DNA of 64,000 bases. Source: Myxococcales bacterium. GTDB taxonomy: Bacteria > Myxococcota > Myxococcia > Myxococcales > Myxococcaceae. Position numbers and translations under genes: made by a program. Of the stretch, positions 1-64,000 are shown one piece after another. The notes under the pieces are model-generated. The model was not told the DNA's origin and did not search any database. It saw nothing but the letters and a program-made list of their open reading frames with translations. The DNA lies in contig JACPVI010000081.1 of assembly GCA_016191815.1 (NCBI GenBank), forward strand, positions 1 to 64,000, given 5' to 3'. Position 1 is the stretch's first letter, and each line of letters opens with the position of its first letter.

Positions 1-186
1 CACCGAGACGAACGAGACCGAAGCGAGACGGCGCACGCGAGGAGCGCGCAGCGGAGGCGTGCCGGGGGCACGTCGAGCAGCGCAAGCGACGAGCCGCCGC
101 CTGGGCTGCGGGTGTCTTCCAGACATGCGCCCCGCAGCGAGAGGATCGTTCGTCGCAGGTATCAGTACACCCCGGGCAGAGCACTA
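1..186. repeat. MITE-like element, copy 1 (left end outside the window)
   Basis: The right part of an element that recurs at 33569-33753. The shared right end runs from about 137 to 186 and finishes in a terminal repeat that reads inward TAGTGCTCTGCCCGGG from the right edge. By alignment with copy 2, about 28 bp, including the left terminal repeat, lie before base 1. This copy carries about 33 bp (around 100-135) that copy 2 lacks. The interior is rich in GCGAG/CGAGA motifs and has no convincing coding frame. The terminal TA suggests insertion at a TA dinucleotide, as for IS630/Tc1-type elements; that assignment is inference. The last three bases (CTA) form the stop codon of the neighbouring leftward lipoprotein gene. 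Confidence 0.8.
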
Positions 187-954
187 GTGTCGCTCCTCGA
201 CGATCGCCACCACCGCCGCGGCCAGCCGCCGGGCGAAGCCGGAGAGCAGCACCACCTCGCGGTCGGCCGCCGCGGCCAGTACTCCCTCTTGGAGCTCCAA
301 GTCCAGGCCGTAGGGGCGCACCAGCGGGTTCAGCTTCCGGGTGTCCACCGCGTAGTCGGGTTGGGTCGGATAGCGCAGCAGCCTCTGCTTCAGCTCCTCG
401 GCCTCCGCCTCGTAGCGGGTGACCGCGCCATGCACGCGTTGGGTCTCGTGGACCGGATCCAGGTCGATGAGCAGGAGCGGCGGAATGAGGATGCCGAAGC
501 CGAACGCGAGGCTCTTGAGGGCGCGGTCCGAGGCCACCGTCTCCAGCTCTCCCACCACCACCCGCACCAGCGTCACCGGTCCAAAGAGCGCCGGCAAGCC
601 GCCGGTGGAGGTGACCTGCCAGGAGGGCCTGAGCTTCTGCACCTCGGCGATCACCTGGCGCTGCTCCTCGGTGAGGGAGGCGACCCGGGCGAAGAGGTGC
701 TTCTCCGCCACCTCGCGCGTGAGGGTCACCTCCTGAGGGGCGCCGTAGGGGCCGAACACGGTGGCGCGCTCGGCCCGGAGGCTGATCTCCCACTGTGCGG
801 ACTCGAAGAACGGTTCCACCACCACCACCACCCGCTGCCCTGGGTCCGCCGGGGTGAACGGCTCGGGCCCGGTGAGGCGCGCGGCGGTGCAGCCGGCGAG
901 AAAGGCGAGGGAGAGGGCGGCGCAGGGCCGAGGCATCTGACCGCAGTCTGCCAT
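184..954 (-). CDS. predicted lipoprotein of unknown function
   Basis: A 256-residue protein with a hydrophobic N-terminus ending in a lipobox (LAGC at about residues 19-22), so it is probably anchored to a membrane. No family is recognised. The middle has one hydrophobic segment (about residues 150-165, FGFGILIPPLLLIDL), and the rest looks like a mixed alpha/beta extracytoplasmic domain. The ATG at 954 directly abuts the stop of the upstream HD-GYP gene; a second ATG at 936 would give a shorter signal peptide and is a real alternative. It is the last gene of a four-gene leftward operon. Its TAG stop is formed by the first three bases of the terminal repeat of the element at 1-186, so the original C-terminus may have been different. 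Confidence 0.7.
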   Translation of the reverse strand: MADCGQMPRPCAALSLAFLAGCTAARLTGPEPFTPADPGQRVVVVVEPFFESAQWEISLRAERATVFGPYGAPQEVTLTREVAEKHLFARVASLTEEQRQVIAEVQKLRPSWQVTSTGGLPALFGPVTLVRVVVGELETVASDRALKSLAFGFGILIPPLLLIDLDPVHETQRVHGAVTRYEAEAEELKQRLLRYPTQPDYAVDTRKLNPLVRPYGLDLELQEGVLAAAADREVVLLSGFARRLAAAVVAIVEERH

Positions 955-2664
955 TCAGCTGGCCAGCTTGACTCGCTCGCGCCGGACCGAGAGGGGGATG
1001 CCCTTCTTCTCGACCATCCTCCTGAGCGCGTCCAGCACCGCGGGGTCGAGCTGCGCCCCCCTCAGCCCCTCGAGGATCTCCATCGCCCGCTCGAAGGGCA
1101 TCGCCTTCTGGTAGGGCCTGGTGGAGGTGCAGGCGTCGAAGGTGTCGGCGCAATTGACGATGCGGGCGATGAGGGGAATGGCCTCGCCCTTGAGCCCATC
1201 GGGGTAGCCCTTGCCGTCCCACCGCTCGTGGTGGCTCCGCACCGCCGCGCGGACCGAGGCCAAAAAGCTGACCGGCCGGATGATGGTGTCGCCGATCAGG
1301 GGGTGGTCGCGCATGGTGACCATCTCCTCCTCGGTGAGCCGGCTCTGCTTGAGGAGGATGGACTCCACGATTCCGATCTTCCCGATGTCGTGGAGGATGC
1401 CGCCGTACTGGAGCAGCTTCAGCTCCCGCTCGGAGAGCCCCATCTCCCGGCCGATCTCCACCGCCACGTCCCCCACGCGCTGGCTGTGGCCGCGGGTGTA
1501 GGCGTCCTTGGAGTCGATCGAGTTGGCCAGCGCGACGATGGTCTCCAGATACCCTTGCTCGAGGCTTTCGTAGAGCCGCTTGGTCTCGTGATCGTAGGCC
1601 TCGATCTGGGCGGACATGTAGTTGAAGGTCTTGGCGAGGTCGCCCAGCTCGTTCCGCGAGCTCAGCTGCACCTGGACGCCGAACTTCCCCCGGGCGATCT
1701 CCAGCGCGGCCTTGCCGAAGGCCTTGAGCGGCTTGGAGAGCGTCCTCGAGAAGAGGGCTGCCAGCCCGATCGCCACCAGGATGGCGCTCCCCACCCCGTA
1801 GGCGATCTGCCGCTCCATGGTCGAAACCTGGCGGTAGGCCAGCTCGATCGGCTGCTCGGAGACTACCGCCCAGCCCACGCCGGGAACGGCGGAGTAGGCG
1901 CCCACCACCCGCGCCTTCCCGTCGCCGAAGTTGCCCACGTGCAGGGACTCCGCCTGGGGGGAGGAGGCCAGCGTCGCCAGAAGGTGCGCCACCACCGGTC
2001 GCTCGCGAAGCTCGCTTCCCACCGCCACCGCCCCCAGTCCAGGACCCGCCACCAGCTTGCCGCGGCTGTCCACCACATAGGCGAATCCGGAGGAGCCGAC
2101 CCGCTCCTTCTCGAGCACGCGCACCAGCCCTCCCAGGCTCACCTCGGCTGCCACGAAGCCCTTGGGCGGATCCCCGAGCGGGTAGGCCACCGCGAGGACC
2201 GGCACCCCCCGCGCCGCGCTCCAGTACACCTCGGAGTGTCGAAGCTCGGTGAGCGAGGAGAGCATCGCCGCCGAACGGGCCTCGTGCTCGGCGACCTCCG
2301 AGGGAGGGATGTCCGTCACCGCGAAGCCCTGCAGGCCGGGGAGCCTCTGTCCATCGGGGCCGTAGACGGTGATCACCGCCACTTCCGCCTGCTGCTTGAG
2401 GACCGAGGCGATGTGGGACTGCTGCTCTGGGAGCGGCAGCTGGAAGAAGCCGGGCACCCTCGAGAGCCCGAGCACGGCGCGGGTGGGCTCCGACAGGACG
2501 CTCTCCGCCTTGAGGCGAAGCTGCTTGACGCGCTCCTGGGCCAGCTCCTGGGCATCGCGCACCAACAGCTCCCGGGTGCGCACCACCGAGGTCCAGCCCA
2601 CCATCACCGTCGGGACGATGCTGGCGATCAGCATCAAAAGGAGAATGAGCTTGAACAGCCGCAA
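955..2664 (-). CDS. membrane sensor with HAMP and HD-GYP domains (c-di-GMP phosphodiesterase)
   Basis: A 569-residue protein. A membrane anchor lies at residues 5-25, an extracytoplasmic Cache-like sensor region at about 30-285, a second membrane span at 288-307, a HAMP linker at about 308-355 and an HD-GYP domain at about 370-550. The metal-binding HD pair (H425, D426, in ILHDIGKIG) and the HHE...GYP signature (478-480, 486-488) are intact, so activity is expected. HD-GYP proteins hydrolyse cyclic di-GMP, or in some myxobacterial and related proteins other cyclic dinucleotides. It follows the LysM/FecR-like gene by 10 bp and abuts the lipoprotein gene. That placement suggests envelope sensing linked to second-messenger turnover, but the ligand is unknown. 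Confidence 0.93.
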   Translation of the reverse strand: MRLFKLILLLMLIASIVPTVMVGWTSVVRTRELLVRDAQELAQERVKQLRLKAESVLSEPTRAVLGLSRVPGFFQLPLPEQQSHIASVLKQQAEVAVITVYGPDGQRLPGLQGFAVTDIPPSEVAEHEARSAAMLSSLTELRHSEVYWSAARGVPVLAVAYPLGDPPKGFVAAEVSLGGLVRVLEKERVGSSGFAYVVDSRGKLVAGPGLGAVAVGSELRERPVVAHLLATLASSPQAESLHVGNFGDGKARVVGAYSAVPGVGWAVVSEQPIELAYRQVSTMERQIAYGVGSAILVAIGLAALFSRTLSKPLKAFGKAALEIARGKFGVQVQLSSRNELGDLAKTFNYMSAQIEAYDHETKRLYESLEQGYLETIVALANSIDSKDAYTRGHSQRVGDVAVEIGREMGLSERELKLLQYGGILHDIGKIGIVESILLKQSRLTEEEMVTMRDHPLIGDTIIRPVSFLASVRAAVRSHHERWDGKGYPDGLKGEAIPLIARIVNCADTFDACTSTRPYQKAMPFERAMEILEGLRGAQLDPAVLDALRRMVEKKGIPLSVRRERVKLAS

Positions 2665-2674
2665 GGCGTGAGAC

Positions 2675-3586
2675 CTACTTCCAGCTCGACTTGCCGACCT
2701 CGAGCTTCACCGCCTGGTCCAAAACCTCGAAGCTCCGGCGGCGAGAAGGGTTGGACTTCTCCGTCTGGTTCGCCGCCTGCACCGTCCACTGGTACTTGCC
2801 CGGAGCCAGGGGCGGCAGCGCCGCCTGGGGCTTGTCCACCTCGAGCGTGGCGCTCTTGGGGCCGGCGAGCTGGACCACGTAGGAAGTGGCTCCCTTCACC
2901 GGTTTCCAGGTCAGGATGAGCGTGCCCGCGTCGATCTCCTTCAGCCGGGTGCCGTCCGGCGGCTCCATCGGCACCGGGCTGAACAAGCTCTTCTTGGACG
3001 GTGGCGTTGCCGACGAAGGGCTGGACGGCGGTCGGCCCTTCTCGATCTTCACCGTCTGGCCCGCGTAGACCGGTGTGGCGACGCCCTCCGCTTCCACCCG
3101 CACCGGCTGGCCGGAGTTGGCCTTCACCTCGGTCTTCCCGTTCTCTTCCACCTTCACCGCGAAGCGCGTGGGCTCCCGGGCGCTCGCGGAGACGAGCTGC
3201 CAGGCGCCGTCGGCGGCCTTGGCGGCCTCCCGGTAGCGGGCGGACTTGAAGAGCGCCTCGGCCTCCTTGAGGCGGGAGGCGGCCTCCTGGCGGTTGGCGG
3301 CGGAGGAGTCGGCTTGATCCACCGCGTTGCGCGCGGCGGCCAGCGCGGACAGGGCGAGGGCCCGGTCGGGGCCAGGCAGCTTGAGGGCGGTGCCCGGAGC
3401 CACCTTGTCGCCAGCGAGCGAGTTGAGCGCCCGAAGCTCGTGCGCGGACTCGGCGTCTCCCAAGGCGCGCCTGGCCACCGCCGCCAAGGTCTCGCCCGGC
3501 TGGACCACCACCTCGGTCGGCGGCGCTTCCTCCACCGCGGGGGCGGCGCCGAGCCAGAGGAGTGCGATGGGGAGGAGGGCGCTCAC
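2675..3586 (-). CDS. exported LysM-domain protein with FecR-like region
   Basis: A 303-residue protein with an N-terminal signal sequence. A LysM-type domain follows (about residues 24-72: VVVQPGETLAAVARRALGD and a following 'LN...GDKV.PG..L.LP' pattern). Then come an Ala-rich helical stretch (about 75-135), a beta-rich FecR-like region (about 140-190), a Pro/Ser linker and a C-terminal fibronectin-III-like domain (about 205-290, LTWKPVKGATSYVVQL and YQWTVQA). LysM domains bind peptidoglycan, so it probably sits in the periplasm. The GTG start overlaps the stop of the FecR lipoprotein gene by 4 bp, which points to translational coupling. Its role in the operon with the HD-GYP sensor is unknown. 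Confidence 0.85.
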   Translation of the reverse strand: MSALLPIALLWLGAAPAVEEAPPTEVVVQPGETLAAVARRALGDAESAHELRALNSLAGDKVAPGTALKLPGPDRALALSALAAARNAVDQADSSAANRQEAASRLKEAEALFKSARYREAAKAADGAWQLVSASAREPTRFAVKVEENGKTEVKANSGQPVRVEAEGVATPVYAGQTVKIEKGRPPSSPSSATPPSKKSLFSPVPMEPPDGTRLKEIDAGTLILTWKPVKGATSYVVQLAGPKSATLEVDKPQAALPPLAPGKYQWTVQAANQTEKSNPSRRRSFEVLDQAVKLEVGKSSWK

Positions 3587-4047
3587 TGGAAGACGATCTC
3601 CCTTCCGGCGCGCACCGTGGCTGCGGGCGTGCCCACGCTCAGGGAGTGCTTCGCCGGCTCGTCCAACTCCGCGTCGACCTGGCCCTTGTGGACGGTGAGG
3701 TCGGTGCGCTCGAGGCCGGGACGGGGGCGGGTCTCGGCCACGCTCACCAGGGCGTCTTCGCCGACGTTGACCACCGAGCCGTTGTCGAAGTCGAGCCTGG
3801 CCGCGGCGCCGGCGGCGGTGCGCACCTTGTCGTTCTCGTGCAGCTCGAGGTCTTGGGCTGCCGGGATCCAGTCATCGCCCGCCGCGCGCTTGACCATCAC
3901 CGTGCCGGAGAGCTGGCCGAGCCTGGCCCGCACCACCGGAGGGGGGAGCCTCGGGGCGGTTGCCACCGCAAGGGAAGCGGCCTCCTTGGGTGCCTCCGAG
4001 GTGCACCCGGCGAGCAGGAGCGCGCATATGAGCTTGGCAGGCCTCAA
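3583..4047 (-). CDS. FecR-domain lipoprotein
   Basis: A 154-residue protein with a short signal peptide and lipobox (LLAGC, Cys at residue 15). A FecR-type domain fills residues 40-150, with the typical G.V.V.R......A..L.L...D.V.T...A.A.L.F..GS...VG..A pattern. FecR domains occur in sensors that respond to outer-membrane signals and in many myxobacterial surface proteins. No FecI sigma factor lies nearby, so iron signalling should not be assumed. It is the first gene of the leftward operon FecR-LysM-HD-GYP-lipoprotein and overlaps the next gene by 4 bp. Confidence 0.82.
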
Positions 4048-4283
4048 CCCGGGGAAGTCTAGCGGAACTGAACCGGAGCCGGGGGCGGGCGGCCCCGCGC
4101 TGTGCCAAAGAATACGGCGGTGTGGTCAGACGTGCGCGATGGGGGCGAGCGACGAAGCCGACGGCATGCCCGGAGGCGTCTGGACTTCGCGTTCCAGCGC
4201 GGCTAAGAGGCGCCATCCCGCTCGAACTGAGCTGGGACCCGACGGCACTTTCTGCCCTCGGTTGTGGAGAAAGAGCAGCGAAA

Positions 4284-4487
4284 ATGGCAACTGGCACCGT
4301 GAAGTGGTTCAACGACGCGAAGGGCTACGGCTTCATCACGCAGGATGGCGGCGGCGAGGACGTCTTCTGCCATCACAGCGCGATCCAGGCGGAGGGCTTC
4401 CGCAGCCTGACCGAAGGGCAGAAGGTTCAGTTCGACGTCACCAAGGGCCCCAAGGGCCTGCAGGCGGCGAACGTCAAACCGATCTAA
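4284..4487 (+). CDS. cspA: cold-shock domain protein (CspA family)
   Basis: A 67-residue protein that starts [18 protein letters not shown], the classic cold-shock domain. The RNP1 (KGYGFI) and RNP2 (DVFCHHSAI) RNA/ssDNA-binding motifs are both present, with Cys-His in place of the usual FVH. These proteins act as RNA chaperones. The gene stands alone, with about 236 bp before it, enough for the long 5' leader usual in cold-shock mRNAs. Which paralogue it is cannot be told from one gene. Confidence 0.95.
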
Positions 4488-4529
4488 GACTCTCTTCGGC
4501 GACCGCGCATGCGGGGCTGATTTTTCGAA

Positions 4530-4553
4530 CGTGAACGTGAATTCACGTTCACG
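4530..4553. promoter_or_regulatory. perfect 24-bp palindrome, candidate operator
   Basis: A perfect 24-bp palindrome centred on GAATTC, built of repeated GTGAAC/GTTCAC units (half-site CGTGAACGTGAA). It lies 43 bp after the cspA stop and about 215 bp before the small genes at 4769-5417. Perfect symmetry and internal repetition fit a dimeric repressor site better than a terminator, because no T-run follows. A related site lies at 4650-4669. Confidence 0.55.
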
Positions 4554-4649
4554 AAAATCTCACCGCGGGTGCGCTCTCGAGAGGCAAGGTTTTCGAGCGA
4601 TCACGGCAGCATGCCGAGCAGGCCGGCGGCCGGAAGTTGCACGAACAGA

Positions 4650-4669
4650 TGAACGTGAATTCACATTCA
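4650..4669. promoter_or_regulatory. second, imperfect copy of the GTGAATTCAC palindrome
   Basis: A 20-bp inverted repeat (TGAACGTGAATTCACATTCA) with one mismatched pair, centred 118 bp after the perfect palindrome at 4530-4553 and sharing its core TGAACGTGAATTCAC. An A-run (4675-4680) follows. Two sites for one regulator before the same small operon would allow looping; that is inference. Confidence 0.5.
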
Positions 4670-4768
4670 CGTTGAAAAAAAGGCGGGGAAGGGCATGGGC
4701 TGGGGAGCGGCGAGACCCCGAGCAGGGTCGGGCCGCTTCCAGGCTTGGCGGGAAGGAGACGTGTCGGG

Positions 4769-5125
4769 ATGGCTTCGATCTTCGACCGAGGAGACGGCAC
4801 CGGCCGCCGGTGGCCGCGCGGCCAGAAGTTCCGCTTGTCGACTTCGGGGTTAGAGGCCGTGGCGCAGTACCAGGAGGCGCTCCGCGCCTGCCGGGAGGTT
4901 GGAGGCCGGGCCGCGTTCGACCAGGCAACCGGCGCCTGGGCGGCGTCGGTCGGGGTGCAGCCCGGCGACGGCGCCTATCTAGAGGAGTTGCGAGTCTCCG
5001 ATCGCTCGATGGTCGAGCTGGTGGAGCTGCTCGAGGATTGTGGGGCGACGACCGACGAGGCGAAGGCGGCCCTTCTTCGCTTGCTCAGCGCGAAGCTGAC
5101 GGAGCCGGTGCGTGCCCCGCCTTGA
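4769..5125 (+). CDS. small conserved-looking protein of unknown function
   Basis: A 118-residue soluble protein. I do not recognise a family. It starts at an ATG 10 nt after a GGAAGGAG ribosome site. The N-terminal third is basic (RGDGTGRRWPRGQKFRLS); the rest looks helical, with acidic and Leu-rich stretches (SMVELVELLEDCGATTDEAKAALLRLL). It is probably co-transcribed with the gene at 5169, 43 bp downstream. The palindromes at 4530 and 4650 lie in its upstream region. Confidence 0.6.
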   Translation: MASIFDRGDGTGRRWPRGQKFRLSTSGLEAVAQYQEALRACREVGGRAAFDQATGAWAASVGVQPGDGAYLEELRVSDRSMVELVELLEDCGATTDEAKAALLRLLSAKLTEPVRAPP

Positions 5126-5168
5126 GCGCCGGAGCGGGAAGCACGCCTCGAGGTCAGAGGAACCACCC

Positions 5169-5417
5169 ATGGAAGACATGACGGAAGTGGAGGCCCGAGC
5201 CGAAGCCGTTCGGCGCTGGGGCCCGACCGGAGCTGTTCGCCTCTGGAAGGAGACCCAGCGGTCCGGGCGTGTTCGGCGCGGCCGGTTGGCGAGGTACCGC
5301 TGCATGGTCGGAAACGGCAACCTCGGCAAGGCCTGTTCCGTGGTGGGCCAGGGCGACACTTGGCGCGAGGCGTTCCTCGACGCCCGGGAAGTCGGCGCTG
5401 CCGCTCGAAATGCGTAG
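5169..5417 (+). CDS. small basic protein of unknown function
   Basis: An 82-residue protein, Arg-rich in the middle, ending in a pattern (GKACSVVGQGDTWREAFLDA) that looks like a compact folded domain. No family is recognised. An AGAGGAA ribosome site precedes the ATG. It follows the 118-residue gene on the same strand and is likely in the same transcript. Confidence 0.55.
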   Translation: MEDMTEVEARAEAVRRWGPTGAVRLWKETQRSGRVRRGRLARYRCMVGNGNLGKACSVVGQGDTWREAFLDAREVGAAARNA

Positions 5418-5465
5418 CGTGCGTCGCCCTCGGGCAAGCTGCTCGCACCGCCGCAGAGCGCCCGC

Positions 5466-7301
5466 TCAGGGGATCTGCAGCCGGTCGACGATCACCACCG
5501 TCCAGGAGGGCAGGCTCGACAGCCCGCCTCGGACTGAGATCTCGTAGGTGCTCGGGTACACCTGGCCAGAGAAGGTGAAGGGCGTGGTGGCGCCGTTGCA
5601 CGGCACCGCGATGAAGGTGTCGTAGTTCGGGTTGGCGGCGCTCTTGAAGTACACGGTCGCGCGGTCGGAGGTGCTGCAATTGCTGGTCGGCTGAGCGCCA
5701 TTGAGGGTCACGACTCCGGAGACTGGCACCTTCGGCGGCTGCACCACGTTCAAGGTCAGCCCCGAGGTGGGCGCGTTGATCGTCAGGCTGGTGTTCACCA
5801 CCACGGTCCAGGACGGAAGGTTGGAGAGGCCTCCGCGCACCGAGACTTCGAACGTGCTCGGATACACCTGCCCGGAGAACGTGAAGGGCGTGGTGGCGCC
5901 GTTGCACGGCACGGAGATGCTGGCGTCGTAGTTGGGGTTGGCGGCGCTCTTGAAGTAGACGGTGGCGCGGTCCGAGGTGCTGCAGTTGCTTGTGGGCTGT
6001 CCGCCGTTGAGCGTCACCACGCCCGACACCGACACCTTTGGGGCCTGCACCACATTCAAGGTCAGCCCCGAGCTGGGCCCGCTGATGGTGAGGCTGGTGT
6101 TCACCAACACCGTCCAGGACGGCAGGTTGGACAGCCCTCCGCGGACGGAGACCTCGTAGGTGCTTGGATACACCTGCCCAGAGAAGGTGAAGGGCGTGGT
6201 GGCGCCGCTGCAGGGCACGGGGATGGTGGCGTCGTAGTTCGAGTTGCTCTTGCTCTTGAAATAGACGGTGGCGCGGTCCGAGGTGCTGCAATTGCTGGTG
6301 GGTTGTCCACCGTTGAGGGTCACCACTCCGGACACTGACACCTTCGGGGCTTGCACGACGTTCAAGGTGAGCCCGGAGGTGGGCCCGCTGACGGTGAGAC
6401 TCGGGTTCACCACCACGGTCCAGGAGGGCAGGTTGGACAGCCCCCCGCGGACAGAAACTTCGTAGGTGCTCGGATACACCTGCCCGGAGAAGGTGAAGGG
6501 CGTGGTGGCTCCGTTGCAGGGGACCGCGATGGAGGCGTCGTAGTTCGGGTTGGCGGCGCTCTTGAAGTACACGGTGGCGCGGTCCGAGGTGCTGCAGTTG
6601 CTGGTGGGCTGCGCGCCGTTGAGCGTCACCACTCCGGACACCGACACCTTCGGAGCCTGCACCACGTTCAAGGTGAGCCCGGAAGTCGGGCCGCTCACCG
6701 TGAGACTGGGGTTCACCACCACGGTCCAGGAGGGCAGGTTGGAGAGTCCTCCGCGCACAGATACCTGGTAGGTGCTCGGGTAGACCTGGCCGCTGAAGGT
6801 GAAAGGCGTGGTTGCTCCGTTGCACGGCACCGGGATGCTCGCGTCGTAGTTCGGATTGGCGGAGCTCTTGAAGTACACGGTGGCGCGATCCGAGGTGCTG
6901 CAGTTGCTGGTTGGCTGTCCGCCGTTGAGCGTCAAAACGCCCGACACCGACACCTTCGGCGCCTGCACCACGTTCAAGCTCAGCCCGGAGGTCGGGCCGC
7001 TGACCGTGAGATTGGAGCTCACCACCACCGTCCACGAGGGCAGGTTGGACAGTCCGCCGCGGACGGAAACTTCGTAGGTGCTCGGGTACACCAGGCCGGA
7101 GAAGGCGAAGGGCGTCGTGGCGCCGTTGCACGGCACCGGGATGGTGGCGTCGTAGCTCGGGTCGCCCTTGCTCTTGAAGTAGACGGTGGCGCGGTCCGAG
7201 GTGCTGCAGGTGCTGGTGGGTTGCCCGCCGTTGAGCGTCACCACTCCGGACACCGACACCTTCGGCGCCTGGACGACGTTCAGCGCGAGCGAGGAGGCGC
7301 T
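5466..7301. repeat. six tandem 306-bp coding repeats
   Basis: The same segment recurs every 306 bp; for example the start of the VTLNG-coding segment lies at about 5702, 6008, 6314, 6620, 6926 and 7232. The unit length is exactly 102 codons, so copy-number change keeps the frame. The units are highly similar at DNA level, including at third positions, and could recombine or collapse in assembly. Confidence 0.9.
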
Positions 7302-8048
7302 CCCGCCGGCGCACGTCCCATTGGCATCGCAGGAGTAGCCAGGTGGGCAGCCGCGAGCGCAGCTCGCGCCGCAGGTGAAGGCGGTGCCGCCGCCGCCGCA
7401 GGTCTTCGGGGCGGCGCACGTCCCGCAGCTCAGGTTCCCGCCGCACCCGTCCGGAGGCGTTCCGCAAGTGGCTCCGAGCTGGCCGCAGGTCTTCGGCACG
7501 CAGTTGGTGACGCAGATATTGTCTGGACCGCACACGTTTGGCGCCTGGCAGCTGCCGCAGTCGAGCGTCGCGCCGCAGCCGTCGGAGACCGAGCCGCAGT
7601 TCTTCCCGAGCAGCGCGCAAGTCTTGGGAGTGCAGCTTCCAGTGCCGCAGACGTTCGGCGTCCCCCCGCCGCCGCAGCTCTGGCCCGCCGGGCAGTCGCC
7701 GCACCAGGCCGTACCACCGCACCCCTCGGGGATGGTGCCGCAGTTCTTCGCCGCCTGCTGGCAGGTGGTCGGCTGGCAGCCTCCGTCGGAGCCTCCGCCT
7801 CCGCCGCCGGCGCCTCCCCCCGTGCCGATCACCGTGCAGAAGCCGAGCTGACAGGTCTGCAGCTCCAGGCAGGCCACGCACTGGCTTGCGGCCCGGCCGC
7901 AGGCGGTGGTGATGATGCCCGGCTGGCAGTCGCCCTTCGCGTCGCAGCAGCCTGCGCACGTGCTGGGGTTGCAAGGGGGCTTTCCGGTGAAATCGCACCC
8001 GGCGGCGGACGCCAGGGCAATGAGGACAGGGAGGGCGAGCCGTCTCAT
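5466..8048 (-). CDS. Cys-rich lipoprotein with six 102-residue tandem repeats
   Basis: An 860-residue surface lipoprotein. The start is placed at the ATG at 8048 because it gives a clean signal peptide with a lipobox (SAAGC); an upstream extension in frame would be Arg-rich and unlike a signal. Residues about 19-250 are Cys-rich and contain several C-x-PKTC..LG..CG...DGCG..L.CG.C units, typical of myxobacterial secreted proteins. The rest is six nearly identical 102-residue units (each with LNVVQAPKVSVSGVVTLNG and SWTVVVNPSLTVSGPTSGL), probably beta-sandwich domains. Near-identity of the DNA copies points to recent expansion or homogenisation. It may act as an adhesin or stalk; that is inference. 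Confidence 0.85.
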   Translation of the reverse strand: MRRLALPVLIALASAAGCDFTGKPPCNPSTCAGCCDAKGDCQPGIITTACGRAASQCVACLELQTCQLGFCTVIGTGGGAGGGGGGSDGGCQPTTCQQAAKNCGTIPEGCGGTAWCGDCPAGQSCGGGGTPNVCGTGSCTPKTCALLGKNCGSVSDGCGATLDCGSCQAPNVCGPDNICVTNCVPKTCGQLGATCGTPPDGCGGNLSCGTCAAPKTCGGGGTAFTCGASCARGCPPGYSCDANGTCAGGSASSLALNVVQAPKVSVSGVVTLNGGQPTSTCSTSDRATVYFKSKGDPSYDATIPVPCNGATTPFAFSGLVYPSTYEVSVRGGLSNLPSWTVVVSSNLTVSGPTSGLSLNVVQAPKVSVSGVLTLNGGQPTSNCSTSDRATVYFKSSANPNYDASIPVPCNGATTPFTFSGQVYPSTYQVSVRGGLSNLPSWTVVVNPSLTVSGPTSGLTLNVVQAPKVSVSGVVTLNGAQPTSNCSTSDRATVYFKSAANPNYDASIAVPCNGATTPFTFSGQVYPSTYEVSVRGGLSNLPSWTVVVNPSLTVSGPTSGLTLNVVQAPKVSVSGVVTLNGGQPTSNCSTSDRATVYFKSKSNSNYDATIPVPCSGATTPFTFSGQVYPSTYEVSVRGGLSNLPSWTVLVNTSLTISGPSSGLTLNVVQAPKVSVSGVVTLNGGQPTSNCSTSDRATVYFKSAANPNYDASISVPCNGATTPFTFSGQVYPSTFEVSVRGGLSNLPSWTVVVNTSLTINAPTSGLTLNVVQPPKVPVSGVVTLNGAQPTSNCSTSDRATVYFKSAANPNYDTFIAVPCNGATTPFTFSGQVYPSTYEISVRGGLSSLPSWTVVIVDRLQIP

Positions 8049-8188
8049 ACAGCGCACGACACCCGAGCCCACCAGGGTGCGCAAAGTCTGCCCTCGGCGA
8101 TGGGCGGGGCCGGCCGTCTTCGCCGCCACGCTGGCGCTCTCACGCGAGCGCCGCTGCAACCTGCGGGTGACGCTCCGGAGCCCCGAGG

Positions 8189-8204
8189 TTGATTCTGGAA
8201 TCAA
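8189..8204. promoter_or_regulatory. TTGATTC/GAATCAA inverted repeat upstream of the protease-like gene
   Basis: A perfect 7-bp inverted repeat with a 2-bp spacer (TTGATTCTGGAATCAA), ending 21 bp before the ATG at 8226. It is AT-rich against its surroundings. It may be an operator for the rightward gene or the divergent repeat lipoprotein (start 8048). No matching regulator is seen. Confidence 0.35.
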
Positions 8205-8225
8205 TCAGGCGCTACTACGGAGCAC

Positions 8226-9512
8226 ATGGAACGCCGGGTCGCCTGCATCGCGTGGCTGGTCCTCCTCGGTTGCGGACCCGGACCGCAAGACGAGGGGGAT
8301 GAGCTCCCGGAGGGCGAGCTGTCGCATGCGCTCGGCGGCAACGCGATCCGCCGGCCGCACTGGGGCTCGGCGCGGCACGGCGACCCCACCGGGACGACCT
8401 ATGCCAGTGGGAAGTTCCCCTGGTTCAGCGTCTGGAAGTGGCCCGGGTGCCACCGAGAGCACAGGTTCTTCATCGATTCGTCGATTCCCTCCTCGTGGGT
8501 CCCCGGCCTAGGGAGGGCCTTCGCGACCTGGGACATCGGCACGCGGTGCAGCCCGCACTGGGCCCGCACCTCGGACCCGTCCGCGGCTCACGTCACGGTG
8601 CGGCGCAAGGCGACCTCCGCCTGCGACCCGACCAATGACCCCGCGCGGGTGTGGCACGCCTGCGCGCAGCTCGACGCCGCAAACTCCAGCACCTTCTGGC
8701 AGCGCTGGACGATCACCTTCAACGCGGAGCACCCGTTCCGGGTCGGGACCACCGGCTACCGCGACGCCGAGTCCATTCTGGTGGTCGAGCTCGCTCACGC
8801 GATGCACATGGGGCACAACCCCAACTGGACCGACAGCGTGAGCCAGGCGAACACCGGCCGCTGGGGAGACTACGTCACCTCCGCCGGATCGACCGCCGGC
8901 GAGGTGGCCTCCACCTCGTACACGGTCTGCCCGAGCGACTCGAGTTACTCCTGCGGGTACCGGGTCTGCGCCCCCAAGGCCAGCGGCGGCTGCGGCAACC
9001 TGCGAGCGCTCAGGACGGGCGACTTTGCGTTCCTCTCGCACAACTACGCTTTGAACCCCTCGGGCTGCGCCACCACCGGGAAGGTCGAAACCCTCTGCAC
9101 CGCTTGCTGCGGCGATGGCACCGGGCGAAAGGAGCGCGTCTGCGGGGCCAACCACCTCTGGGCGGAGCGCTGCGTGAACGGGGTGGACGGCGGAGGGACT
9201 GGCCAGGCTTGGTCCGATGCCGGCTCGGCCGGATCTCCCGACGCCGGAGCCACTGACGCGGGAATTGCCGAGCCGCCGCCAGAGGATGAACCCCCCGGAG
9301 GGCAGCCTCCCCTGGAGGAAGAGGTGCCCAACGCCGAGACGGTCGTCGTCCCTGACGAGGTGACGAGCGCCGACGAGCCTGCTCCCATCGAGGATGAGGA
9401 TGCAGAGGCCGTTACCGGGGTTCAACGGGGCTGCGCCAGCGCAGGTTCGACCGGCTCCCTCGCGGCGTTGGCGCTTGCCGCGCTAGTGCTCCGGCGTCGG
9501 GCGCCGGTCTAG
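8226..9512 (+). CDS. exported metalloprotease-like protein with degenerate zinc motif and MYXO-CTERM tail
   Basis: A 428-residue lipoprotein-like protein (N-terminal hydrophobic segment ending LLGCG). The middle resembles secreted myxobacterial matrixin-type proteases. The expected HExxHxxGxxH site reads V187-E188-L-A-H191-A-M-H194-M-G-H197: the first His is Val and the conserved Gly is His. The other two ligands and the Glu remain, so it may be inactive or bind zinc differently. Many Cys residues suggest disulfides. After an acidic Pro-rich linker the end is MYXO-CTERM-like (GCASAGSTG, a hydrophobic stretch, RRR). It meets the nitrilase gene tail to tail, the two stop codons sharing CTAG. 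Confidence 0.8.
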   Translation: MERRVACIAWLVLLGCGPGPQDEGDELPEGELSHALGGNAIRRPHWGSARHGDPTGTTYASGKFPWFSVWKWPGCHREHRFFIDSSIPSSWVPGLGRAFATWDIGTRCSPHWARTSDPSAAHVTVRRKATSACDPTNDPARVWHACAQLDAANSSTFWQRWTITFNAEHPFRVGTTGYRDAESILVVELAHAMHMGHNPNWTDSVSQANTGRWGDYVTSAGSTAGEVASTSYTVCPSDSSYSCGYRVCAPKASGGCGNLRALRTGDFAFLSHNYALNPSGCATTGKVETLCTACCGDGTGRKERVCGANHLWAERCVNGVDGGGTGQAWSDAGSAGSPDAGATDAGIAEPPPEDEPPGGQPPLEEEVPNAETVVVPDEVTSADEPAPIEDEDAEAVTGVQRGCASAGSTGSLAALALAALVLRRRAPV

Positions 9513-10309
9513 AGGCGGCGGTGGGCCAGCGCCGGAAGGTTCCGCCGGATCCGCTCGAGTAGGCGCGGCTCCAAAGGCGCCACCGCCAGTCCTTCTCCCT
9601 CGGAGGCGCGGGCGATCACCAATCCCCACGGATCGACCACCATCGCGTGCCCGTAGGTCACCCGCTTCTCGGAGTGCTTTCCCCACTGGGCCGGAGCCAG
9701 CACGTAGCACTGGTTCTCGATAGCCCTGGCCCTGAGCAACACCTCCCAGTGGTCCTTCCCGGTGGTGAGGGTGAAGGCCGCCGGCACAGTGAGCAGCCTG
9801 GCGCCCCCTTCCGCGCAGCGCCGGTACAGCTCCGGAAACCGGAGATCGTAGCAGACCGACAGCCCCACCTTGCCCAGCTCCGTGTCGGCCACCACCACCT
9901 CCGAGCCAGGCGCGACCGCAGCCGATTCGCGGTAGGTGGCGCCGTCGCCCACCTCCACGTCGAAGAGGTGGATCTTCCGGTAGGCCGCCAGCCGCTCCCC
10001 GCCGGGGCCGAACAGCACGCTGGTGTTGTAAGCGCGGCCGCCCGGCGCGCCGGATTCGAGGATCGAGCCGGCGAGCAAGGTCACTCCAAGGCCGCGGGCC
10101 AGCTCCGCCATCCGGGTCAAGGTGAGCCCGTCCAGCGGCTCGGCGGCGGCCAGCCGCTCGGCGTCGGGCCCCATCCAGGCGAAGTTCTCCGGGAGGCCGA
10201 CCAGGCGCGCGCCCCGCCCGGCGGCTTGGCGGACGAGGCGGGTGGCGGTTTCCAGGTTCGCCTGCTTCTCCGGCCCCGAAGTCATCTGTACGGCGGCGAC
10301 CAAGTGCAT
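9509..10309 (-). CDS. carbon-nitrogen hydrolase, Nit2/deaminated-glutathione amidase type
   Basis: A 266-residue nitrilase-superfamily protein, full length. The catalytic triad is visible: Glu41 (GLPENFAWM), Lys112 (YRKIHLFD) and Cys153 (SVCYDLRFPE). These enzymes hydrolyse amides; close relatives act on omega-amides or repair deaminated glutathione, and the exact substrate here is not certain. The start MHLVAAVQMTS is the usual N-terminus of the family. A longer upstream reading in the same frame is discarded because it has no family similarity. Confidence 0.92.
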   Translation of the reverse strand: MHLVAAVQMTSGPEKQANLETATRLVRQAAGRGARLVGLPENFAWMGPDAERLAAAEPLDGLTLTRMAELARGLGVTLLAGSILESGAPGGRAYNTSVLFGPGGERLAAYRKIHLFDVEVGDGATYRESAAVAPGSEVVVADTELGKVGLSVCYDLRFPELYRRCAEGGARLLTVPAAFTLTTGKDHWEVLLRARAIENQCYVLAPAQWGKHSEKRVTYGHAMVVDPWGLVIARASEGEGLAVAPLEPRLLERIRRNLPALAHRRL

Positions 10310-10543
10310 GGGGGTCTCATACGTCCGTCCGGGCGGGCCTTCAACGAGGTGCGTCATCGCGACGCCGCGCGTCGTTCGACTGCGTGCCTGCGCGCGATTC
10401 TGCACGTGCTGCGCACGAGGTTGCGCGTGCCCCGGGAGGCGCACGCGGATTCCCCGGAGACTTCCACCGAGCTCGAACCGGCACGCGGAGTGCTGAGGCA
10501 CGCGGCAGTTGGCTCGCCCGAGGCCGGGCCGGGAGGAAGCCAG

Positions 10544-12418
10544 ATGGGGACCAGGCCAGTTGGCAAGTCGAAGGGGTTCGCTGGAGCGGTTGCCGCGCTG
10601 CTCGCGTCGGTCGCCCACGGCTACTCGTACGAGAGCCCGGTGGGGAGCGGCTGCCACGAGTCCATCACCCTCTCGGCGCTGAGGGCGGCCCGGGCCGATT
10701 TCGGGATCCCGCCCCTTGAGGCGAGCCCGGACGAGCGGGCGCTGATCGACGACCTCCCGTTCTTCCTCCAGCCCGACGCGAGGGACCTCGCCGGGGCGTC
10801 GCTCTTGATCGGCGTTCGCGATCCGGACCTCAAGGGCCGAAATGGCCTCGACATGCACGACCTCGCCAGCATCCACGGGCACCCCTCGGGGCAGCGGGAG
10901 CATTGCCTTCGCCGCCCGGAGCAGGACGAGCCCGACGGCTCGCTCACCGCTCTGGCGGAGTGCCGCGAGTTCATCCGCGACTCGGCGCTTCGCGCCATCA
11001 CCAGCGGCCTGGACGATGGCGGGATGCCCGACCCGGACCGCAGGACGGCCGTGGACGTGCACCTCGAGGTGCGCGGCCAGGTCAAAGTCGCCCTGCCGAT
11101 CTTCTACGTGTACATGGGGCAGGCCCTGCACGCGCTGCAGGACTCGTTCACCCACACCTTCCGCACCGAGGACGGGCAGAGGGTCAAGGCGGTGCTCAAC
11201 TGGGTGGAGTTCGCCAACGACGCACTCGAGGAGCAGCGCGACGGTCCCGCCCACATGCTCGCCCTCGATAAGTGCGACGACGCCAATCCGCTCAGGAAAA
11301 GGAACCGCGTGCTGGCCACCGAGGCCTCCACCAAGTTGATGCTGGCGGCTCTAGATCCGGACCGGCCGCTCTCCGTAAAGCAGGCCGCCATCGACCGCCT
11401 CCTCGATGAGAGCCTGGGCTACGAAGCCGGCTGCAGCCACTTCAGCCGGTGGTGTGACGCTCCGGAGCAGATGTACCGGGACCCGCTTGGCTGCAGCGCG
11501 GCCGGCGCCGGGATGGTGCCCACGGTGCTGCTCTCGGGTGTGGCGCTCGTCCTGCGCCGGTTCCGCTTTGCTCCGGCGCGGTCCGGGCGGGAGCGGTCCG
11601 TGGTGAGCCAGCTGCCTTCCGCCCCTCGGGAGGATGCCCCGCATGGGAGTTTCCCTCTCCGCAGGGCCGCGCGAGCGTGGTCCGGTTCGCCGCGCGCAAG
11701 GACGTTCGCCTTCACGGCCGCGGCCGGCGCGCTGCTCGCGGCCTCACCCGCGGTCGGACAGGAGGACTCCGCGGCCGAGGCTGTGGCGCGGTGCATGCCC
11801 GGGCGCCAGATCGCCTGCGCCTGCCCAGGAGGTGCGCCGGGAGCGCAGCGCTGCGACGGGCAGGGCAGAGGGTATTCCGCCTGCGAGTGCGCCGGCTTCG
11901 CCCAGGCGCCCTCCGCCGCGACGGCCACCGCGAGCCTGGTCACCCACGAGGAGGGAGGGCTTCCCTTCGGAGTGACCACGGTGGCCGGCGTCTCTTCGGA
12001 CCGCACCGCGCTGTCCTTGGCCCTCGGCGCGCGCTACCGGCTCGACGAATTCTGGCGAGTGGGCGCCGCGGTGGAGTGGAACCCCTGGTGGTCCCTGGAG
12101 ACCCGGCGGTTCAAGCCCGGGGCCTTCAACGCCTACGCCAGCATCACCCGCCGCTTCCCGATCAACGACGTGGTTTCGCTGCGCTCGAGCGGGCATCTCG
12201 GAGTCTCGGTGCTCCTGTACGATCTCTACGGGGCGCCGGCCTCCAGCATGGGCCTCTACGCGGCCTTGACCGTGCTGGGGCTGGAGGTAAAGGCGGGCAA
12301 GCGCTGGCTGCTGGTCATCGATCCCTTCGAGCTGGCGATGCCGGTGCCCCACCTCACCGGCGCACCGATCGCCTACCGGCAGTACCGGATCACCGTCGGC
12401 TTCCAGTACGGAAGGTGA
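10544..12418 (+). CDS. fused reading frame: phospholipase C/S1-P1-nuclease-like protein plus outer-membrane protein
   Basis: A 624-residue open frame with a GGGAGGA ribosome site before its ATG. Residues 1-30 form a signal peptide. About 35-310 resemble zinc-dependent phospholipase C/S1-P1 nucleases (CHESITLSAL, YMGQALHALQDSFTHTF, with His ligands). At about 316-340 comes a MYXO-CTERM-like tail (GCSAAGAG, hydrophobic, RRFR), which should end a protein. The frame then continues through about 45 basic residues into a second signal-like segment (about 385-405, TAAAGALLAASPAVGQ), a Cys-rich motif (RQIACACPGGAPG) and a beta-barrel-like end. In-frame GTG codons at 11600 and 11603, with GGGAG upstream, could start a separate second protein. 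A lost stop, a sequencing error or a true fusion are all possible. Confidence 0.7.
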   Translation: MGTRPVGKSKGFAGAVAALLASVAHGYSYESPVGSGCHESITLSALRAARADFGIPPLEASPDERALIDDLPFFLQPDARDLAGASLLIGVRDPDLKGRNGLDMHDLASIHGHPSGQREHCLRRPEQDEPDGSLTALAECREFIRDSALRAITSGLDDGGMPDPDRRTAVDVHLEVRGQVKVALPIFYVYMGQALHALQDSFTHTFRTEDGQRVKAVLNWVEFANDALEEQRDGPAHMLALDKCDDANPLRKRNRVLATEASTKLMLAALDPDRPLSVKQAAIDRLLDESLGYEAGCSHFSRWCDAPEQMYRDPLGCSAAGAGMVPTVLLSGVALVLRRFRFAPARSGRERSVVSQLPSAPREDAPHGSFPLRRAARAWSGSPRARTFAFTAAAGALLAASPAVGQEDSAAEAVARCMPGRQIACACPGGAPGAQRCDGQGRGYSACECAGFAQAPSAATATASLVTHEEGGLPFGVTTVAGVSSDRTALSLALGARYRLDEFWRVGAAVEWNPWWSLETRRFKPGAFNAYASITRRFPINDVVSLRSSGHLGVSVLLYDLYGAPASSMGLYAALTVLGLEVKAGKRWLLVIDPFELAMPVPHLTGAPIAYRQYRITVGFQYGR

Positions 12419-12525
12419 GCGAAACCGCCTGCGGCGGCAGTCGGGCCGGAAGTCGTTGACGTAGACCTGGACGCGGACGGCGGCGGCGGCGGCGGCGAGG
12501 CCGGCCGCAGACACCGGAGGACACC

Positions 12526-13107
12526 GTGGGGAAACTCGCTCCGTCGACGCTCGCCCTGATGCTGGCCACCGCCGCCACGCAGCCGGCTGTGGCCGCGGGA
12601 TGGGCCGAGGAGGAAGACCGGCCCGCGACCGCCTGGGCGGACGCCCCGCGACTGCGCCTGGCGCGCCTTGCTCCCGACGGCGTCCCGGAGAGCATCCGCC
12701 GCGGGCGCCCGCCGCTGAACCGGCGAGCCGCGGCCGAACCGGACCTCGGGGTCCGCCCCGAAGAGCAGTCCTTCCTCGGGCTCAGGTGGCTCAAGGGGCC
12801 CGGGCCGGCGGCTCCCCGCCACGCCGAGCCTCGGGACATGGTGGGGGCAGTCTTGGCGATCCCCGACGTGGAGGCAGCGGTCTCCGGGCTGACGAAGAGG
12901 CTCCTCTTCCAGGCCCGCCGAGATTCGCGCGCCTTCCTCAGATCCATCCACGCCCACGGGTTTGCGAATCTGCTCGCCGAGGATGCCCCCCGCCCGCGGA
13001 TGCCGCTCTTTCGGCTCCTCGACCTCCAGCCCCACGGCACACGTCAGCCCAGGCGGGGCGCCCCCTGGCTCGACCGGCCGGCAGCCCCTCAGCCGCCCGG
13101 CCGTTAG
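12526..13107 (+). CDS. exported hypothetical protein
   Basis: A 193-residue protein with an N-terminal signal sequence (cleavage probably after AVAAG, about residue 24). The GTG start is chosen for the GGAGG five bases upstream. The mature part is rich in Pro, Arg and Ala and shows no family I recognise. Its low complexity makes the call less certain. It lies just before the rimP leader and after the outer-membrane protein frame; a short GGC repeat sits in the gap at about 12478-12495. Confidence 0.5.
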   Translation: MGKLAPSTLALMLATAATQPAVAAGWAEEEDRPATAWADAPRLRLARLAPDGVPESIRRGRPPLNRRAAAEPDLGVRPEEQSFLGLRWLKGPGPAAPRHAEPRDMVGAVLAIPDVEAAVSGLTKRLLFQARRDSRAFLRSIHAHGFANLLAEDAPRPRMPLFRLLDLQPHGTRQPRRGAPWLDRPAAPQPPGR

Positions 13108-13243
13108 GGCGCGGTTCGGCGCTCGCCGCCCGTCCGCCCGGCAGGGGGCGGGGCGCCGGCGGAATCTCCCTTCCGCCGGGGAGGTTTACACTCGGCCTGG
13201 GAGTGTAGTAGGAGCCCCAACGACATTTTTCGGAGGTACTTCG

Positions 13244-13276
13244 AAAAGTGGGCCCGCGTGCCCGCTTTTCTTTTTT
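13244..13276 (+). terminator. terminator-like hairpin in the rimP leader, candidate attenuator
   Basis: A 10-bp stem (AAAAGTGGGC pairing with GCCCGCTTTT, one G-U pair) with a 6-nt loop, followed directly by CTTTTTT. This is the form of an intrinsic terminator. It ends only 7 bases before the rimP ATG, so it either stops transcription arriving from upstream or attenuates the rimP-nusA operon. Proteobacterial rimP leaders with terminator hairpins are known. A second 9-bp hairpin (13156-13179) lies upstream, without a T-run. Confidence 0.7.
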
Positions 13277-13282
13277 GGAGCC

Positions 13283-13771
13283 ATGCCGGAGCTGAACCCG
13301 AAGCAGGCGATCGAGCGCCGGGCGAGAGAGATCGCCGAGCCCATCGTGGCCCGCGAGGGGCTGGAGCTGATCGACGTGGAGTACCTCCACGAGCGCGAGG
13401 GCTGGGTCTTGCGCCTGTTCATCGACAGGCCGGGAGGCCGTGTCAGCCTCGACGATTGCTCGGCCGCCTCGAGGGCGGTGGACACCGCCTTGGACGTGGA
13501 GGACCTGATCCCCCACGAGTACCACCTCGAGGTCTCCAGCCCTGGGCTGAATCGGCCCCTCACCAGGCCCGAGCACTTCCGCCGGGTGGAGGGGAAGAAG
13601 GTCAAGGTCAAGACCTACGGCCCGATCGGCGAGCCGCCCAGGAAGAACTTCTCCGGCCAGCTCGCCAGGGTGGCGCAGGAGGGAGTGGTGGTGACGGTGG
13701 AGGGAGCGGGCGAGTTTCAAATCCCATTCAAGGACATCGCCAAGGCGAATCTGGAGTTCGAAGACTACTGA
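13283..13771 (+). CDS. rimP: ribosome maturation factor RimP
   Basis: A 162-residue protein with the two RimP domains: the N-terminal part (LELIDVEYLHEREGWVLRLFIDRPGG, then VEDLIPHEYHLEVSSPGLNRPL) and the C-terminal SH3-like part. RimP assists 30S subunit maturation. First gene of the nusA-infB operon, 51 bp before nusA. The GGAG ribosome site is only 2-3 bases from the ATG and directly follows the hairpin T-run, so initiation may depend on leader structure. Confidence 0.96.
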   Translation: MPELNPKQAIERRAREIAEPIVAREGLELIDVEYLHEREGWVLRLFIDRPGGRVSLDDCSAASRAVDTALDVEDLIPHEYHLEVSSPGLNRPLTRPEHFRRVEGKKVKVKTYGPIGEPPRKNFSGQLARVAQEGVVVTVEGAGEFQIPFKDIAKANLEFEDY

Positions 13772-13822
13772 TGAAGTCACATACAGGCCCCCGAAAGGGG
13801 CCGTGGAAGGAGCAGCAACTCG

Positions 13823-15517
13823 ATGGCCAGCCAGACACTTCCCAACATCAACCTCAACCTCGTCCTCGACCAGGTCGCCAAGGACAAGGGGATCGACCGC
13901 AGCGTGCTCATCGCCACCCTGGAGGACGCGATGAAGACCGCGGCGAAGAAGCACTTCGGCCAGGACCGCAATCTGGAGGCGAAGTACGACTCGGAGAAGG
14001 GCGTGGTCGAGCTGTTCCAGGCCATCTCCGTGGTGGAGCAGATCACCGATCCCATCCAGGCGGTGAACCAGCTCATCTTGGACGAGGCGAGGAAGAAGGG
14101 GATGGAGGTCGAGCCCGGCGACGAGCTGGTGTTCCAGATCTTCTACCGCGACGAGGACGCCGCCGAGGCCAAGGCCCAGGACGACCAGTACGGCGACATC
14201 CTCAAGCTCAAGACCTTCCGGCGCGGCTTCGGCCGGATCGCCGCCCAGACCGCCAAGCACGTCATCCTCCAGAGGACGCGCGATGCGGAACGGGAGAACG
14301 TCTACAACGAGTACAAGGACCGCAAGAACGAGGTGGTCACCGGCATCGCCCGCCGCTTCGAGCGGGGGAACATCGTGGTCGACCTGGGGCGCGCCGAGGC
14401 GGTGCTCCCGGTCCGCGAGCAGGTGCCGCGAGAGACCTACCGGCCGGGCGACCGGGTGCAGGCCTTCGTGATCGACGTGCTGAGGGAGTCGAAGGGGCCG
14501 CAGATCATCCTCTCCCGCGCCTCGGTCAACCTGCTCACCAAGCTGTTCGAGATGGAGGTACCGGAGATCGCCGAGGGCATCGTGGTGATCGAGGCTGCCG
14601 CCCGCGAGCCGGGGGGCCGGGCGAAGATCGCCGTCAGCTCCCGGGACTCCGACGTGGACCCGGTGGGCGCCTGCGTGGGCATGAAGGGCAGCCGGGTGCA
14701 GGCGGTGGTGCAGGAGCTGCGGGGCGAGAAGATCGACATCGTGCCCTTCGACGAGGACCCGGCGAGGTTCGTCTGCTCCGCCCTGGCCCCCGCCGAGGTG
14801 AGCCGGGTGATCATCGACGAGGCCAACCACGCGATGGAGCTGATCGTCCCCGACGACCAGCTCTCCTTGGCCATCGGCCGCCGCGGGCAGAACGTCAGGC
14901 TGGCCGCCCAGCTTTCCGGCTGGAAGCTGGACATCAACAGCGAGAGCCGGGTGAAGGAGATGCGCGAGTTCGCCAACAAGAGCCTGGGCTCCTTGCCCGG
15001 GGTGAACGAGATGCTGATCGAGACCCTCTACGCGCACGGGTTCCGCCAGTCGAGGGACGTGGCCGAAGCCCAGCCGGAGGTGTTGGCCCAGATCCCCGGC
15101 ATCGACACCGCCCGCATCCCGGCGATGCAGGAGGCCGCCTCCTCCCGCGCGGTGGATGACGCCGCCGAGCTGGCCCGGCTGGAGTACGAGCGCGAGCAGG
15201 CTCGGCTGTTGGAAGCCCGCCGCCACCCCGACGAGCTGAGCCAGCCCGAGCGCCTGGCGCGGGTGCGGGGAGTGGGCGAGAAGACCATCGAGCAGCTGGG
15301 CGTCGGCGGCTACCACACCGTGGAGGACCTCGCCCACGAGAAGGACATCGCCAAGCTGGGCGAGGTGCCCGGCATCGGCATCAAGAAGGCCAGGCAGATC
15401 AAGAGCGCTGCCGAGAGCTACCTCCTCGAGGAGGCGAAGCTCAGGGCGGAGCTGAACGCGGAGAGGGCCATCGCCGCCGGGTCGGCTTCGAGCCAGCCGG
15501 CGGAGGCGAAGCTGTAA
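13823..15517 (+). CDS. nusA: transcription termination/antitermination factor NusA
   Basis: A 564-residue protein with all expected parts: the N-terminal RNA-polymerase-binding domain (1-130), S1 domain (about 135-200, IVVDLGRAEAVLPVREQ), KH1 (about 205-285), KH2 (about 290-350, LSLAIGRRGQNVRLAAQLSGWKLD) and C-terminal helix-hairpin-helix repeats (RVRGVGEKTIEQLGVGGY, EVPGIGIKKARQIK). NusA controls pausing, termination and rRNA antitermination. Between rimP and ylxR, as in most bacteria. Confidence 0.98.
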   Translation: MASQTLPNINLNLVLDQVAKDKGIDRSVLIATLEDAMKTAAKKHFGQDRNLEAKYDSEKGVVELFQAISVVEQITDPIQAVNQLILDEARKKGMEVEPGDELVFQIFYRDEDAAEAKAQDDQYGDILKLKTFRRGFGRIAAQTAKHVILQRTRDAERENVYNEYKDRKNEVVTGIARRFERGNIVVDLGRAEAVLPVREQVPRETYRPGDRVQAFVIDVLRESKGPQIILSRASVNLLTKLFEMEVPEIAEGIVVIEAAAREPGGRAKIAVSSRDSDVDPVGACVGMKGSRVQAVVQELRGEKIDIVPFDEDPARFVCSALAPAEVSRVIIDEANHAMELIVPDDQLSLAIGRRGQNVRLAAQLSGWKLDINSESRVKEMREFANKSLGSLPGVNEMLIETLYAHGFRQSRDVAEAQPEVLAQIPGIDTARIPAMQEAASSRAVDDAAELARLEYEREQARLLEARRHPDELSQPERLARVRGVGEKTIEQLGVGGYHTVEDLAHEKDIAKLGEVPGIGIKKARQIKSAAESYLLEEAKLRAELNAERAIAAGSASSQPAEAKL

Positions 15518-15527
15518 CCAAGAGGAT

Positions 15528-15809
15528 GTGTCGACCGAACGAGAAAGGGCCGGTGCAGGGCCCGAGAGGACCTGCATCGGGTGCGGAAAGAAGCGGCCCA
15601 AGCGGTCGCTGCGCCGGCTGGTCCTCGACGAGCAGGGCCAGCTGGCGGTCGATCAACCGCAGACCGCTCCGGGCAGGGGAGCGTATCTCTGCGGCGAGGG
15701 CTGCCTCACGGCAGCGGCCAAGCGGAAGGCCTTCCAGCGGGCCTTCCGAGGGGCGGTGAAGTCGCTGGAGCTCAAGCACTTGGAGGCAGCCCTGCAGCGC
15801 ACCCCGTGA
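15528..15809 (+). CDS. ylxR: YlxR family RNA-binding protein (DUF448)
   Basis: A 93-residue protein with the YlxR signature: RTCIGCGKKRPKRSLRRLVL, then GRGAYLCGEGCL and a basic C-terminal helix. The Cys residues and GRGAYLC motif are as in the family, which binds RNA; in Firmicutes it is linked to RNase P. GTG start 10 bp after nusA, with GAGGAT upstream. Same operon as nusA and infB. Confidence 0.93.
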   Translation: MSTERERAGAGPERTCIGCGKKRPKRSLRRLVLDEQGQLAVDQPQTAPGRGAYLCGEGCLTAAAKRKAFQRAFRGAVKSLELKHLEAALQRTP

Positions 15810-15892
15810 GGGGGTCATCAAACCTTCGAAGCAGCTTCCGTTCGCCCCCTTTTTCGTAATAAGTGCTGCCAAGGCATTGTTAGAGCAGAGTT

Positions 15893-18556
15893 ATGTCCAA
15901 GAAGCGCGTTCACGAAATCGCCAAGGAGCTCAAGGCCCAAGGCATCGAGCTGGACAACAAGGAGGTCGTCTCCGAGCTTGTCGCGCTCGGCTACGACGTC
16001 AAGAGCCACTCGAGCTCCCTAGAGGATGATCAGGCGACCGCGGCGATCCAGAAGATCGTCGAGCAGCGGAAGCCCAAGGCGGCTCCCGCTCCGGTGGCGG
16101 CGAAGGGGTTCGTCGTCCGCCGGAGGACCGGTGTGCCTGCCCCCGTGGCCCCTCCCTTGGAGGAGTCCGAGGAGGAGCCTCGGGAGGAGGTGCGCGAGCC
16201 TCTGTCCGCCCCGGTGGCCGCCGAGGCTGCTTCGATTGCTCCCGCGGCTGCGGCCGTCGAGGTGGCCGCCGAGGCGGCCACCTCGGCTCCCCGGGTGTCG
16301 GTGCCCGCGCCCAGGCCGTCGGCTCCGCGGCCGGCTCCGGTGCCTGCCTCCGAGATGCCATTGCCGCACGCCGCGGCGGCCTCTCACGCGGCGGCCCGGC
16401 CTGGTGCCGCGGTGGCCTCCGCTGCCTCGGCCCAGCCCGAGCATAGGGCGCTCAGGCCCACCGCCACCCAGGCAGTGGTGATCAGCCGCCCGTCGGTGGC
16501 GGTGCGCCGGGTGACGCCGTCGTCGACCGCGCACAAGAACATCCCGCTGGCGCCGGGGAAGAAGGCGATCGGCGAGGTCCGCGAGTTCAAGGTGGTGCCG
16601 GATCACCTCGGGCGCGGCCGCGAGCTGGTCGACGTCTCGAAGAACAAGGGGGCGAAGAAGCGGCCTTCAGAGAAGGAGGGCGGCCTCAGCCAGCAGGACA
16701 TCCGCGAGCTGGTGTTCGGGCGGGTGGCGATCCCCATTCGGGGGAAGAAGCGGAAGCCCACCAAGAAGGGGCAGAAGACGCTGATCACCGAGATGGCCGA
16801 GGAGAAGAAGGTCATCAAGGTGCAGGAAGGGATCGCGGTCTCGGAGCTTTCCCAGCGAATGGGCGTGAAGCTCGCCGACATCGTCAAGAAGCTGATGGCG
16901 GGCGGCACGATGGCCACCGCGAACCAGGTGCTGAACGCGGAGACCGCGGGCATCGTCGCGGCGGAATACGGCTGGAAGGTGGAGAAGGTCGGCTTCGAGG
17001 TGGAGGACCACCTACCCGCCATCGAGGAGCGACCGGAGGACGTGCGGCCGCGCCCGCCGGTGGTGACGGTGATGGGGCACGTGGACCACGGCAAGACGTC
17101 GCTGCTCGACGCCATCCGCCAGGCGAACGTGGCCGCCGGCGAGGCGGGAGGGATCACCCAGCACATCGGCGCCTACACGGTGAAGACGGAGAAGGGGGAG
17201 ATCACCTTCCTCGACACGCCGGGCCACGAGGCGTTCACTTCGATGCGGGCCCGCGGCGCCAACGTCACCGACCTGGTGGTGCTGGTGGTGGCCGCGGACG
17301 ACGGGGTGATGCCGCAGACCCTGGAGGCGATCAACCACGCCCGCGCGGCCGAAGTGCCGATGGTGGTGGCGATCAACAAGGTGGACCTGCAGGGCGCCAA
17401 CCCGGACCGGGTGAAGAAGGAGCTGGCCGACCACAACCTGCTCGCCGAGGACTGGGGTGGCGAGACGATCATGGTGCCGGTCTCGGCGAGGACCAAGCAG
17501 GGGGTGGACGCGCTCTTGGAGAGCATCGCGCTCCAGGCGGAGATGCTGGAGCTTGCAGCCAACCCGAGCCGGCCGGCGGTGGGGGCGATCCTCGAGGCCA
17601 AGCTGGACAAGGGGCGGGGCCCGGTGGCCACGGTGCTGGTGCAGGACGGCACGCTCCAGCACGGCGACCCGATCGTCACCGGCACCCACTACGGCCGGGT
17701 GCGGGCGATGGTGAACGACCACGGGGAGCAGGTGAGGGAGCTGCCTCCGGGCTACTGCGCCGAGGTGATCGGCCTGTCGGGGGTGCCGACCGCCGGTGAC
17801 ACGCTGCACGTGGTGGCGGACGAGAAGGCGGCCAAGGAGATCGCCGAGCACCGGGACATGAAGGAGCGGCAGGCAGACCTGGGCAAGACCTCGAAGGAGT
17901 CGTTGGAGGCCCTGTTCAGCAAGATGAAGGCCGGCGAGCAGAAGGATCTCAAGCTGGTGGTGAAGGCGGACGTGCAGGGCTCGGTGGAGGCGGTGTCGCA
18001 GGCGGTGGAGAAGCTCGCGACGCGCAAGGTGAAGGTGTCGATCGTCCACAAGGGGGTGGGGGCGATGACCGAGTCCGACGTGATGCTGGCCTCGGCCTCC
18101 AAGGGGGCGGTGGTGGGCTTCGCGGTTCGTCCGGAGTCGGGCGCGGAGTCGACCGCCAAGGAGCAGGGCGTGCCGATGCAGACCTTCACCATCATCTACG
18201 AGCTTCTCGACGGGGTGAAGCGAATGATGGAGGGGATGCTGGAGCCGATCCGCACCGAGCGGCGGTTGGGCCGGGCGGAGGTGCGAAACCTCTTCAACGT
18301 GCCGAAGCTGGGCACCATCGCCGGCGCGGCGGTGATCGACGGCACGAGCAAGCGCACCGCCTTGATTCGCCTGTTGCGGGACAACCGGCAGATCTACACC
18401 GGCCGCATGGCTTCGCTCCGGCGCTTCAAGGACGACGTGCGCGAGGTCGAGAAGGGCTTCGAGTGCGGCATCGGGATCGAGAACTACCAGGACCTCAAGC
18501 CGGGTGACATCATCGAGGCGTACGAGATCGAAGAGACCCGACCGAGTCTGAACTAA
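15893..18556 (+). CDS. infB: translation initiation factor IF-2
   Basis: An 887-residue IF-2. The N-terminal SAP-like IF2_N segment ([23 protein letters not shown]) is followed by a long Ala/Pro/Val-rich linker (about 60-215), a second IF2_N segment (about 305-355) and the GTPase domain, with G1 (GHVDHGKTS, about 393), G3 (DTPGHEAF) and G4 (NKVD). Domains II-IV follow to the C-terminus. It places initiator tRNA on the 30S subunit. The linker is long and low-complexity, as in other myxobacteria. The stop is directly followed by a palindromic intergenic repeat. Confidence 0.98.
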
Positions 18557-18705
18557 GTCGAGCGTCGAGGGTCGAGTGTCGAGCGTGACCCGCCCAGTGT
18601 CCGTCCAGCGCCCTGGACGCTGTCCAGTCGACCGGAGGCCGCCCAGCGCTGGACGGACGCCCGACGTTTTTCACTCGACGCTCGACTCTCGACGCTTGAC
18701 TCGTT
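18557..18705. repeat. GTCGAG-rich palindromic intergenic repeat, copy 1
   Basis: Starts at the base after the infB stop and ends just before ylxP. Outer arms made of GTCGAGNGTCGAG units (18557-18585) are inverted at 18672-18702. Inside are further inverted segments (GTCCGTCCAGCGC against GCGCTGGACGGAC). Related copies lie at 23570-23655 and 25018-25162. It could fold into a long stem and end or protect the infB transcript; the function is unknown. Confidence 0.75.
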
Positions 18706-18709
18706 GACC

Positions 18710-19228
18710 ATGTTCGTCTGCATCAGCCGCTTCACCCTCCAGATCCCCGCTTCCGGCTCCCTCAAGGCCAAACGGCAGGTGCTGCGCCGCGTCACCGACC
18801 GGGTGAAGGCCCGCTTCAACGTCTCGGTCGCCGAAGTGGACGACAACGACGTCTGGCAGCGCGCCACCGTCGCCATGGCCGTCGTCGGCAACGAGCGCCG
18901 GCATGTCCAGGAGCAGATGGACAAGATCCTCCAGTTCGTGGAGGACATGTACGTGGCCCCGGTCGCTTCGCGGGAAACCGAAGTCATCGCGCTCGGAGAC
19001 CGCCTCGCCGGCCAGCCGGACGGCTCGCTGCCCATCGACCGCGGCGAACGCTCTTTGGCCGAGGCCGAGGGCATGGCCGAGTGGGACCGCCGCCACGAGC
19101 TCATCTCTCCCTCGCCCGCCAGCCCCCCCGCCCGCGCCAAGGCGCCGAAGCGCCGGCGCCTCTCGCTCGAGGAGGCCAGGGCCAAGGCCCGCAGCTTGCG
19201 CAACCCCAGGGACTGGGAGAAACCATGA
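18710..19228 (+). CDS. ylxP: YlxP-like protein (DUF503) with basic C-terminal extension
   Basis: A 172-residue protein. The first 95 residues match the DUF503/YlxP family ([40 protein letters not shown]) found between infB and rbfA in many bacteria. Its function is unclear, probably ribosome-related. Residues 95-172 are an extra Ala/Pro/Arg-rich tail absent from the shortest family members. The ATG at 18710 is preferred over an upstream TTG. The stop overlaps the rbfA start (ATGA). Confidence 0.88.
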
Positions 19229-19584
19229 GCGCGCACTCCAGGCCCGACCGGGTAGGACATCAGATCCAAGCGGCGCTGGGAGAGATGCTGGCGCGCGGTC
19301 AGCTGCGCGACCCGCGGATCGGCTACATCACCATCACCGGCGTGAAGATGTCGCCCGACCTCAGGGTGGCCAAGGTCTACTACTCGATGATCGGCACCGA
19401 GGCCGAAAGACAGCAGACCAAGGAGGGCCTGGAGGCGGCCAAGGGCTTCGTCCGGCGAGAGGTCACCTCCAGGGTGAAGCTCAGGACCTCGCCCGAGGTG
19501 CACTTCGTGTTCGACCAGTCGCTGGCAGAGGGCGACAAGATCGAGCGCCTGCTCAAGAAGGTGAAGGAGCGCGAGGGCTGGTAA
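19225..19584 (+). CDS. rbfA: ribosome-binding factor A
   Basis: A 119-residue protein with the RbfA KH-like fold: [40 protein letters not shown] and a basic middle ([22 protein letters not shown]). RbfA binds immature 30S subunits and helps process 16S rRNA. It overlaps the ylxP stop by 4 bp and lies 15 bp before truB. Confidence 0.96.
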
Positions 19585-19599
19585 CCTTCGCCAGACCAG

Positions 19600-20497
19600 A
19601 TGTCCGGCATCCTCCCCATCGACAAGCCATCCGGGCCCACCTCCTTCGAGGTCGTGCGGCGAGTGAGGGAGCTCTTGCGGGTGAAGAAGGCGGGACACAC
19701 CGGGACGCTCGATCCGATGGCCACCGGCGTGCTGCCGGTCTGCCTGGGAGAGGCTACCAAGCTCGCCGGCTTCATCTCCGAGGGAGTGAAGGCCTACGAG
19801 GCCGTGGTGCGGCTCGGGCAGCGCACCGATACCCTCGATGCTCAGGGCACGGTCCTGGCCGAAGCGCCTGTGCCGCCGCTCACCCGGGAAGGGATCGAGG
19901 CGGTGCTCGGCTCCTTCCGCGGCACCTTCCTCCAGACGCCGCCGATGTTTTCAGCGGTGAAGGTCGCCGGGCGAAGGCTGTACGAGCTGGCGCGCGCCGG
20001 CGAGGTGGTACACAGAGAGCCAAGGGAGGTGACCGTCTTCGAGCTGTCGCTCCGCGACTTCTCCGCCGCCGAGATTCAGCTGCGCGTGCGTTGCTCCAAG
20101 GGCTTCTTACCGCTCGCTCGCCGACGACCTGGGCAAGGCCCTCGGCTGTGGAGCACACCTGCGCGCCCTTCGGAGGACCTTGAGCGGGCCGTTCACCCTC
20201 GAGCAGGCCATCGCCCTCGATCGGCTCGCCGCGCTCGAGGGAGATCGCGCTTTGCTGCTTTGCGAGGTGGAGAGGAGGCTCGTTCCTCTGGAGCGTGCGC
20301 TGGCCGAGCTGCCCGAGGTGCGGGTGTCGCCCGCCGACGCACAGCGAGTGAGCCACGGTGTGCCGATCGAGGCCGCTTTGGCCGGGTCGAACCCGGTGCG
20401 GGTGGTGTCAGCCTTGGGCAAGCTCCTCGCCGTGGCAGACGTGGAGCGGGGCCGGCTCAAATACCGCCGCGTGCTGGGCGGAGGACCCGACCGATGA
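19600..20497 (+). pseudogene. truB: tRNA pseudouridine-55 synthase, interrupted by a one-base frameshift
   Basis: The first 170 or so residues are clear TruB (GILPIDKPSGPTSFEVVRRVR; GHTGTLDPMATGVLPVCLGEATKL with the catalytic Asp; the FLQTPPMFSAVK motif). At about 20104-20109, in GGCTTCTTAC, one extra T shifts the frame. Removing it restores KGFYRSLADDLGKALGCGAH, and the remaining domain continues in the new frame (LSGPFTLEQAIALDRL...) to a stop that overlaps the next gene by ATGA. Both halves are otherwise intact, so the break is recent, a sequencing or assembly error, or (least likely) programmed. Unrepaired, the protein lacks its C-terminal third. Confidence 0.88.
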
Positions 20498-20763
20498 ACG
20501 TGACGGTGGTCGTGCCCCAGGCTCTGCGCCCGGTCTTCGACGGCCGGAGGAGAATCGAGCTGGGTGTGCCGCGCGGGGCGGACCTGGGCGATGTCTTGCA
20601 AGCCCTGCTCGTGCTCTACCCGAAGCTCGCCCAGCACCTGCCCAGCGAGCGCAAGCCCGTGCGCCAGCACCTGAACCTGGTTTTCTCCGACTCGCGCCTC
20701 TACCTGTTCGCCTCCAACGGGGGCCCTCCCGCGCCGGCCCGCTCCCCTGGCAGGGGGAAGTAG
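20494..20763 (+). CDS. MoaD/ThiS-like ubiquitin-fold small protein
   Basis: An 89-residue protein whose first 70 residues look like a beta-grasp MoaD/ThiS fold (VTVVVPQALRPVFDGRRRIEL, DLGDVLQALLVLYPKL, RQHLNLVFSD). Sulphur carriers of this type end in Gly-Gly; here a GG pair is followed by a 12-residue Pro/Arg tail, so the tail may be trimmed or the protein may not be a carrier. The ATG overlaps the truB stop (ATGA), which ties it to the translation operon. No MoeB/ThiF partner is nearby. Confidence 0.6.
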   Translation: MNVTVVVPQALRPVFDGRRRIELGVPRGADLGDVLQALLVLYPKLAQHLPSERKPVRQHLNLVFSDSRLYLFASNGGPPAPARSPGRGK

Positions 20764-20909
20764 GCCTTTCCCAGCGACGGTGCGTGAGGGCTGAGAAGGT
20801 TGACCGGCGATGGAGCCAGCGCCTATAAGCGCACGGCTTTGGGCCCCGCCTGTACCCCTCCGCGGACGGCGGCCGCAGGAATCACCCAGGAGCGGGCGAA
20901 GGAGAAGCC

Positions 20910-21179
20910 ATGTCGTTGCACCCTGAGCGCAAGGCAGCGCTCGTCGGCCAGTATCGAGTTCACGAGAAGGACACCGGATCGCCCGAGGTGCAGGTGGCCC
21001 TGCTTTCGGAGCGCATCGGCATGCTCACCGAGCACTTCAAGGTCCACAAGAAGGACCACCACTCACGCCGAGGGCTGCTCAAGCTGGTCGGTCAGCGCCG
21101 GAGGCTCTTGGACTACCTGAAGACGAAGGACACCGAGCGTTACAAGAAGCTCATCGAGGGCCTCGGGATCCGCAAGTAG
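20910..21179 (+). CDS. rpsO: 30S ribosomal protein S15
   Basis: An 89-residue S15, the full family length, with [24 protein letters not shown] and the [26 protein letters not shown] core that binds 16S rRNA. A GGAG-containing ribosome site precedes the ATG. It lies before pnp in the conserved rpsO-pnp order, with 256 bp between. That gap holds a GC-rich inverted segment (about 21188-21218, GGCCGAGCC against GGCCCGGCC) and otherwise nothing I can name. Confidence 0.98.
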
Positions 21180-21435
21180 CTTCTTGGTCGGCCGAGCCAC
21201 GGTGGCCCGGCCGGCCAGTACAACCAGCCCGGAGGAGGGCAGGAGGAGGGCGCGGAACCGGAGTTTTTGGTTTCCGATCGATTCGGCCGAGCGGGCTCGG
21301 CCATTCCGATCAGGGATCAAAAGTTCCGCCGCGTCCCTTCGACTCCCTCTCCTCGGGCGTTCACCCGGTGGGCCCGGCCAGGGCCAGCCGGCAGCGGCAG
21401 GGCGCAGCGGCGCCTTGGCCGAAGAGGAGAAGGAG

Positions 21436-23568
21436 ATGTTGAAGAAAGCGGTGTCGTTCGGAGACAGGGAGCTCGTCCTCGAGCACGGCCGAATGGCCAA
21501 GCAGGCCGACGGCTCGGTGCTGGTGCGGTACGGGGACACCATGCTCTTGGTGACCGCCGTCTCGGCGCGGGAGAAGAAGGAGGTCGACTTCCTTCCGCTC
21601 ACGGTCGAGTACAAGGAGAACCTCTATTCGGCGGGCCGCATCCCCGGCGGCTACTTCCGCCGCGAGGGACGGCTCACCGAGAAGGAGACGCTCACCTCCA
21701 GGTTGGTCGACCGCTCGTGCCGGCCGCTGTTTCCCGAGGGCTACGCCTGCGAGACGCAGGTGATCTGCAACGTCATCTCCTCGGACCCGGAGAACGAGGG
21801 CGACATCCACGGCATCACCGGCGCCTCCACCGCGCTGTGGCTCTCCGACATCCCCTTCAACGGGCCGATCGCCGGCGTCCGGGTAGGCCGGGTCGAAGGG
21901 AAGCTGATCGCCAATCCCACCGCCAAGCAGCGCGAGGTGTCGGATTTCGATCTGGTGATGGCCTGCTCTCGCGAGGCGATCGTGATGGTGGAGGGCGGCG
22001 CCGAGGAGGTAGGCGAGGCCGACATGCTCGCGGCGCTGGAGTTCGGCCACCGCGCGGTCCAGCCGGTGATCGAGCTGCAAGCGCAGCTGCGGCGGGAGCT
22101 GGGCGTGACCACCCGGCCGTACGAGGCGCCGGCTGCTCCGGACGCCTCTCTTAAGGAGAGGGTGCGGGAGTTCTCGCTCCCCGCGGTGCGGGCGGCCTAC
22201 GACGAGGCAGAGAAGGGCAAGCGGTACGGAGACCTGGCGGCGGCCAAGAAGGAGCTCTTGGCCCGCCTCAGGGAGCAGCTGGGCGAGGCCTACACCCCTT
22301 CGGTGGAGAAGGCGGCCAAGGCCATCTACGAGGAGCTGAAGTACGAGCACCTCCGCGAGATCACCCTGAGCGGCAGGCGGGTGGGGGGCCGCCGACACGA
22401 CGAGATCCGCAAGATCACCATCGAGGTGGGAGTGCTGCCGCGCACGCACGGCTCCGCGCTCTTCACCCGCGGGGAGACGCAGTCCCTGGTGGTCACCACC
22501 CTGGGGACGGCGGATGACGAGCAGCGGATGGAGCTGTTGAGCGGGCAGACCTTCCGCAAGTTCATGCTCCACTACAACTTCCCGCCCTTCTCGGTGAACG
22601 AGACGAAGCCTTTGCGGGGGCCCGGGCGGAGGGAGATCGGCCATGGCGCGCTGGCGGAGCGGGCGCTGCGGAAGATGCTCCCCAAGAGCGAGGCCTTCCC
22701 CTACACCATCCGGCTGGTGAGCGACATCCTCGAGTCGAACGGCTCGTCGTCGATGGCCACGGTGTGCGGCGGCTCTTTGGCCCTGATGGACGCGGGCGTC
22801 CCCACTCGGCAGCCGGTGGCGGGCATCGCCATGGGGCTGGTGAAGGAGGGGGAGCGGGTGGCCATCCTCTCGGACATCTTGGGGGACGAGGACCACCTCG
22901 GCGACATGGACTTCAAGGTGTGCGGGACCACCAAGGGCATCACCTCGATCCAGATGGACATCAAGATCACCGGCCTCACCGCGGAGATAATGCACCGCGC
23001 GCTGGAGCAGGCCAGGGTGGGGCGGCTCTTCATCCTGGGGAAGATGAACGAGGTGTTGGCCGAGCCGCGCAAGGAGATCAGCCCCTACGCGCCGCGGATC
23101 ACCACCATCATGATCCGGCCCGAGTTCATCAAGAACGTGATCGGCCCGGGCGGGAAGGTGATCAAGGACATCATCGCGAGGACGGGCACCTCCATCAACA
23201 TCGAGGACAGCGGCAAGGTGGATATCGCCTCGTCGTCGTCCGAGGCGGTGCAGCAGGCGATCTCGATGATCCAGGCGCTCACCCGCGAGGCGGAGGTGGG
23301 GAAGATCTACCTCGGCACGGTGCGGAAGATCGCCGAGTTCGGCGCCTTCGTGGAGCTGTTCCCCGGCACCGACGGGCTGATCCACATCTCCGAGCTGTCC
23401 GACAAGCGGGTGAAGAGCGTCTCTGACGTGCTCAAGGAGGGCGACGAGGTGATGGTGAAGGTCATTTCCATCGACCGCTCCGGGAAGATCCGCCTCTCCC
23501 GCAAGGAGGCCCTGGCCGAGCGGCAATCCCAGGCCGGCGGGGCGCAGGAGCCGAAGGCGAAGGCGTAG
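21436..23568 (+). CDS. pnp: polyribonucleotide nucleotidyltransferase (PNPase)
   Basis: A 710-residue PNPase. Two RNase PH domains (about 1-225 and 315-540) flank an all-alpha linker. A KH domain (about 550-610, [21 protein letters not shown]) and an S1 domain (about 615-690, [22 protein letters not shown]) follow. It degrades RNA 3'-5' with phosphate and takes part in the degradosome. The start at ATG 21436 has GAAGGAG just upstream. A short Ala/Lys tail ends the protein. The stop is followed by a copy of the GTCGAG repeat. Confidence 0.98.
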
Positions 23569-23569
23569 C

Positions 23570-23655
23570 GAGTCGAGAGTCGAGAGTCGAGGGTCGAGCG
23601 TCGAGGGCCCCCGTCCAGCGCCCGTCGAGCGCCGGCTGGCTCGGGGTCGAGACCT
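23570..23655. repeat. GTCGAG-rich intergenic repeat, copy 2 (short)
   Basis: Begins directly after the pnp stop with GAGTCGAGAGTCGAG units, then GTCCAGCGCCCGTCGAGCGCC and a second GTCGAG tract. It matches the left part of the copies at 18557 and 25018, but the inverted right arm is short or missing. It lies between pnp and the regulatory site of the next gene. Confidence 0.7.
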
Positions 23656-23669
23656 GTCGGCCTCTGTCT

Positions 23670-23724
23670 GTAGTAGCAAGTGGCACTATGCACTATTGAC
23701 TTTATGGGAGGAGGCGAGTAGGCG
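23670..23724 (+). promoter_or_regulatory. regulon site A: 27-bp palindrome plus promoter of the FadL-like gene
   Basis: The palindrome at 23670-23696 (left half TAGTAGCAAGTGG, right half CACTATGCACTAT) is one of four in this window. Its last base is the first T of a TTGACT -35 box (23696-23701). After 17 bp comes TAGGCG (23719-23724), where a -10 box would be. The ATG at 23731 is 6 bp further on, so the mRNA would be leaderless or nearly so. The same geometry is seen at the sites near 33.5 and 44.2 kb. Confidence 0.72.
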
Positions 23725-23730
23725 GGCGAG

Positions 23731-25017
23731 ATGGGGGTCCGGATGAGACTTCTCGCTGGCCTTTTCGTGTCGCTTGCGCCGCTCGTCGCGGTCGCCCAGC
23801 CGCTCGAGCTGTACGGGTTCAACCCCCGAGCCGTCGGGATGGGGGGCGTCCAGGCCGGCGCCGACGAGAGCTTCACCGCCGTACACTACAACCCGGCGCT
23901 GCTGGGCAAGGGGACGGTGGGGTTCGGCTTCAACTGGTCCAAGCCCTCGATGCGGGTGGAAGTGCTGGAGGGGGAGGGGCAGCCCACCATCCTCATGCCG
24001 ACGGACTACGCCAGCTACACGGTGGGCGGGTCGGTGCCGCTTGCGGGCTTGCTCGCCGATCGCGCCGCCGTGGGCTTCGGGGTGCTGGCGCCGGCGCGGA
24101 TCATCTTCCGCTCGCGGATGATCGACGAGGGGGACGCCTACTTCTACCGGTTCGACAACATGCCCAGCCGGCTCCAGGTGCTGGTCGGCGCCTCGGGGAG
24201 GCCCCTGGAGTGGCTGCGGCTCGGGGCGGGAGCGGAGCTGGCGTCCAACTACGGTGGGGCGGCGAGGTTCAGCGCCACCCTGGGCACTACCGAGCCGGGG
24301 AGGATTCTCCGGCGCAACGTCGAGAGCGAGCTTATCGGCATCGTCAGTCCGCGCGCCGGCCTGGCGGTGGGGCCCTTTCGATCTGTGCGCGCCTTTGCCG
24401 CCTGGAGAGGGGAAGTGAAGGCGGTCTACAGCCTTCCCATTCAGGTTGACCTCGGGGAGCTGGGCTCGCTGGACGTGATGGTGAACGGGGTCTCCCACTA
24501 CGCCCCGAACGTGTACGCGGCCGGCCTTTCCTGGGAGCCGATGCCGGGGCTCACGGTGGCGGCGGATCTCTCGTTCGAGCAGTGGTCGCGTTCTCCGCCC
24601 CCGGTCGCGGACATCAGCATTGCCCTGCCGTCGTTGCTGGTGGTGCTCGGCTACAACGGGCAGATCGTGAGCCGGGAGGTCTCGGTGAGCTTCGCCGACG
24701 CGTGGGTGCCGCGGGTGGGCGCCGAGTGGGTGCTCCAGGAGCGCATCCGGCTGAGGGCGGGCTACTTCTATCGTCCGTCGCCGGTTCCGGCCGACCAGGG
24801 GCGGCGGACGAGCTACCTCGACTCCACCGCGCATGTCGCCTCGCTGGGAGCCGGCTACGCCTTCGATGATCCCTTGCGGATGGCCTCCCGCCTCACGGTG
24901 GACGCCGCCGCGCAGGTAGCCTTCCTCGAGCCCCGGGAGGGGCGGAGGAGCGCCCTCCGCTACCGATTCGGGGGCTCGACCGTCGATGTCGCGGTGGCCG
25001 TGGGTTACGAGTTCTAG
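23731..25017 (+). CDS. FadL/OmpP1-type outer-membrane lipid transporter
   Basis: A 428-residue protein with a signal peptide (cleavage near AVAQP) and the FadL-type N-terminus: a [30 protein letters not shown] segment forms the luminal plug with an NPA motif. The rest is a beta-barrel pattern ending in an aromatic residue (GYEF). Family members carry long-chain fatty acids and other hydrophobic compounds across the outer membrane. The start at 23731 fits the inferred transcription start; an ATG at 23743 would also give a good signal peptide. Its site A links it to the acyl-CoA genes downstream. Confidence 0.85.
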
Positions 25018-25162
25018 AGGCGGTCCAGGGTCGAGGGTCGAGCGTCGAGCGTGACCCGTCGGGCGGGCGTCAAGCGCTTGGCCGCCTTGGGTCGAGCCTG
25101 GACGTCGAGGTCGCTGGACGGACGCTGGACCGCCCACTCGACCCTCGACCCTCGACGCTCGA
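25018..25162. repeat. GTCGAG-rich palindromic intergenic repeat, copy 3
   Basis: Fills the gap between the convergent FadL-like and acyl-CoA dehydrogenase genes. Left arm: GGGTCGAGGGTCGAGCGTCGAG units (25028-25050). Right arm: the inverse (25134-25162). Inner segments include GTCGCTGGACGGACGCTGGAC. The TAG stop of the dehydrogenase is built from the final GACTAG of the right arm. In this position it may serve as a two-way terminator. Confidence 0.75.
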
Positions 25163-26365
25163 CTAGTATGACCTCGGCATCTCCAGCTTGTGCTCGGCGA
25201 CGTAGTTCAGGATCATCTCCTTGGTGATGGGCGCCGTCCGCAACAGCCGCGCGCCCTCCCAGTAGTAGATGATCCCCATGTCCTCCGAGAAGCCGCTCCC
25301 GCCGTGGGTCTGGATAGCCCGGTCGGCAGCCGCGATCGCCATCTCCGCCGCCTTGTACTTCGCACAGTTCGCGTAGTAGCCCACCTGCTGCGGCTCCAGC
25401 CCCTGGTCGAAACCCCACGCCGCTTGGTAAGTCAAAAGCCGCGTTCCCTCCAGCTCGATCTGCAGCTCCGCCAACGGGTGCTGGATCGCCTGGTGCGTCC
25501 CGATCGGCTTGTCCGCGAAGACCTTGCGGTCCAAGGAGTACGCCACGCTCTTCTGGAGGAGGTACTTCGTCATCCCGCACGCCAGCGCCGCCGCCAGGAT
25601 TCGCTCCGGATTCAACGAGGTGAACAGCGCCACCGCCCCTGCATCCTGCTCGCCCACCAGCGAGTCCACCGGCACCAGCGCATCGTCGAAGTGAATCGAG
25701 AACTGGGTGAATCCCTCGATCCCTCGCGTCGGCAAGGGCGTCAGCGTCACACCCTTCGACTTGGGGTCCACCAACAGCAGCGAGAGCCCAAACGCCTTCG
25801 GCAACCCTTGCGCCTTGCACTCCTCCACCGAGGTCGTCCGAACCACTAGGAGCATCAGGTCCGCAACGTCCGCGCCGGTGATGAACGTCTTCTCCCCGGT
25901 GAGCCGGTAGTGCTTGCCGTCCGGCGTCCGCTTCGCCACCGTGGAGATGCGGAAGGTGTTGCTCCCAGCGTTCGGCTCGGTGACCGCGAAGCACAGCTTG
26001 AGCTTGCCCTGCGCGATCTGCGGCAGGATCCGCTTCTTCATCTCCTCGCTCGCGTTGCGCACGATGCAGGCGGTGTCCATCGCCGTCAGCACCATCAGCG
26101 CGCTCCCGTAGCCGTGCGCGCCCATCTGCTCGCACGCCAGCGCCAGCGAGAGCAGCCCAGTGGCGCTCCCACCGTACTTCTCCGGGATCAGCGCCCCCAG
26201 AAAACCCGCCTCCGCGAACGCGTCCCAGAGTTCCTGCGGGAAGCGGTGCTCCTTCAAGATCATCCGCTTCAGCTCCTCGCGCCGGCCGGCGAACCGCTGC
26301 AACACCCGGTCGGCCAACACCTGGAACTGCCGCTGCTCCTCCGAGAGCCCGAAGTCCAGCGCCAT
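25163..26365 (-). CDS. acyl-CoA dehydrogenase
   Basis: A 400-residue flavoprotein, full family length. The N-terminal helical domain (FGLSEEQRQFQVLADRVL), the FAD/substrate motif (CFAVTEPNAGSNTFRI), the beta domain (LTGEKTFITGADVADLMLLVVRT) and the C-terminal helical domain (AIQTHGGSGFSEDMGIIYYWEGARLLR) are all visible. The Glu in YYWEGAR occupies the usual catalytic-base position. It forms the double bond of an acyl-CoA in beta-oxidation; chain length is not predictable. It follows the SCP2 gene by 45 bp with a GGAGGAG ribosome site. Confidence 0.95.
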   Translation of the reverse strand: MALDFGLSEEQRQFQVLADRVLQRFAGRREELKRMILKEHRFPQELWDAFAEAGFLGALIPEKYGGSATGLLSLALACEQMGAHGYGSALMVLTAMDTACIVRNASEEMKKRILPQIAQGKLKLCFAVTEPNAGSNTFRISTVAKRTPDGKHYRLTGEKTFITGADVADLMLLVVRTTSVEECKAQGLPKAFGLSLLLVDPKSKGVTLTPLPTRGIEGFTQFSIHFDDALVPVDSLVGEQDAGAVALFTSLNPERILAAALACGMTKYLLQKSVAYSLDRKVFADKPIGTHQAIQHPLAELQIELEGTRLLTYQAAWGFDQGLEPQQVGYYANCAKYKAAEMAIAAADRAIQTHGGSGFSEDMGIIYYWEGARLLRTAPITKEMILNYVAEHKLEMPRSY

Positions 26366-26410
26366 CTGTCCGCTCCTCCCGGCATCGCCGGGGTTGCCTT
26401 GCCCTGTCGC

Positions 26411-26761
26411 TCAGCTCGCCGTGCGCCCCGCCGACAACACCTTCGACAGCTTGGTCGCCAGCACGATGTTCATCGGCTTGAACTTCAACTTGCCCGTCAT
26501 CACCGCCATCTGGGCGTTCATCTTCCCGGAGACCACGCTCACGAAGTCGGCGTCCGAGGCCGAGATAGTCAGCGCCGCCGTCCCGTTCAGCCCCGCAGAC
26601 ACCCAGTCCTTTTCACGGGTGAGGTCCAACGTCCACTGGCCCCCCAGCGGGCCGGGCAGATCGAAGTGCACGATCGCCCCCACCTCCTTCGCCAGGGTGG
26701 GGTTCTTTCCCAGCGCCTCCGGAATGCGCGTCTCGAAGATCTCCTTCGGGGTGATGTCCAT
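26411..26761 (-). CDS. SCP2 sterol-carrier-type lipid-binding protein
   Basis: A 116-residue single-domain SCP2 protein (VGAIVHFDLPGPLGGQWTLDLT, AALTISASDADFVSVVSGKMNAQMAVMTGKLKFKPMNIVLATKLSKVL). The domain binds acyl-CoAs, fatty acids or sterols in a hydrophobic tunnel. Start at the ATG at 26761, with AAAGGG upstream; an in-frame ATG at 26809 overlaps the -10 box and is less likely. First gene of the leftward SCP2-acyl-CoA dehydrogenase unit, transcribed from site B. Confidence 0.93.
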   Translation of the reverse strand: MDITPKEIFETRIPEALGKNPTLAKEVGAIVHFDLPGPLGGQWTLDLTREKDWVSAGLNGTAALTISASDADFVSVVSGKMNAQMAVMTGKLKFKPMNIVLATKLSKVLSAGRTAS

Positions 26762-26804
26762 GGCTTGACCCTTTCGGCCGGCTCGTCGTCGGGCGACCGG
26801 CCGC

Positions 26805-26862
26805 TGCATACCGTGGCGCGGGCCCCAAGTCAATGATAGTAGAAAGTGCCACTTTGTACTAT
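26805..26862. promoter_or_regulatory. regulon site B: palindrome between the SCP2 and MerR-type genes
   Basis: The most symmetric of the four palindromes (26836-26862; halves ATAGTAGAAAGTG and CACTTTGTACTAT). On the minus strand a TTGACT -35 (26828-26833) and, 17 bp on, TATGCA (26805-26810) point toward SCP2, whose ATG is about 44 nt further, so this leader carries a normal ribosome site. On the plus strand the palindrome contains TACTAT (26857-26862), a possible -10 box, and overlaps the first possible ATG of the regulator gene, suggesting autoregulation. Confidence 0.75.
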
Positions 26863-26872
26863 GGTAATGAAG

Positions 26873-27622
26873 ATGACGACCGAACCCGAGCTGGTGAAGA
26901 TCGGCGAGCTGGCGCGGCGGGCAGGGGTGAACCGGGGCACCATACAGCATTACCTCCGCCAGGGCCTTTTGCCCAAGCCGGTGAAGACCCACCGGAACAT
27001 GGCGTACTACGAGGCATCCTCCGTCGAGCGGATACGCCTCATCAAGGATCTTCAGCGGCGGAGGTTCCTGCCGCTGCAGGTGATCCGGAAGATCGTCTCG
27101 GGAAGAAACCCCGGGGCCCAGGTGAAGGCGGTGCTGGACTCTCAGCAGGCCGCCCTCACCACCCTCGCCATCGAGCCCAAGGCGGGAGCCCTGGCCCTCG
27201 AAGAGGCCGCCCGGGCGTTCGAGCTCCCGAAGAAGCTGATGCGGGAGATGGAGAGGCAGGGTCTGGTCGGCTCCTACGAGAAGGACGGCCAGCGGGTGTT
27301 CTCCGGGCCGGACCTGGAGGTTTTGGCCGCGGTGGGGCAGCTCAAGCAGCTCGGCTTCACCGAGGCGGCGGGCTTCGAGCCGAAAGACCTGCTCATGTAC
27401 AAGAAGAGCGCCGAGGCGCTGCTCGAGCAGGAGGTGGGGGTTTTTCTCCAGCGGGTGGTGGGGAGCAAGTCGCCCGAGGAGGCGACCAGACTCGCCCGGG
27501 CGGGAGTGAACGGGGGGACCGCGCTCCTGGTGGCGGTGCGGAAGAAGCTGATCATCGACATGCTCGCCAGCGCCGGCCCGGAGGCGGTGGATCAGCTCCT
27601 CTCGGGGGCGCCGCAGCGGTGA
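26873..27622 (+). CDS. MerR-type transcriptional regulator, candidate regulator of the lipid regulon
   Basis: About 249 residues. The N-terminal MerR helix-turn-helix and wing (residues 8-75) reads VKIGELARRAGVNRGTIQHYLRQGLLPKPVKT then RNMAYYEASSVERIRLIKDLQ. A second winged-helix-like segment follows (about 107-160, FELPKKLMREMERQGLVGSYEKDG, VFSGPDLEVLAAVGQL). The C-terminal helical part has no Cys metal site, so it probably senses an organic ligand; an acyl-CoA is plausible but unproven. ATGs at 26861, 26867 and 26873 are possible starts; 26873 is chosen because transcription from TACTAT would begin near 26869. It lies on site B and is coupled to a thioesterase by GTGA. Confidence 0.85.
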   Translation: MTTEPELVKIGELARRAGVNRGTIQHYLRQGLLPKPVKTHRNMAYYEASSVERIRLIKDLQRRRFLPLQVIRKIVSGRNPGAQVKAVLDSQQAALTTLAIEPKAGALALEEAARAFELPKKLMREMERQGLVGSYEKDGQRVFSGPDLEVLAAVGQLKQLGFTEAAGFEPKDLLMYKKSAEALLEQEVGVFLQRVVGSKSPEEATRLARAGVNGGTALLVAVRKKLIIDMLASAGPEAVDQLLSGAPQR

Positions 27623-28176
27623 GACCGGGCAGCCAGGCCTGTGCGAGGGCGGAGATCCGCGCCCGCTGCTTCGGCTGCGGGACGAGGAACCCAGGCTCGC
27701 TCGGCCTTTGCCCTCGGACAGTGGGCGGCAGGTTCGTGGCGGAGTTCTTGCCCCGACCCGAGCACGTCGGCTTCCCGGGAGCCCTCCACGGAGGAGTCAC
27801 CGCAGCGCTCTTGGACGAGATGATGGCCCGCCCTGCCGAGAGGGCGGCCCGCTCCTTCGTGGCGACCTACGAGCTGCGGGTTCGCTACCGGCGGCCGGTT
27901 CCTTCGGGGCAGCGGGTGGTCGTCGAGGCCTGGCTCGAAGCGTCGCGCGGACGTGCCTTCATCGTGCGCGGGGCGCTCCGCAGCGGGCGAGGGGAGATCC
28001 TCGCTACTGGCCGGGCTGAGTACCGGTCCCTCTCCGGCCGAAAGGCCGCCGCCTTTCTCGCCGGGAGTGAAAGCTCCACCGAATCGGAGACCGCCGAGGA
28101 ACCCCGGACCAGACCGCTGCGGCGAGTGAGATCTGCGGGCGAGAGAAATGTTCTCGGCGCGGCACGTTGTCGTTGA
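27619..28176 (+). CDS. hotdog-fold thioesterase (PaaI-like)
   Basis: A 185-residue protein. Residues 15-140 form a hotdog thioesterase (CFGCGTRNPGSLGL, EHVGFPGALHGGVTAALLDEMMARPA, VATYELRVRYRRPVPSGQRVVVEAW); HGGVTAALLDE is the active-site helix of the PaaI group. It probably hydrolyses an acyl-CoA. The C-terminal 45 residues are a polar extension of unclear value. The GTG start overlaps the regulator's TGA, so the two are translationally coupled. Confidence 0.88.
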   Translation: MRPGSQACARAEIRARCFGCGTRNPGSLGLCPRTVGGRFVAEFLPRPEHVGFPGALHGGVTAALLDEMMARPAERAARSFVATYELRVRYRRPVPSGQRVVVEAWLEASRGRAFIVRGALRSGRGEILATGRAEYRSLSGRKAAAFLAGSESSTESETAEEPRTRPLRRVRSAGERNVLGAARCR

Positions 28177-28232
28177 CCTTGACGTGGGACGTGGGACGTG
28201 GACGGCGACGGCGACGTGAACGAACGTCCCGG
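28164..28232. repeat. GACGT/GACGGC low-complexity intergenic tract
   Basis: Short tandem units: TTGACGTGGGACGTGGGACG, then GGACGGCGACGGCGACG, beginning with GTCGTTGAC. Similar tracts lie at about 12455-12495 and, inverted, at 62975-63005. It starts within the last codons of the thioesterase and continues between the convergent genes. The 12-kb and 63-kb tracts also occur in gaps between genes, so this may be a dispersed repeat. Confidence 0.5.
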
Positions 28233-28282
28233 TCGCCGTTCGAAGGACGCGCTCCCCCGATCGGCCCGAGCGCCCACGGCGA

Positions 28283-28852
28283 TCAGCGCCCGCGGGCGGC
28301 TCTCCCGGCCCGCCACTGGGCGATCGCTGGTCCCGCCCACCTCGCCACCAGCACCGAGAGTGGCACACCGACCAAGATCGGGATGACCGTCACCTGGGCC
28401 CAGAAGAGGTCCGAGGAGAGCAGGTTCGGGCTGGCGCCAGCGCGGAAGCTCTCCACCGTGCCCACGTGGAGGAAGCGGTCGTGGTAGATGCCCATCACCG
28501 CCAGCGCGGGCGCGATCAGCGCGATGGGCAGCGCGAACGCCGCCTTCTCCTTTCCACTCCTGACCAACGCATGGCCGCCGGCGAAGCCGAAGGCCGAGGC
28601 CACCACCACCAGCGCCGCGCACGCGGGCACCACCGAGGGAGGCGGCCGGTCCCACCAGTACATGGTGTCCCAGGCGGGCCAGGCCTCGAGGAAGTAGAGC
28701 ACCGCCGGCACCAGGAACACCGCGGTGAATGCGACCGCGGAGGCGAGGTAGCCATTGCGCCACAGCTTCGGCTCCGATCGAAGCTGCACCCGCGCCGCAG
28801 CCGCCAGCGTCGCGCCGACGGCCCCCGCCAAAGCGACGTCGATCTGAACCAC
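28283..28852 (-). CDS. integral membrane protein of unknown function
   Basis: A 189-residue protein with about five hydrophobic segments (near 5-20, 35-57, 73-95, 105-125 and 150-170). A His/Asp pair lies between segments (GIYHDRFLHVG). No family is recognised. It stands between the thioesterase (convergent) and the acyl-CoA ligase (same strand, 50 bp downstream). It may be the last gene of the ligase operon or independent. Confidence 0.65.
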   Translation of the reverse strand: MVQIDVALAGAVGATLAAAARVQLRSEPKLWRNGYLASAVAFTAVFLVPAVLYFLEAWPAWDTMYWWDRPPPSVVPACAALVVVASAFGFAGGHALVRSGKEKAAFALPIALIAPALAVMGIYHDRFLHVGTVESFRAGASPNLLSSDLFWAQVTVIPILVGVPLSVLVARWAGPAIAQWRAGRAARGR

Positions 28853-28901
28853 GAGACCTCCTCGGGGCTCAGCCTACACCGGCCGGAGGCGGAGCCACCC
28901 G

Positions 28902-30737
28902 CTACTGCAACGCCTCACCCTTCCCGAGATCGAAGAGCTCCGGCCCGGCACCGTTGGAGTAGAGCGAATCGACCTCATCTTTGAACTTCTCGGTCACGGC
29001 CTTCCGGCGCAGCTTCATCGTCGGGGTCAGCTCCTCTCCGGCGATGGTCAGCTCGCGGTCGAGGATGCGGAAGCGCCGAATGCGCTCGTACTTGGCCAGC
29101 TCCTGGTTGGCCCGCTCCACCGCCGCGAGCGCGCGCTCTCTCACCGTGGGGTGGTGCGCCAGCTCCTTCGGAGAGCCTTGCCTGAGGCCGGTAGCCGCCC
29201 GCGCCTCCTCCAGATCCAAGGTGAGCAAGGCGCTGATGTAAGGCTTGCCCTCGCCGACGATCAGCGCCGGCCCGAGCAACGTTTCCCCGGAGAGCAGGGC
29301 CTCGATCGCCGCCGGCGCCACCTTCTTCCCGCCGGCGGTGACGATCAGGTTGCGCTTGCGGTCGGTGATCTTCACGTGCCCGTCCTCGAGCACCCCGATG
29401 TCCCCGGTGTGCAGCCACCCCTCGGCATCGAGCGCATCCCGGGTGGCGTCGGGCCGATTGAGGTACCCCATGAAGACGGTCGGGCCGCGGACCAGCACCT
29501 CTCCGTCCTCGGCCAGCCGCACCTCCACCCCGGGCAGCGGCCGGCCCACCGTGCCGAAGCGCGGCGCGGCGGACCGGTTGGCGGTGGCGATGCCGCAGCA
29601 CTCGGTGAGCCCGTACACCTCGAGCACCCGCATGCCGCAGGCCTCGAAGAACTCGAGGATCTCCACGTCGATGGGCGCCGCGCCGGAGATGAAGTACTTG
29701 ACCCGCCCGCCGAAGGCGCCGCGGATCTTCGCGAACACCATTCGGTCCGCGATCGCGTGCTGGAGCCGGAGGCCAACCGGCGCGGGGGTGCCCCCCCGCC
29801 GGTGCCGGCTCATCTGTTTGCCGGTCCGCTCGGCCCAACGGAAGATCGCCTGTCTGCTCGGGTTGGCGGCGGCGACGCGGGCGCGGATCTGCGCGTAGGC
29901 CTTCTCGAAGATCCGCGGCACGCTGCCGAACACGGTCGGCTTGGTTTCCTGGACCGCGGCCAGCACCACCTGGCTCTCCAGGCTCCCCACGTAGCGCGTG
30001 GCCATCCCGGTGTTGATGCGCCCGTACAAGCCGATCACGTGCTCGGCCACGTGCGCCATCGGCAGGAAGGACACCGTCACGTCGTCGGAGCCGATGTCCT
30101 TGGGCACGATCTCCTCGGCGGTCTTCACCATCGCCACGCAGTTGCCGTGCGAGAGCATCGCGCCCTTGGGGAGCCCGGTGGTCCCGGAGGTGTAGATGAC
30201 CAGCGCGAGGTCGGTGGCCGACCGCATCCGGCGAAGCTCGCCGATGCGGTCCGGGCTCGACGCGGCGAGCTCCGCTCCCCGCCTCAGAAGCTCGCTCAAG
30301 GGCTTCACCCCTGGCTCGGCCTCGACCTCGCCCCAGCCGACGAGCAGCAAGAGGCCTCCAGCCAGCTCGGCCGCCTCCCGCACCACCGAGAGCTCCGCGC
30401 GCGAGCCGACGAACGCCATTTTGGCCTTGCAGTCGCCGAGGATGTGCGCCACCTGCCGCGCGGTGAGGCTCGAGTACACGCCCACCGAGACTCCGCCGGC
30501 CCCGAGGACGCCGAGGTCCGACACCGCCCATTCGCCGGTGGTCTGCCCCATCACCGCCACGCAGTCGCCCGGGCCAAGCCCGGCCTCCCTAAGCGCGAGC
30601 GAGAGGGCGTCCGCCCTTCGCGTGAACTCGGCCCAGCTCACCCGCTCGGAGGCGCCTCGCGCCTTTTGCTCGTAACAGGTCGCGGAGGGGGTCTTCGCCA
30701 CCCGCTCGTCGAGCAGCTCACTGACGGTCCGCACCAT
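28902..30737 (-). CDS. long-chain acyl-CoA synthetase (AMP-forming)
   Basis: A 611-residue adenylate-forming enzyme. The AMP-binding motif (VIYTSGTTGLPKGAMLSHGN), the FGSVPRIFEKAY and VYGLTECCGIATANR regions, and the C-terminal ITDRKRNLIVTAGGKKVAP hinge with the catalytic-lysine region (LTPTMKLRRKAV) mark the long-chain FadD15/FACS subgroup. It activates fatty acids to acyl-CoA at the inner membrane. It lies 9 bp after the DUF35 gene and is the fourth gene downstream of site C, coupling uptake to beta-oxidation. Confidence 0.95.
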   Translation of the reverse strand: MVRTVSELLDERVAKTPSATCYEQKARGASERVSWAEFTRRADALSLALREAGLGPGDCVAVMGQTTGEWAVSDLGVLGAGGVSVGVYSSLTARQVAHILGDCKAKMAFVGSRAELSVVREAAELAGGLLLLVGWGEVEAEPGVKPLSELLRRGAELAASSPDRIGELRRMRSATDLALVIYTSGTTGLPKGAMLSHGNCVAMVKTAEEIVPKDIGSDDVTVSFLPMAHVAEHVIGLYGRINTGMATRYVGSLESQVVLAAVQETKPTVFGSVPRIFEKAYAQIRARVAAANPSRQAIFRWAERTGKQMSRHRRGGTPAPVGLRLQHAIADRMVFAKIRGAFGGRVKYFISGAAPIDVEILEFFEACGMRVLEVYGLTECCGIATANRSAAPRFGTVGRPLPGVEVRLAEDGEVLVRGPTVFMGYLNRPDATRDALDAEGWLHTGDIGVLEDGHVKITDRKRNLIVTAGGKKVAPAAIEALLSGETLLGPALIVGEGKPYISALLTLDLEEARAATGLRQGSPKELAHHPTVRERALAAVERANQELAKYERIRRFRILDRELTIAGEELTPTMKLRRKAVTEKFKDEVDSLYSNGAGPELFDLGKGEALQ

Positions 30738-30746
30738 GAAGCGCTC

Positions 30747-31160
30747 CTAGTTCACCGGCCGGTAGTGGTGGACCCAGATCTCCGGCGTCAGCTCCTGGAA
30801 GGCCACCTCCAGCTCCTGGCCGATCCGCAGTCCTTCCAGCGGGGCGTCGATGCGAGAGAGGATCCTCCCCAGGCCCTCCACGTCCACCAGGCCGATCACC
30901 TCCGGGGCGATGAAACGGAGCGACCTCCCCTGCTGGGTGAAGGCGTACAGGCGGGCGCGCCTGGGAAGCTCGAACCAATGAATCTGCCGCGAGTGGCAGT
31001 AGGGGCAGAAGGACCGCGGCGGAAACGCGGCCTCGCCGCACTGGTCGCACCGGGTGGTGCACAGGCGCTGGGCCTTGAGCCTCCGGTAGAACTCCTCGCT
31101 CGCGCTGTCCCCGAACTGCCGGAGCGCGGCGGCGGTCTGGGCGTCGATGATCTCCCTCAT
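30747..31160 (-). CDS. DUF35/OB-fold zinc-ribbon protein, thiolase partner
   Basis: A 137-residue protein with a rubredoxin-like zinc ribbon (RCDQCGEAAFPPRSFCPYCHS, residues 37-57) followed by an OB-fold domain (RRARLYAFTQQGRSLRFIAPEVIGLVDVEG). DUF35 proteins form complexes with SCP2-type thiolases and related aldolases in steroid, aromatic and lipid breakdown. The ATG overlaps the thiolase TGA by 4 bp, so the partners are translationally coupled. Confidence 0.92.
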   Translation of the reverse strand: MREIIDAQTAAALRQFGDSASEEFYRRLKAQRLCTTRCDQCGEAAFPPRSFCPYCHSRQIHWFELPRRARLYAFTQQGRSLRFIAPEVIGLVDVEGLGRILSRIDAPLEGLRIGQELEVAFQELTPEIWVHHYRPVN

Positions 31161-32341
31161 GGCGCAGCCTCCAGGATTGCGACCAGGCTTCCGTTGAGCA
31201 TCCCGTGCTCGGCGTGGAGCAGGCCCACCGCGGCGTCCTTCACTTGCCTCTTGCCGCATCCGCCGCGGAGCTGCTCCAAGAGCTCCACCATGCTGTACAG
31301 GGGCGTGGCCCCGGCAGGGTGCCCGAGCGAGAGCCTTCCCCCCGAGGGGTTGAACACCGTGCCGCCGCTGCCGCTGGTCCGCCCGTCGCGCACGGCCGCC
31401 GCGGAAGCGCCTCTCTCGAAGAAGCCCAAGTCCTCGTAGAGGATGAGCTCGGTCGCCGAGAACACCCCGTACACCTCGGCCACGTCGACGTCCCTGGGGC
31501 GGATCCCGGCCTCGGCGTAGGCCTCGGCCGCTGCCCGGGAGGCCGACTCGAAACGGGAGATCGGCCCCTTGAGCGGAGCGAAGTGCGCCGGCTCGTGCGC
31601 CTCGCCCACCGCCCTGACTCGCGCGGACGGGCGCTTGGCCTCTTTGGCCCAAGACTCCTCGGCCACCACCACCGCCGCCGCGCCGCTCGCGAACGAGGAG
31701 CAGTCGAGCAGTCCCAGCGGCGGGCTCACCGGCGGCGCCTCGAGCACGTCCTTCACGGAGATCGGCTTTCGGTGCTGCGCCCGCGGGTTCTCCGCGGCGA
31801 AGCGCCGGAGCGCGACGCACACCTCCGCCAGGTCCTCCCTCGACAGCCGGTGCTCGTGGAGGTACCGCTGGGCGCTCATCGCGTAATAGGGGATGGGCGC
31901 CGCGAGTCCGAACACCCCGTCGTAGGGCCCGTAAAGGCCGAGCAGGGCGGTGGTCATCCCCTTGAGGAAGTGTTCGAAGTCCTCTGCGTCCTCGTCGGCG
32001 CGTACGTCCACTCCCAGGGCGAGCGCAAACCGGCATCGCCCCAGAGCCACCTCTTGCGCGGCCAGCTTGAAGGCCAACGCCGCGGTCATCCCTCCGCACT
32101 CCACCATCGCCTGGGCGCGGGTGCGGAGCCCCAGGTGGTGGGAGAGCGTGCAGCTCCACATGAAGCCGCCTGGACGGGACAGCCCGGGAGGCGAGACGAA
32201 CAGGCCGTCGATCTCCTTTGGCTCGAGGCCGGCGTCGGCGATGGCCGCGAGGCATACCTCGCTGGCGGTGTCGCGCACCGACTTGGAGAGCGAGCGCGCC
32301 ACCGGAATGGCGGACGCCCCGACGATTGCCGCGCGCTTCAA
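31157..32341 (-). CDS. SCP2-type thiolase/lipid-transfer protein homologue
   Basis: A 394-residue thiolase-fold protein (MKRAAIVGASAIPVARS, C82 in MVECGGMTAALAF as probable nucleophile, GGRLSLGHPAGATPL with the catalytic His). A TTG start at 32341 is chosen because AGGAGG (32348-32353, minus strand) lies at ideal distance; a GTG at 32371 would overlap the upstream gene. The AGGAGG touches the epimerase stop, so translation is coupled. With the DUF35 partner it may cleave beta-ketoacyl-CoA or act as a retro-aldolase like steroid Ltp2; the sequence does not decide. Confidence 0.88.
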   Translation of the reverse strand: MKRAAIVGASAIPVARSLSKSVRDTASEVCLAAIADAGLEPKEIDGLFVSPPGLSRPGGFMWSCTLSHHLGLRTRAQAMVECGGMTAALAFKLAAQEVALGRCRFALALGVDVRADEDAEDFEHFLKGMTTALLGLYGPYDGVFGLAAPIPYYAMSAQRYLHEHRLSREDLAEVCVALRRFAAENPRAQHRKPISVKDVLEAPPVSPPLGLLDCSSFASGAAAVVVAEESWAKEAKRPSARVRAVGEAHEPAHFAPLKGPISRFESASRAAAEAYAEAGIRPRDVDVAEVYGVFSATELILYEDLGFFERGASAAAVRDGRTSGSGGTVFNPSGGRLSLGHPAGATPLYSMVELLEQLRGGCGKRQVKDAAVGLLHAEHGMLNGSLVAILEAAP

Positions 32342-32354
32342 GGCTGGCCTCCTC

Positions 32355-33473
32355 TCATCGGGTCGCCTCACCCTGCGCCGCGTGGCGCGCCTCGGCCTCG
32401 CGAGGCGGCGGCGGCAGCCACCCCGCCTCCGCGTACCAGCCGATCACCCCGTGGACGGCGGTGCGGAAGTCGGGGTGCTCCGGCCGAAAGCCGATCGACC
32501 GCAGCCGGGTGGTGTCGAACACATGGTCGCCCTGGAAATAGGAGATCCAGTCCCGGTCCAGCCGCGGAGCGAGGGCGGTGCGGTGCCCCCGCGCGACCAG
32601 GTAGGCGTGGCCGCGGGCGAGGCGGCGGTTGAAGGCCCGCAGCAGGGCATCGGGGAGGTGCCGCATCGCCCACAGCGCGATTGCCCAAGCCCAGCTCGAG
32701 CGCAGCCGGAGCGAGGGGACCAGCCCCATCGCCTCGACGATCACCCGGAAGGTGTCACCCAGCCCGATCGGCGCGTCGTCGGCGACGTTGAAGGCCTGCC
32801 CCGAGGCCCCTGGGTGCACCGCGCAGAGCGCCGCCGCCCGGGCCACGTCCGCGGCGTGCACGTAGTGCCCCAAGGGCCCGCCGAACAAGGTGGGGAAGCG
32901 GCGCCAGCTTAGCGCGCGGACCTGCCCCACCAGGCCCAAGAGCATCGCGTGGCCGTAGCGCGAGCGCGGGCCGTAGACCAAGGTCGGGCGAAGCACCGCC
33001 ACTTCCAGCCCCTTGCCGTGAAGCTCCATCGCCTGCTGTTCGCCCTCCAGCTTCGAAACCTCGTAGGGGTTCCTGGGCCGAAGCGGGCCGTCCTCCGGCA
33101 TCGGCGACTGCGAGGGCCTGCCGTAGACCCCGACGCTGGAGAGGTGGACCAGCCGCTTCACCCCCGCCGAGCGGGCGGCCTGCGCGAAAGCCAGCGCCCC
33201 ACGGACGTTCACCGCGTCCAGCGCCTCCTTGGTGGCGGCGAGATCGAACAGGCCGGTGGCGTTGACCGCCGCGCTCGCCCCCTCCAGGGCTCGGGCCATC
33301 GCCGGCTGGTCGGCGAGGTCGGCGTGGACCTCTTCCGCCCCCAGGCCTCGCGCGATGGAGAGATCCGCCCCGGGCCGGTCCATCGCCGCCACCCGGTGGC
33401 CGGCCCGCGAGAGCTGCTCGACGATGTGCGAGCCGATGAAGCCCCCGGCGCCTGCCACGAGGACGGTGTCCAT
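32355..33473 (-). CDS. NAD(P)-dependent epimerase/3beta-hydroxysteroid dehydrogenase-like protein
   Basis: A 372-residue extended short-chain dehydrogenase. The N-terminal Rossmann motif (VAGAGGFIGSHIV, residues 6-18), the catalytic Ser near 112-113 (LSSVGVYG) and Y137-x3-K141 (YEVSK) are intact. The long C-terminal half (KVSL-type helices plus WAWAIALWAMRHLP) resembles the 3beta-HSD/NSDHL group acting on sterols or other lipids. First gene of the operon epimerase-thiolase-DUF35-acyl-CoA ligase. Its ATG is 37 nt from the first base of the -35 box at site C, so its mRNA should be leaderless. Confidence 0.88.
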   Translation of the reverse strand: MDTVLVAGAGGFIGSHIVEQLSRAGHRVAAMDRPGADLSIARGLGAEEVHADLADQPAMARALEGASAAVNATGLFDLAATKEALDAVNVRGALAFAQAARSAGVKRLVHLSSVGVYGRPSQSPMPEDGPLRPRNPYEVSKLEGEQQAMELHGKGLEVAVLRPTLVYGPRSRYGHAMLLGLVGQVRALSWRRFPTLFGGPLGHYVHAADVARAAALCAVHPGASGQAFNVADDAPIGLGDTFRVIVEAMGLVPSLRLRSSWAWAIALWAMRHLPDALLRAFNRRLARGHAYLVARGHRTALAPRLDRDWISYFQGDHVFDTTRLRSIGFRPEHPDFRTAVHGVIGWYAEAGWLPPPPREAEARHAAQGEATR

Positions 33474-33480
33474 GAGACCC

Positions 33481-33536
33481 GTCCTACGACGAGCCGCGCC
33501 TTAATGTCAATAGTGCAAAGTGCCACTTGCTACTTT
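33481..33536 (-). promoter_or_regulatory. regulon site C: palindrome and promoter of the epimerase operon
   Basis: Palindrome at 33510-33536 (halves ATAGTGCAAAGTG and CACTTGCTACTTT on the plus strand). Read leftward it is nearly identical to site A: TTTGCACTATTGACA, with the -35 TTGACA at 33505-33510, an 18-bp spacer and TAGGAC at 33481-33486. The start codon at 33473 is 8 bp past that. On the plus strand the MITE-like element at 33569 now separates the site from the aldehyde dehydrogenase gene. Confidence 0.75.
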
Positions 33537-33568
33537 GATTGGATTTGCGCCGGGACGGATCCGCGTGG

Positions 33569-33753
33569 TAGTGCTCTGCCCGGGGTGTACTGATGGCACC
33601 GAGAGGAACGAGACCGAAGCGAGAGGGCGCACGCGAGGAGTGCGCAGCGCAGGCGTGCCGCGGGGCAGGTCGAGCAGCGCAAGCGACGAGCCCGCGCCTC
33701 GCAGCGAGAGGATCGTTCGTCGCAGGTATCAGTACACCCCGGGCAGAGCACTA
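33569..33753. mobile_element. complete MITE-like element with perfect 26-bp terminal inverted repeats
   Basis: A 185-bp element. The left end (33569-33594, TAGTGCTCTGCCCGGG...) and right end (33728-33753) are perfect 26-bp inverted repeats that start and finish with TA. The interior shows a short hairpin (GCGCAC against GTGCGC near 33628-33645) and CGAGA/GCGAG motifs, and codes for nothing evident. No transposase is in the window, so it must be moved in trans if it is mobile. A TA target, as used by IS630/Tc1-type enzymes, is inferred. It sits between site C and the aldehyde dehydrogenase gene. Confidence 0.8.
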
Positions 33754-33837
33754 GAGGCGGGCCCGCGGTTGTCCGCGGTGGGTGGGTGGCGCAGGATGGG
33801 GGCCCGCCAGAGGGCCGACGAGCGACGCGAGGTGACG

Positions 33838-35346
33838 ATGGAAGCGACGGTGCGAGAGCTTTCCGCTGCCTCTCCGGCGGCGATTCGCAACACCGAGCCG
33901 GCCACAGGGAAGCCGCTGCCCGCGGTGGCGGCGGTGGGCCCGGGCGAAGTCCGCTTGGTGGTGGAGCGCGTCCGAAAGGCGCAAGCGAAGTGGGCGGCGC
34001 TGGGCTTCGCCGAGCGGCGGAGGCGGCTGTCCGCCTTCAAGAACCTGGTCCTCGACCGCTCCCAGGAGCTGGCGGCGGTGATCAGCCGGGAGACCGGCAA
34101 GCCGCCGTTCGAAGGGTTGCTCCACGACATCGCCCCGCTGGTGAACCTGACCGCCTTCTACGCCCGAGGGGCGAAGCGGGCCCTGCGGGATCGCCGGGTC
34201 CCCATCCGCATGTTTCCGCACAAGCGCTCGTACCTGCGCTACGAGCCCCGAGGGGTGATCGGGATCATCTCGGCGTGGAACTTCCCGTTCTCGGTCCCGA
34301 TGGGCGAGGTGGTCACCGCCCTGGCGGCGGGGAACGGCGCCGTGGTGAAGCCCAGCGAGTTCACTCCGCTCTCGGCGCTGGAGGGGAAGAAGCTCCTGGA
34401 CGAGGCGGGCATCGACCCGGAGCTGGTCGCGGTGCTTCCCGGCTTCGGCCCCACCGGAGCGGCGCTCATCGACGCGGGCGTGGACATGATGGTCTTCGTG
34501 GGCTCGCTGGCCACCGGGAGGAAGGTCGCCGCATCGTGCGGGGAGCGCCTCATCCCCTGCGTCTTGGAGCTCGGGGGAAAGGACCCGGCCATCGTCCTCC
34601 AGGACGCCAATCTGGAGGCGGCGGCCCGGTCGGTCGTCTTCGGCGCCTTCGCCAATTCCGGCCAGGTCTGCGCCAGCGTGGAGCGGGTCTACGTGGACCG
34701 GGCGGTGGCCGAACCGTTCACCCTAAGGGTGGTCGAGCTGACCAAGAAGCTCCGGCAGGGCGGCGGGGGCGAAGTCGACGTCGGCGCGATGACCACTCCG
34801 GCCCAACTGGAGACCGTTCGCCGGCATGTGGACCAGGCCTTGGCCGCGGGCGCCAAGGCGCTCACCGGGGCGGAGGTCAGGCCCGGCCCGGGGCGCTTCT
34901 ACGCGCCCACGGTGCTCACCGGCGTGAGCCACGAGATGGCGGTGATCCGCGAGGAGACCTTCGGGCCGGTGCTTCCGATCATCCCCTTCGACGACGAGGA
35001 GGAGGCGATCAAGCTGGCCAACGACTCCGACTACGGGTTGAGCGCCTATGTCTTCTCCAAGAGCACCCGCCACGCCGAGCAGGTTGCCAACCGCCTCGCC
35101 GCAGGCACGGTGATTGTGAACGACGTGCTCTATACCCACGGCGTGCCCGAGCTGCCTTGGGGCGGGGTGAAGTGCTCGGGCGTCGGCCGCACCCACGGCG
35201 AAGAGGCGCTGAGGGAGATGTGCTGGGTTCGCCACGTCAACGTGGAGCGCTTCTCGCTCCCCAAGCCTTGGCTGTTTCCGTACCGCGAGGCGGTCCTGCG
35301 GCGGCTCGAGAAGCTCTTGCGAACGGTAATGCGCCTGTTCAACTAG
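33838..35346 (+). CDS. aldehyde dehydrogenase
   Basis: A 502-residue NAD(P)-dependent aldehyde dehydrogenase. Visible are the cofactor motifs (ISAWNFPFSVPMGEVVTALAAGN, VGSLATGRKVA), the catalytic Glu244 (LELGGKDP) and Cys278 (NSGQVCASVERV). The C-terminal part is somewhat longer than usual and ends in a hydrophobic/basic helix (FPYREAVLRRLEKLLRTVMRLF), which recalls membrane-associated long-chain fatty aldehyde dehydrogenases. First gene of a rightward run with the GMC oxidase, so the likely reaction is fatty aldehyde to fatty acid. A GAGGTG ribosome site precedes the ATG. Confidence 0.93.
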   Translation: MEATVRELSAASPAAIRNTEPATGKPLPAVAAVGPGEVRLVVERVRKAQAKWAALGFAERRRRLSAFKNLVLDRSQELAAVISRETGKPPFEGLLHDIAPLVNLTAFYARGAKRALRDRRVPIRMFPHKRSYLRYEPRGVIGIISAWNFPFSVPMGEVVTALAAGNGAVVKPSEFTPLSALEGKKLLDEAGIDPELVAVLPGFGPTGAALIDAGVDMMVFVGSLATGRKVAASCGERLIPCVLELGGKDPAIVLQDANLEAAARSVVFGAFANSGQVCASVERVYVDRAVAEPFTLRVVELTKKLRQGGGGEVDVGAMTTPAQLETVRRHVDQALAAGAKALTGAEVRPGPGRFYAPTVLTGVSHEMAVIREETFGPVLPIIPFDDEEEAIKLANDSDYGLSAYVFSKSTRHAEQVANRLAAGTVIVNDVLYTHGVPELPWGGVKCSGVGRTHGEEALREMCWVRHVNVERFSLPKPWLFPYREAVLRRLEKLLRTVMRLFN

Positions 35347-35353
35347 GGCCCCG

Positions 35354-36379
35354 TTGGACCTCGCCAATGCCATCGGCCGGTATCTGGTGCCGCGAGGGCG
35401 GGAAAACCTCGCCGCCTGGGACGGGGAGCGGCGTGGTCACTACGAGGTGTGGTACCTCACCTTCAACGTGCCCGGCGAAGGCGCTGCCTTCTGGCTGCGC
35501 TACACCCTCGACTCGCCCGATCGCGGCGAGCCGTTCGCGGAGCTGTGGGGGCACTTCTTCGACGGGCAGGCCCCGATGAAGAGCATCGGCCTTAGGCAGC
35601 GCTTCCCGCGCTCGGAGCTGTCTTTGGGGGGCGAGGGCATCATTCGGATCGGCGGAGCGGAGCTTCGCGAGGGCGGCGCCAAAGGCTCGCTCGAGCGGGG
35701 CGGCCACTCGCTCGAGTGGCAACTCGAGTGGCAGCCCTGCCCGACCGCCTTCTTCATCGCGCCTTCCATGCTCCGGCCCTTCCTCGGAAGAAAGCGCACC
35801 CAGTGGTGCGTCCCGAACATCGACCTCGCCTTCCACGGCCGGGTGGTGGCGGACGGGCGCCGCTTCGAGCTGTCGGGCGAGAGGGGGCAGCAGGCGCATC
35901 TGTTCGGCCGCCAGCACGCGGAGAGCTGGGCCTGGGTCCACTGCAACTCGTTCGACGGAGGCCGGAAGGCCCTGGTGGAGGGGGTGGCGGCGGAGCTTCT
36001 TTTGCCCTTCGGAATGCGCCGGGTGCTGACCGCGGTGTACGTCCGGCTCGACGGCGAGGACTTCCTGTGCAACGCGCTCCCCAGGTCGCTGTCCGCGCGC
36101 AGCGAACGCGGCCTCGACGAGTGGCGGTTCTGGTGCTCCGCCAAGGGCACGCAGTTCATCGGGCACGCGAGAGGAGATCGGCAGAAGATGCTGCAGGTGG
36201 CCTACGAGGACCCGGATGGCACGGCCTCTTACTGCTGCAACACCGAGCTGGGAGAGTTGGTCCTGGAGGTGCATCGCCCCGACGCGGCGGTGGAGCGGCT
36301 GACCGCGACCGGCACCGCGCACCTGGAGCTCGGTTCGCGGCAGCCCCGCACCGACGTGCGGCTGTGCGAGGGGCCCTGA
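35354..36379 (+). CDS. protein of unknown function, possibly AttH/CrtC-like beta-sandwich
   Basis: A 341-residue soluble protein with no signal peptide. It starts at a TTG 8 bp after the aldehyde dehydrogenase stop; no in-frame ATG exists near. It is rich in aromatic residues and has alternating beta-strand patterns (HYEVWYLTFNVPGEGAAFWLRYTL, AESWAWVHCNSF). This suggests the lipocalin-like fold of AttH/CrtC-type proteins, some of which hydrate isoprenoids. That likeness is tentative. Its place between aldehyde dehydrogenase and GMC oxidase suggests a lipid substrate. Confidence 0.7.
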   Translation: MDLANAIGRYLVPRGRENLAAWDGERRGHYEVWYLTFNVPGEGAAFWLRYTLDSPDRGEPFAELWGHFFDGQAPMKSIGLRQRFPRSELSLGGEGIIRIGGAELREGGAKGSLERGGHSLEWQLEWQPCPTAFFIAPSMLRPFLGRKRTQWCVPNIDLAFHGRVVADGRRFELSGERGQQAHLFGRQHAESWAWVHCNSFDGGRKALVEGVAAELLLPFGMRRVLTAVYVRLDGEDFLCNALPRSLSARSERGLDEWRFWCSAKGTQFIGHARGDRQKMLQVAYEDPDGTASYCCNTELGELVLEVHRPDAAVERLTATGTAHLELGSRQPRTDVRLCEGP

Positions 36380-36388
36380 GGAGCGGGG

Positions 36389-38410
36389 ATGGACACCGCC
36401 GCGGCAACGCCTTCGCGCCACGAGATCGGTCCCGAGGCGACCTCCGCGCCCGGAGCGATGCTGCCGCCGCCCAAGCGCGGCGGCCTCAACCGCAGGCAGC
36501 GCGCGATCGTCGAGGCGCTGGCCGACACCGCCATTCCTCCCGGGAAGTCCATCCCTCGCCGAGCGGGACCGGTGGCGGTGGAGATTCTGGACCAGCTGCT
36601 GGCCGAGTCGCCGAGGCTGGTGCGGCTCGGGCTCGTTCTCGGGCTCCTGCTCATCCAGTGGTCGGCGCTGGTCTTCGCTGGCGGCCGCTTCTCTCGGCTC
36701 ACGCCGGAGCGCCGGCTCTCGGTGCTGGACCGCTGGCACCGGGGCAGCGCGCTGGCCCGGCTGCTGCTCCGGGGAATCCTCAGTCCGATCAAGATCGCCT
36801 TCTACGCCGAGCAGGACGTCGCCGCGGCGCTCGGGTACCGGCCCAGGCCCTTCGCACCGAAGGCGGGCGCGCTCGATCAGCTGCCGCCCGGCGACATCCG
36901 ATTCGGCCGCCTGCGGGGTGCGGAGGAAATCGCCTGCGAGGTGGCGGTGGTGGGCTCGGGGGCGGGCGGGGCCGCGGTCGCGAAGGAGCTGGCCGAGCGG
37001 GGCCGGAAGGTGGTGCTGCTGGAGGAGGGCCAGTACTGGACGCGCCCCTTCTTCAGCCGCCGCCCGTTCGGGATGCAGCGGCTGTTGTACCGAGACTGGG
37101 CCCTGACGCTCGCGATGGGGCGGCCGGGGATCCCGATCCCCCTCGGCAGGACGGTGGGAGGTACCACCACGATCAACTCGGGGACTTGCTTCCGGCTCCC
37201 CGATCGCACGCTCTCGCACTGGCACGAGCGCTTCGGCCTCTCGGAGCTGACCGCCGAGGCGCTCGCTCCGCACTACGAGAAGGTGGAGCGGACCATCGCG
37301 GTGCAGCCGGTCCCGGAGCACCTCCTCGGAAACCCTGCCCGCCTGGTGGCGCGCGGCGCCAAGGAGCTGGGCCTCCACCCCAAGCCGCTCCGCCGGAACG
37401 CGCGCGGCTGCGAAGGTTCGGGGGTGTGCTGCTTCGGCTGTCCCGAGGACGCCAAACGGTCCACCAACCTGAGCTACGTCCCGCTGGCGCTCGCGGCGGG
37501 CGCGGCGCTCTACACCGAGACGGTGGCCCGGAAGATCGCCATCGGAGGCGGGCGGGCGGTGGGGCTGCGCTGCGAGATGGGCCCCCACCGCGCCCCGCTC
37601 TCGGTGCGCGCCGAGGCGGTGGTGGTGTCGGCCGGCACCATCCTGACGCCCCTGATCCTCAAGGCGTCCGGGCTGGGCCGCTCGTCGCGCTGGTTGGGAA
37701 AGAACCTCTCCATCCACCCGGCGACCAAGGTGTGCGGCTTCTTCGAGGAGGAGGTCCGGTCGTTCGAAGGCGTCCCCCAAGCCCTCTACATCGATGACCT
37801 CGCCGCCGAAGGGGTGATGTTCGAGGGCGCTTCGCTCACCCCGGACTACGCATCGGTGGGCCTGCCGTTCTACGGAAAGAAGCTGGTCGATTCGATGGAG
37901 CGCTACCTGCACCTTGCTTCGTTCGGAGTGATGGTCGAGGACGAGGGGAGAGGCTCGGTGCGGCGGGGGATCGACGGGCGCCCCCTCATGCTCTACCGCC
38001 TCGGCACGCCGGAGCTGGAGCGGTTGAGGAAGGGAATCGAGGTCCTCTGCCGGATCTTCTTCCGCGCCGGGGCCAAGTTGGTGCACCCGCCTCTGGGCCA
38101 GCTCCCCGAGCTGCATCGGGAGTCCGAGGTCGAGCAGATCCGCTCGCTGGCGATCGTCCCCGAGGACATCGAGCTGACCGCCTTCCATCCGCTGGGTACC
38201 TGCCGGATGGCGAACCGCCATTGCGACGGAGTGATCGACCCGGACCTGGAGGCCTTCGAGGTGGAACGGCTGTTCGTGGCGGACGGCTCGATCTTCCCTT
38301 CGTCGTTGGGGGTCAACCCGCAGCTGAGCATCATGGCCTTCGCCACCCGGGCGGCCGAGCGCATCGACGCGCGGCTCTCCGGGGCGAAGAGAAGGTCCAA
38401 GAGCGCCTGA
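36389..38410 (+). CDS. GMC-family oxidoreductase, long-chain alcohol oxidase type
   Basis: A 673-residue flavoenzyme. Residues 30-150 form the extra N-terminal helical domain seen in fatty-alcohol oxidases (RRQRAIVEALADTAIPP, then LVLGLLLIQWSALVFAGG, a possible membrane anchor). The FAD dinucleotide fold follows (about 184-215, VAVVGSGAGGAAVAKELAERG), then the GMC signature (RTVGGTTTINSGTCFRLP) and the C-terminal active-site region (FHPLGTCRMANRHCDGVIDP). A Cys-rich patch (CEGSGVCCFGCPEDAK) fits the family. It probably oxidises long-chain alcohols or sterols to aldehydes or ketones for the aldehyde dehydrogenase upstream. A GAGGAG ribosome site is 10 bp after the previous stop. Confidence 0.9.
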   Translation: MDTAAATPSRHEIGPEATSAPGAMLPPPKRGGLNRRQRAIVEALADTAIPPGKSIPRRAGPVAVEILDQLLAESPRLVRLGLVLGLLLIQWSALVFAGGRFSRLTPERRLSVLDRWHRGSALARLLLRGILSPIKIAFYAEQDVAAALGYRPRPFAPKAGALDQLPPGDIRFGRLRGAEEIACEVAVVGSGAGGAAVAKELAERGRKVVLLEEGQYWTRPFFSRRPFGMQRLLYRDWALTLAMGRPGIPIPLGRTVGGTTTINSGTCFRLPDRTLSHWHERFGLSELTAEALAPHYEKVERTIAVQPVPEHLLGNPARLVARGAKELGLHPKPLRRNARGCEGSGVCCFGCPEDAKRSTNLSYVPLALAAGAALYTETVARKIAIGGGRAVGLRCEMGPHRAPLSVRAEAVVVSAGTILTPLILKASGLGRSSRWLGKNLSIHPATKVCGFFEEEVRSFEGVPQALYIDDLAAEGVMFEGASLTPDYASVGLPFYGKKLVDSMERYLHLASFGVMVEDEGRGSVRRGIDGRPLMLYRLGTPELERLRKGIEVLCRIFFRAGAKLVHPPLGQLPELHRESEVEQIRSLAIVPEDIELTAFHPLGTCRMANRHCDGVIDPDLEAFEVERLFVADGSIFPSSLGVNPQLSIMAFATRAAERIDARLSGAKRRSKSA

Positions 38411-38424
38411 ATACGGAGGAAGCG

Positions 38425-40005
38425 ATGTCCACCATGCGCGAACGACTTGAGATCCTCGAATCGCGCCGCGCCCGCAGCCGGCAGATGGGCGGCCCGGAGC
38501 GGATCGAGCGGCAGCGCGCCAAGGGCAAGCTGACCGCGCGGGAGCGGCTGGAGCTGCTCTTCGACCCGGGCACCTTCGAGGAGTACGGGATGCTGGCCGG
38601 GAACAGCGGGGCGCTCCCAAGCGAAGAGGAGCGGCCCAGCCCTGCGGACGGGGTGATCACCGGCGTGGGCGAGGTGGACGGCCGTCCGGTGTGCGGCGCG
38701 CTGTACGACTTCACCGTGTTCGGCGGCTCGATCGGCGAGGTGGGCGAGCGGAAGGTGGCACGGCTGAGGGACATCGCGCTCAAGGATCGGCTGCCGATGG
38801 TTTGGCTGGTGGACAGCGGCGGCGCGCGTATCGACGCCTCGGGAGGGGTCGACCCCAAGCGCATCGCCTCGTTCGCCGACACCGGCTACCTGTTCCGCGA
38901 GGAGGTGGTGATGTCGGGCGTGATCCCGCTGGTCTCGGCGATGCTCGGCCCTGGCGCGGCGGGCACCGCCTACATCCCCGGGCTGGCCGACTTCGTGCCG
39001 ATGGCGAAGGGGACGAGCAGCATGGCCATCGGCGGGCCATACCTGGTGGAGTCAACGGTGGGGGAGAAGGTGAGCGAGGAGGATCTCGGCGGCTCGAAGA
39101 TTCACAACGAGATCTCCGGGGTGGCCGACGCCGAATTCCCCGACGATCGGTCCTGCATCGCGGCGGTGCGCGAGTACCTGGGGTTCTTCCCCTCGCACTG
39201 CGAGGAGCTGCCTCCCAAGCGCCCCTGCGCGGATGCGATCACCCGCGGCGACGAGTCGCTGCTCACGGTGGTGCCGGACAACCCCAAGCGGGCCTACGAC
39301 ATGCACAAGGTGATCGAGGCGATCGCCGACGACCGGCGCTTCTTCCCGATGAAGCCGAAGTGGGCGAGGAACATCATCACCGGCCTGGCGCGGGTGGACG
39401 GACGCCCTGTGGGCATCGTCGCCTCGAACCCGATGTTCTACGGCGGCGTTTTGGACGTGAACGCGAGCGACAAGGCGGCGCGGTTCATCAACCTCTGCGA
39501 CGCCTTCAACCTCCCGCTGGTGTTCTTGGTCGACGTGCCCGGCTTCATGGTTGGCACCAAGGTGGAGCAGGCGGGCATCATCCGCCACGGCGCGAAGATG
39601 CTGTTCGCAGTCGCGAGCGCCACCGTCCCGAAGATCACCGTGGTGGTGCGCAAGGCCTACGGCGCCGGCTACTACGTGATGTGCGGGCGCGCCTACGAGC
39701 CGGACCTCTTGGTGGCCTGGCCCACCGCGGAGATCGGGCTGATGGGGCCGGAGGGGCTGGTGAGCATCGGCGCGCGGAAGCTCCTGGAGGCCCAGGAGTC
39801 GCCCGAGGATCGCGCGCGTCTCAAGGCGGAGATCGCCGAGCAACTTCGGCCGCACATCGACATCTTCCGGGCGGGCGCGATGGCGCTGGTGGACGACATC
39901 ATCGACCCGCGCGAGACCCGGAGGGTGATCGCCCGCGCGCTCAAGCGCACCGAGCGCAAGCGGGTGGAGCGCCCGCGGAAACGGCGCGAGGTGACTCCGG
40001 TATGA
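38425..40005 (+). CDS. acyl-CoA carboxylase carboxyltransferase (beta) subunit
   Basis: A 526-residue carboxyltransferase with the two crotonase-like halves: RIERQRAKGKLTARERLELLFDPGTFEEYG and DSGGARI in the N-terminal half; NPMFYGGVLDVNASDKAARFI and DVPGFMVGTKVEQAGIIRHGAKML in the second. This is the propionyl/methylcrotonyl-type beta subunit. It needs a biotinylated alpha subunit, which is not in this window. In a lipid-catabolism setting it could carboxylate propionyl-CoA from odd or branched chains, or a branched enoyl-CoA. GGAGGA lies before the ATG, 14 bp after the GMC gene. Confidence 0.93.
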   Translation: MSTMRERLEILESRRARSRQMGGPERIERQRAKGKLTARERLELLFDPGTFEEYGMLAGNSGALPSEEERPSPADGVITGVGEVDGRPVCGALYDFTVFGGSIGEVGERKVARLRDIALKDRLPMVWLVDSGGARIDASGGVDPKRIASFADTGYLFREEVVMSGVIPLVSAMLGPGAAGTAYIPGLADFVPMAKGTSSMAIGGPYLVESTVGEKVSEEDLGGSKIHNEISGVADAEFPDDRSCIAAVREYLGFFPSHCEELPPKRPCADAITRGDESLLTVVPDNPKRAYDMHKVIEAIADDRRFFPMKPKWARNIITGLARVDGRPVGIVASNPMFYGGVLDVNASDKAARFINLCDAFNLPLVFLVDVPGFMVGTKVEQAGIIRHGAKMLFAVASATVPKITVVVRKAYGAGYYVMCGRAYEPDLLVAWPTAEIGLMGPEGLVSIGARKLLEAQESPEDRARLKAEIAEQLRPHIDIFRAGAMALVDDIIDPRETRRVIARALKRTERKRVERPRKRREVTPV

Positions 40006-42293
40006 ACGCCAGGGCCGGCGGTACCGCGGCACTGCTCTTTTGCCTGCTGGTCCCCTTGCGCGCCGCCGCCGACTCGACCGTGGACGACGTGGAGCACCTC
40101 TTCGGCGCGACCAACGTGAACGCCGCATTGGGCGATGGCCGCCTCTCGGTCGGCGTGGCCAGGACCGGCGAGGTGACGGTGCTCCGCTGGCCGGGGCCAG
40201 GCTCGCCCGACCACCTCCGCTACGCCACCCGCGTCGAGGCCGACCGCACCAAGACCGCGCGCTCCCTGCCGAGGTTCGGCGCAGCCCGGGACATGGGAAT
40301 GTTCTTCGGCATGCGGCTCGGTGAAGCGGCGAGCTTCTTCCACGAAGCGCCGTGGCGGATCTCCCAAGCCTACGCCGGCCCGGACTCGCCCGTGCTCGCG
40401 ACCCGCTTCGTGCGGGAGGGCGGCCCGATGGCGGTGCAGGAGGATTTCGTGGTCTGGAAGAAGGACGTGCTCGTCCGGCGACTTCGGGTTTCCGGGCTCA
40501 CCGGGCCGGTGCGCCTGATCGCCTACGCGGCGCTCGCGCCGTGTGCCACCAGGACCGCCGAGCTGCCGTTCGACGACTGGGCGTTCGACGAGCCCCAGGC
40601 GGGCGGCGCGGTGGACTTCGCGCTGTTCTACTCGCCCAGGGACGATGCCTTCGTCTCCTTCCGCCCCGACAAGGACCGCGCCGGCCAGCTCCGGCAAGCC
40701 GCGGCCGAGGCGGTCGCTCGGGCCCGCCCAGGAGGCGACGCCGCCGACGCGGAGATCGCCGGGCTGGACTCCACCTTCGGTGAGGGCTTCTACCTGGCCT
40801 GGGGTGCCGACGTGGCCTCCACCGCGCGCGCCGCCTCGGTGATGTCCTTCGCCGCCCGCCCCTCCGGCCTGCCCCAGCCGGCGTTCGAGGACTCGCTGGA
40901 CGCGGAGCTCGCCGGAGAGGCCGCGGCGCTCGCTCCTGCCGCCGGAGCGATGACCTTCGACCTGCTCCCCTCGAACGGGGAGGCGCGGCTGTCGGTGATG
41001 CTCGCGGCGGGATCCTCGGCGGCCGGCGCGCTCTCGGTGCTCCGCGAGGCGAAGCGCCGGGGAGCGGTGCAGCTCCAGAAGGACGCCGAGCTGGCCTGGT
41101 CGGAGCTGATCGGCCGGCTCACCATGCCGGACACCGGTGATCTCCTGGTCCTCGCGGTGTCGAAGCGCGCGGCGATGAGCATCGTGGGCGCGACCGACCC
41201 TCCCAGCGGCGCGATCGTGGCCAGCATCACGACCCAGCCGCCCTACGCCGAGAACTGGCCGCGGGACAGCGCCTTCATCAACTACACGCTTGAGCGCGCG
41301 GGCCTCGCCGACATGGCCACCGCCAACAACCGCTTCCTCGCGAAGGTGCAGCGCAAGTCGGAGCAGCCCGGCCGGCCGGAGGGCTCCTTCGCGATGAACT
41401 ACTACCCCGATGGCAGGCCGGGCGGCCCCATCCCCTTCGAGATCGACAACGCCGCCTTCGCGGTGTGGACCTTCGTGGAGCACGCCGAGTTCCTCGAGTC
41501 CTGGGGACGCCGCCCGGAGGCGGCCTCGTACCGGAGGGAGATCTACCCTGCGGTGCAGCGCGCGGCGAACCTGCTCGCCACCTGCAAGGACGAGCGGGGT
41601 TTGCAGTGCCCCGCGAACGAGGACGACCGCTTCGAGGTGACGCAGACCCTGCACGGGGCGGCCACGGTGCTCTTGGCGATGGAGTCGGCGGCCAGGCTCG
41701 CCCGGGGGATGGACCAACTGGAGGACGCCGATCGGTGGTCCTCACGCGCCGCCGAGTTGAAGGCGGCCATCTTCGCGCACCTGGTCGACTCCAGTGGGAT
41801 GCTGGCGGGCGACCGCGGCGCGCGAGCCTGGGCGCTGTGGCCGGTGGGAATCTTCCCCCCGGGAGACGAGCGCATCGCCGCCGAGGCCGACCGGATGCTC
41901 GAGGATCTCGAGCGGCAAGTGGGCAAGGCCACCGCCGGCTCAGCCTATGACGCCAAGCTGACCGGCGCGCTCGCCAAGGTGCTCCCCGCGGAGGACCGCG
42001 AGCGGAGGGCCCGACTGGGTCGAGTGATCGAAAGCCTGCTCAGAGAGGTCCCGACCGAGACCTGGCACTACGGCGAGGTCTTCTCCACCGCCGACCTCGA
42101 CGGCGACGGCAATGCCGAGTTCGACAACCGGGTGGCGATGCCGCACGTGTGGGAGGCGACCATCAACTACCTCTCGGCCATGCAGTTCTACGGCGAGCGG
42201 AAGCCCGGCTGCGGCTGCGGGGCGGGTGGAGGCCCGCTGCTTGCGGGAGCCGCGCTTGTTCTTGGGGCGCGTCGCCGCCCGCTGCGCCAATGA
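40002..42293 (+). CDS. exported GH15-like glucoamylase-type protein with MYXO-CTERM tail
   Basis: A 763-residue protein with a signal peptide (residues 1-23) and a C-terminal MYXO-CTERM tail (GCGCGAGGGPLLAG, hydrophobic, ARRRP), so it is probably cell-surface. The N-terminal half is beta-rich (about 30-330). The second half (about 370-740) resembles (alpha/alpha)6-barrel glucoamylases (QPPYAENWPRDSAFINYTL, FEIDNAAFAVWTFVEHAEF, WALWPVGIFPPGD, TWHYGEVF). Its ATG overlaps the carboxylase stop by 4 bp, so a glycosidase-like protein appears to end a lipid operon; why is unclear. Confidence 0.82.
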   Translation: MNARAGGTAALLFCLLVPLRAAADSTVDDVEHLFGATNVNAALGDGRLSVGVARTGEVTVLRWPGPGSPDHLRYATRVEADRTKTARSLPRFGAARDMGMFFGMRLGEAASFFHEAPWRISQAYAGPDSPVLATRFVREGGPMAVQEDFVVWKKDVLVRRLRVSGLTGPVRLIAYAALAPCATRTAELPFDDWAFDEPQAGGAVDFALFYSPRDDAFVSFRPDKDRAGQLRQAAAEAVARARPGGDAADAEIAGLDSTFGEGFYLAWGADVASTARAASVMSFAARPSGLPQPAFEDSLDAELAGEAAALAPAAGAMTFDLLPSNGEARLSVMLAAGSSAAGALSVLREAKRRGAVQLQKDAELAWSELIGRLTMPDTGDLLVLAVSKRAAMSIVGATDPPSGAIVASITTQPPYAENWPRDSAFINYTLERAGLADMATANNRFLAKVQRKSEQPGRPEGSFAMNYYPDGRPGGPIPFEIDNAAFAVWTFVEHAEFLESWGRRPEAASYRREIYPAVQRAANLLATCKDERGLQCPANEDDRFEVTQTLHGAATVLLAMESAARLARGMDQLEDADRWSSRAAELKAAIFAHLVDSSGMLAGDRGARAWALWPVGIFPPGDERIAAEADRMLEDLERQVGKATAGSAYDAKLTGALAKVLPAEDRERRARLGRVIESLLREVPTETWHYGEVFSTADLDGDGNAEFDNRVAMPHVWEATINYLSAMQFYGERKPGCGCGAGGGPLLAGAALVLGARRRPLRQ

Positions 42294-42306
42294 GGGGTGG
42301 CGGCCG

Positions 42307-43149
42307 TCACCAGAAGATGTGCCTTCTCCGTCTCAGGCCTTCGCGGAGCATCGCCTGCACTCTCGAGCGCACCACCTCGACGTGGCGGCCCAGCTGCTCA
42401 TCGTCAGAGAAGGAGTGGAAGCGCATCGGCTCGCCGAAGTAGAGCCGATAGCGCGAGGGGAGCACCACCGGGCTGGCGATGAGCGGGAAGGCGGGCATCC
42501 CGAGCAACCTGGCGAGCGGCTTGAGGTCGGCCAGCGAGGGCATTTGCTCCTCGCCGCCGACCACCGCGACCGGGACGATGGGAGTGTCCGTCTCGATGGC
42601 CAGCCTCATGAACCCGTGGCCGAACGGCTGGAGCTGGTACCGCTGCGACCAGGGCTTGGTGATGCCGCGCACGCCTTCGGGGAAGACCATGATTGCCTCG
42701 CCAGCGTCCAGGAGCCGGCGGCAGTTCTGCGGGGTGCCCACCACCATCCCGGAGCGCGACATCACGATGGAGGCGAAGGGCAGGGTGGGGATCCACTTCT
42801 CGGTCATGCCCCGCAACGCCCGTGGCCTGGGCGCGTCCATCAGGGTGGCGACGGCGATCATCCCCGCATCGATCGGCACCTGCCCTGAATGGTTCGCCAC
42901 CAGGAGCACACGGCCCGCGGGGAGGTTCTCCAGCCCGAAGGTCTCCGTGCGGAAGTAGCGGCGGTAGAGCCACAAGAGCGGCCCGAGGATCTGCCGCACG
43001 AAATCGATCGAGAAGCCAAAGGGGTCCACACCGAATTCGTTCAGCGATGGGGCGGCGCGCCGCAGCCTTTCCTCCACCTGGGGGCCACATGCGGACCGCG
43101 CGAGCCGGTTGAGCTTGGTTCCGAGTGAGCCGATGAGAGAGTCGATCAT
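42307..43149 (-). CDS. PlsC-type glycerolipid acyltransferase
   Basis: A 280-residue protein of the 1-acylglycerol-phosphate/diacylglycerol acyltransferase superfamily. The catalytic block reads NHSGQVPIDAG (His and Asp six residues apart, as in the MGAT-like branch), with VFPEGVRGITK as the phosphate-binding FPEG motif and PIVPVAVVGGEE further on. It probably moves an acyl group from acyl-CoA or acyl-ACP to a lipid alcohol. The start ATG overlaps the hydrolase TGA by 4 bp; second gene from site D. Confidence 0.88.
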   Translation of the reverse strand: MIDSLIGSLGTKLNRLARSACGPQVEERLRRAAPSLNEFGVDPFGFSIDFVRQILGPLLWLYRRYFRTETFGLENLPAGRVLLVANHSGQVPIDAGMIAVATLMDAPRPRALRGMTEKWIPTLPFASIVMSRSGMVVGTPQNCRRLLDAGEAIMVFPEGVRGITKPWSQRYQLQPFGHGFMRLAIETDTPIVPVAVVGGEEQMPSLADLKPLARLLGMPAFPLIASPVVLPSRYRLYFGEPMRFHSFSDDEQLGRHVEVVRSRVQAMLREGLRRRRHIFW

Positions 43150-44180
43150 GCGTGTCCATCCAGCCAGTCGGCAATGGTGCGCCACACGGTGCGCGGGGCG
43201 TCCTTGCCGATGATGAGATCGATGTGCCCGAATGGCCGGCCATCGTACGCCTGGCCGAAGATCCGGAAGGTGCGATCTGGGGAGCCGGCCGCGGCGTATG
43301 CGGGCCGAACGTCGAGCAGCGCGTCGGCGAGCTGGTCCGAATCGCCGGCGATCACCAGCACCGGCACCCGGCAGCGGGACCACTCCAGGGCGTAGTCCCG
43401 CCGCCCAGAGGTGTCGCAGAACTCGCCGGTCTCCGCCCACCGGCCCATCAGCGCCAGCACCGAGCCAGAGGTCCGGTCGAACGCCCGCAAGAGCCACTCC
43501 CGCGCCACCTCCCGCTCCACCGCGCCCTGGGCCCAGGCGGAGAGCGGCGGGGAGAGGACGCCGGTCTCGAGCGCAAAGAGGCTCCGGGCCACCAGCCGCC
43601 CTACCAGATCCATCCTCACCGCCGGTCCGGCGCCGATTCCCGCTCGCCTATGGAGCCTATCCGCCGCGTGCAAAAGGGGCGTCAGCCATTCGAGCACCCG
43701 CGCCCCATTGCCCCAGTGAAACACTCCGGCGAGGGTGATCAGGCCCGCGAGCCGCTCTCCGAGCGCCGGAGCCGCGGCGTAGCCGATCGCCCCGCCCAGC
43801 GAATGGCCTACCAAGAAGAAGCGGCGGTACCCCTCGCGCGCCAGGGCGCCGGCGACCGCCGGCACGTCCTCGTCCACGTGGCGCTCGAAGGCGTCGGGCA
43901 GCGGAGAGCCCAGCTCCCGGCTCCGCCCGTGTCCCCGCAGCTCGAGGTTGAACACGTCGTACCCGCGCGACACCAGGTAGGCCGAGAAGGACCTCCGCGA
44001 GAGGTGCCAGGTGTAGCGCGTCTGGGCGAAGCCGTGCGCGAGCACCACCGCCGCCCGGGCCGCGCCCTCCGCCGGACGCTTCCTCACCACCGAGAGCGAG
44101 CCGTACGAAATGGGCAGCTCGAGCAGCTCCTTTCGCAACAGGAGCCGCTGGCCTTCCTGCACGGTCTGCTCCGACAGCAT
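43146..44180 (-). CDS. alpha/beta-hydrolase (lipase/esterase-like)
   Basis: A 344-residue alpha/beta-hydrolase. The oxyanion segment (VVLAHGFAQTRYTW), nucleophile Ser127 (VGHSLGGAIGY), Asp (VIAGDSDQLAD) and His (GRPFGHIDLIIGKD) are all in place. The large cap between 140 and 270 is typical of lipases. It may free fatty acids from glycerides or esters. Its ATG at 44180 is 36 nt from the first base of the -35 box at site D, so its transcript should be leaderless. Coupled to the acyltransferase gene. Confidence 0.9.
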   Translation of the reverse strand: MLSEQTVQEGQRLLLRKELLELPISYGSLSVVRKRPAEGAARAAVVLAHGFAQTRYTWHLSRRSFSAYLVSRGYDVFNLELRGHGRSRELGSPLPDAFERHVDEDVPAVAGALAREGYRRFFLVGHSLGGAIGYAAAPALGERLAGLITLAGVFHWGNGARVLEWLTPLLHAADRLHRRAGIGAGPAVRMDLVGRLVARSLFALETGVLSPPLSAWAQGAVEREVAREWLLRAFDRTSGSVLALMGRWAETGEFCDTSGRRDYALEWSRCRVPVLVIAGDSDQLADALLDVRPAYAAAGSPDRTFRIFGQAYDGRPFGHIDLIIGKDAPRTVWRTIADWLDGHA

Positions 44181-44186
44181 CCCGCC

Positions 44187-44242
44187 AACCTACAGGACCC
44201 GGCTCCGCAAAGTAAATAGTGCAAAGTTGCACTTTACACTCA
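44187..44242 (-). promoter_or_regulatory. regulon site D: palindrome and promoter of the hydrolase-acyltransferase pair
   Basis: Palindrome at 44216-44242 (plus strand ATAGTGCAAAGTT, centre near 44229, then CACTTTACACTCA). Reading leftward, TTTACT (44211-44216) is the -35 box, sharing one base with the palindrome as at sites A and C. GTAGGT/TAGGTT lies 17-18 bp on (44187-44193) and the ATG about 7 bp further. The half on the right is the least conserved of the four sites. Confidence 0.7.
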
Positions 44243-44288
44243 TCGAAATGGGGGGTGGCCTGACGGGCGGAGCGGGAGCGGCTGGTGT

Positions 44289-45197
44289 ATGCAGCCTTGG
44301 GTGCTGAACCGCCACGCGATCGTGCTCTTCCTGGCGCTGCCCGCGCTGCTGCTCCTCCGGGGGGCGGATGGCGGCGGGGCTGAGAGGGGAGGCGCGCTGG
44401 CGCCGGTGATCTTCTCGCTGGTCCTCTCGGTCGGCGCGGTGGGCTTCCTCCCCTCGATGCTGATGCTGCTCTTTGGGGTGCTGCTCGACACCGGCGAGCC
44501 CGGACGCGGCCGGACCATTGCCGGCTACGTCCTCCAAGGGCTGGCGGTGGCGCTCCTGTTGGTGGGCTCGGCGCCGGCGCTCCTCTCCGGCTGGCCAGCG
44601 GCGCACCTGGCGCTGGCGCAGCTGGGCATCGCCGCCTGCGCAGCCGGGTTGCTCCTGGAGATGCTGCTGCCTTTCCGGTGGCTACGGCAGGCGGTTTCGC
44701 TCCACGCGGCGGGCGACCTCCTCTTTCTGGCAGGAGTCGCCCTCGCGCTCGCCGATCGCAGCGCCCGTCCCGGCGCGGCGGGGTGGATCTTCGTCGCCTT
44801 CGCGGTGGGGCTGTCGGGGTTCGCCGCGGTCCAGAATCTCGGCCTTCAAGTGACGCGGCTTGGGGACCCGCGCGCCGGCTGGCGGTTCGCCGTGCTCCAG
44901 CTCGGGCCGGAGGCGGTGCGGCTGAGGACGCCCTCCGGCGAGGTGCGCATCGGATTGCAGCACATCGAGGCGGCGAGGGAACTCGACTCCCGGCACCTAG
45001 TGCTCGTCCTCCCTTCGCCGCTGCCCAGGGAGCTGCAGGGCGCCGGCCTGCCCCTCGAGGAGCTGCGCGCGACTTTCGCCGCCGAGCCCGCGCCCTCTCC
45101 TCCGGAGCGGTACGCCCTCATCCTGCACGAGCAGGAGCTGGGGCGGACGGTGGGGGAGGCCGTCCAGGTGTTGCCCCATCACGCGTCAGAGCCGTGA
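44289..45197 (+). CDS. integral membrane protein of unknown function
   Basis: A 302-residue protein. Five or six hydrophobic segments fill residues 8-180 (for example IVLFLALPALLLL, GALAPVIFSLVLSVGAVGFL, GLAVALLLVGSAPALLSG). A soluble C-terminal domain follows (about 190-300) with short beta strands (VRLRTPSGEVRIGLQHIEAAREL), resembling a small PH- or YdbS-like domain. No known function. Divergent from the hydrolase across site D. Confidence 0.7.
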   Translation: MQPWVLNRHAIVLFLALPALLLLRGADGGGAERGGALAPVIFSLVLSVGAVGFLPSMLMLLFGVLLDTGEPGRGRTIAGYVLQGLAVALLLVGSAPALLSGWPAAHLALAQLGIAACAAGLLLEMLLPFRWLRQAVSLHAAGDLLFLAGVALALADRSARPGAAGWIFVAFAVGLSGFAAVQNLGLQVTRLGDPRAGWRFAVLQLGPEAVRLRTPSGEVRIGLQHIEAARELDSRHLVLVLPSPLPRELQGAGLPLEELRATFAAEPAPSPPERYALILHEQELGRTVGEAVQVLPHHASEP

Positions 45198-45233
45198 AGG
45201 CGGATCTGGTTGAGGCCGTCGCCGGGCTCGGCC

Positions 45234-46139
45234 ATGGTGAGCGTTGTAACGGCAGGCCTCCCCTTGCTGGAAGGGGAATTGCAGCGGAGATCGATTGCCG
45301 AGGCCAGCCGTTTCAGCGCGCCCGGAGCTCCTACCTTGCCCACTCTCATTCCCCCCATCCCCGAGCCATCGCCGCGCCGGGTGGGGGTCATCTCCAAGCT
45401 GTCGACGTTCCTGGGCTACTTCCGCTGGGCGTTCATGCCGCTCGGCCTGTGCGCGCTGGTGGCGGTGGGAGTGCACGCCGCCTCCGACACCATCGATGAT
45501 CACATCCTGTGGCTGGTGGACCACGCGGACGCGCTCTTCGATGGGCTTTTGGCCTCCTGGTCGGTGACCGAGCCGCTGGTGAACGTGGTGCGCACCGAGC
45601 AGCGCACGCTCATCGCGCGGGCAGTGACCTTGATCCTCGAGCTGTCCTGCGACGTGGTGCTGGCGGTCCCCGCGCTCGGCTACCGGGAGGAGGACGCCCC
45701 GGCGCGCTTCCGCACGCCGAGCTTCGTCACCCGCGCCCGCACCTGGCGGGCGTTGGTGAAGAAGCTCCTCGAGAAGCCCACCGCGATCCGCATCGCCCGC
45801 CCGCTGATGACTGCGGCGGTGGTCCTGGCCGGCACCTGCGCGGTGGCGCGGATGGTCCAGGGAGCGCTGTTCCTCTCCCTGCGCGCCGGAGTGGCCGGGG
45901 ACGAGGTGGCGGGCGCGCTCTCGCGGCTCCTCGCCATCGGCGCGCTCGCGCTGCTCCTCGGTACCCTCGGCTGGCGGGCGGTGCTCCGCAGTCTCCAGCA
46001 CGCCGACAAGCTCTCCGACCAGCTCGCGGTCACCCGGCTGAGGGCCATGTCCTTGGGACTTTTGGGAACGGCCATCGCCGCTCCCGTGGCGCTGGCGGCG
46101 GTGCTGGAAGCCTCCCCGGTCTTCTCCTTCTTCCGCTGA
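45234..46139 (+). CDS. membrane protein of unknown function
   Basis: A 301-residue protein. The ATG at 45234 is preferred; an upstream TTG (45210) lacks a ribosome site. Hydrophobic segments lie at about 65-85, 125-145, 180-205, 220-240 and 270-290, so several spans are likely, with a long Pro-rich N-terminal tail in the cytoplasm or periplasm. No family is recognised. Ends 3 bp before the M23 peptidase gene, so it is probably co-transcribed with it and may have a cell-wall role. Confidence 0.65.
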   Translation: MVSVVTAGLPLLEGELQRRSIAEASRFSAPGAPTLPTLIPPIPEPSPRRVGVISKLSTFLGYFRWAFMPLGLCALVAVGVHAASDTIDDHILWLVDHADALFDGLLASWSVTEPLVNVVRTEQRTLIARAVTLILELSCDVVLAVPALGYREEDAPARFRTPSFVTRARTWRALVKKLLEKPTAIRIARPLMTAAVVLAGTCAVARMVQGALFLSLRAGVAGDEVAGALSRLLAIGALALLLGTLGWRAVLRSLQHADKLSDQLAVTRLRAMSLGLLGTAIAAPVALAAVLEASPVFSFFR

Positions 46140-46142
46140 GCC

Positions 46143-47501
46143 ATGTTCCTTCGCCGGACCAGAGGGCTGGTCGACTTCCTGGCGGCGGCGCTCTGCCTGT
46201 GGGCGGCCATCTACCACACGCCGGTCGGCGCGGCGCTCCGCAGCGTGGGCGGACGGGTCTTGGGAGTGAAGTCCTCGGCGCGGCCGCTGCTCGCCTACTA
46301 CAGCGGCGGGGTCTACGAGGCGATCGAGGTGAAGGTGCCGGTCCGTGCGCCGCCTCCGTGGCTGGTGGCCGCCGAGCTGACTCCCTCGGAGGCGCTGGGC
46401 TACGGCGCCTGGGCGGCCTACGGCCGGCTCCCTCCTTCGCGCCGCGCCGAGGCGGAGGCGCTGGCCCGCCGCTATGGAGCCGACCCACGCGCCTTCGACG
46501 ATCCGCGCTCCGGTCCGCCCGAGCTTTCGCGCCTTCTCACCGCGGCCGGCGCCGACCTCGGCTCGGAGGACGCCGCGGTGCTCGCCCTCTTCAGCGGCTA
46601 CGAGATGTCGCGCTACGCCGCCGAACGCGCCCGGGCGGAGGGCGCCGATCCGACGCTGGAGGAGCTGGCCCGCCAGCTTCCGCCCGGGCTGGAGGACGAG
46701 ATCGGCGGCGCCTCGGAGGCGATGGTGCTCGGCACCGCCTATTCCCTCTCCTGGCCGGTGCCTCCCTCCACGCCGATCACCTCTCCGTTTGGGATGAGGG
46801 TGCACCCCACCTTGGGGACCCGGAAGATGCACACCGGAGTGGATCTCGGCGTGCCGGTCGGCACCGAGGTGAAGGCGGTGGCCGGCGGAGTGGTGCGCCG
46901 CGCCTCCAATGACGCGGTGAACGGCAAGCTGGTGGTGGTAGACCACGGCCGCGGCGTCACCACCGCCTACTGCCACAACTCCGAGCTGATGGTCGCGCCC
47001 GGCCAGCCGGTCGTCCGCGGCGCGGTGCTCGCTCACTCGGGCAACACCGGGCGCTCCACCGGGCCGCACCTCCACTACCAGCTCGAGCTGGGCAACGAGC
47101 CGATGGACCCGCTGCGCCTGAGGCCGGGCGGAAAGCCGAGCGGCCCGGAGCTGTCGGCGAAGCTCGCCTCTGAGCGCAAGCTCGAGGTCCGAGGCAGCGG
47201 CTTCGGGCCGCGCGCCAGGTTGGTCGCCTCGCTCTCGCACTGCACGCGGGGCGCGAAAGAGGTGGAGGCCGACGCCACCGGCAGCTTCGTCGTCTCCTTC
47301 GCCCCCAGCCGGGGCTGCGAGCTTTCCTGCGGGCGCGCCGGCGAGCCCTTGGTGGTGCTGGCGAAGGGCGGCTCCCAGAGGGAGGTCCGCTCCGAGCCGG
47401 TCTCCTGCCCAAACCCACGCGGCCCGGCCAGGCCCGTGCTAGATGGCGGCCACGGTGACGCCCCTCCGAGTCCGAGTCCGGCGAACGCGACCGAATACTG
47501 A
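46143..47501 (+). CDS. M23 (LytM-type) peptidoglycan endopeptidase, membrane-anchored
   Basis: A 452-residue protein. A membrane segment is at 8-30, a helical region at 60-200, and the M23 domain at about 215-325: the zinc ligands H-x3-D (HTGVDLGVP) and HxH (GPHLHY), with the G.V......GN.V.V.HG pattern between. Such enzymes cut cross-bridges in peptidoglycan. Residues 340-450 form a Cys-containing C-terminal extension of unknown use. The 3' end overlaps the dut gene by 59 bp in another frame. Confidence 0.9.
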
Positions 47502-47904
47502 TCTGCCGCTGCCCCGCTACCAGAGCGAGCTGGCGGCGGGGATGGACTTGCTCGCGGACATCGACGGGGAAGAGGTGCTGGGGCCTTTGGAGCGGCGGGC
47601 CCTGCCGACCGGCGTCTCGCTGGAGATTCCGCCCGGCTACGAGGGCCAGGTGCGCCCGCGCTCGGGGCTCGCGCTCAAGCACGGAGTCACCTGCCTCAAC
47701 TCACCCGGCACGGTGGACGCCGACTACCGCGGAGAGGTGAGGGTGATCCTTGCGAATCTCTCGACCGAGCCGTTCACCATCCGGCGCGGCGACCGCATAG
47801 CGCAGCTCGTCATCGCCCCGGTGGCGCGGGCCTCGCTCGAGGAGGCGCCGGAGCTGGGAGGGACGCCCCGCGGCGCCGGCGGCTTCGGCTCCACCGGGCG
47901 GTAG
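47443..47904 (+). CDS. dut: dUTP diphosphatase (dUTPase)
   Basis: A 153-residue trimeric dUTPase with all five motifs: [42 protein letters not shown] and GGFGSTGR at the C-terminus. It makes dUMP and keeps uracil out of DNA. The ATG at 47443 overlaps the peptidase gene by 59 bp; a later start at the GTG at 47455 would also fit the family N-terminus ([13 protein letters not shown]) and still overlap. Confidence 0.95.
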
Positions 47905-48033
47905 GGTCGCGACGCACCGGGTCGCGCCTTGCTGACGGGGCCGGCGCCACGGTAGAAATCTCCGTCCGATCCGGGCTTTAGCGCCGGTCAAAGGCGCATC
48001 TGCCCGAAGGATCGGCCGCGGAGCACAACCTCC

Positions 48034-50436
48034 TTGCTTTGCTATCGCTGCGGCAGCCACGTACCGGACACCAGCGAGAGCTGCGGCAGCTGCGGCCAGA
48101 AGCTCGCCGGCGGCGGGGTGCGGCAGGCCACCGCGACCTTCTCCAGGCGGCGGCTTGGGCAGAGCATCATCGACGGCGCGCCGTTCAAGCCAGGCGACAT
48201 CATCGCCGGCCGCTACCACGTCAAGGACGCCGCGGGTGCCGGCCCGCTGGGGTTCGTCTTCCGCGCCCACGACTCGGAGGTCGACGTCGAGGTCGCGGTG
48301 AAGGTGATCAACCCGAGGCTCGCCCAGACCGCCGAGGAGCGGCGCAACTTCGCCAAGGCGCTGCGAATCGGGAGGAAACTCTCTCATCCACACCTGTTGC
48401 GCGTGTACGAGGAGGGCGAAGACCAGGAGCGGCCCTTCTTCACCATGCAGTTCCTCGAGGGCCTGACGCTCCGGAAGATCATCGATCTCAGGCTGAGCAA
48501 GGGTCAGTTCTTCTCGCTCCGCGAGGTGGAGCCGATCCTCTCCCAGCTCGCCTCCGCGCTCGAAGGCGCGCACAAGGTGGGGCCGCACTCGGACCTCAAG
48601 CCGGAGAACGTGCTGGTCCTGCCGGACCTGCTCAAGGTGACCGATTTCGGGCTCGGGCTGGCCATGCCTCGGCTTCCCTTCGTGCAGGCGATGAAGTCGC
48701 GAAAGGCCGACCGCTACCTGGCGCCGGAGTTCGTCGAAGGCGGGGAGCTCGACCAGCGGGCGGACATCTACTCTTTGGGCGTGGTGCTGGGCGAGATGCT
48801 CTCCGGGCTGACACCCGACGGGGCGGTGCCGGAGCTGTTGCAGCGAAACCCCGAGCTGCCCCAGGGCGTCGAGGGCCTCTACCGCAAGGCGCTCAACCCC
48901 AACCCGCTGGCCAGGTTCAGCAGCGCCTCGGAGCTGTTCGACGAATTCGCCGAGCTGACCCGCCGGGTCTCGCCGCCGCCGCTCAAGACGCGGGTGGAGC
49001 CGGCCTCGGGCTCGTCCTCCAGGCCGAAGCCGGTGCCGCAAGGGCCGCCACTGCAGCTCACCCCCAAGAGGCCGTCCGACAAGCCTCCTCCGCCGGTGCC
49101 GGACGACGCGTTCTCCGACGAGATTCCCATCTCCACCGGCAACGGCGAGGCGGAGCCTCCGCCGGATGCGACCCAGCCGGTGGACTCCTCGCTGATTCCG
49201 ATCGAGATCTCCGCCGCCTCGCTCCCGGTGGTGGCGCTCGAAGAGACGGAGGTCATCCACTCCGGGCCGCTGGAAGCCGAGCTAGCGCGCGCGCGCCCGG
49301 CGCCGAAGAATCGCGCGGCGATGTGGCTCTTGCTGCTCACCGCCACCGGCTTGGCCACCGGAGTGGCGGGTGGATACTTCGTGCTGCAGCATGTCCGCAA
49401 CCGGCCGCAGCGCGTGGTGGAGCCTCCGAAGCCCGGAAGTTCGCCAGCCGCTCCAACCGGCGCGACGGTCGTGCCGGGGAACGAGACCGCGCCCGGCGGG
49501 CACGAGCTGGCGCCGAAGGCGACAGGCGTGTCCTCCGAGGGGCCCGCCACCCCTTCCGAGAAGCTGGGAGTCGAGCAAGTCGGCGCGGCCAAGGCATCTC
49601 CCGAGAAGGAGGGCGGCGCGGCGGGGGCCCCGGAGAAGGGAACGCCCGGCATGGCGGCGGCCGGCATGGCGGCGGCCAGCGAGGCCGGGGCCGCAAAGGC
49701 CGGAGGCAAGAAGGCTGCCGAGAAGGCGGGCACGGAGAAGGCCGGCGCTTCGGGTGGGCCGAAGCCCGGCTCGGCTGACGCCTCGGGCGAGAAGCCCAGC
49801 GAGCACGCGGTGCCGGACAAGCAGGTCGCCGTGGCGAAGGTGGGGTCTTCGGAGCCGGCCTGCCCCGAAGGGATGCGCCTGGTGCCCGCAGGCTCCTTCC
49901 GGATGGGGACCGCCAAGGACGATCCGATGATGGGCTTCGACGAGCGGGTGCTCTCCACGGTGGAGGTGGCCGCCTTCTGTATCGACCAGTACGAATATCC
50001 GAACCGGCGTGGCGTGACTCCAACCGTCAACGTGAGCTGGAACGACGCCAAGCGGATGTGCGAAGGGAAGGGCAAGCGCCTCTGCACCGAAGAGGAGTGG
50101 GAGAGGGCGTGCAAAGGACCGGGGAACGCGAGATTCCCCTACGGGAGCACGTTCGATCCGAACGCCTGCAACACCGAGGACGAGACCGGCGAGGATCGCG
50201 CCATCGCTCCCTCCGGGCGCTTCGCCAAGTGCCGCTCGGGCTTCGGAGTCGCGGATCTCTCCGGAAACGTGGCGGAGTGGACCTCCAGCCCCTACGCCGC
50301 TGGCCAGGACAAGGCGCAGAAGGGCGGCGCGTTCGACCGGCCCGACTACGCCGCCCGGTGCTCGGCGCGGAAGAACGGGACGACTTCGGGGCGGTGGCCG
50401 GAAGTGGGGTTCCGCTGCTGTGCGGAGCTTGGGTAG
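48034..50436 (+). CDS. Ser/Thr protein kinase fused to a FGE-sulfatase-type domain
   Basis: An 800-residue protein starting at TTG. An N-terminal zinc ribbon (CYRCGSHVPDTSESCGSCG) is followed by a protein-kinase domain (about 57-310): K90 in VAVKV, H185-S-D187 in place of HRD (HSDLKPEN), and DFG at 204-206. The Arg-to-Ser change means activation without the usual RD arginine. A Pro-rich linker, a membrane span (429-452), an Ala/Gly/Lys-rich repeat region and a C-terminal FGE/SUMF-type domain (about 605-800: MRLVPAGSFRMGT, NVSWNDAKRMC, GNVAEWTSS, GFRCC) follow. Topology puts the kinase in the cytoplasm and the FGE-like domain outside. Confidence 0.9.
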   Translation: MLCYRCGSHVPDTSESCGSCGQKLAGGGVRQATATFSRRRLGQSIIDGAPFKPGDIIAGRYHVKDAAGAGPLGFVFRAHDSEVDVEVAVKVINPRLAQTAEERRNFAKALRIGRKLSHPHLLRVYEEGEDQERPFFTMQFLEGLTLRKIIDLRLSKGQFFSLREVEPILSQLASALEGAHKVGPHSDLKPENVLVLPDLLKVTDFGLGLAMPRLPFVQAMKSRKADRYLAPEFVEGGELDQRADIYSLGVVLGEMLSGLTPDGAVPELLQRNPELPQGVEGLYRKALNPNPLARFSSASELFDEFAELTRRVSPPPLKTRVEPASGSSSRPKPVPQGPPLQLTPKRPSDKPPPPVPDDAFSDEIPISTGNGEAEPPPDATQPVDSSLIPIEISAASLPVVALEETEVIHSGPLEAELARARPAPKNRAAMWLLLLTATGLATGVAGGYFVLQHVRNRPQRVVEPPKPGSSPAAPTGATVVPGNETAPGGHELAPKATGVSSEGPATPSEKLGVEQVGAAKASPEKEGGAAGAPEKGTPGMAAAGMAAASEAGAAKAGGKKAAEKAGTEKAGASGGPKPGSADASGEKPSEHAVPDKQVAVAKVGSSEPACPEGMRLVPAGSFRMGTAKDDPMMGFDERVLSTVEVAAFCIDQYEYPNRRGVTPTVNVSWNDAKRMCEGKGKRLCTEEEWERACKGPGNARFPYGSTFDPNACNTEDETGEDRAIAPSGRFAKCRSGFGVADLSGNVAEWTSSPYAAGQDKAQKGGAFDRPDYAARCSARKNGTTSGRWPEVGFRCCAELG

Positions 50437-50451
50437 TTGGCCGGAGGCGAC

Positions 50452-51414
50452 ATGACAAGGCGACATCGAAGGCTTCGCCCCAGTACCGCTGGCAGGGCGT
50501 TCCCTCTCGTATTGGCCCTCGCGAGCACTGCGGCCTTCGCCGATCGGCCGAAGGTGCTGGTGCTCAAGTCCTCGGACCTGGCCGCCTACGCCTCGGTGGT
50601 GGCCGGCTTCGCCGCGGAGGTGAGGGCGGAGGTGCAGGAGATCACCCTCGAGGAAGGCGCCGACTCCGCCAAGGCCTTCCGCCGCATCTCCGAGCAGCCG
50701 CCGGCGATGATCCTCGCCATCGGCCCTGCGGCGGCGAACGGGGCCAAGCGCGCTCTCTCGGAGGTGCCGGTGGTGTTCTCGATGGTGCCCTACTACGAGA
50801 AGTACGGGCTGGAGGGCCCCAACGTGACGGGCATCGCGCTCACCAGCGACCTCTCGGCCGAATTGGCCACGCTCAAGGCAGTCGCTCCGTCGGCGCGGAG
50901 GGTCGGCATTCTGGAAGATCCGCGCTATTCGGCCAAGGTGATCGAGGAGGCCTCGACCATCGCCCAGCAGCAGGGGATGCAGCTCGTCCCCATCGAGGTG
51001 GACGCACCCTCGAAGGTGGAGCGCGCGCTGAAAGCGGCCAAGGGAAAGATCGACGCCATGCTGCTGATCGCCGACAAGACGGTGGCAAGCGCCCAGGTGG
51101 TGAAGCGGCTCATCGAGTTCTGCCAGCAGGAGCGGCTTCCGTTGGCGGCGCTCTCCTCCAGCCAGGTGAAGGAGGGGGCGCTGCTCTCCCTCTCCCCGAG
51201 CTACACCGGCATCGGCCAGCAGGCCGGTAGGCTCGCGAACCGCATCCTCCACGAGAAGGTCGACCCCGGCGCTCTGGCGGTGGCCGAGCCCGAGACCCTG
51301 GACTTGGCGATGAACCTGAGCACCGCCAAGCGCCTGGGTGGACAGTGCGAGCTTGCCCTCGAGCTGTTCAAGCTGGCGGCGCAGAAGGGCTACCCGGTCA
51401 AGGTGTTCGAGTAG
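50452..51414 (+). CDS. ABC-transporter substrate-binding-like protein
   Basis: A 320-residue exported protein of the TrpX/PF04392 type. A signal sequence (residues 1-28) leads into two alpha/beta lobes (PKVLVLKSSDLAAYASVVAGF, MILAIGPAAANGAKRAL, VGILEDPRYSAKVIEEA, AMLLIADKTVASAQVVKRLIEF). No transporter subunit lies nearby, so it may act as a sensor. In myxobacteria and relatives such proteins often pair with histidine kinases. The ATG is chosen for the GGAGG upstream. Confidence 0.85.
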   Translation: MTRRHRRLRPSTAGRAFPLVLALASTAAFADRPKVLVLKSSDLAAYASVVAGFAAEVRAEVQEITLEEGADSAKAFRRISEQPPAMILAIGPAAANGAKRALSEVPVVFSMVPYYEKYGLEGPNVTGIALTSDLSAELATLKAVAPSARRVGILEDPRYSAKVIEEASTIAQQQGMQLVPIEVDAPSKVERALKAAKGKIDAMLLIADKTVASAQVVKRLIEFCQQERLPLAALSSSQVKEGALLSLSPSYTGIGQQAGRLANRILHEKVDPGALAVAEPETLDLAMNLSTAKRLGGQCELALELFKLAAQKGYPVKVFE

Positions 51415-51450
51415 CGTCGGGCGGCGGCCCGCGACTCTGATCGCCGGCGG

Positions 51451-52836
51451 TCAGGCGGCGGCGTGGAGCGGGGGCGCACCCGAGTCCTCGCGCGTGCGCA
51501 AGTGGCGCGGCAGCTCGAACCAGAAGGTGCTTCCCGCGCCCGGAGAAGAGAGCACCCCGCAGCTCCCTCCATGGGCTTCGGCGATCCGGCGGACGGTGGC
51601 GAGCCCGAGCCCGAGACCTGGGCGCTTGTCCTTCCCCGGTCCTCGGAAGTACGGCTCGAATACCGCCTGCTGGAGCTGTGGGGTCAGGCCTGGTCCGGTG
51701 TCCTCGACCTCCACCCTCACGTGACCGCCGCGCCGCAGCACCCGCACCCCCACCCGCCGCACCTGCCGATCCCCGAGGTACTTGATCGCGTTGGAGAGCA
51801 GGTTCTGTACCAGCACCACCAGGACGCCCGGGCTGCAGCGCGCCACGCAGGGGTCGATCGCGCCGGCCTGCAGTCCCACGCCGAGCAGCGCCGCCTCCGC
51901 CTGGTGCTGGGCCAGCACTCCCTCGACCGCCTCGCGCACCGGTGCGCGGGCGCTCGGATCGGGCCTGGCGCCCGAGCGCGCGAAGCCGTGCAGCGCCTCC
52001 ACCACCTGGCAAGCTCGCGTGAGGCTCGCCTCGGCGCGGAGCACTGCCCGCTGCTCGCGCTCGCCGGCGCCGCTTCTCCGCAACACTCCCAGCGCCAGGC
52101 GCACCGCGCCCAAGGGGCTCGCCACGTCGTGCGCCACCCGTGCGGCGAACTGCTCCAGCTCTTCCGCCCGCCGGTCGGCCTCGCGGCGGCTGCGGCCCAC
52201 CGCGCGGACCACCAAGGATGCGGCCAGCGCGAGGGCGCAAAGGGCGAGGCCGCCCAGGACCGCCGCGCGCTTCTCCAATCTCGCCCAGTGTCGATCGATC
52301 TCCAAGGCCAGCGCCGCGCCGGCGCCGGCACTTCGGTCGATCGCTCCCTCGACCGACCGGTTGAAGCCCTCCAGGGCGTGGCGAAGCCCGGCCTCGGCGT
52401 CCGCCACCTCTGTTGGGGCGTGCGCCGCGGCCTCGGTCGTCTCGGCGATGGCGCGCTCGATCGCCGCTGCCCGGATCTCCAGCTCGGCAGGCGCCGCCTG
52501 CTGTCCCAAGAGAGGGGAGAGCTCACGGTAGGCGACCAGCTCGCGCCGCAGCTCATGCGCGGAGGCGCGCAGCTCGCGGATCCGCTGCGCCGAGTCAGCC
52601 GAGCGGAGGGCCAGCTCGATCCGGCTCACCTGCGTGTGCGCTCGCCGCAGGCGCACCACCGCCGGGGCGGCCTGGGAAGAGATGCTCCAGGCGTGGTCGC
52701 GGAGATGGCGGGCGCTCACCCAGAAGGCGGCGACTGCCGCGAGGAACACGCTGCTCAGCGCCGCGAAGACGAGGATCACTACACCGTGGCACTCTTCTCG
52801 ATTCCGCCGCGCCGGCGAGGGATTCGGCTCGTGCAT
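51451..52836 (-). CDS. membrane sensor histidine kinase
   Basis: A 461-residue kinase. Membrane segments are at about 18-40 and 190-212, with a helical periplasmic region between. The HisKA H-box (RVAHDVASPLGAVRLAL, about residue 236) and HATPase domain (NLLSNAIKYLG, VEDTGPGLTPQ, GLGLGLATVRRIAEAHGG, GSTFWFELP) are complete. It follows the LuxR-type gene by 13 bp and lies next to the binding protein, so the three could form a signalling unit. Confidence 0.92.
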   Translation of the reverse strand: MHEPNPSPARRNREECHGVVILVFAALSSVFLAAVAAFWVSARHLRDHAWSISSQAAPAVVRLRRAHTQVSRIELALRSADSAQRIRELRASAHELRRELVAYRELSPLLGQQAAPAELEIRAAAIERAIAETTEAAAHAPTEVADAEAGLRHALEGFNRSVEGAIDRSAGAGAALALEIDRHWARLEKRAAVLGGLALCALALAASLVVRAVGRSRREADRRAEELEQFAARVAHDVASPLGAVRLALGVLRRSGAGEREQRAVLRAEASLTRACQVVEALHGFARSGARPDPSARAPVREAVEGVLAQHQAEAALLGVGLQAGAIDPCVARCSPGVLVVLVQNLLSNAIKYLGDRQVRRVGVRVLRRGGHVRVEVEDTGPGLTPQLQQAVFEPYFRGPGKDKRPGLGLGLATVRRIAEAHGGSCGVLSSPGAGSTFWFELPRHLRTREDSGAPPLHAAA

Positions 52837-52849
52837 GGGATTCTCCGAT

Positions 52850-53515
52850 TCAGAGGGCGCTTTCGGGGCCGAGGTTCATCCTGCGGGCGAGGAGGGCCAG
52901 TTCGGTGCGATTCTCCTGCCCGAGCTTTCGGTACAGGCTCGAGACATGGGCCTTCACCGTCCGCTCGCCGATTGCCAGCAAATCCGCTATTCGAGCATTG
53001 TCCAGCCCCGCGGCGACCTGTCGAAGCACGTCCACCTCCCGGGCAGTGAGGTTTCCGAGCACGCCGGTCCTGGGGTAGTCCGGGCGGGGCGGAGGCGCCT
53101 GGGGGAAGAATGTCCTTCCGCTCGCCAACTCAGCCATCGCCTCGGCCAATGCCCCGCCCCCGGAGGTCCGAACGTCGAGGATTCCGCTCGCGCCCGCCAC
53201 CCTCCATCGGTCGGGGTCCCCGGCCTCGATGGTGGAGAGCACCAAGAGCCGCAGCGAGGTGTGCGTGCTCCGAAGCTGGGAGATCAGCTCCATGGTCGCC
53301 CCTCCCGAGCTCTCCAGCAGCACCGCATCCGGGCGGGTTGAGCGCACCGCCTCGACCAGTTCCCCCGCCGTCCTGTGAAGGCCTGCCACGCAGTGGCCCG
53401 TCTGCTCCACCGCCGCCGCCAGAATCTCACGGACCAAACGCTGCGAATGAAGAATGTTCACTCGCTGTCGCTGGTTCAGGCCGCACTTGGCTTCGCTGAT
53501 GACTTCTGAACCCAT
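52850..53515 (-). CDS. LuxR/NarL-type regulator with degenerate receiver domain
   Basis: A 221-residue protein. The N-terminal receiver-like domain (about 18-125) has Glu instead of the phosphorylated Asp (AVLLESSGG) and lacks the acidic pair near the start, so phosphotransfer is unlikely. The C-terminal LuxR helix-turn-helix (about 155-212: NLTAREVDVLRQVAAGLDNARIA, IGERTVKAHVSSLYRKL) is intact. A GGGGGG ribosome site precedes the ATG. First gene of the unit with the histidine kinase. The Glu may mimic a permanently active state. Confidence 0.88.
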   Translation of the reverse strand: MGSEVISEAKCGLNQRQRVNILHSQRLVREILAAAVEQTGHCVAGLHRTAGELVEAVRSTRPDAVLLESSGGATMELISQLRSTHTSLRLLVLSTIEAGDPDRWRVAGASGILDVRTSGGGALAEAMAELASGRTFFPQAPPPRPDYPRTGVLGNLTAREVDVLRQVAAGLDNARIADLLAIGERTVKAHVSSLYRKLGQENRTELALLARRMNLGPESAL

Positions 53516-53767
53516 AGTTTCCCCCCTTCTCCCCGAGGCCGTACGCGCTCTGCCCGCCGGTCACGGGAGACCATCTCCCCGGCCAGCGGCCTCTTCTCTC
53601 AGTTTGACTACTTTCCACTACCTGTGGTCGGAACGCCATTGATCCACGGTACAGCGCGGTGCGTCAACCCGGGAAAACTACCGGGTAGGCAGATCGCGGT
53701 GCCTGGTTGAGGTCCGGCTGCGGAAGGTCTAAAGGCCCGTCCCGAGCGAAGCCGAGGGCCGCAGGCA

Positions 53768-55078
53768 ATGATTCCCAGGTACACCCGGGCCGAGATGGCC
53801 GCGCTGTGGACGAGCGAGGCGCGGCTTCGGCGATGGCGGGACGTGGAGCTGGCCGCCCTGGAGGGGATGGTGGCGGAGGGGCTGGCTCCCGAGGAGGCGT
53901 TGCGGGAGTGCCGCTCGAAGGCGGGGGACTTCGACGCCGCCGACGTGGCGCGGGTGGACGAGATCGAGATGGTGACCAAGCACGACGTGATCGCGTTCCT
54001 CACCTTCCTCGAGGAGCGGATCGGCCCCGTGGCGCGCTACCTCCACCTGGGCATGACGTCCTCCGACGTCCTCGACACTTCGCTGGGGATGGCGCTGCGC
54101 GACGCGGCGGAGCTCTTGCTCTCGGGCATCGAGCGCGCGATGGAGGCGGTGAAGCGCCGCGCCTTCGAGCACCGGCGCACGCTGATGATGGGCCGGAGCC
54201 ACGGCATCCACGCGGAGCCGATCACCTTCGGGCAGAAGCTGGCGATCTGGCACGACGAGCTGGGCCGGGCGAAGGGGCGACTTGGGCGGGCGCGCGAGGC
54301 GGTGGCGGTGGGGAAGCTATCTGGGGCGGTGGGCACCTTCGCGCACCTGCCGCCGGCGGTGGAGTCCCGGGCGATGAAGCGGCTGGGGCTTGCCGCCGCG
54401 CCGGCCTCGAGCCAGGTGGTGCAGCGCGATCGCCACGCCGAGTTCTTCACCGCGCTCGCCCTGGTCGGCTCGTCGATCGAGAAGTTCGCGGTGGAGATCC
54501 GCCACCTGCAGCGCACCGAGGTGGGGGAAGTGGAGGAACCCTTCACTCCGGGCCAAAAGGGCTCCTCGGCGATGCCGCACAAGCGCAACCCGATCCTCTC
54601 GGAGAACCTGACCGGGCTCTCGAGGCTGTTGCGCGGCTACGCGGTGGCGGCGATGGAGGACGTGCCGCTGTGGCACGAGCGGGACATCTCCCACTCCTCG
54701 GTGGAGCGGGTGATCGGCCCGGATGCGACGATCGCCTGCGACTTCATGGTGCACCGCTTCGCCGGGCTCATCGGGGACCTGCGCGTCTATCCCGAGCGCA
54801 TGCGGCAGAACCTGGAATTGCTGCGGGGCGTGGTCCACTCGCAGGCGGTCCTTCTGGAGATGGCGAAGAAGGGGATGGACCGGCAGGCCGCCTATTCGAT
54901 CGTGCAGCGAAACGCGATGCGCGCCTACGCCGAGCAGGTGGACTTCAAATCCGCGCTGCTCGGAGACGCCGAGCTGTTGCGCGTGATGTCGCCCGAGGAG
55001 ATCGCCGCCTGCTTCTCCTACGAGCGGCACACCCGGCACGTGGACCACGTGTTCGAGCGCGTGTTCGGCCCGAGCTAG
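53768..55078 (+). CDS. purB: adenylosuccinate lyase
   Basis: A 436-residue lyase of the fumarase/aspartase superfamily. The HLGMTSSDVLDTSLGMAL motif, the GRSHGIHAEPITFG region and the signature GSSAMPHKRNP mark PurB. It catalyses two steps, to AICAR in purine synthesis and to AMP. ATG start MIPRYTRAEMAALW is the usual N-terminus. purC lies just downstream on the other strand; both belong to the same pathway. Confidence 0.97.
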   Translation: MIPRYTRAEMAALWTSEARLRRWRDVELAALEGMVAEGLAPEEALRECRSKAGDFDAADVARVDEIEMVTKHDVIAFLTFLEERIGPVARYLHLGMTSSDVLDTSLGMALRDAAELLLSGIERAMEAVKRRAFEHRRTLMMGRSHGIHAEPITFGQKLAIWHDELGRAKGRLGRAREAVAVGKLSGAVGTFAHLPPAVESRAMKRLGLAAAPASSQVVQRDRHAEFFTALALVGSSIEKFAVEIRHLQRTEVGEVEEPFTPGQKGSSAMPHKRNPILSENLTGLSRLLRGYAVAAMEDVPLWHERDISHSSVERVIGPDATIACDFMVHRFAGLIGDLRVYPERMRQNLELLRGVVHSQAVLLEMAKKGMDRQAAYSIVQRNAMRAYAEQVDFKSALLGDAELLRVMSPEEIAACFSYERHTRHVDHVFERVFGPS

Positions 55079-55093
55079 GGGCCTCCGGGGCGT

Positions 55094-56050
55094 CTACAAG
55101 TAGCCCCGGCTGCGCAGGTTCTCCTCCATCCGGGACTGCACATCACCCGCCTGGAGCTGCAGCCTTTCCGCGGTAATCCGTTCGAACGCCGAGAGGTACT
55201 TCTCGGCCAAGTCCACCCGCACCTCGTCGGGGATGGCCGGGGGAGCGCCGTGCCCCAGGAAGCCCCGCTCCTTGATCAGCCACTGCCGGATGTTCTCCTT
55301 GTCCAGCATCCGCTGGTCGTCGCCGCGCTCGAAGCGCGCCTGGTACTCGCCCGCCAGCCAGTAGCGGCTCGAGTCCGGGGTGTGGATCTCGTCGATCACG
55401 TACAGCTCGTCGCCCACCTTGCCCAGCTCGTACTTGGTGTCCACCAGGATGAGGCCCCGACTGCGAGCCCATGTCTGCCCCTCGGCGAACAGGCCGAAGG
55501 CGATCTCCTTCGCCCGTTCGAGGTCCCGCTGGCCAAGCAGCGCCCGAGCGACGATCTCTCTCTCGGAGATCGGCTCGTCATGCCTTCCGTACTCCGCCTT
55601 GGTGGACGGGGTGAGGATCGGCCGCTCGAAGGCCTGGTCCTTCCTGAGACCAGCGGGCAGCTCGAGCCCGTAGGCGGAGTGCGCGTCCCTTTGGTAATCC
55701 CGCCAGAGGCTCCCGGTGATGTAGCCGCGCACCACGAACTCCACGGCGAACGCCTCGCACCGCCTCGCCACCGCCACGTTCGGATCGGGGACGTCGAGCA
55801 GATGGTTCTTCGCCACGTGGGCGGTCTTCTCGAACCAGAACCGGGCCAGCCGGTTCAGCACCTCTCCCTTGAAGGGGATGGTGGTGAGCACGTGGTCGAA
55901 CGCCGAGAGCCGATCGGTGGTGACCAGCACCAGCCGGTCGCCCTTGCGGTAGACGTCGCGCACCTTGCCCTGGTACCGCTCGCCCAGGGCGGGCAAGCGG
56001 GTCTCGCGGAGCGTGTAGGAGAGCTGCGCGGAGATCCGTGGATCGGCCAT
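55094..56050 (-). CDS. purC: phosphoribosylaminoimidazole-succinocarboxamide (SAICAR) synthase
   Basis: A 318-residue ATP-dependent ligase, the longer bacterial/yeast-like form. GKVRDVY, LVTTDRLSAFDHVL, RGYITGSLWRDYQ and LVDTKYELG are PurC signatures. It joins aspartate to CAIR; its product is the substrate of PurB, encoded convergently 15 bp away. AGGAGG ends five bases before the ATG at 56050. Confidence 0.97.
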   Translation of the reverse strand: MADPRISAQLSYTLRETRLPALGERYQGKVRDVYRKGDRLVLVTTDRLSAFDHVLTTIPFKGEVLNRLARFWFEKTAHVAKNHLLDVPDPNVAVARRCEAFAVEFVVRGYITGSLWRDYQRDAHSAYGLELPAGLRKDQAFERPILTPSTKAEYGRHDEPISEREIVARALLGQRDLERAKEIAFGLFAEGQTWARSRGLILVDTKYELGKVGDELYVIDEIHTPDSSRYWLAGEYQARFERGDDQRMLDKENIRQWLIKERGFLGHGAPPAIPDEVRVDLAEKYLSAFERITAERLQLQAGDVQSRMEENLRSRGYL

Positions 56051-56076
56051 GTCGCCTCCTGGAAGGGAGGCGCAAT

Positions 56077-56649
56077 CTACTGGAGCGCCGGGCTGCTCGC
56101 AGGACCAACCGACGCGGCCATGTACACGAAGGCCGGGTTGACCCGGAGGATGCCGTCCATGTAGGCGGCCGCGTACGGCGCCCCGGGCGCTCGGTCGACC
56201 TGCACCGGTCCCGATGGCCGCACGGCCCAGTAGGCGAGGAGCGAGCGCGCGACCAACTCGACCGCCTCGCGCTCGGAGAGCCCCTGCAAGCTGTCTCGGC
56301 GGTCCTCGGCCCAGCGCCCCTCGAAGAGGAGCATCAGGGGCTGGCCGGCGTCGGGGCTCTGGAGCAGGTCCGCCCTCGCGTCGAAGCCGGGCGCGGCCCT
56401 CACCTCGCCATCGAGGACGATGGGGAAGAGCACCGGTCCGGTGGCGGTGCGGCCGGCCTGGGCTTGCGAGGTGCGGGCGAGATCGCGGAACAGCTCCTGG
56501 CGGGAGGCGGGCGCCTCGAACTCCAAAAGCTCGGCCGCGCCGGTGAGGGCCTGCGACGCGGAGGCCCGGTGCGGCGGGACAGTGCCCACGCCGCAGCCCG
56601 CCAGGGCCACCGCGAAGGACACCGCTGCCGACCACAAGACGCGACGCAT
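56077..56649 (-). CDS. predicted lipoprotein of unknown function
   Basis: A 190-residue protein with a signal peptide and lipobox (ALAGC, Cys at 19). The mature part (about 25-190) is a single domain with no recognised family; it contains LLEFEAPASRQELFRDLART and AAAYMDGILRVNPAFVYMA. Upstream of purC on the same strand with 26 bp between, so it may share the purC transcript by chance. Confidence 0.65.
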   Translation of the reverse strand: MRRVLWSAAVSFAVALAGCGVGTVPPHRASASQALTGAAELLEFEAPASRQELFRDLARTSQAQAGRTATGPVLFPIVLDGEVRAAPGFDARADLLQSPDAGQPLMLLFEGRWAEDRRDSLQGLSEREAVELVARSLLAYWAVRPSGPVQVDRAPGAPYAAAYMDGILRVNPAFVYMAASVGPASSPALQ

Positions 56650-56706
56650 GGATCAACCCCAATATACCGGCTGTCTGGCCGCCCGGGAAGATAGAGTGCG
56701 AGCGCC

Positions 56707-57471
56707 ATGTCCGCCCTGAGGGCGAATCTGAACGTGGTGTGCCACCAGATCCGTTCGCCCGACAACCTCGGAGCCGTCGCCCGGCTGATGGTGAACTTTG
56801 GCTTCCAGCGGCTGACCCTCTCGGATCCGGGAACCTACGCCTTCAGGGAGGCGGCGAAGATGGGTGTGGGGGCCGAGCCGGTGCTGGAGAAGCTCCAGGT
56901 CGCACCAGGGCTGGGCGAGGCGCTGGCCGAGTCGGTGTATTCGGTGGGGACGAGCTCGCGAGCGAGGCTCAAGCGGCGGAGCACCATCGCCCCGGAGGAA
57001 GGCGCGCGCCGGTTGGCGGAGGCCTCGGCCCGCGGAAGGGTGGCGCTGGTCCTGGGTGGCGAGAAGCGCGGAATGTCCGACGAGGACCTTTCGATCTGCC
57101 AGGACGTGATCTCCGTCCCGACCGAGGAGTCGCAGCCTTCGATGAACCTGGCTCAGGCAGCCGCGGTCTTGCTCTACCTGTGCGCGCGCGAGGACGGAAG
57201 GGCGGCCGCTCCCGTCGTCGAGGAGAGCAGTCCCCTCTCCCGCGGGCGGGAGCGGGTCAGGGTGAGGGTGGGAGCGCCCCACTCGCTCCTCGCGGAGATC
57301 GAGCAATCTCTCGGGCGTGCGCTGCTGGCTTCGGGGTTTTTGAATCCGCAGGCACCGGAGCACGCGCTACGCGAGCTATTGCGTTCCCTCGCGAGGTCGG
57401 GCCTCTCCCGCCGCGAAGCTGAGATGTGGCTCTCGGCGGCCCGCCACCTGCAGCGCAGGTGCTCTTCCTAG
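56707..57471 (+). CDS. TrmH/SpoU-type RNA 2'-O-methyltransferase (TrmJ-like)
   Basis: A 254-residue SPOUT methyltransferase. Motif 1 (NLNVVCHQIRSPDNLGAVARLM), motif 2 (VALVLGGEKRGMSDEDL) and motif 3 (SVPTEESQPSMNLAQAAAVLLYL) carry the knot and SAM-binding residues. The domain order (catalytic, then helical tail) resembles TrmJ, which modifies tRNA position 32; the target is not proven. Between about 175 and 190, a stretch SPLSRGRERVRVRVGA interrupts the junction and is encoded by a REP-like palindrome. Confidence 0.9.
   Translation: MSALRANLNVVCHQIRSPDNLGAVARLMVNFGFQRLTLSDPGTYAFREAAKMGVGAEPVLEKLQVAPGLGEALAESVYSVGTSSRARLKRRSTIAPEEGARRLAEASARGRVALVLGGEKRGMSDEDLSICQDVISVPTEESQPSMNLAQAAAVLLYLCAREDGRAAAPVVEESSPLSRGRERVRVRVGAPHSLLAEIEQSLGRALLASGFLNPQAPEHALRELLRSLARSGLSRREAEMWLSAARHLQRRCSS
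57231..57271. repeat. REP-like palindrome inserted in frame in the methyltransferase gene
   Basis: An imperfect palindrome (CCCCTCTCCCGC then GCGGGAGCGGG) followed by TCAGGGTGAGGGTG. This CTCTCCCGC...GCGGGAG...TCAGGGTGAGGG shape is a familiar dispersed intergenic repeat in proteobacterial genomes. Here it lies inside the coding region, between the SPOUT domain and the C-terminal helices, and keeps the frame. Confidence 0.65.
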
Positions 57472-57478
57472 CCCGCGC

Positions 57479-57835
57479 CTACTTGCCGCGTTCGAGCTTC
57501 GAGATGCGGTCTTCGTGGTCGTCAAGGCGAGCGTCCTGCTCGCCCATCGCCGCCAGGAGCGCTTCCATGGTTCCCGTCATCTTGGCGGATGTGGTGACCA
57601 TCTTGCCCAGCGTTGCGTGGACGGTTCCGATGTCCTTTTCCAGTTGCCCGACCGTCACTTGCAGTTGCCCGACCGTCACTTGCAGCTGCCCGGCCGTCAC
57701 TTGCAGCTGCCCGACCGTCGCCTGCAACTGCGTGAACGAGCCTTTTAGCCCTTCGACGGACCCCTGCAGCTCCCGGTGCTCCTGAAGAAGCTGCAGGAGG
57801 ATGTCGCGCCCCGCCTTGCCGTTTCCCTTCGTCAT
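57479..57835 (-). CDS. small coiled-coil protein with seven-residue tandem repeats
   Basis: A 118-residue protein predicted to be nearly all coiled coil. Residues 36-70 contain the heptad VGQLQVT repeated four times with small changes. The DNA repeats with a 21-bp period (about 57645-57730), so the heptads arose by tandem duplication. The C-terminal part (KMTGTMEALLAAMGEQDARLDDHEDRISKLERGK) is also heptad-like. The ATG at 57835 is preferred over an upstream in-frame start. Function unknown. Confidence 0.7.
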   Translation of the reverse strand: MTKGNGKAGRDILLQLLQEHRELQGSVEGLKGSFTQLQATVGQLQVTAGQLQVTVGQLQVTVGQLEKDIGTVHATLGKMVTTSAKMTGTMEALLAAMGEQDARLDDHEDRISKLERGK

Positions 57836-57889
57836 GCTTCCGTCCTCCGAGGCACAGTATAGCGCTCGGTCTGACGTCACGCGGCCCCG

Positions 57890-58504
57890 TTACCAGATCG
57901 CCGTCAAGTCCAGTGTGAAGCCGCGCAAGAGCGGTTCGCCGGAGATCGACTTGGCGTTCTTTAGCCGCCTGGGTCGCACCCCGGGGCGGTATAGGTGAAC
58001 CGTCCGGGTCGTCGGGTCGATGAGCCAGCCGAGCGATGCGCCGTTGTCGATGTACTCCTGCATCTTCGCCTTGAGGTCGGCAAGCCGGTCGGTGGGAGAG
58101 CGAAGCTCCACCACCAAGTCCGGGCAAAGCGGGGCGAACCTCTCCTGCTCCTTTGGGGTCAACGCGTCCCAGCGCTCGTTCTTGATCCACGCGGCGTCTG
58201 GAGATCGCTCGGCGCCGTTCGGCAGGATGAAACCCGTCGACGAATCGAAGCCGACGCCGGTTCCGTCCTTCGCCACCCAGCGGAAGAAGAGGCCAGTGAG
58301 CGCGAAGTTTCGCTTCCCAGAGGCGCTTCCCGCCGGCGGCATGATGATCAGCTCTCCGTCCTTGGTGCGCTCGATACGCAGGTCGCGGTTCAACCGGCAG
58401 AACTCGAGGAGTGCCTCGTCGCCCACCCACACCGCGGGGCGAATGCGAATGGGCAGGTGCTCCTTCGGCGTGACGATGGCGGTTGTGCCGGAGGGTGACT
58501 CCAT
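57890..58504 (-). CDS. Uma2-family (DUF820) PD-(D/E)XK nuclease-like protein
   Basis: A 204-residue protein of the Uma2 family. The core includes IIMPPAGSASGKRNFAL, GFILPNGAERSPDAAWIKNERW and PDLVVELRSPTDRLADLKAKMQEYIDNGASLGWLIDP, the PD-(D/E)XK-like fold with the Glu in VVELRSPTD. Uma2 proteins are common in multiple copies in some bacteria. Their real role is not established and nuclease activity is presumed. The ATG at 58504 is chosen over a GTG 18 bp upstream. Confidence 0.88.
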   Translation of the reverse strand: MESPSGTTAIVTPKEHLPIRIRPAVWVGDEALLEFCRLNRDLRIERTKDGELIIMPPAGSASGKRNFALTGLFFRWVAKDGTGVGFDSSTGFILPNGAERSPDAAWIKNERWDALTPKEQERFAPLCPDLVVELRSPTDRLADLKAKMQEYIDNGASLGWLIDPTTRTVHLYRPGVRPRRLKNAKSISGEPLLRGFTLDLTAIW

Positions 58505-58573
58505 GGAGCTACGGTACACCACGGTGGCGCTCGCCGCACGGGGCGCTCCACTGCTGGGGTTGCGACTTCCCCG

Positions 58574-58855
58574 CTAGGCCGCCGCGCCTGACTTGGCCTT
58601 CCGCCACTCGGCGTAGTGCTGCTCGCAGAAGCCCTCCTTCGCCATCTTCTTCCGGCAGTCGGGCTTCGAGCAGGTGCGGTAGCGCGCGTGGGCCAGCTCG
58701 CCGTGCCGCCACTTCTTGTAGTGGAAAAAGCAGTAACCCTTGGCCCGGTAGGGGCGCTTGCAGTTGGCGACCGAGCAGGCCTTCCCTTCGCCGCCCCGCG
58801 GCCGGCGCGGCCACTGCTTGAATCGGTTGGTGCTCTTCTTTTCGGCCTCAGGCAC
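58574..58855 (-). CDS. small protein with two CxxxxC/CxxH zinc-binding-like motifs
   Basis: A 93-residue basic protein with two related motifs, CSVANCKRPYRAKGYCFFHY and CSKPDCRKKMAKEGFCEQHY, each a C-x4-C-x9-C-x2-H pattern. These look like zinc-binding fingers, and the basic charge suggests RNA or DNA binding. Similar short proteins are often called 'vegetative protein' in myxobacterial genomes. That is from memory; the function is unknown. Upstream of, and on the same strand as, the Uma2-type gene, 69 bp apart. Confidence 0.7.
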   Translation of the reverse strand: MPEAEKKSTNRFKQWPRRPRGGEGKACSVANCKRPYRAKGYCFFHYKKWRHGELAHARYRTCSKPDCRKKMAKEGFCEQHYAEWRKAKSGAAA

Positions 58856-58921
58856 GGGTGGCTCCCATCGAAGGAAAAACGGGCCGCCTACCTAGCCCAG
58901 CCTCCTCCCCGCCGCAAGCGC

Positions 58922-60277
58922 TCAGGGAACGCGCAGCGAAAGGGGAAGGGTGCTCGGCCCGCGGCGAACGAACAGCCGCACCACCACTCCGCTCGGGAGC
59001 TGCTTGAGCGCCTCCACCAGCTGCTCCCGTCCGGCGACGTCGCTCCCATTCACCTTGAGCACCACGTCGCCCGCCACCAGCCCCGCCGCCTCCAGTGGGC
59101 TGCCCACGTCCACTGATCGCACCAGGGCCCCGAACGGGCTCGCCAGGCCAGCCAACTCGGAGGCCTTGTCGTCCACGTCGGTCACCGAGGCGCCCAGCGA
59201 AAGGTGCGAAGGCGGAGGCCGCTCGTCCGGCGGGGAGACAAGCCTCGCCGGAAGGTGCACCGGCCTCCCTTCGCGCCGCACCACCACGTCCATCGTCCGC
59301 CCGGGCCCCGCGATGGTCACCTCCCACCGCAGAGCGTGGGCGCGCTCCATGGGCGTCGCTCCCAGCCCGATGATCACGTCGCCCACCTCGATGCCTGCTT
59401 GTGCCGCGGGCCCCGTGGGCACCACCTCGGAAACCAGCACCCCCGAATAGCTCGCCTCCCCCAGCGCTCCCGCGATGTCGGGCGTGAGGTCCTGCACTGT
59501 CAAGCCCAGCCACCCCCGGCGCAGGGTGCCTTCCGCCTCCAGCTTGGGCACCACCGCCTTGGCGATGTCGATCGGCACGCCGAACCCGATGCCCTGCCCG
59601 GAGACGTTCACCGCGTTGGCGATCGCCACCACCGAGCCGCGCAGGTTGAGGATCGGCCCCCCGGAGCTCCCCGGATTGATCGGCGCGTCGGTCTGCAAGT
59701 AGTCGAAGTAGCCGTCGCGCCCGGTCGGCACCACGTCGGTGCGGCCCTTGAAGCTCACCACTCCCACCGTCACCGACTGGGCCAGCCCGAACGGATTGCC
59801 GATCACCACCACCCAGTCGGCGATCTCCACGTCCTTGGCGCTCGCGAGCGTGAGCACCGGCAGCTTCCAGCCCACCTCGATCTTGAGCAGCGCCACGTCG
59901 GTGTGCGGATCGTGGCCCACCACGCGCGCCGCGTGTTCCTCCGGGTGGCCGCGCGGCGATTGGACGGTGACGGTGACCTCCTTCGCCTGCTCGATCACGT
60001 GCGAGCTGGTGAGGATGTACCCGTCGGGATGGATCACGAAGCCGGAGCCGATTCCCTTCTGAGGATCGTCGGCCTCCTCCGACGCCGCCGCGGTCGAGAT
60101 CGCCACCACCGCCGGCATCGCCCGCCGCGCCACCTTGGCGATCTGCGAGCGCTCTCGCCGGACCTTCTTCGCCGCCGCCTCTGTCCACAAGCGCTCAGGA
60201 TGGACCGAGCTCGCGCGGACCGAACCCGCCAACACGAGGACCGAAAGGGCCACCGCCATTCCCACCCGCCGCCGCAT
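58922..60277 (-). CDS. periplasmic serine protease/chaperone, DegP/HtrA family
   Basis: A 451-residue protein with a signal peptide (1-22). A trypsin-like domain (about 45-250) carries the triad H93 (TSSHVIE), D127 (PHTDVALLKI) and S205 (NPGSSGGPI). Two PDZ domains follow (about 255-345 and 360-450). HtrA proteins degrade or refold damaged envelope proteins. Ser in place of the usual Asn in the GNSGG motif is a small difference. Confidence 0.96.
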   Translation of the reverse strand: MRRRVGMAVALSVLVLAGSVRASSVHPERLWTEAAAKKVRRERSQIAKVARRAMPAVVAISTAAASEEADDPQKGIGSGFVIHPDGYILTSSHVIEQAKEVTVTVQSPRGHPEEHAARVVGHDPHTDVALLKIEVGWKLPVLTLASAKDVEIADWVVVIGNPFGLAQSVTVGVVSFKGRTDVVPTGRDGYFDYLQTDAPINPGSSGGPILNLRGSVVAIANAVNVSGQGIGFGVPIDIAKAVVPKLEAEGTLRRGWLGLTVQDLTPDIAGALGEASYSGVLVSEVVPTGPAAQAGIEVGDVIIGLGATPMERAHALRWEVTIAGPGRTMDVVVRREGRPVHLPARLVSPPDERPPPSHLSLGASVTDVDDKASELAGLASPFGALVRSVDVGSPLEAAGLVAGDVVLKVNGSDVAGREQLVEALKQLPSGVVVRLFVRRGPSTLPLSLRVP

Positions 60278-60334
60278 CCCCCACCCTCCGGACGAGTGGA
60301 AGGTAGGGAGGCGGTCTGCTTTTTGGAAGAGCAG

Positions 60335-60718
60335 TCAGCCGCCGTCCGGCGCGGCACTCTTCTCTTCCACCGCGCGGAGCAGCTCGGCCGCCGGCTCGCC
60401 GATGGGTTGGACGGACTTCGCCACCAGGTCCACCTCGAACTGGTAGGCGCCTCCGGGCCCCGCGGTACAGGACACCTCCACCGTGCCGGCGAAGGAGGAG
60501 ACGATCCTCGGCACGCACTGCGGGCGCGCCTGGCCGCTGCGGGCGTCCAGCTCCCTGGCGACCGACCAGCTCGCCCCGGGCCGGATGTTCAACACCAGCG
60601 CCACCGCCCGGTCCAGATCGCCCTGCTCGAACCTCCGCTGGAGCGCGATCAACATGAGCCCGAGGACGGCCACCAGCACCGTGCCCACCACCAGCTTTCC
60701 TCGCCTCTCGAAGTCCAC
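60335..60718 (-). CDS. small membrane-anchored protein of unknown function
   Basis: A 127-residue protein with one N-terminal membrane span (residues 8-27, KLVVGTVLVAVLGLMLIAL) and a soluble part with two Cys residues (RPQCVPRI, VSCTAGPG) that may form a disulfide in the periplasm. No family is recognised. Between HtrA and the next small membrane gene, all on the minus strand, so possibly one operon. Confidence 0.6.
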   Translation of the reverse strand: MDFERRGKLVVGTVLVAVLGLMLIALQRRFEQGDLDRAVALVLNIRPGASWSVARELDARSGQARPQCVPRIVSSFAGTVEVSCTAGPGGAYQFEVDLVAKSVQPIGEPAAELLRAVEEKSAAPDGG

Positions 60719-60746
60719 CGCGCGCGAAAGATAGCCGCCTTATACG

Positions 60747-61118
60747 CTACCGGCGCCCATCGGCACCGCTCGGGGCACCTCCACCTCCCTCGGCTCCCGC
60801 CGGCGCACGTCCCCCGGCCCGGCGGCCGAGCAGCTTGTTCACCTCCGCGCGCTCCTCGCGGGTGTACTGGTCCTTCGGGGCGGAGGAGGCGCCGGCCTTC
60901 GCCTCGTCGATCGCCTCCGCCACACCCTTCTTCAGCTCGGCAAGCTTCGACGGACCGCCCTTCTTCGCCCAGGTCCCCTGGGCGTGCTCCACGAGCGTTC
61001 GCCCTCCCACCTCGTAGCTCGCGAGGAAGATGCCCAGCCCAATCGAAAAGCACGTCCACACAAGCCACTTGATGAAGCCCATGAGCCCTCCGATGCGCTC
61101 TCCTACCCATTCGTACAT
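60747..61118 (-). CDS. small membrane-anchored protein of unknown function
   Basis: A 123-residue protein with one membrane span (about 12-35, LMGFIKWLVWTCFSIGLGIFLAS), then a charged helical region with Lys/Ala-rich pattern (SKLAELKKGVAEAIDEAKA) and a low-complexity Gly/Ala/Arg end. No family is recognised. 28 bp before the 127-residue membrane gene on the same strand. The start at 61118 gives the shortest protein that keeps the span. Confidence 0.6.
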   Translation of the reverse strand: MYEWVGERIGGLMGFIKWLVWTCFSIGLGIFLASYEVGGRTLVEHAQGTWAKKGGPSKLAELKKGVAEAIDEAKAGASSAPKDQYTREERAEVNKLLGRRAGGRAPAGAEGGGGAPSGADGRR

Positions 61119-61208
61119 CGACCCACATCCAGCGGCGAGTTTTTGGCCGTGTGGAGCGGCGCCCTTCGGAGGTCGACCCCGGCGAACGCCAGGTTTATGT
61201 AGCGCCCC

Positions 61209-62276
61209 GTGGAGGCGGCACAGCTCATCGCAGAGGCGGAATCGCGCGCGCGCCAGCTGGAGCCGGAGCCGGCGCCGGAGCAGGCGGTCGAGCGGCTCCG
61301 CACCGAGTGCTTCTCGATGTTGGATCGGATTCCGGAGCCTCCGCTCTATCGCAGGTCGGAGGATCCGGCGCGCCAGCTCGCGGGGGAGCTCTTGTCCGAG
61401 GGCCAGGAGCTCTTGGCCCTCGCAGTGGCGCTCTCCAGGGTTTCCGAGGTGCGGGAGGCGGCGGCGCCTCTCGCCGAGGTGATGAAGGAGATCCTCGACT
61501 ACCTTTGCCAGGTGGCCGAGGGCCGCGTCAGAGAGGCCGAGGCCGCGCTCAGGCGCGCGCGGGAGCTGGAGCGAAGGGTGGCGCGGGCTTCGCGGGCGTG
61601 GTCGCGCTCCGACGAGGATGCGGCGCCGGTTTTCGATCGCCGCACCGGGGCCTCGCGATACGACGAGCGGCCTCCGCCTTCGGTGACCGCCAAGCTGTCT
61701 TGCCCCCGCGCATCGTGCCGCCTGACCGAGGAGTACTCGTTCTCGTCCGACCACGCGACGCAGGAATTCACCTGCGCCGGGTGCGGCCAGCCCTTCACCG
61801 CCTACTTCGCGGAGGCGATCGACGCCGGAGAAGTCCGCCAAGGCGCCCGGAGGAGGCTGACCTTCCGCCTCGAAGAGCTGTCCGGGCGGGTGACTCGCCT
61901 CGAGCTGGACGACCGGAGCGGCGCGGAGCTGTCGGTGGTGAGGGGTGACTTTCTGGCGTTCCTCTATGCGCCACCTCACCAAGTCCGCGGCCTGTTGAAT
62001 CTGTCCACCAGCCGCGTGCTTTGGGTTCAGCGTTCCGGCGCGTGCTTCGTGGCCACGGCGGTCTTCGGCGAGCAGGCCCCCGAGCTGGAGGCTTTCCGAG
62101 CCTACCGAGACCGAGTGCTAGAGCCCTCGCCGCTCGGCAGGGCGCTCATCCGAGGATACTATTCGCTCGGCCCCGGCCTCGCGCGGCTCGTCACGCGGCA
62201 GCCTTGGCTTCGGCGAGCGGCGCGCCGGGGGTTTTCGGCTCTCTACCGACGACTATCGAGGAGCGGCTTTTCTTGA
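61209..62276 (+). CDS. zinc-ribbon protein with C-terminal CFI-box domain
   Basis: A 355-residue protein starting at GTG. Residues 1-130 are helical (possible coiled coil, RVREAEAALRRARELERRV). A zinc ribbon follows (about 163-195; CPRASC...CAGCG), then a beta-rich region and a C-terminal CFI-box-type domain (about 278-355: SGACFVATAVFG, RAYRDRVLEPSPLGRALIRGYYSLGPGLAR). The CFI-box is found at C-termini of varied exported or surface proteins in deltaproteobacteria and others. Its function is unknown. The stop overlaps the next gene by TTGA. Confidence 0.78.
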   Translation: MEAAQLIAEAESRARQLEPEPAPEQAVERLRTECFSMLDRIPEPPLYRRSEDPARQLAGELLSEGQELLALAVALSRVSEVREAAAPLAEVMKEILDYLCQVAEGRVREAEAALRRARELERRVARASRAWSRSDEDAAPVFDRRTGASRYDERPPPSVTAKLSCPRASCRLTEEYSFSSDHATQEFTCAGCGQPFTAYFAEAIDAGEVRQGARRRLTFRLEELSGRVTRLELDDRSGAELSVVRGDFLAFLYAPPHQVRGLLNLSTSRVLWVQRSGACFVATAVFGEQAPELEAFRAYRDRVLEPSPLGRALIRGYYSLGPGLARLVTRQPWLRRAARRGFSALYRRLSRSGFS

Positions 62277-62842
62277 GCGAGCCAGCCGAGCAGCGGCGAG
62301 TGGGAAGAGGGAGGGCGGGGAGGTTGCTCGCGAGGCTCATCGCCGCGGTGCTTCTGGTCGGAGGCCTCTACCTCGGCATCCTCGAGGCGCAGCGGGGGGA
62401 CTTCCTCGCCGAGGGGTCCGACGCTCCGGCCTTCGCGCTCGAACGCTACGCGGGCGGAGCGGTGTCGCTCGAGGGGCTCAAGGGGAAGGTGGTGATGCTC
62501 GACTTCTGGGCCACCTGGTGTGCGCCCTGCATGAAGGAGATGCCCTCGCTGGTGAGGCTGGCGCGCGAGTACGAGGGAAGGGGGATCGCGTTCGTGGCGG
62601 CGAACCGCGACGATCCCGAGGAGGCGCGAGCGGTGGTGGACGACTACGTCAGGGGAAGGCTGCCGGACGTCGGCCCGTTCGTGGCGTTCGCCGACGACGC
62701 GACTGCAGTGAGCTACCGAGTGCGTAGCCTGCCGACGCTCTACTTCCTCGGCCGCGACGGGAAGGTGCTGTTCGCCGATTCGGGTGTCGCTTCGGAGGCC
62801 ACGCTACGGCGCTGGATCGAGCGCGCGCTCGAGTCGCGCTGA
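62273..62842 (+). CDS. membrane-anchored TlpA/ResA-type thioredoxin
   Basis: A 189-residue protein with one N-terminal membrane span (about 20-38) and a thioredoxin fold. The redox motif is C83-A-P-C86 (FWATWCAPCMKEMPSL), with the cis-Pro at SLPTLYFLGRDG. It faces the periplasm and reduces or oxidises disulfides, for example in cytochrome c maturation. A TTG start is chosen: it overlaps the upstream stop (TTGA) and has GAGGAG 9 bp before it. Confidence 0.9.
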   Translation: MSEPAEQRRVGRGRAGRLLARLIAAVLLVGGLYLGILEAQRGDFLAEGSDAPAFALERYAGGAVSLEGLKGKVVMLDFWATWCAPCMKEMPSLVRLAREYEGRGIAFVAANRDDPEEARAVVDDYVRGRLPDVGPFVAFADDATAVSYRVRSLPTLYFLGRDGKVLFADSGVASEATLRRWIERALESR

Positions 62843-62864
62843 CGGCGGGTCCCTTCACCTAGGC

Positions 62865-62993
62865 GTTGACGTGATCCCCAAGTTGACCACCGCCCGGACA
62901 ACTCCGCGCCAGTTTGTGCCTACAGCCTGACAGCAAGGTGCTGATCTGACTCTGTGTTTCTCGGGGGGTGGTCAACTTGGGGTCCACGTCAAC
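62865..62993. repeat. 129-bp element with 27-bp inverted repeats
   Basis: Left arm (62865-62891, GTTGACGTGATCCCCAAG...) and right arm (62967-62993) are inverted with only two mismatches. The 75 bp between are clearly less GC-rich than the surroundings. It could be a hairpin terminator for both neighbouring (convergent) genes, or a small non-autonomous mobile element. No target-site duplication was identified. Confidence 0.65.
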
Positions 62994-63041
62994 GACCACG
63001 ACCGCCACCATGACTCGCCGTGGCCACCTGGAGCCCCGGCG

Positions 63042-64000
63042 TCACTTCTTCTCTTCTTCGCCCTCGCCGACCAGCTTGAACTCGGTGCGCCGGTTCTTCG
63101 CGCGGCCCAGCGGGCTGTCGTTGTCCGCCACCGGGCGGTCGAAGCCGTAGCCTTTGCTCTGCAGCCGCTTCTTGGCGATGCCCTTGCGCACCAGATAGTC
63201 CACTACCGCCTTGGCGCGCCGGTCCGACAGATCCTGGTTGTAGGCCTTGGTCCCGCGGTTGTCGGTGTGGCCCTCGATCAGCACCGGGCCCACCTCGGGG
63301 TTGTCGTTGAGGACCTTGAACACCTCGTCGAGCATCTTGAACGAGATCGGCTGGATGATCGCCTCGCCGGTCTCGAAGAGGATCTGCCCCCGCACCCGGA
63401 TTCGCTCGGCCTCCAGCACCACCTCCGGCTCGGCGCTCGGGCAGCCCAGGTCTTCGGCCGCGCCCGCGTCGTCGGGACACTTGTCGACGTTGTCGGGGAT
63501 CTGATCGCCGTCGCGGTCCGGGCAGCCGTCGTACTCCTTGGGGCCGGGCTCCATCGGGCAGCCGTCTTCCCGATCGGGGATGCCGTCCTTGTCGTTGTCG
63601 TCCTCGGGGCAGCCGTCTTGATCCTCAAAGCCGTCGAAGTCCTCCGGGACGTCCGGGCAGGCGTCGAGGTGGTCGGGGATTCCGTCGCCGTCACGGTCCT
63701 GGAAGTCGAAGTCGTAGCGGACCGCGACCATCGCCCGGAAGGTCTCCCGCCCGTAACCGGTCATCACCCCGATGCCCCGGCCGACGTTCAGCTCGACTCC
63801 CCAGTTGCCTTTCACCCGTCCGCGCACGCCGACCAGAAGCTCCCAGGGCGTCTTCAGCGAGTCCGACTGCCCGAAGGTGAAGGGCGCCTCGGTCGGCGTC
63901 ACCACGTGCATCTCCGCCAGGAGTTTCAGGTCGGTGACGCGGGGGATGTAGTTCGGCAAGCCGATCATCGCGCCCGCGCCCATCGCGAACTCGTTGCCCA
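63042..64000 (-). CDS. OmpA-family protein with thrombospondin type 3 repeats (5' end outside the window)
   Basis: At least 319 residues; the frame is open to base 64000, so the start lies outside. A beta-barrel-like part is followed by calcium-binding thrombospondin type 3 repeats (DRDGDGIPDHLDACPDVPEDFDG, DNDKDGIPDREDGCP, DRDGDQIPDNVDKCPDD) and a C-terminal OmpA domain (ILFETGEAIIQPISFKMLDEVFKVL, IEGHTDNRGTKAYNQDLSDRRAKAVVDYL, GYGFDRPVADN). It anchors the outer membrane to peptidoglycan through the DNRG...R motif. Confidence 0.93.
   Translation of the reverse strand, partial: GNEFAMGAGAMIGLPNYIPRVTDLKLLAEMHVVTPTEAPFTFGQSDSLKTPWELLVGVRGRVKGNWGVELNVGRGIGVMTGYGRETFRAMVAVRYDFDFQDRDGDGIPDHLDACPDVPEDFDGFEDQDGCPEDDNDKDGIPDREDGCPMEPGPKEYDGCPDRDGDQIPDNVDKCPDDAGAAEDLGCPSAEPEVVLEAERIRVRGQILFETGEAIIQPISFKMLDEVFKVLNDNPEVGPVLIEGHTDNRGTKAYNQDLSDRRAKAVVDYLVRKGIAKKRLQSKGYGFDRPVADNDSPLGRAKNRRTEFKLVGEGEEEKK

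Follow-up and report, generated by a model that had tools for sequence, protein, structure and literature searches.

BoxC, also described as the PIT element, the subject of the original papers by Hoyne, Maher and colleagues, and as TM_ECO, has been presented by Holder et al. 2015 (PMC4666352) as a class II intrastrand triplex motif composed of a C-rich arm, a G-rich arm and a second G-rich tract, with the definition CCCTCNCCC N3-6 GGGNGAGGG N3 GGGNGAGGG and one mismatch at most. According to the same source, all 23 copies in E. coli MG1655 (K-12) were intergenic, this location being an observation in MG1655 and no part of the definition of BoxC, and the motif was tied to genome instability. 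Palindromes that enter coding sequences have been described in other systems, such as the Rickettsia RPE, which are palindromic repeats lying in frame within the genes for conserved proteins (PMC3733652, PMC2759123). The GTAG/CGTC REPs were reported to be mostly intergenic, with some of them wholly within ORFs and with termini that often give the stop codon of the flanking ORF, and in recB two Xanthomonas species were found to carry different REPs at nearly the same position (PMC3733652). The enterobacterial RU-1/2/3 (ERIC, YPAL) are small repeats joined to genes in the same reading frame, with MITE-like units of 103–168 bp and TA duplications (Delihas 2007, PMC2759123). Thus, the Rickettsia precedent invoked in the earlier note on the DNA analysed here stands and is joined by the GTAG/CGTC REPs and the enterobacterial RU.

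The window considered in this work, a whole stretch of 64,000 nucleotides from a myxobacterial genome, contains one BoxC copy within a gene, unlike the copies of MG1655, and other copies in the same genome are also intragenic and in frame. The repeat shares with the published BoxC the three-block layout CCCTCNCCC-loop-GGGNGAGGG-N3-GGGNGAGGG and the dispersal in many copies on both strands, while the commonest form in the host genome has a stem longer by GC/GC. With the Rickettsia RPE it shares the in-frame palindromes in the genes for conserved proteins, in a different group of hosts; the likening is one of behaviour, namely an in-frame palindrome absent from orthologues, and this is clear in TrmJ and CysG. 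In contrast to the GTAG/CGTC REPs, the BoxC copies have neither a consistent tag nor an accompanying match to the Y1 transposase in the host genome, and a third G-rich tract, as in BoxC, is, as far as could be seen, not mentioned for those REPs (PMC3733652). The ERIC/RU repeats differ by their size from the BoxC of ~37 bp, for which a duplication was not detected, and the element does not belong with the MITEs of the ERIC/RU kind.

The trmJ-like Gene and Its BoxC Element

The locus contains the following features:

56707–57471, forward strand: gene for a predicted TrmJ/YjtD-type SPOUT RNA 2'-O-methyltransferase of 254 aa (Pfam, TIGR00050 and solved-chain matches)
57184–57270, forward strand: putative inter-domain linker, residues 160–188, with the insert in its second half (linker lengths in relatives, pLDDT)
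57232–57268, forward strand: BoxC / PIT / TM_ECO element, 37 nt, in frame (covariance-model match, published pattern)
57233–57241, forward strand: pyrimidine arm CCCTCTCCC, the Y strand of a potential triplex (sequence; layout of Holder et al. 2015)
57248–57256, forward strand: purine arm GGGAGCGGG, the R strand (sequence; consensus of 19 copies)
57260–57268, forward strand: third-strand (reverse Hoogsteen) tract GGGTGAGGG (sequence; conserved in 19 pattern-selected copies, a conservation already demanded by the search pattern)

The 254-residue protein is predicted to be a tRNA-methylating enzyme, namely a SPOUT methyltransferase of the TrmJ/YjtD kind. The Pfam family SpoU_methylase was matched on residues 8–157 (E 1.7e-25), the TrmJ/YjtD subfamily model TIGR00050 on residues 7–240 with E 3.6e-35 and 121.9 bits, the curated cut-off of 167.15 not being reached, and the solved TrmJ chains matched the protein at E 9.5e-19 to 1.1e-17. 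The part of the gene downstream of the element scored negative (-4.7) in the home-made codon model, and the same part aligns with the relatives. An ORF at 57479–57880 on the reverse strand, convergent to the trmJ gene, encodes a small protein in which a QLQVTVG-like unit is repeated in tandem.

The earlier note had reported a REP-like dispersed palindrome at 57231–57271, within a methyltransferase gene, with the addition of residues in frame between two domains. The sequence confirmed the palindrome in this gene, with the extent of 57232–57268 (CCCCTCTCCCGCGGGCGGGAGCGGGTCAGGGTGAGGG), and its reading in frame as PLSRGRERVRVRV, residues 176–188 of the 254-aa ORF 56707–57471; the TGA within GGGTGAGGG is out of frame in trmJ. 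The purine arm GGGAGCGGG is altered from the 19-copy consensus GGGAGAGGG at one of the 9 positions, and the sequence of the window copy would permit an intrastrand triplex at 8 of 9 positions. The stability of the DNA fold given for the element by a hairpin predictor was not above that of shuffles (z 0.35).

The location between two domains is supported by the AlphaFold2 model of the protein, built from a five-sequence input, whose mean pLDDT of 69.5 makes it a model of moderate quality. It consists of two ordered parts with a coil at residues 166–188, where the pLDDT is <50, between the helices 148–162 and 192–208. This low-pLDDT coil between ordered parts suggests that the insert most likely sits in a flexible, disordered linker.

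The Linker in Related Proteins

A match to the protein was present in 59 of 60 genomes, and the best 30 loci, that is the own gene and 29 relatives with 49–62% protein identity to the window protein, were aligned. The linker, counted from the conserved LLYLC block to the conserved GA, has 29 residues in the window protein versus 12–19 residues (median 15) in 28 of the 29 relatives, so that the excess over the median relative is about 14 codons (42 nt). The gap in TrmJ-like orthologues which the earlier note expected at these residues was thus found, and the same residues, free of a palindrome, were not seen among the 29 aligned relatives, from which the insert is absent. The contig search for close relatives of trmJ, whose collection may omit the window's own record or very near ones, gave only four loci at 49–59% identity, and the site that appears empty by alignment is known only from relatives at 49–62% identity, whose linker length also varies. 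The direction of change was presumably insertion and not loss.

The one exception among the 29 relatives is the TrmJ of the genome G009 (locus L021, G009:C709; also locus L134, Archangiaceae bacterium isolate nzgw249), with a linker of 36 residues. This gene contains a 76-base palindrome, unrelated to BoxC, which occupies the same linker in frame. Within G009, the palindrome was matched 44 times at E<=0.1, with the trmJ copy on either strand making up two of the matches and a few places matched in two pieces, and the host genome of the window (G000) gave only seven matches, short and weak; a strict BoxC match was not found in G009 by the pattern count. The trmJ linker has been hit twice, by two unrelated dispersed palindromes, which recalls the different REPs in the Xanthomonas recB (PMC3733652).

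The Repeat Family in the Host Genome and the Phylum

The host genome is a draft of 6.77 Mb, 98.76% complete. The pattern CTCTCCC-N-GGGAG-N-GGGTGAGGG occurs there in 19 copies, with 10 and 9 of them on the two strands, and the control with the reversed pattern gave 0. These strict copies are alike over ~37 bases (TCCCCTCTCCCGCnnGCGGGAGAGGGnCAGGGTGAGGG) and hardly at all in the flanks. The covariance model derived from them gave 149 matches in the genome, at least 91 of which span the whole model at E<=1e-3, the count being a minimum as 150 of 17002 first-look candidates were scored, and the window copy was the fifth by score (58.4 bits, positions 1–37 of 37). In the phylum, strict matches were found by the pattern count in 43 of 195 genomes, and their number per genome was very uneven: many genomes of the same family have 0, and the richest genome has 630.

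The window copy has 1 mismatch to the published TM_ECO pattern, which is allowed, and loops of 6 and 3. Among the 88 copies that were classified by site, 38 follow this pattern in full (0–1 mismatch, published loop lengths), 14 have 0–1 mismatch with other loop lengths, and 36 have at least two mismatches. On the grounds of sequence, the window element is BoxC / PIT / TM_ECO and not a REP in the narrow sense. From the earlier description as a REP-like dispersed palindrome, the dispersal holds, with at least 91 full-length copies, and the assignment to BoxC is a refinement.

It may be supposed that a GC-rich, arginine/valine-rich linker simply chances to hold a palindrome, the more so as the halves of the motif and its fold are unremarkable and the linker length of TrmJ proteins varies. 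Indeed, CTCTCCC-N-GGGAG alone was found once in the window of 70% GC, where 1.21 occurrences are expected, and GGGTCAGGGTGAGGG alone with 2 mismatches was found once versus 0.42 expected. However, the 34-base query with up to 3 mismatches had the window copy as its sole match in the window, where shuffles expect 0; the full motif is repeated 19 to 91 times in the genome, the element sits on the extra residues, and CysG has nearly the same peptide at a gap. The whole motif, with 19 copies in the genome versus 0 for the reversed pattern, is therefore beyond chance, even if its halves singly are near it, and coincidence is considered extremely improbable. A chance palindrome was ruled out as a candidate by the copy number, though the halves and the fold are near the chance level.

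Sites of the Other Copies

The sites were classified with the use of a home-made codon-usage gene finder trained on the window, for 88 copies, which are the 91 full-length ones (E<=1e-3) after removal of the second member from each of three close pairs (C76:23264, C25:131732 and C36:92384). The majority, 57 of the 88, are intergenic, nine are internal and in frame, with >100 bases of the called gene on either side, 14 contain the stop codon of the neighbouring gene, and eight touch gene ends, as follows:

Internal copies (nine): TrmJ, CysG, a double glycosyltransferase, YfhO-like and STT3-like membrane proteins, a TPR protein, a sugar transferase, a beta-helix protein and a Kelch protein
Stop-giving copies (14): L051, L067, L072, L075, L077, L080, L081, L082, L087, L090, L094, L117, L126 and L131
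Copies near the protein's end (four): L113, L125, L058 and L102
Copies touching a gene otherwise (four): L083, a possible fifteenth stop-giver (195-nt ORF, score 12.7) that is counted in this group, L097, L105 and L106

The genome thus holds further copies of both the intergenic and the intragenic kind, as the earlier note had anticipated, and with nine of the 88 internal and in frame, the trmJ case is not alone. The internal copies are nevertheless strongly depleted, since called genes take in 84.8% of the 37-mers drawn at random from the window, and likewise 472 of the 528 control places within these loci. The forward stop-giving copies yield such tails as PSPARGRGLG or PLPRAGEG, and the reverse ones yield PSP, each followed by the stop, while at L081 two convergent genes both terminate within one BoxC copy. 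In five related genomes, the 30 loci drawn from 1058 strict copies counted included 24 intergenic, two internal, two near a start and two stop-supplying ones; an internal copy at L202 separates the kinase domain of a hybrid histidine kinase from its receiver domain.

The internal copies use at least three reading registers and both orientations. That the element is open in most reading registers is what GC-rich DNA leads one to expect and calls for no further account. For each protein scanned, the stretch listed as best for a given Pfam family lies beside the element, with no overlap. The comparison with orthologues covered TrmJ, CysG, the sugar transferase and the STT3-like protein. In CysG, 13 residues encoded by the element, with nearly the same peptide as the TrmJ PLSRGRERVRVRV, stand where all 15 of the 15 aligned relatives have 0–4, which is a clean gap. 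The CysG matches to the solved 2ybq, 2ybo, 1s4d and 1cbf run through the insert, which places it within the fold there and not between domains. The sugar transferase, with 0–12 residues at the site in 15 relatives, is a weaker case, and the STT3-like protein has no clean gap versus its relatives.

These sites bear also on whether the trmJ insert was selected as improving the enzyme, either by a longer linker or by a basic RNA-contacting peptide, RGRERVRVRV. TrmJ enzymes bind tRNA, the inserted peptide is arginine-rich, and the linker of G009 became longer independently, also by way of a palindrome. However, 28 of the 29 aligned relatives do without the insert, and the element is read in several registers and in proteins unrelated to one another, a pattern that points to tolerance more than to a function in common and makes selection for improvement very unlikely; the insert is probably neutral.

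Possible Modes of Spread

The short dispersed palindrome, together with inverted pairs in related genomes, would also suit a narrow-sense REP moved by a RAYT, a tyrosine transposase of the Y1/HUH type. GTAG or CTAC was found within 12 nt of 15 of the 88 copies versus 6.9 expected (p 0.004), but the other 73 lack it, CGTC beside the element is at the chance level (18 of 88 versus 17.2 expected), and the window copy has no GTAG/CGTC tag. The Y1 transposase (PF01797, RAYT-type) had no match in the draft host genome, in a search that was positive in 5 of 14 control genomes. Among the high-copy genomes, i.e., the 17 of 195 with at least 17 strict copies, PF01797 was matched in seven, in several of these weakly, while the other ten, including a single-contig genome with 274 strict copies, have none, and across the 195 genomes no association between PF01797 and the high copy number was found (7 of 17 versus 82 of 178, Fisher p 0.80). 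The absence of a detectable Y1 transposase from ten of the 17 high-copy genomes of the phylum is evidence against the RAYT-driven spread of BoxC, and such mobilisation is regarded as unlikely. The identity of the element itself as a RAYT/REP was ruled out by the missing tag and the PF01797 results.

A weak preference was noted in the flanks of the 88 copies, with T at -1 in 47 and G at +2 in 48 of them. In the genomes G106 and G103 (L229–L268), inverted BoxC pairs form composites of ~140 bases (for example, G106:C1:41752-41892), 87–91% alike between the two genomes, and we take them to resemble the REPIN/BIME doublets. The first 400 kb of these two genomes, compared for empty sites, were not collinear and of no use for that.

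A target-site duplication was not found, with the direct repeats in the flanks of the 88 copies at the shuffle level. This absence is in favour of a spread that needs no transposase, in which hairpin or triplex single-stranded DNA at stalled forks would lead to template switching or short gene conversion. At the E. coli ilvC-ppiC locus, 22 of 40 evenly spread records have the full stretch, 17 are short by ~41 bases, and the fortieth is one short plasmid match. The alignment of two alleles with and two without BoxC (L286, L288–L290) revealed that a short spacer had been replaced, with a net difference of 41 bp, and no clean insertion. At a second E. coli locus, coverage of the query reached 80% in 316 of 5426 genomes. 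A BoxC-like match was also seen in the E. coli plasmid pMTY18781-3 (L291, 1501–1552), with a glycosyltransferase gene and a frameshifted lysine-N-methylase gene on either side.

An inversion of 7.2 kb between the congeneric genomes G027 (C30) and G007 (C1, 3160001–3360000; L269–L285), one side of the pair being a draft contig, has both breakpoints in inverted BoxC copies, and agrees with the published link of the motif to genome instability (PMC4666352), which likewise speaks for the transposase-free spread. A clean empty BoxC site was not seen in ~139 kb compared between G007 and G027. On the other hand, the cases are few, namely one E. coli locus with two alleles per type and one inversion with a draft contig on one side, and clean junctions are lost in old insertions as well. 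The spread free of a transposase is therefore a serious possibility, to which we would give somewhat less than an even chance, and a distant or lost transposase may also be the mover of BoxC.

Interpretation and Significance

It is very probable that a 37-nt BoxC was copied into the trmJ linker, translated there and tolerated, that the other copies arose alike, and that their mover needs no detectable Y1 transposase from the host genome. By this explanation, the dispersed element would have been copied into the part of the trmJ-like gene for the flexible linker that joins the SPOUT catalytic domain to the helical domain at the C-terminus. With the net gain of ~14 codons (42 nt), the reading frame of trmJ is kept, with the element read as PLSRGRERVRVRV, presumably translated as 13–14 extra amino acids; the insert would persist because the linker tolerates extra hydrophilic residues. 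Selection would spare the copies between genes, those in frame in linkers and loops, and also those at gene ends, where the element's own TGA, TAG or TAA serves as the stop codon. The transposition step itself would have left no detectable target-site duplication and required no detectable Y1 transposase in the same genome.

In a broader reading, unrelated palindromes would act in myxobacterial proteins as recurrent portable linker cassettes, entering the same domain boundaries independently, as with BoxC in this trmJ and the unrelated 76-bp palindrome in that of G009, and with no transposase of their own; one register would lengthen the linker and another would give a stop codon. This reading is speculative and rather improbable; if true, it would mean a repeated change of linker length and C-termini in myxobacterial proteins.

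Reports of BoxC/PIT within genes, or of such repeats in myxobacteria, were not found among the open-access papers listed, of which two Enterobacter genome papers contain parts of the motif. As far as could be seen, a known repeat and a known manner of insertion are combined here in a way apparently unreported before, and the insertion of BoxC in frame inside genes looks new. BoxC, whose E. coli K-12 copies were all described as intergenic, lies also in frame in the genes for conserved proteins of a myxobacterium. The nine internal insertions and fourteen gene ends among 88 copies of one genome provide a testable case of non-coding repeats becoming protein sequence, and the doubt about the RAYT turns the mover of BoxC into an approachable question.
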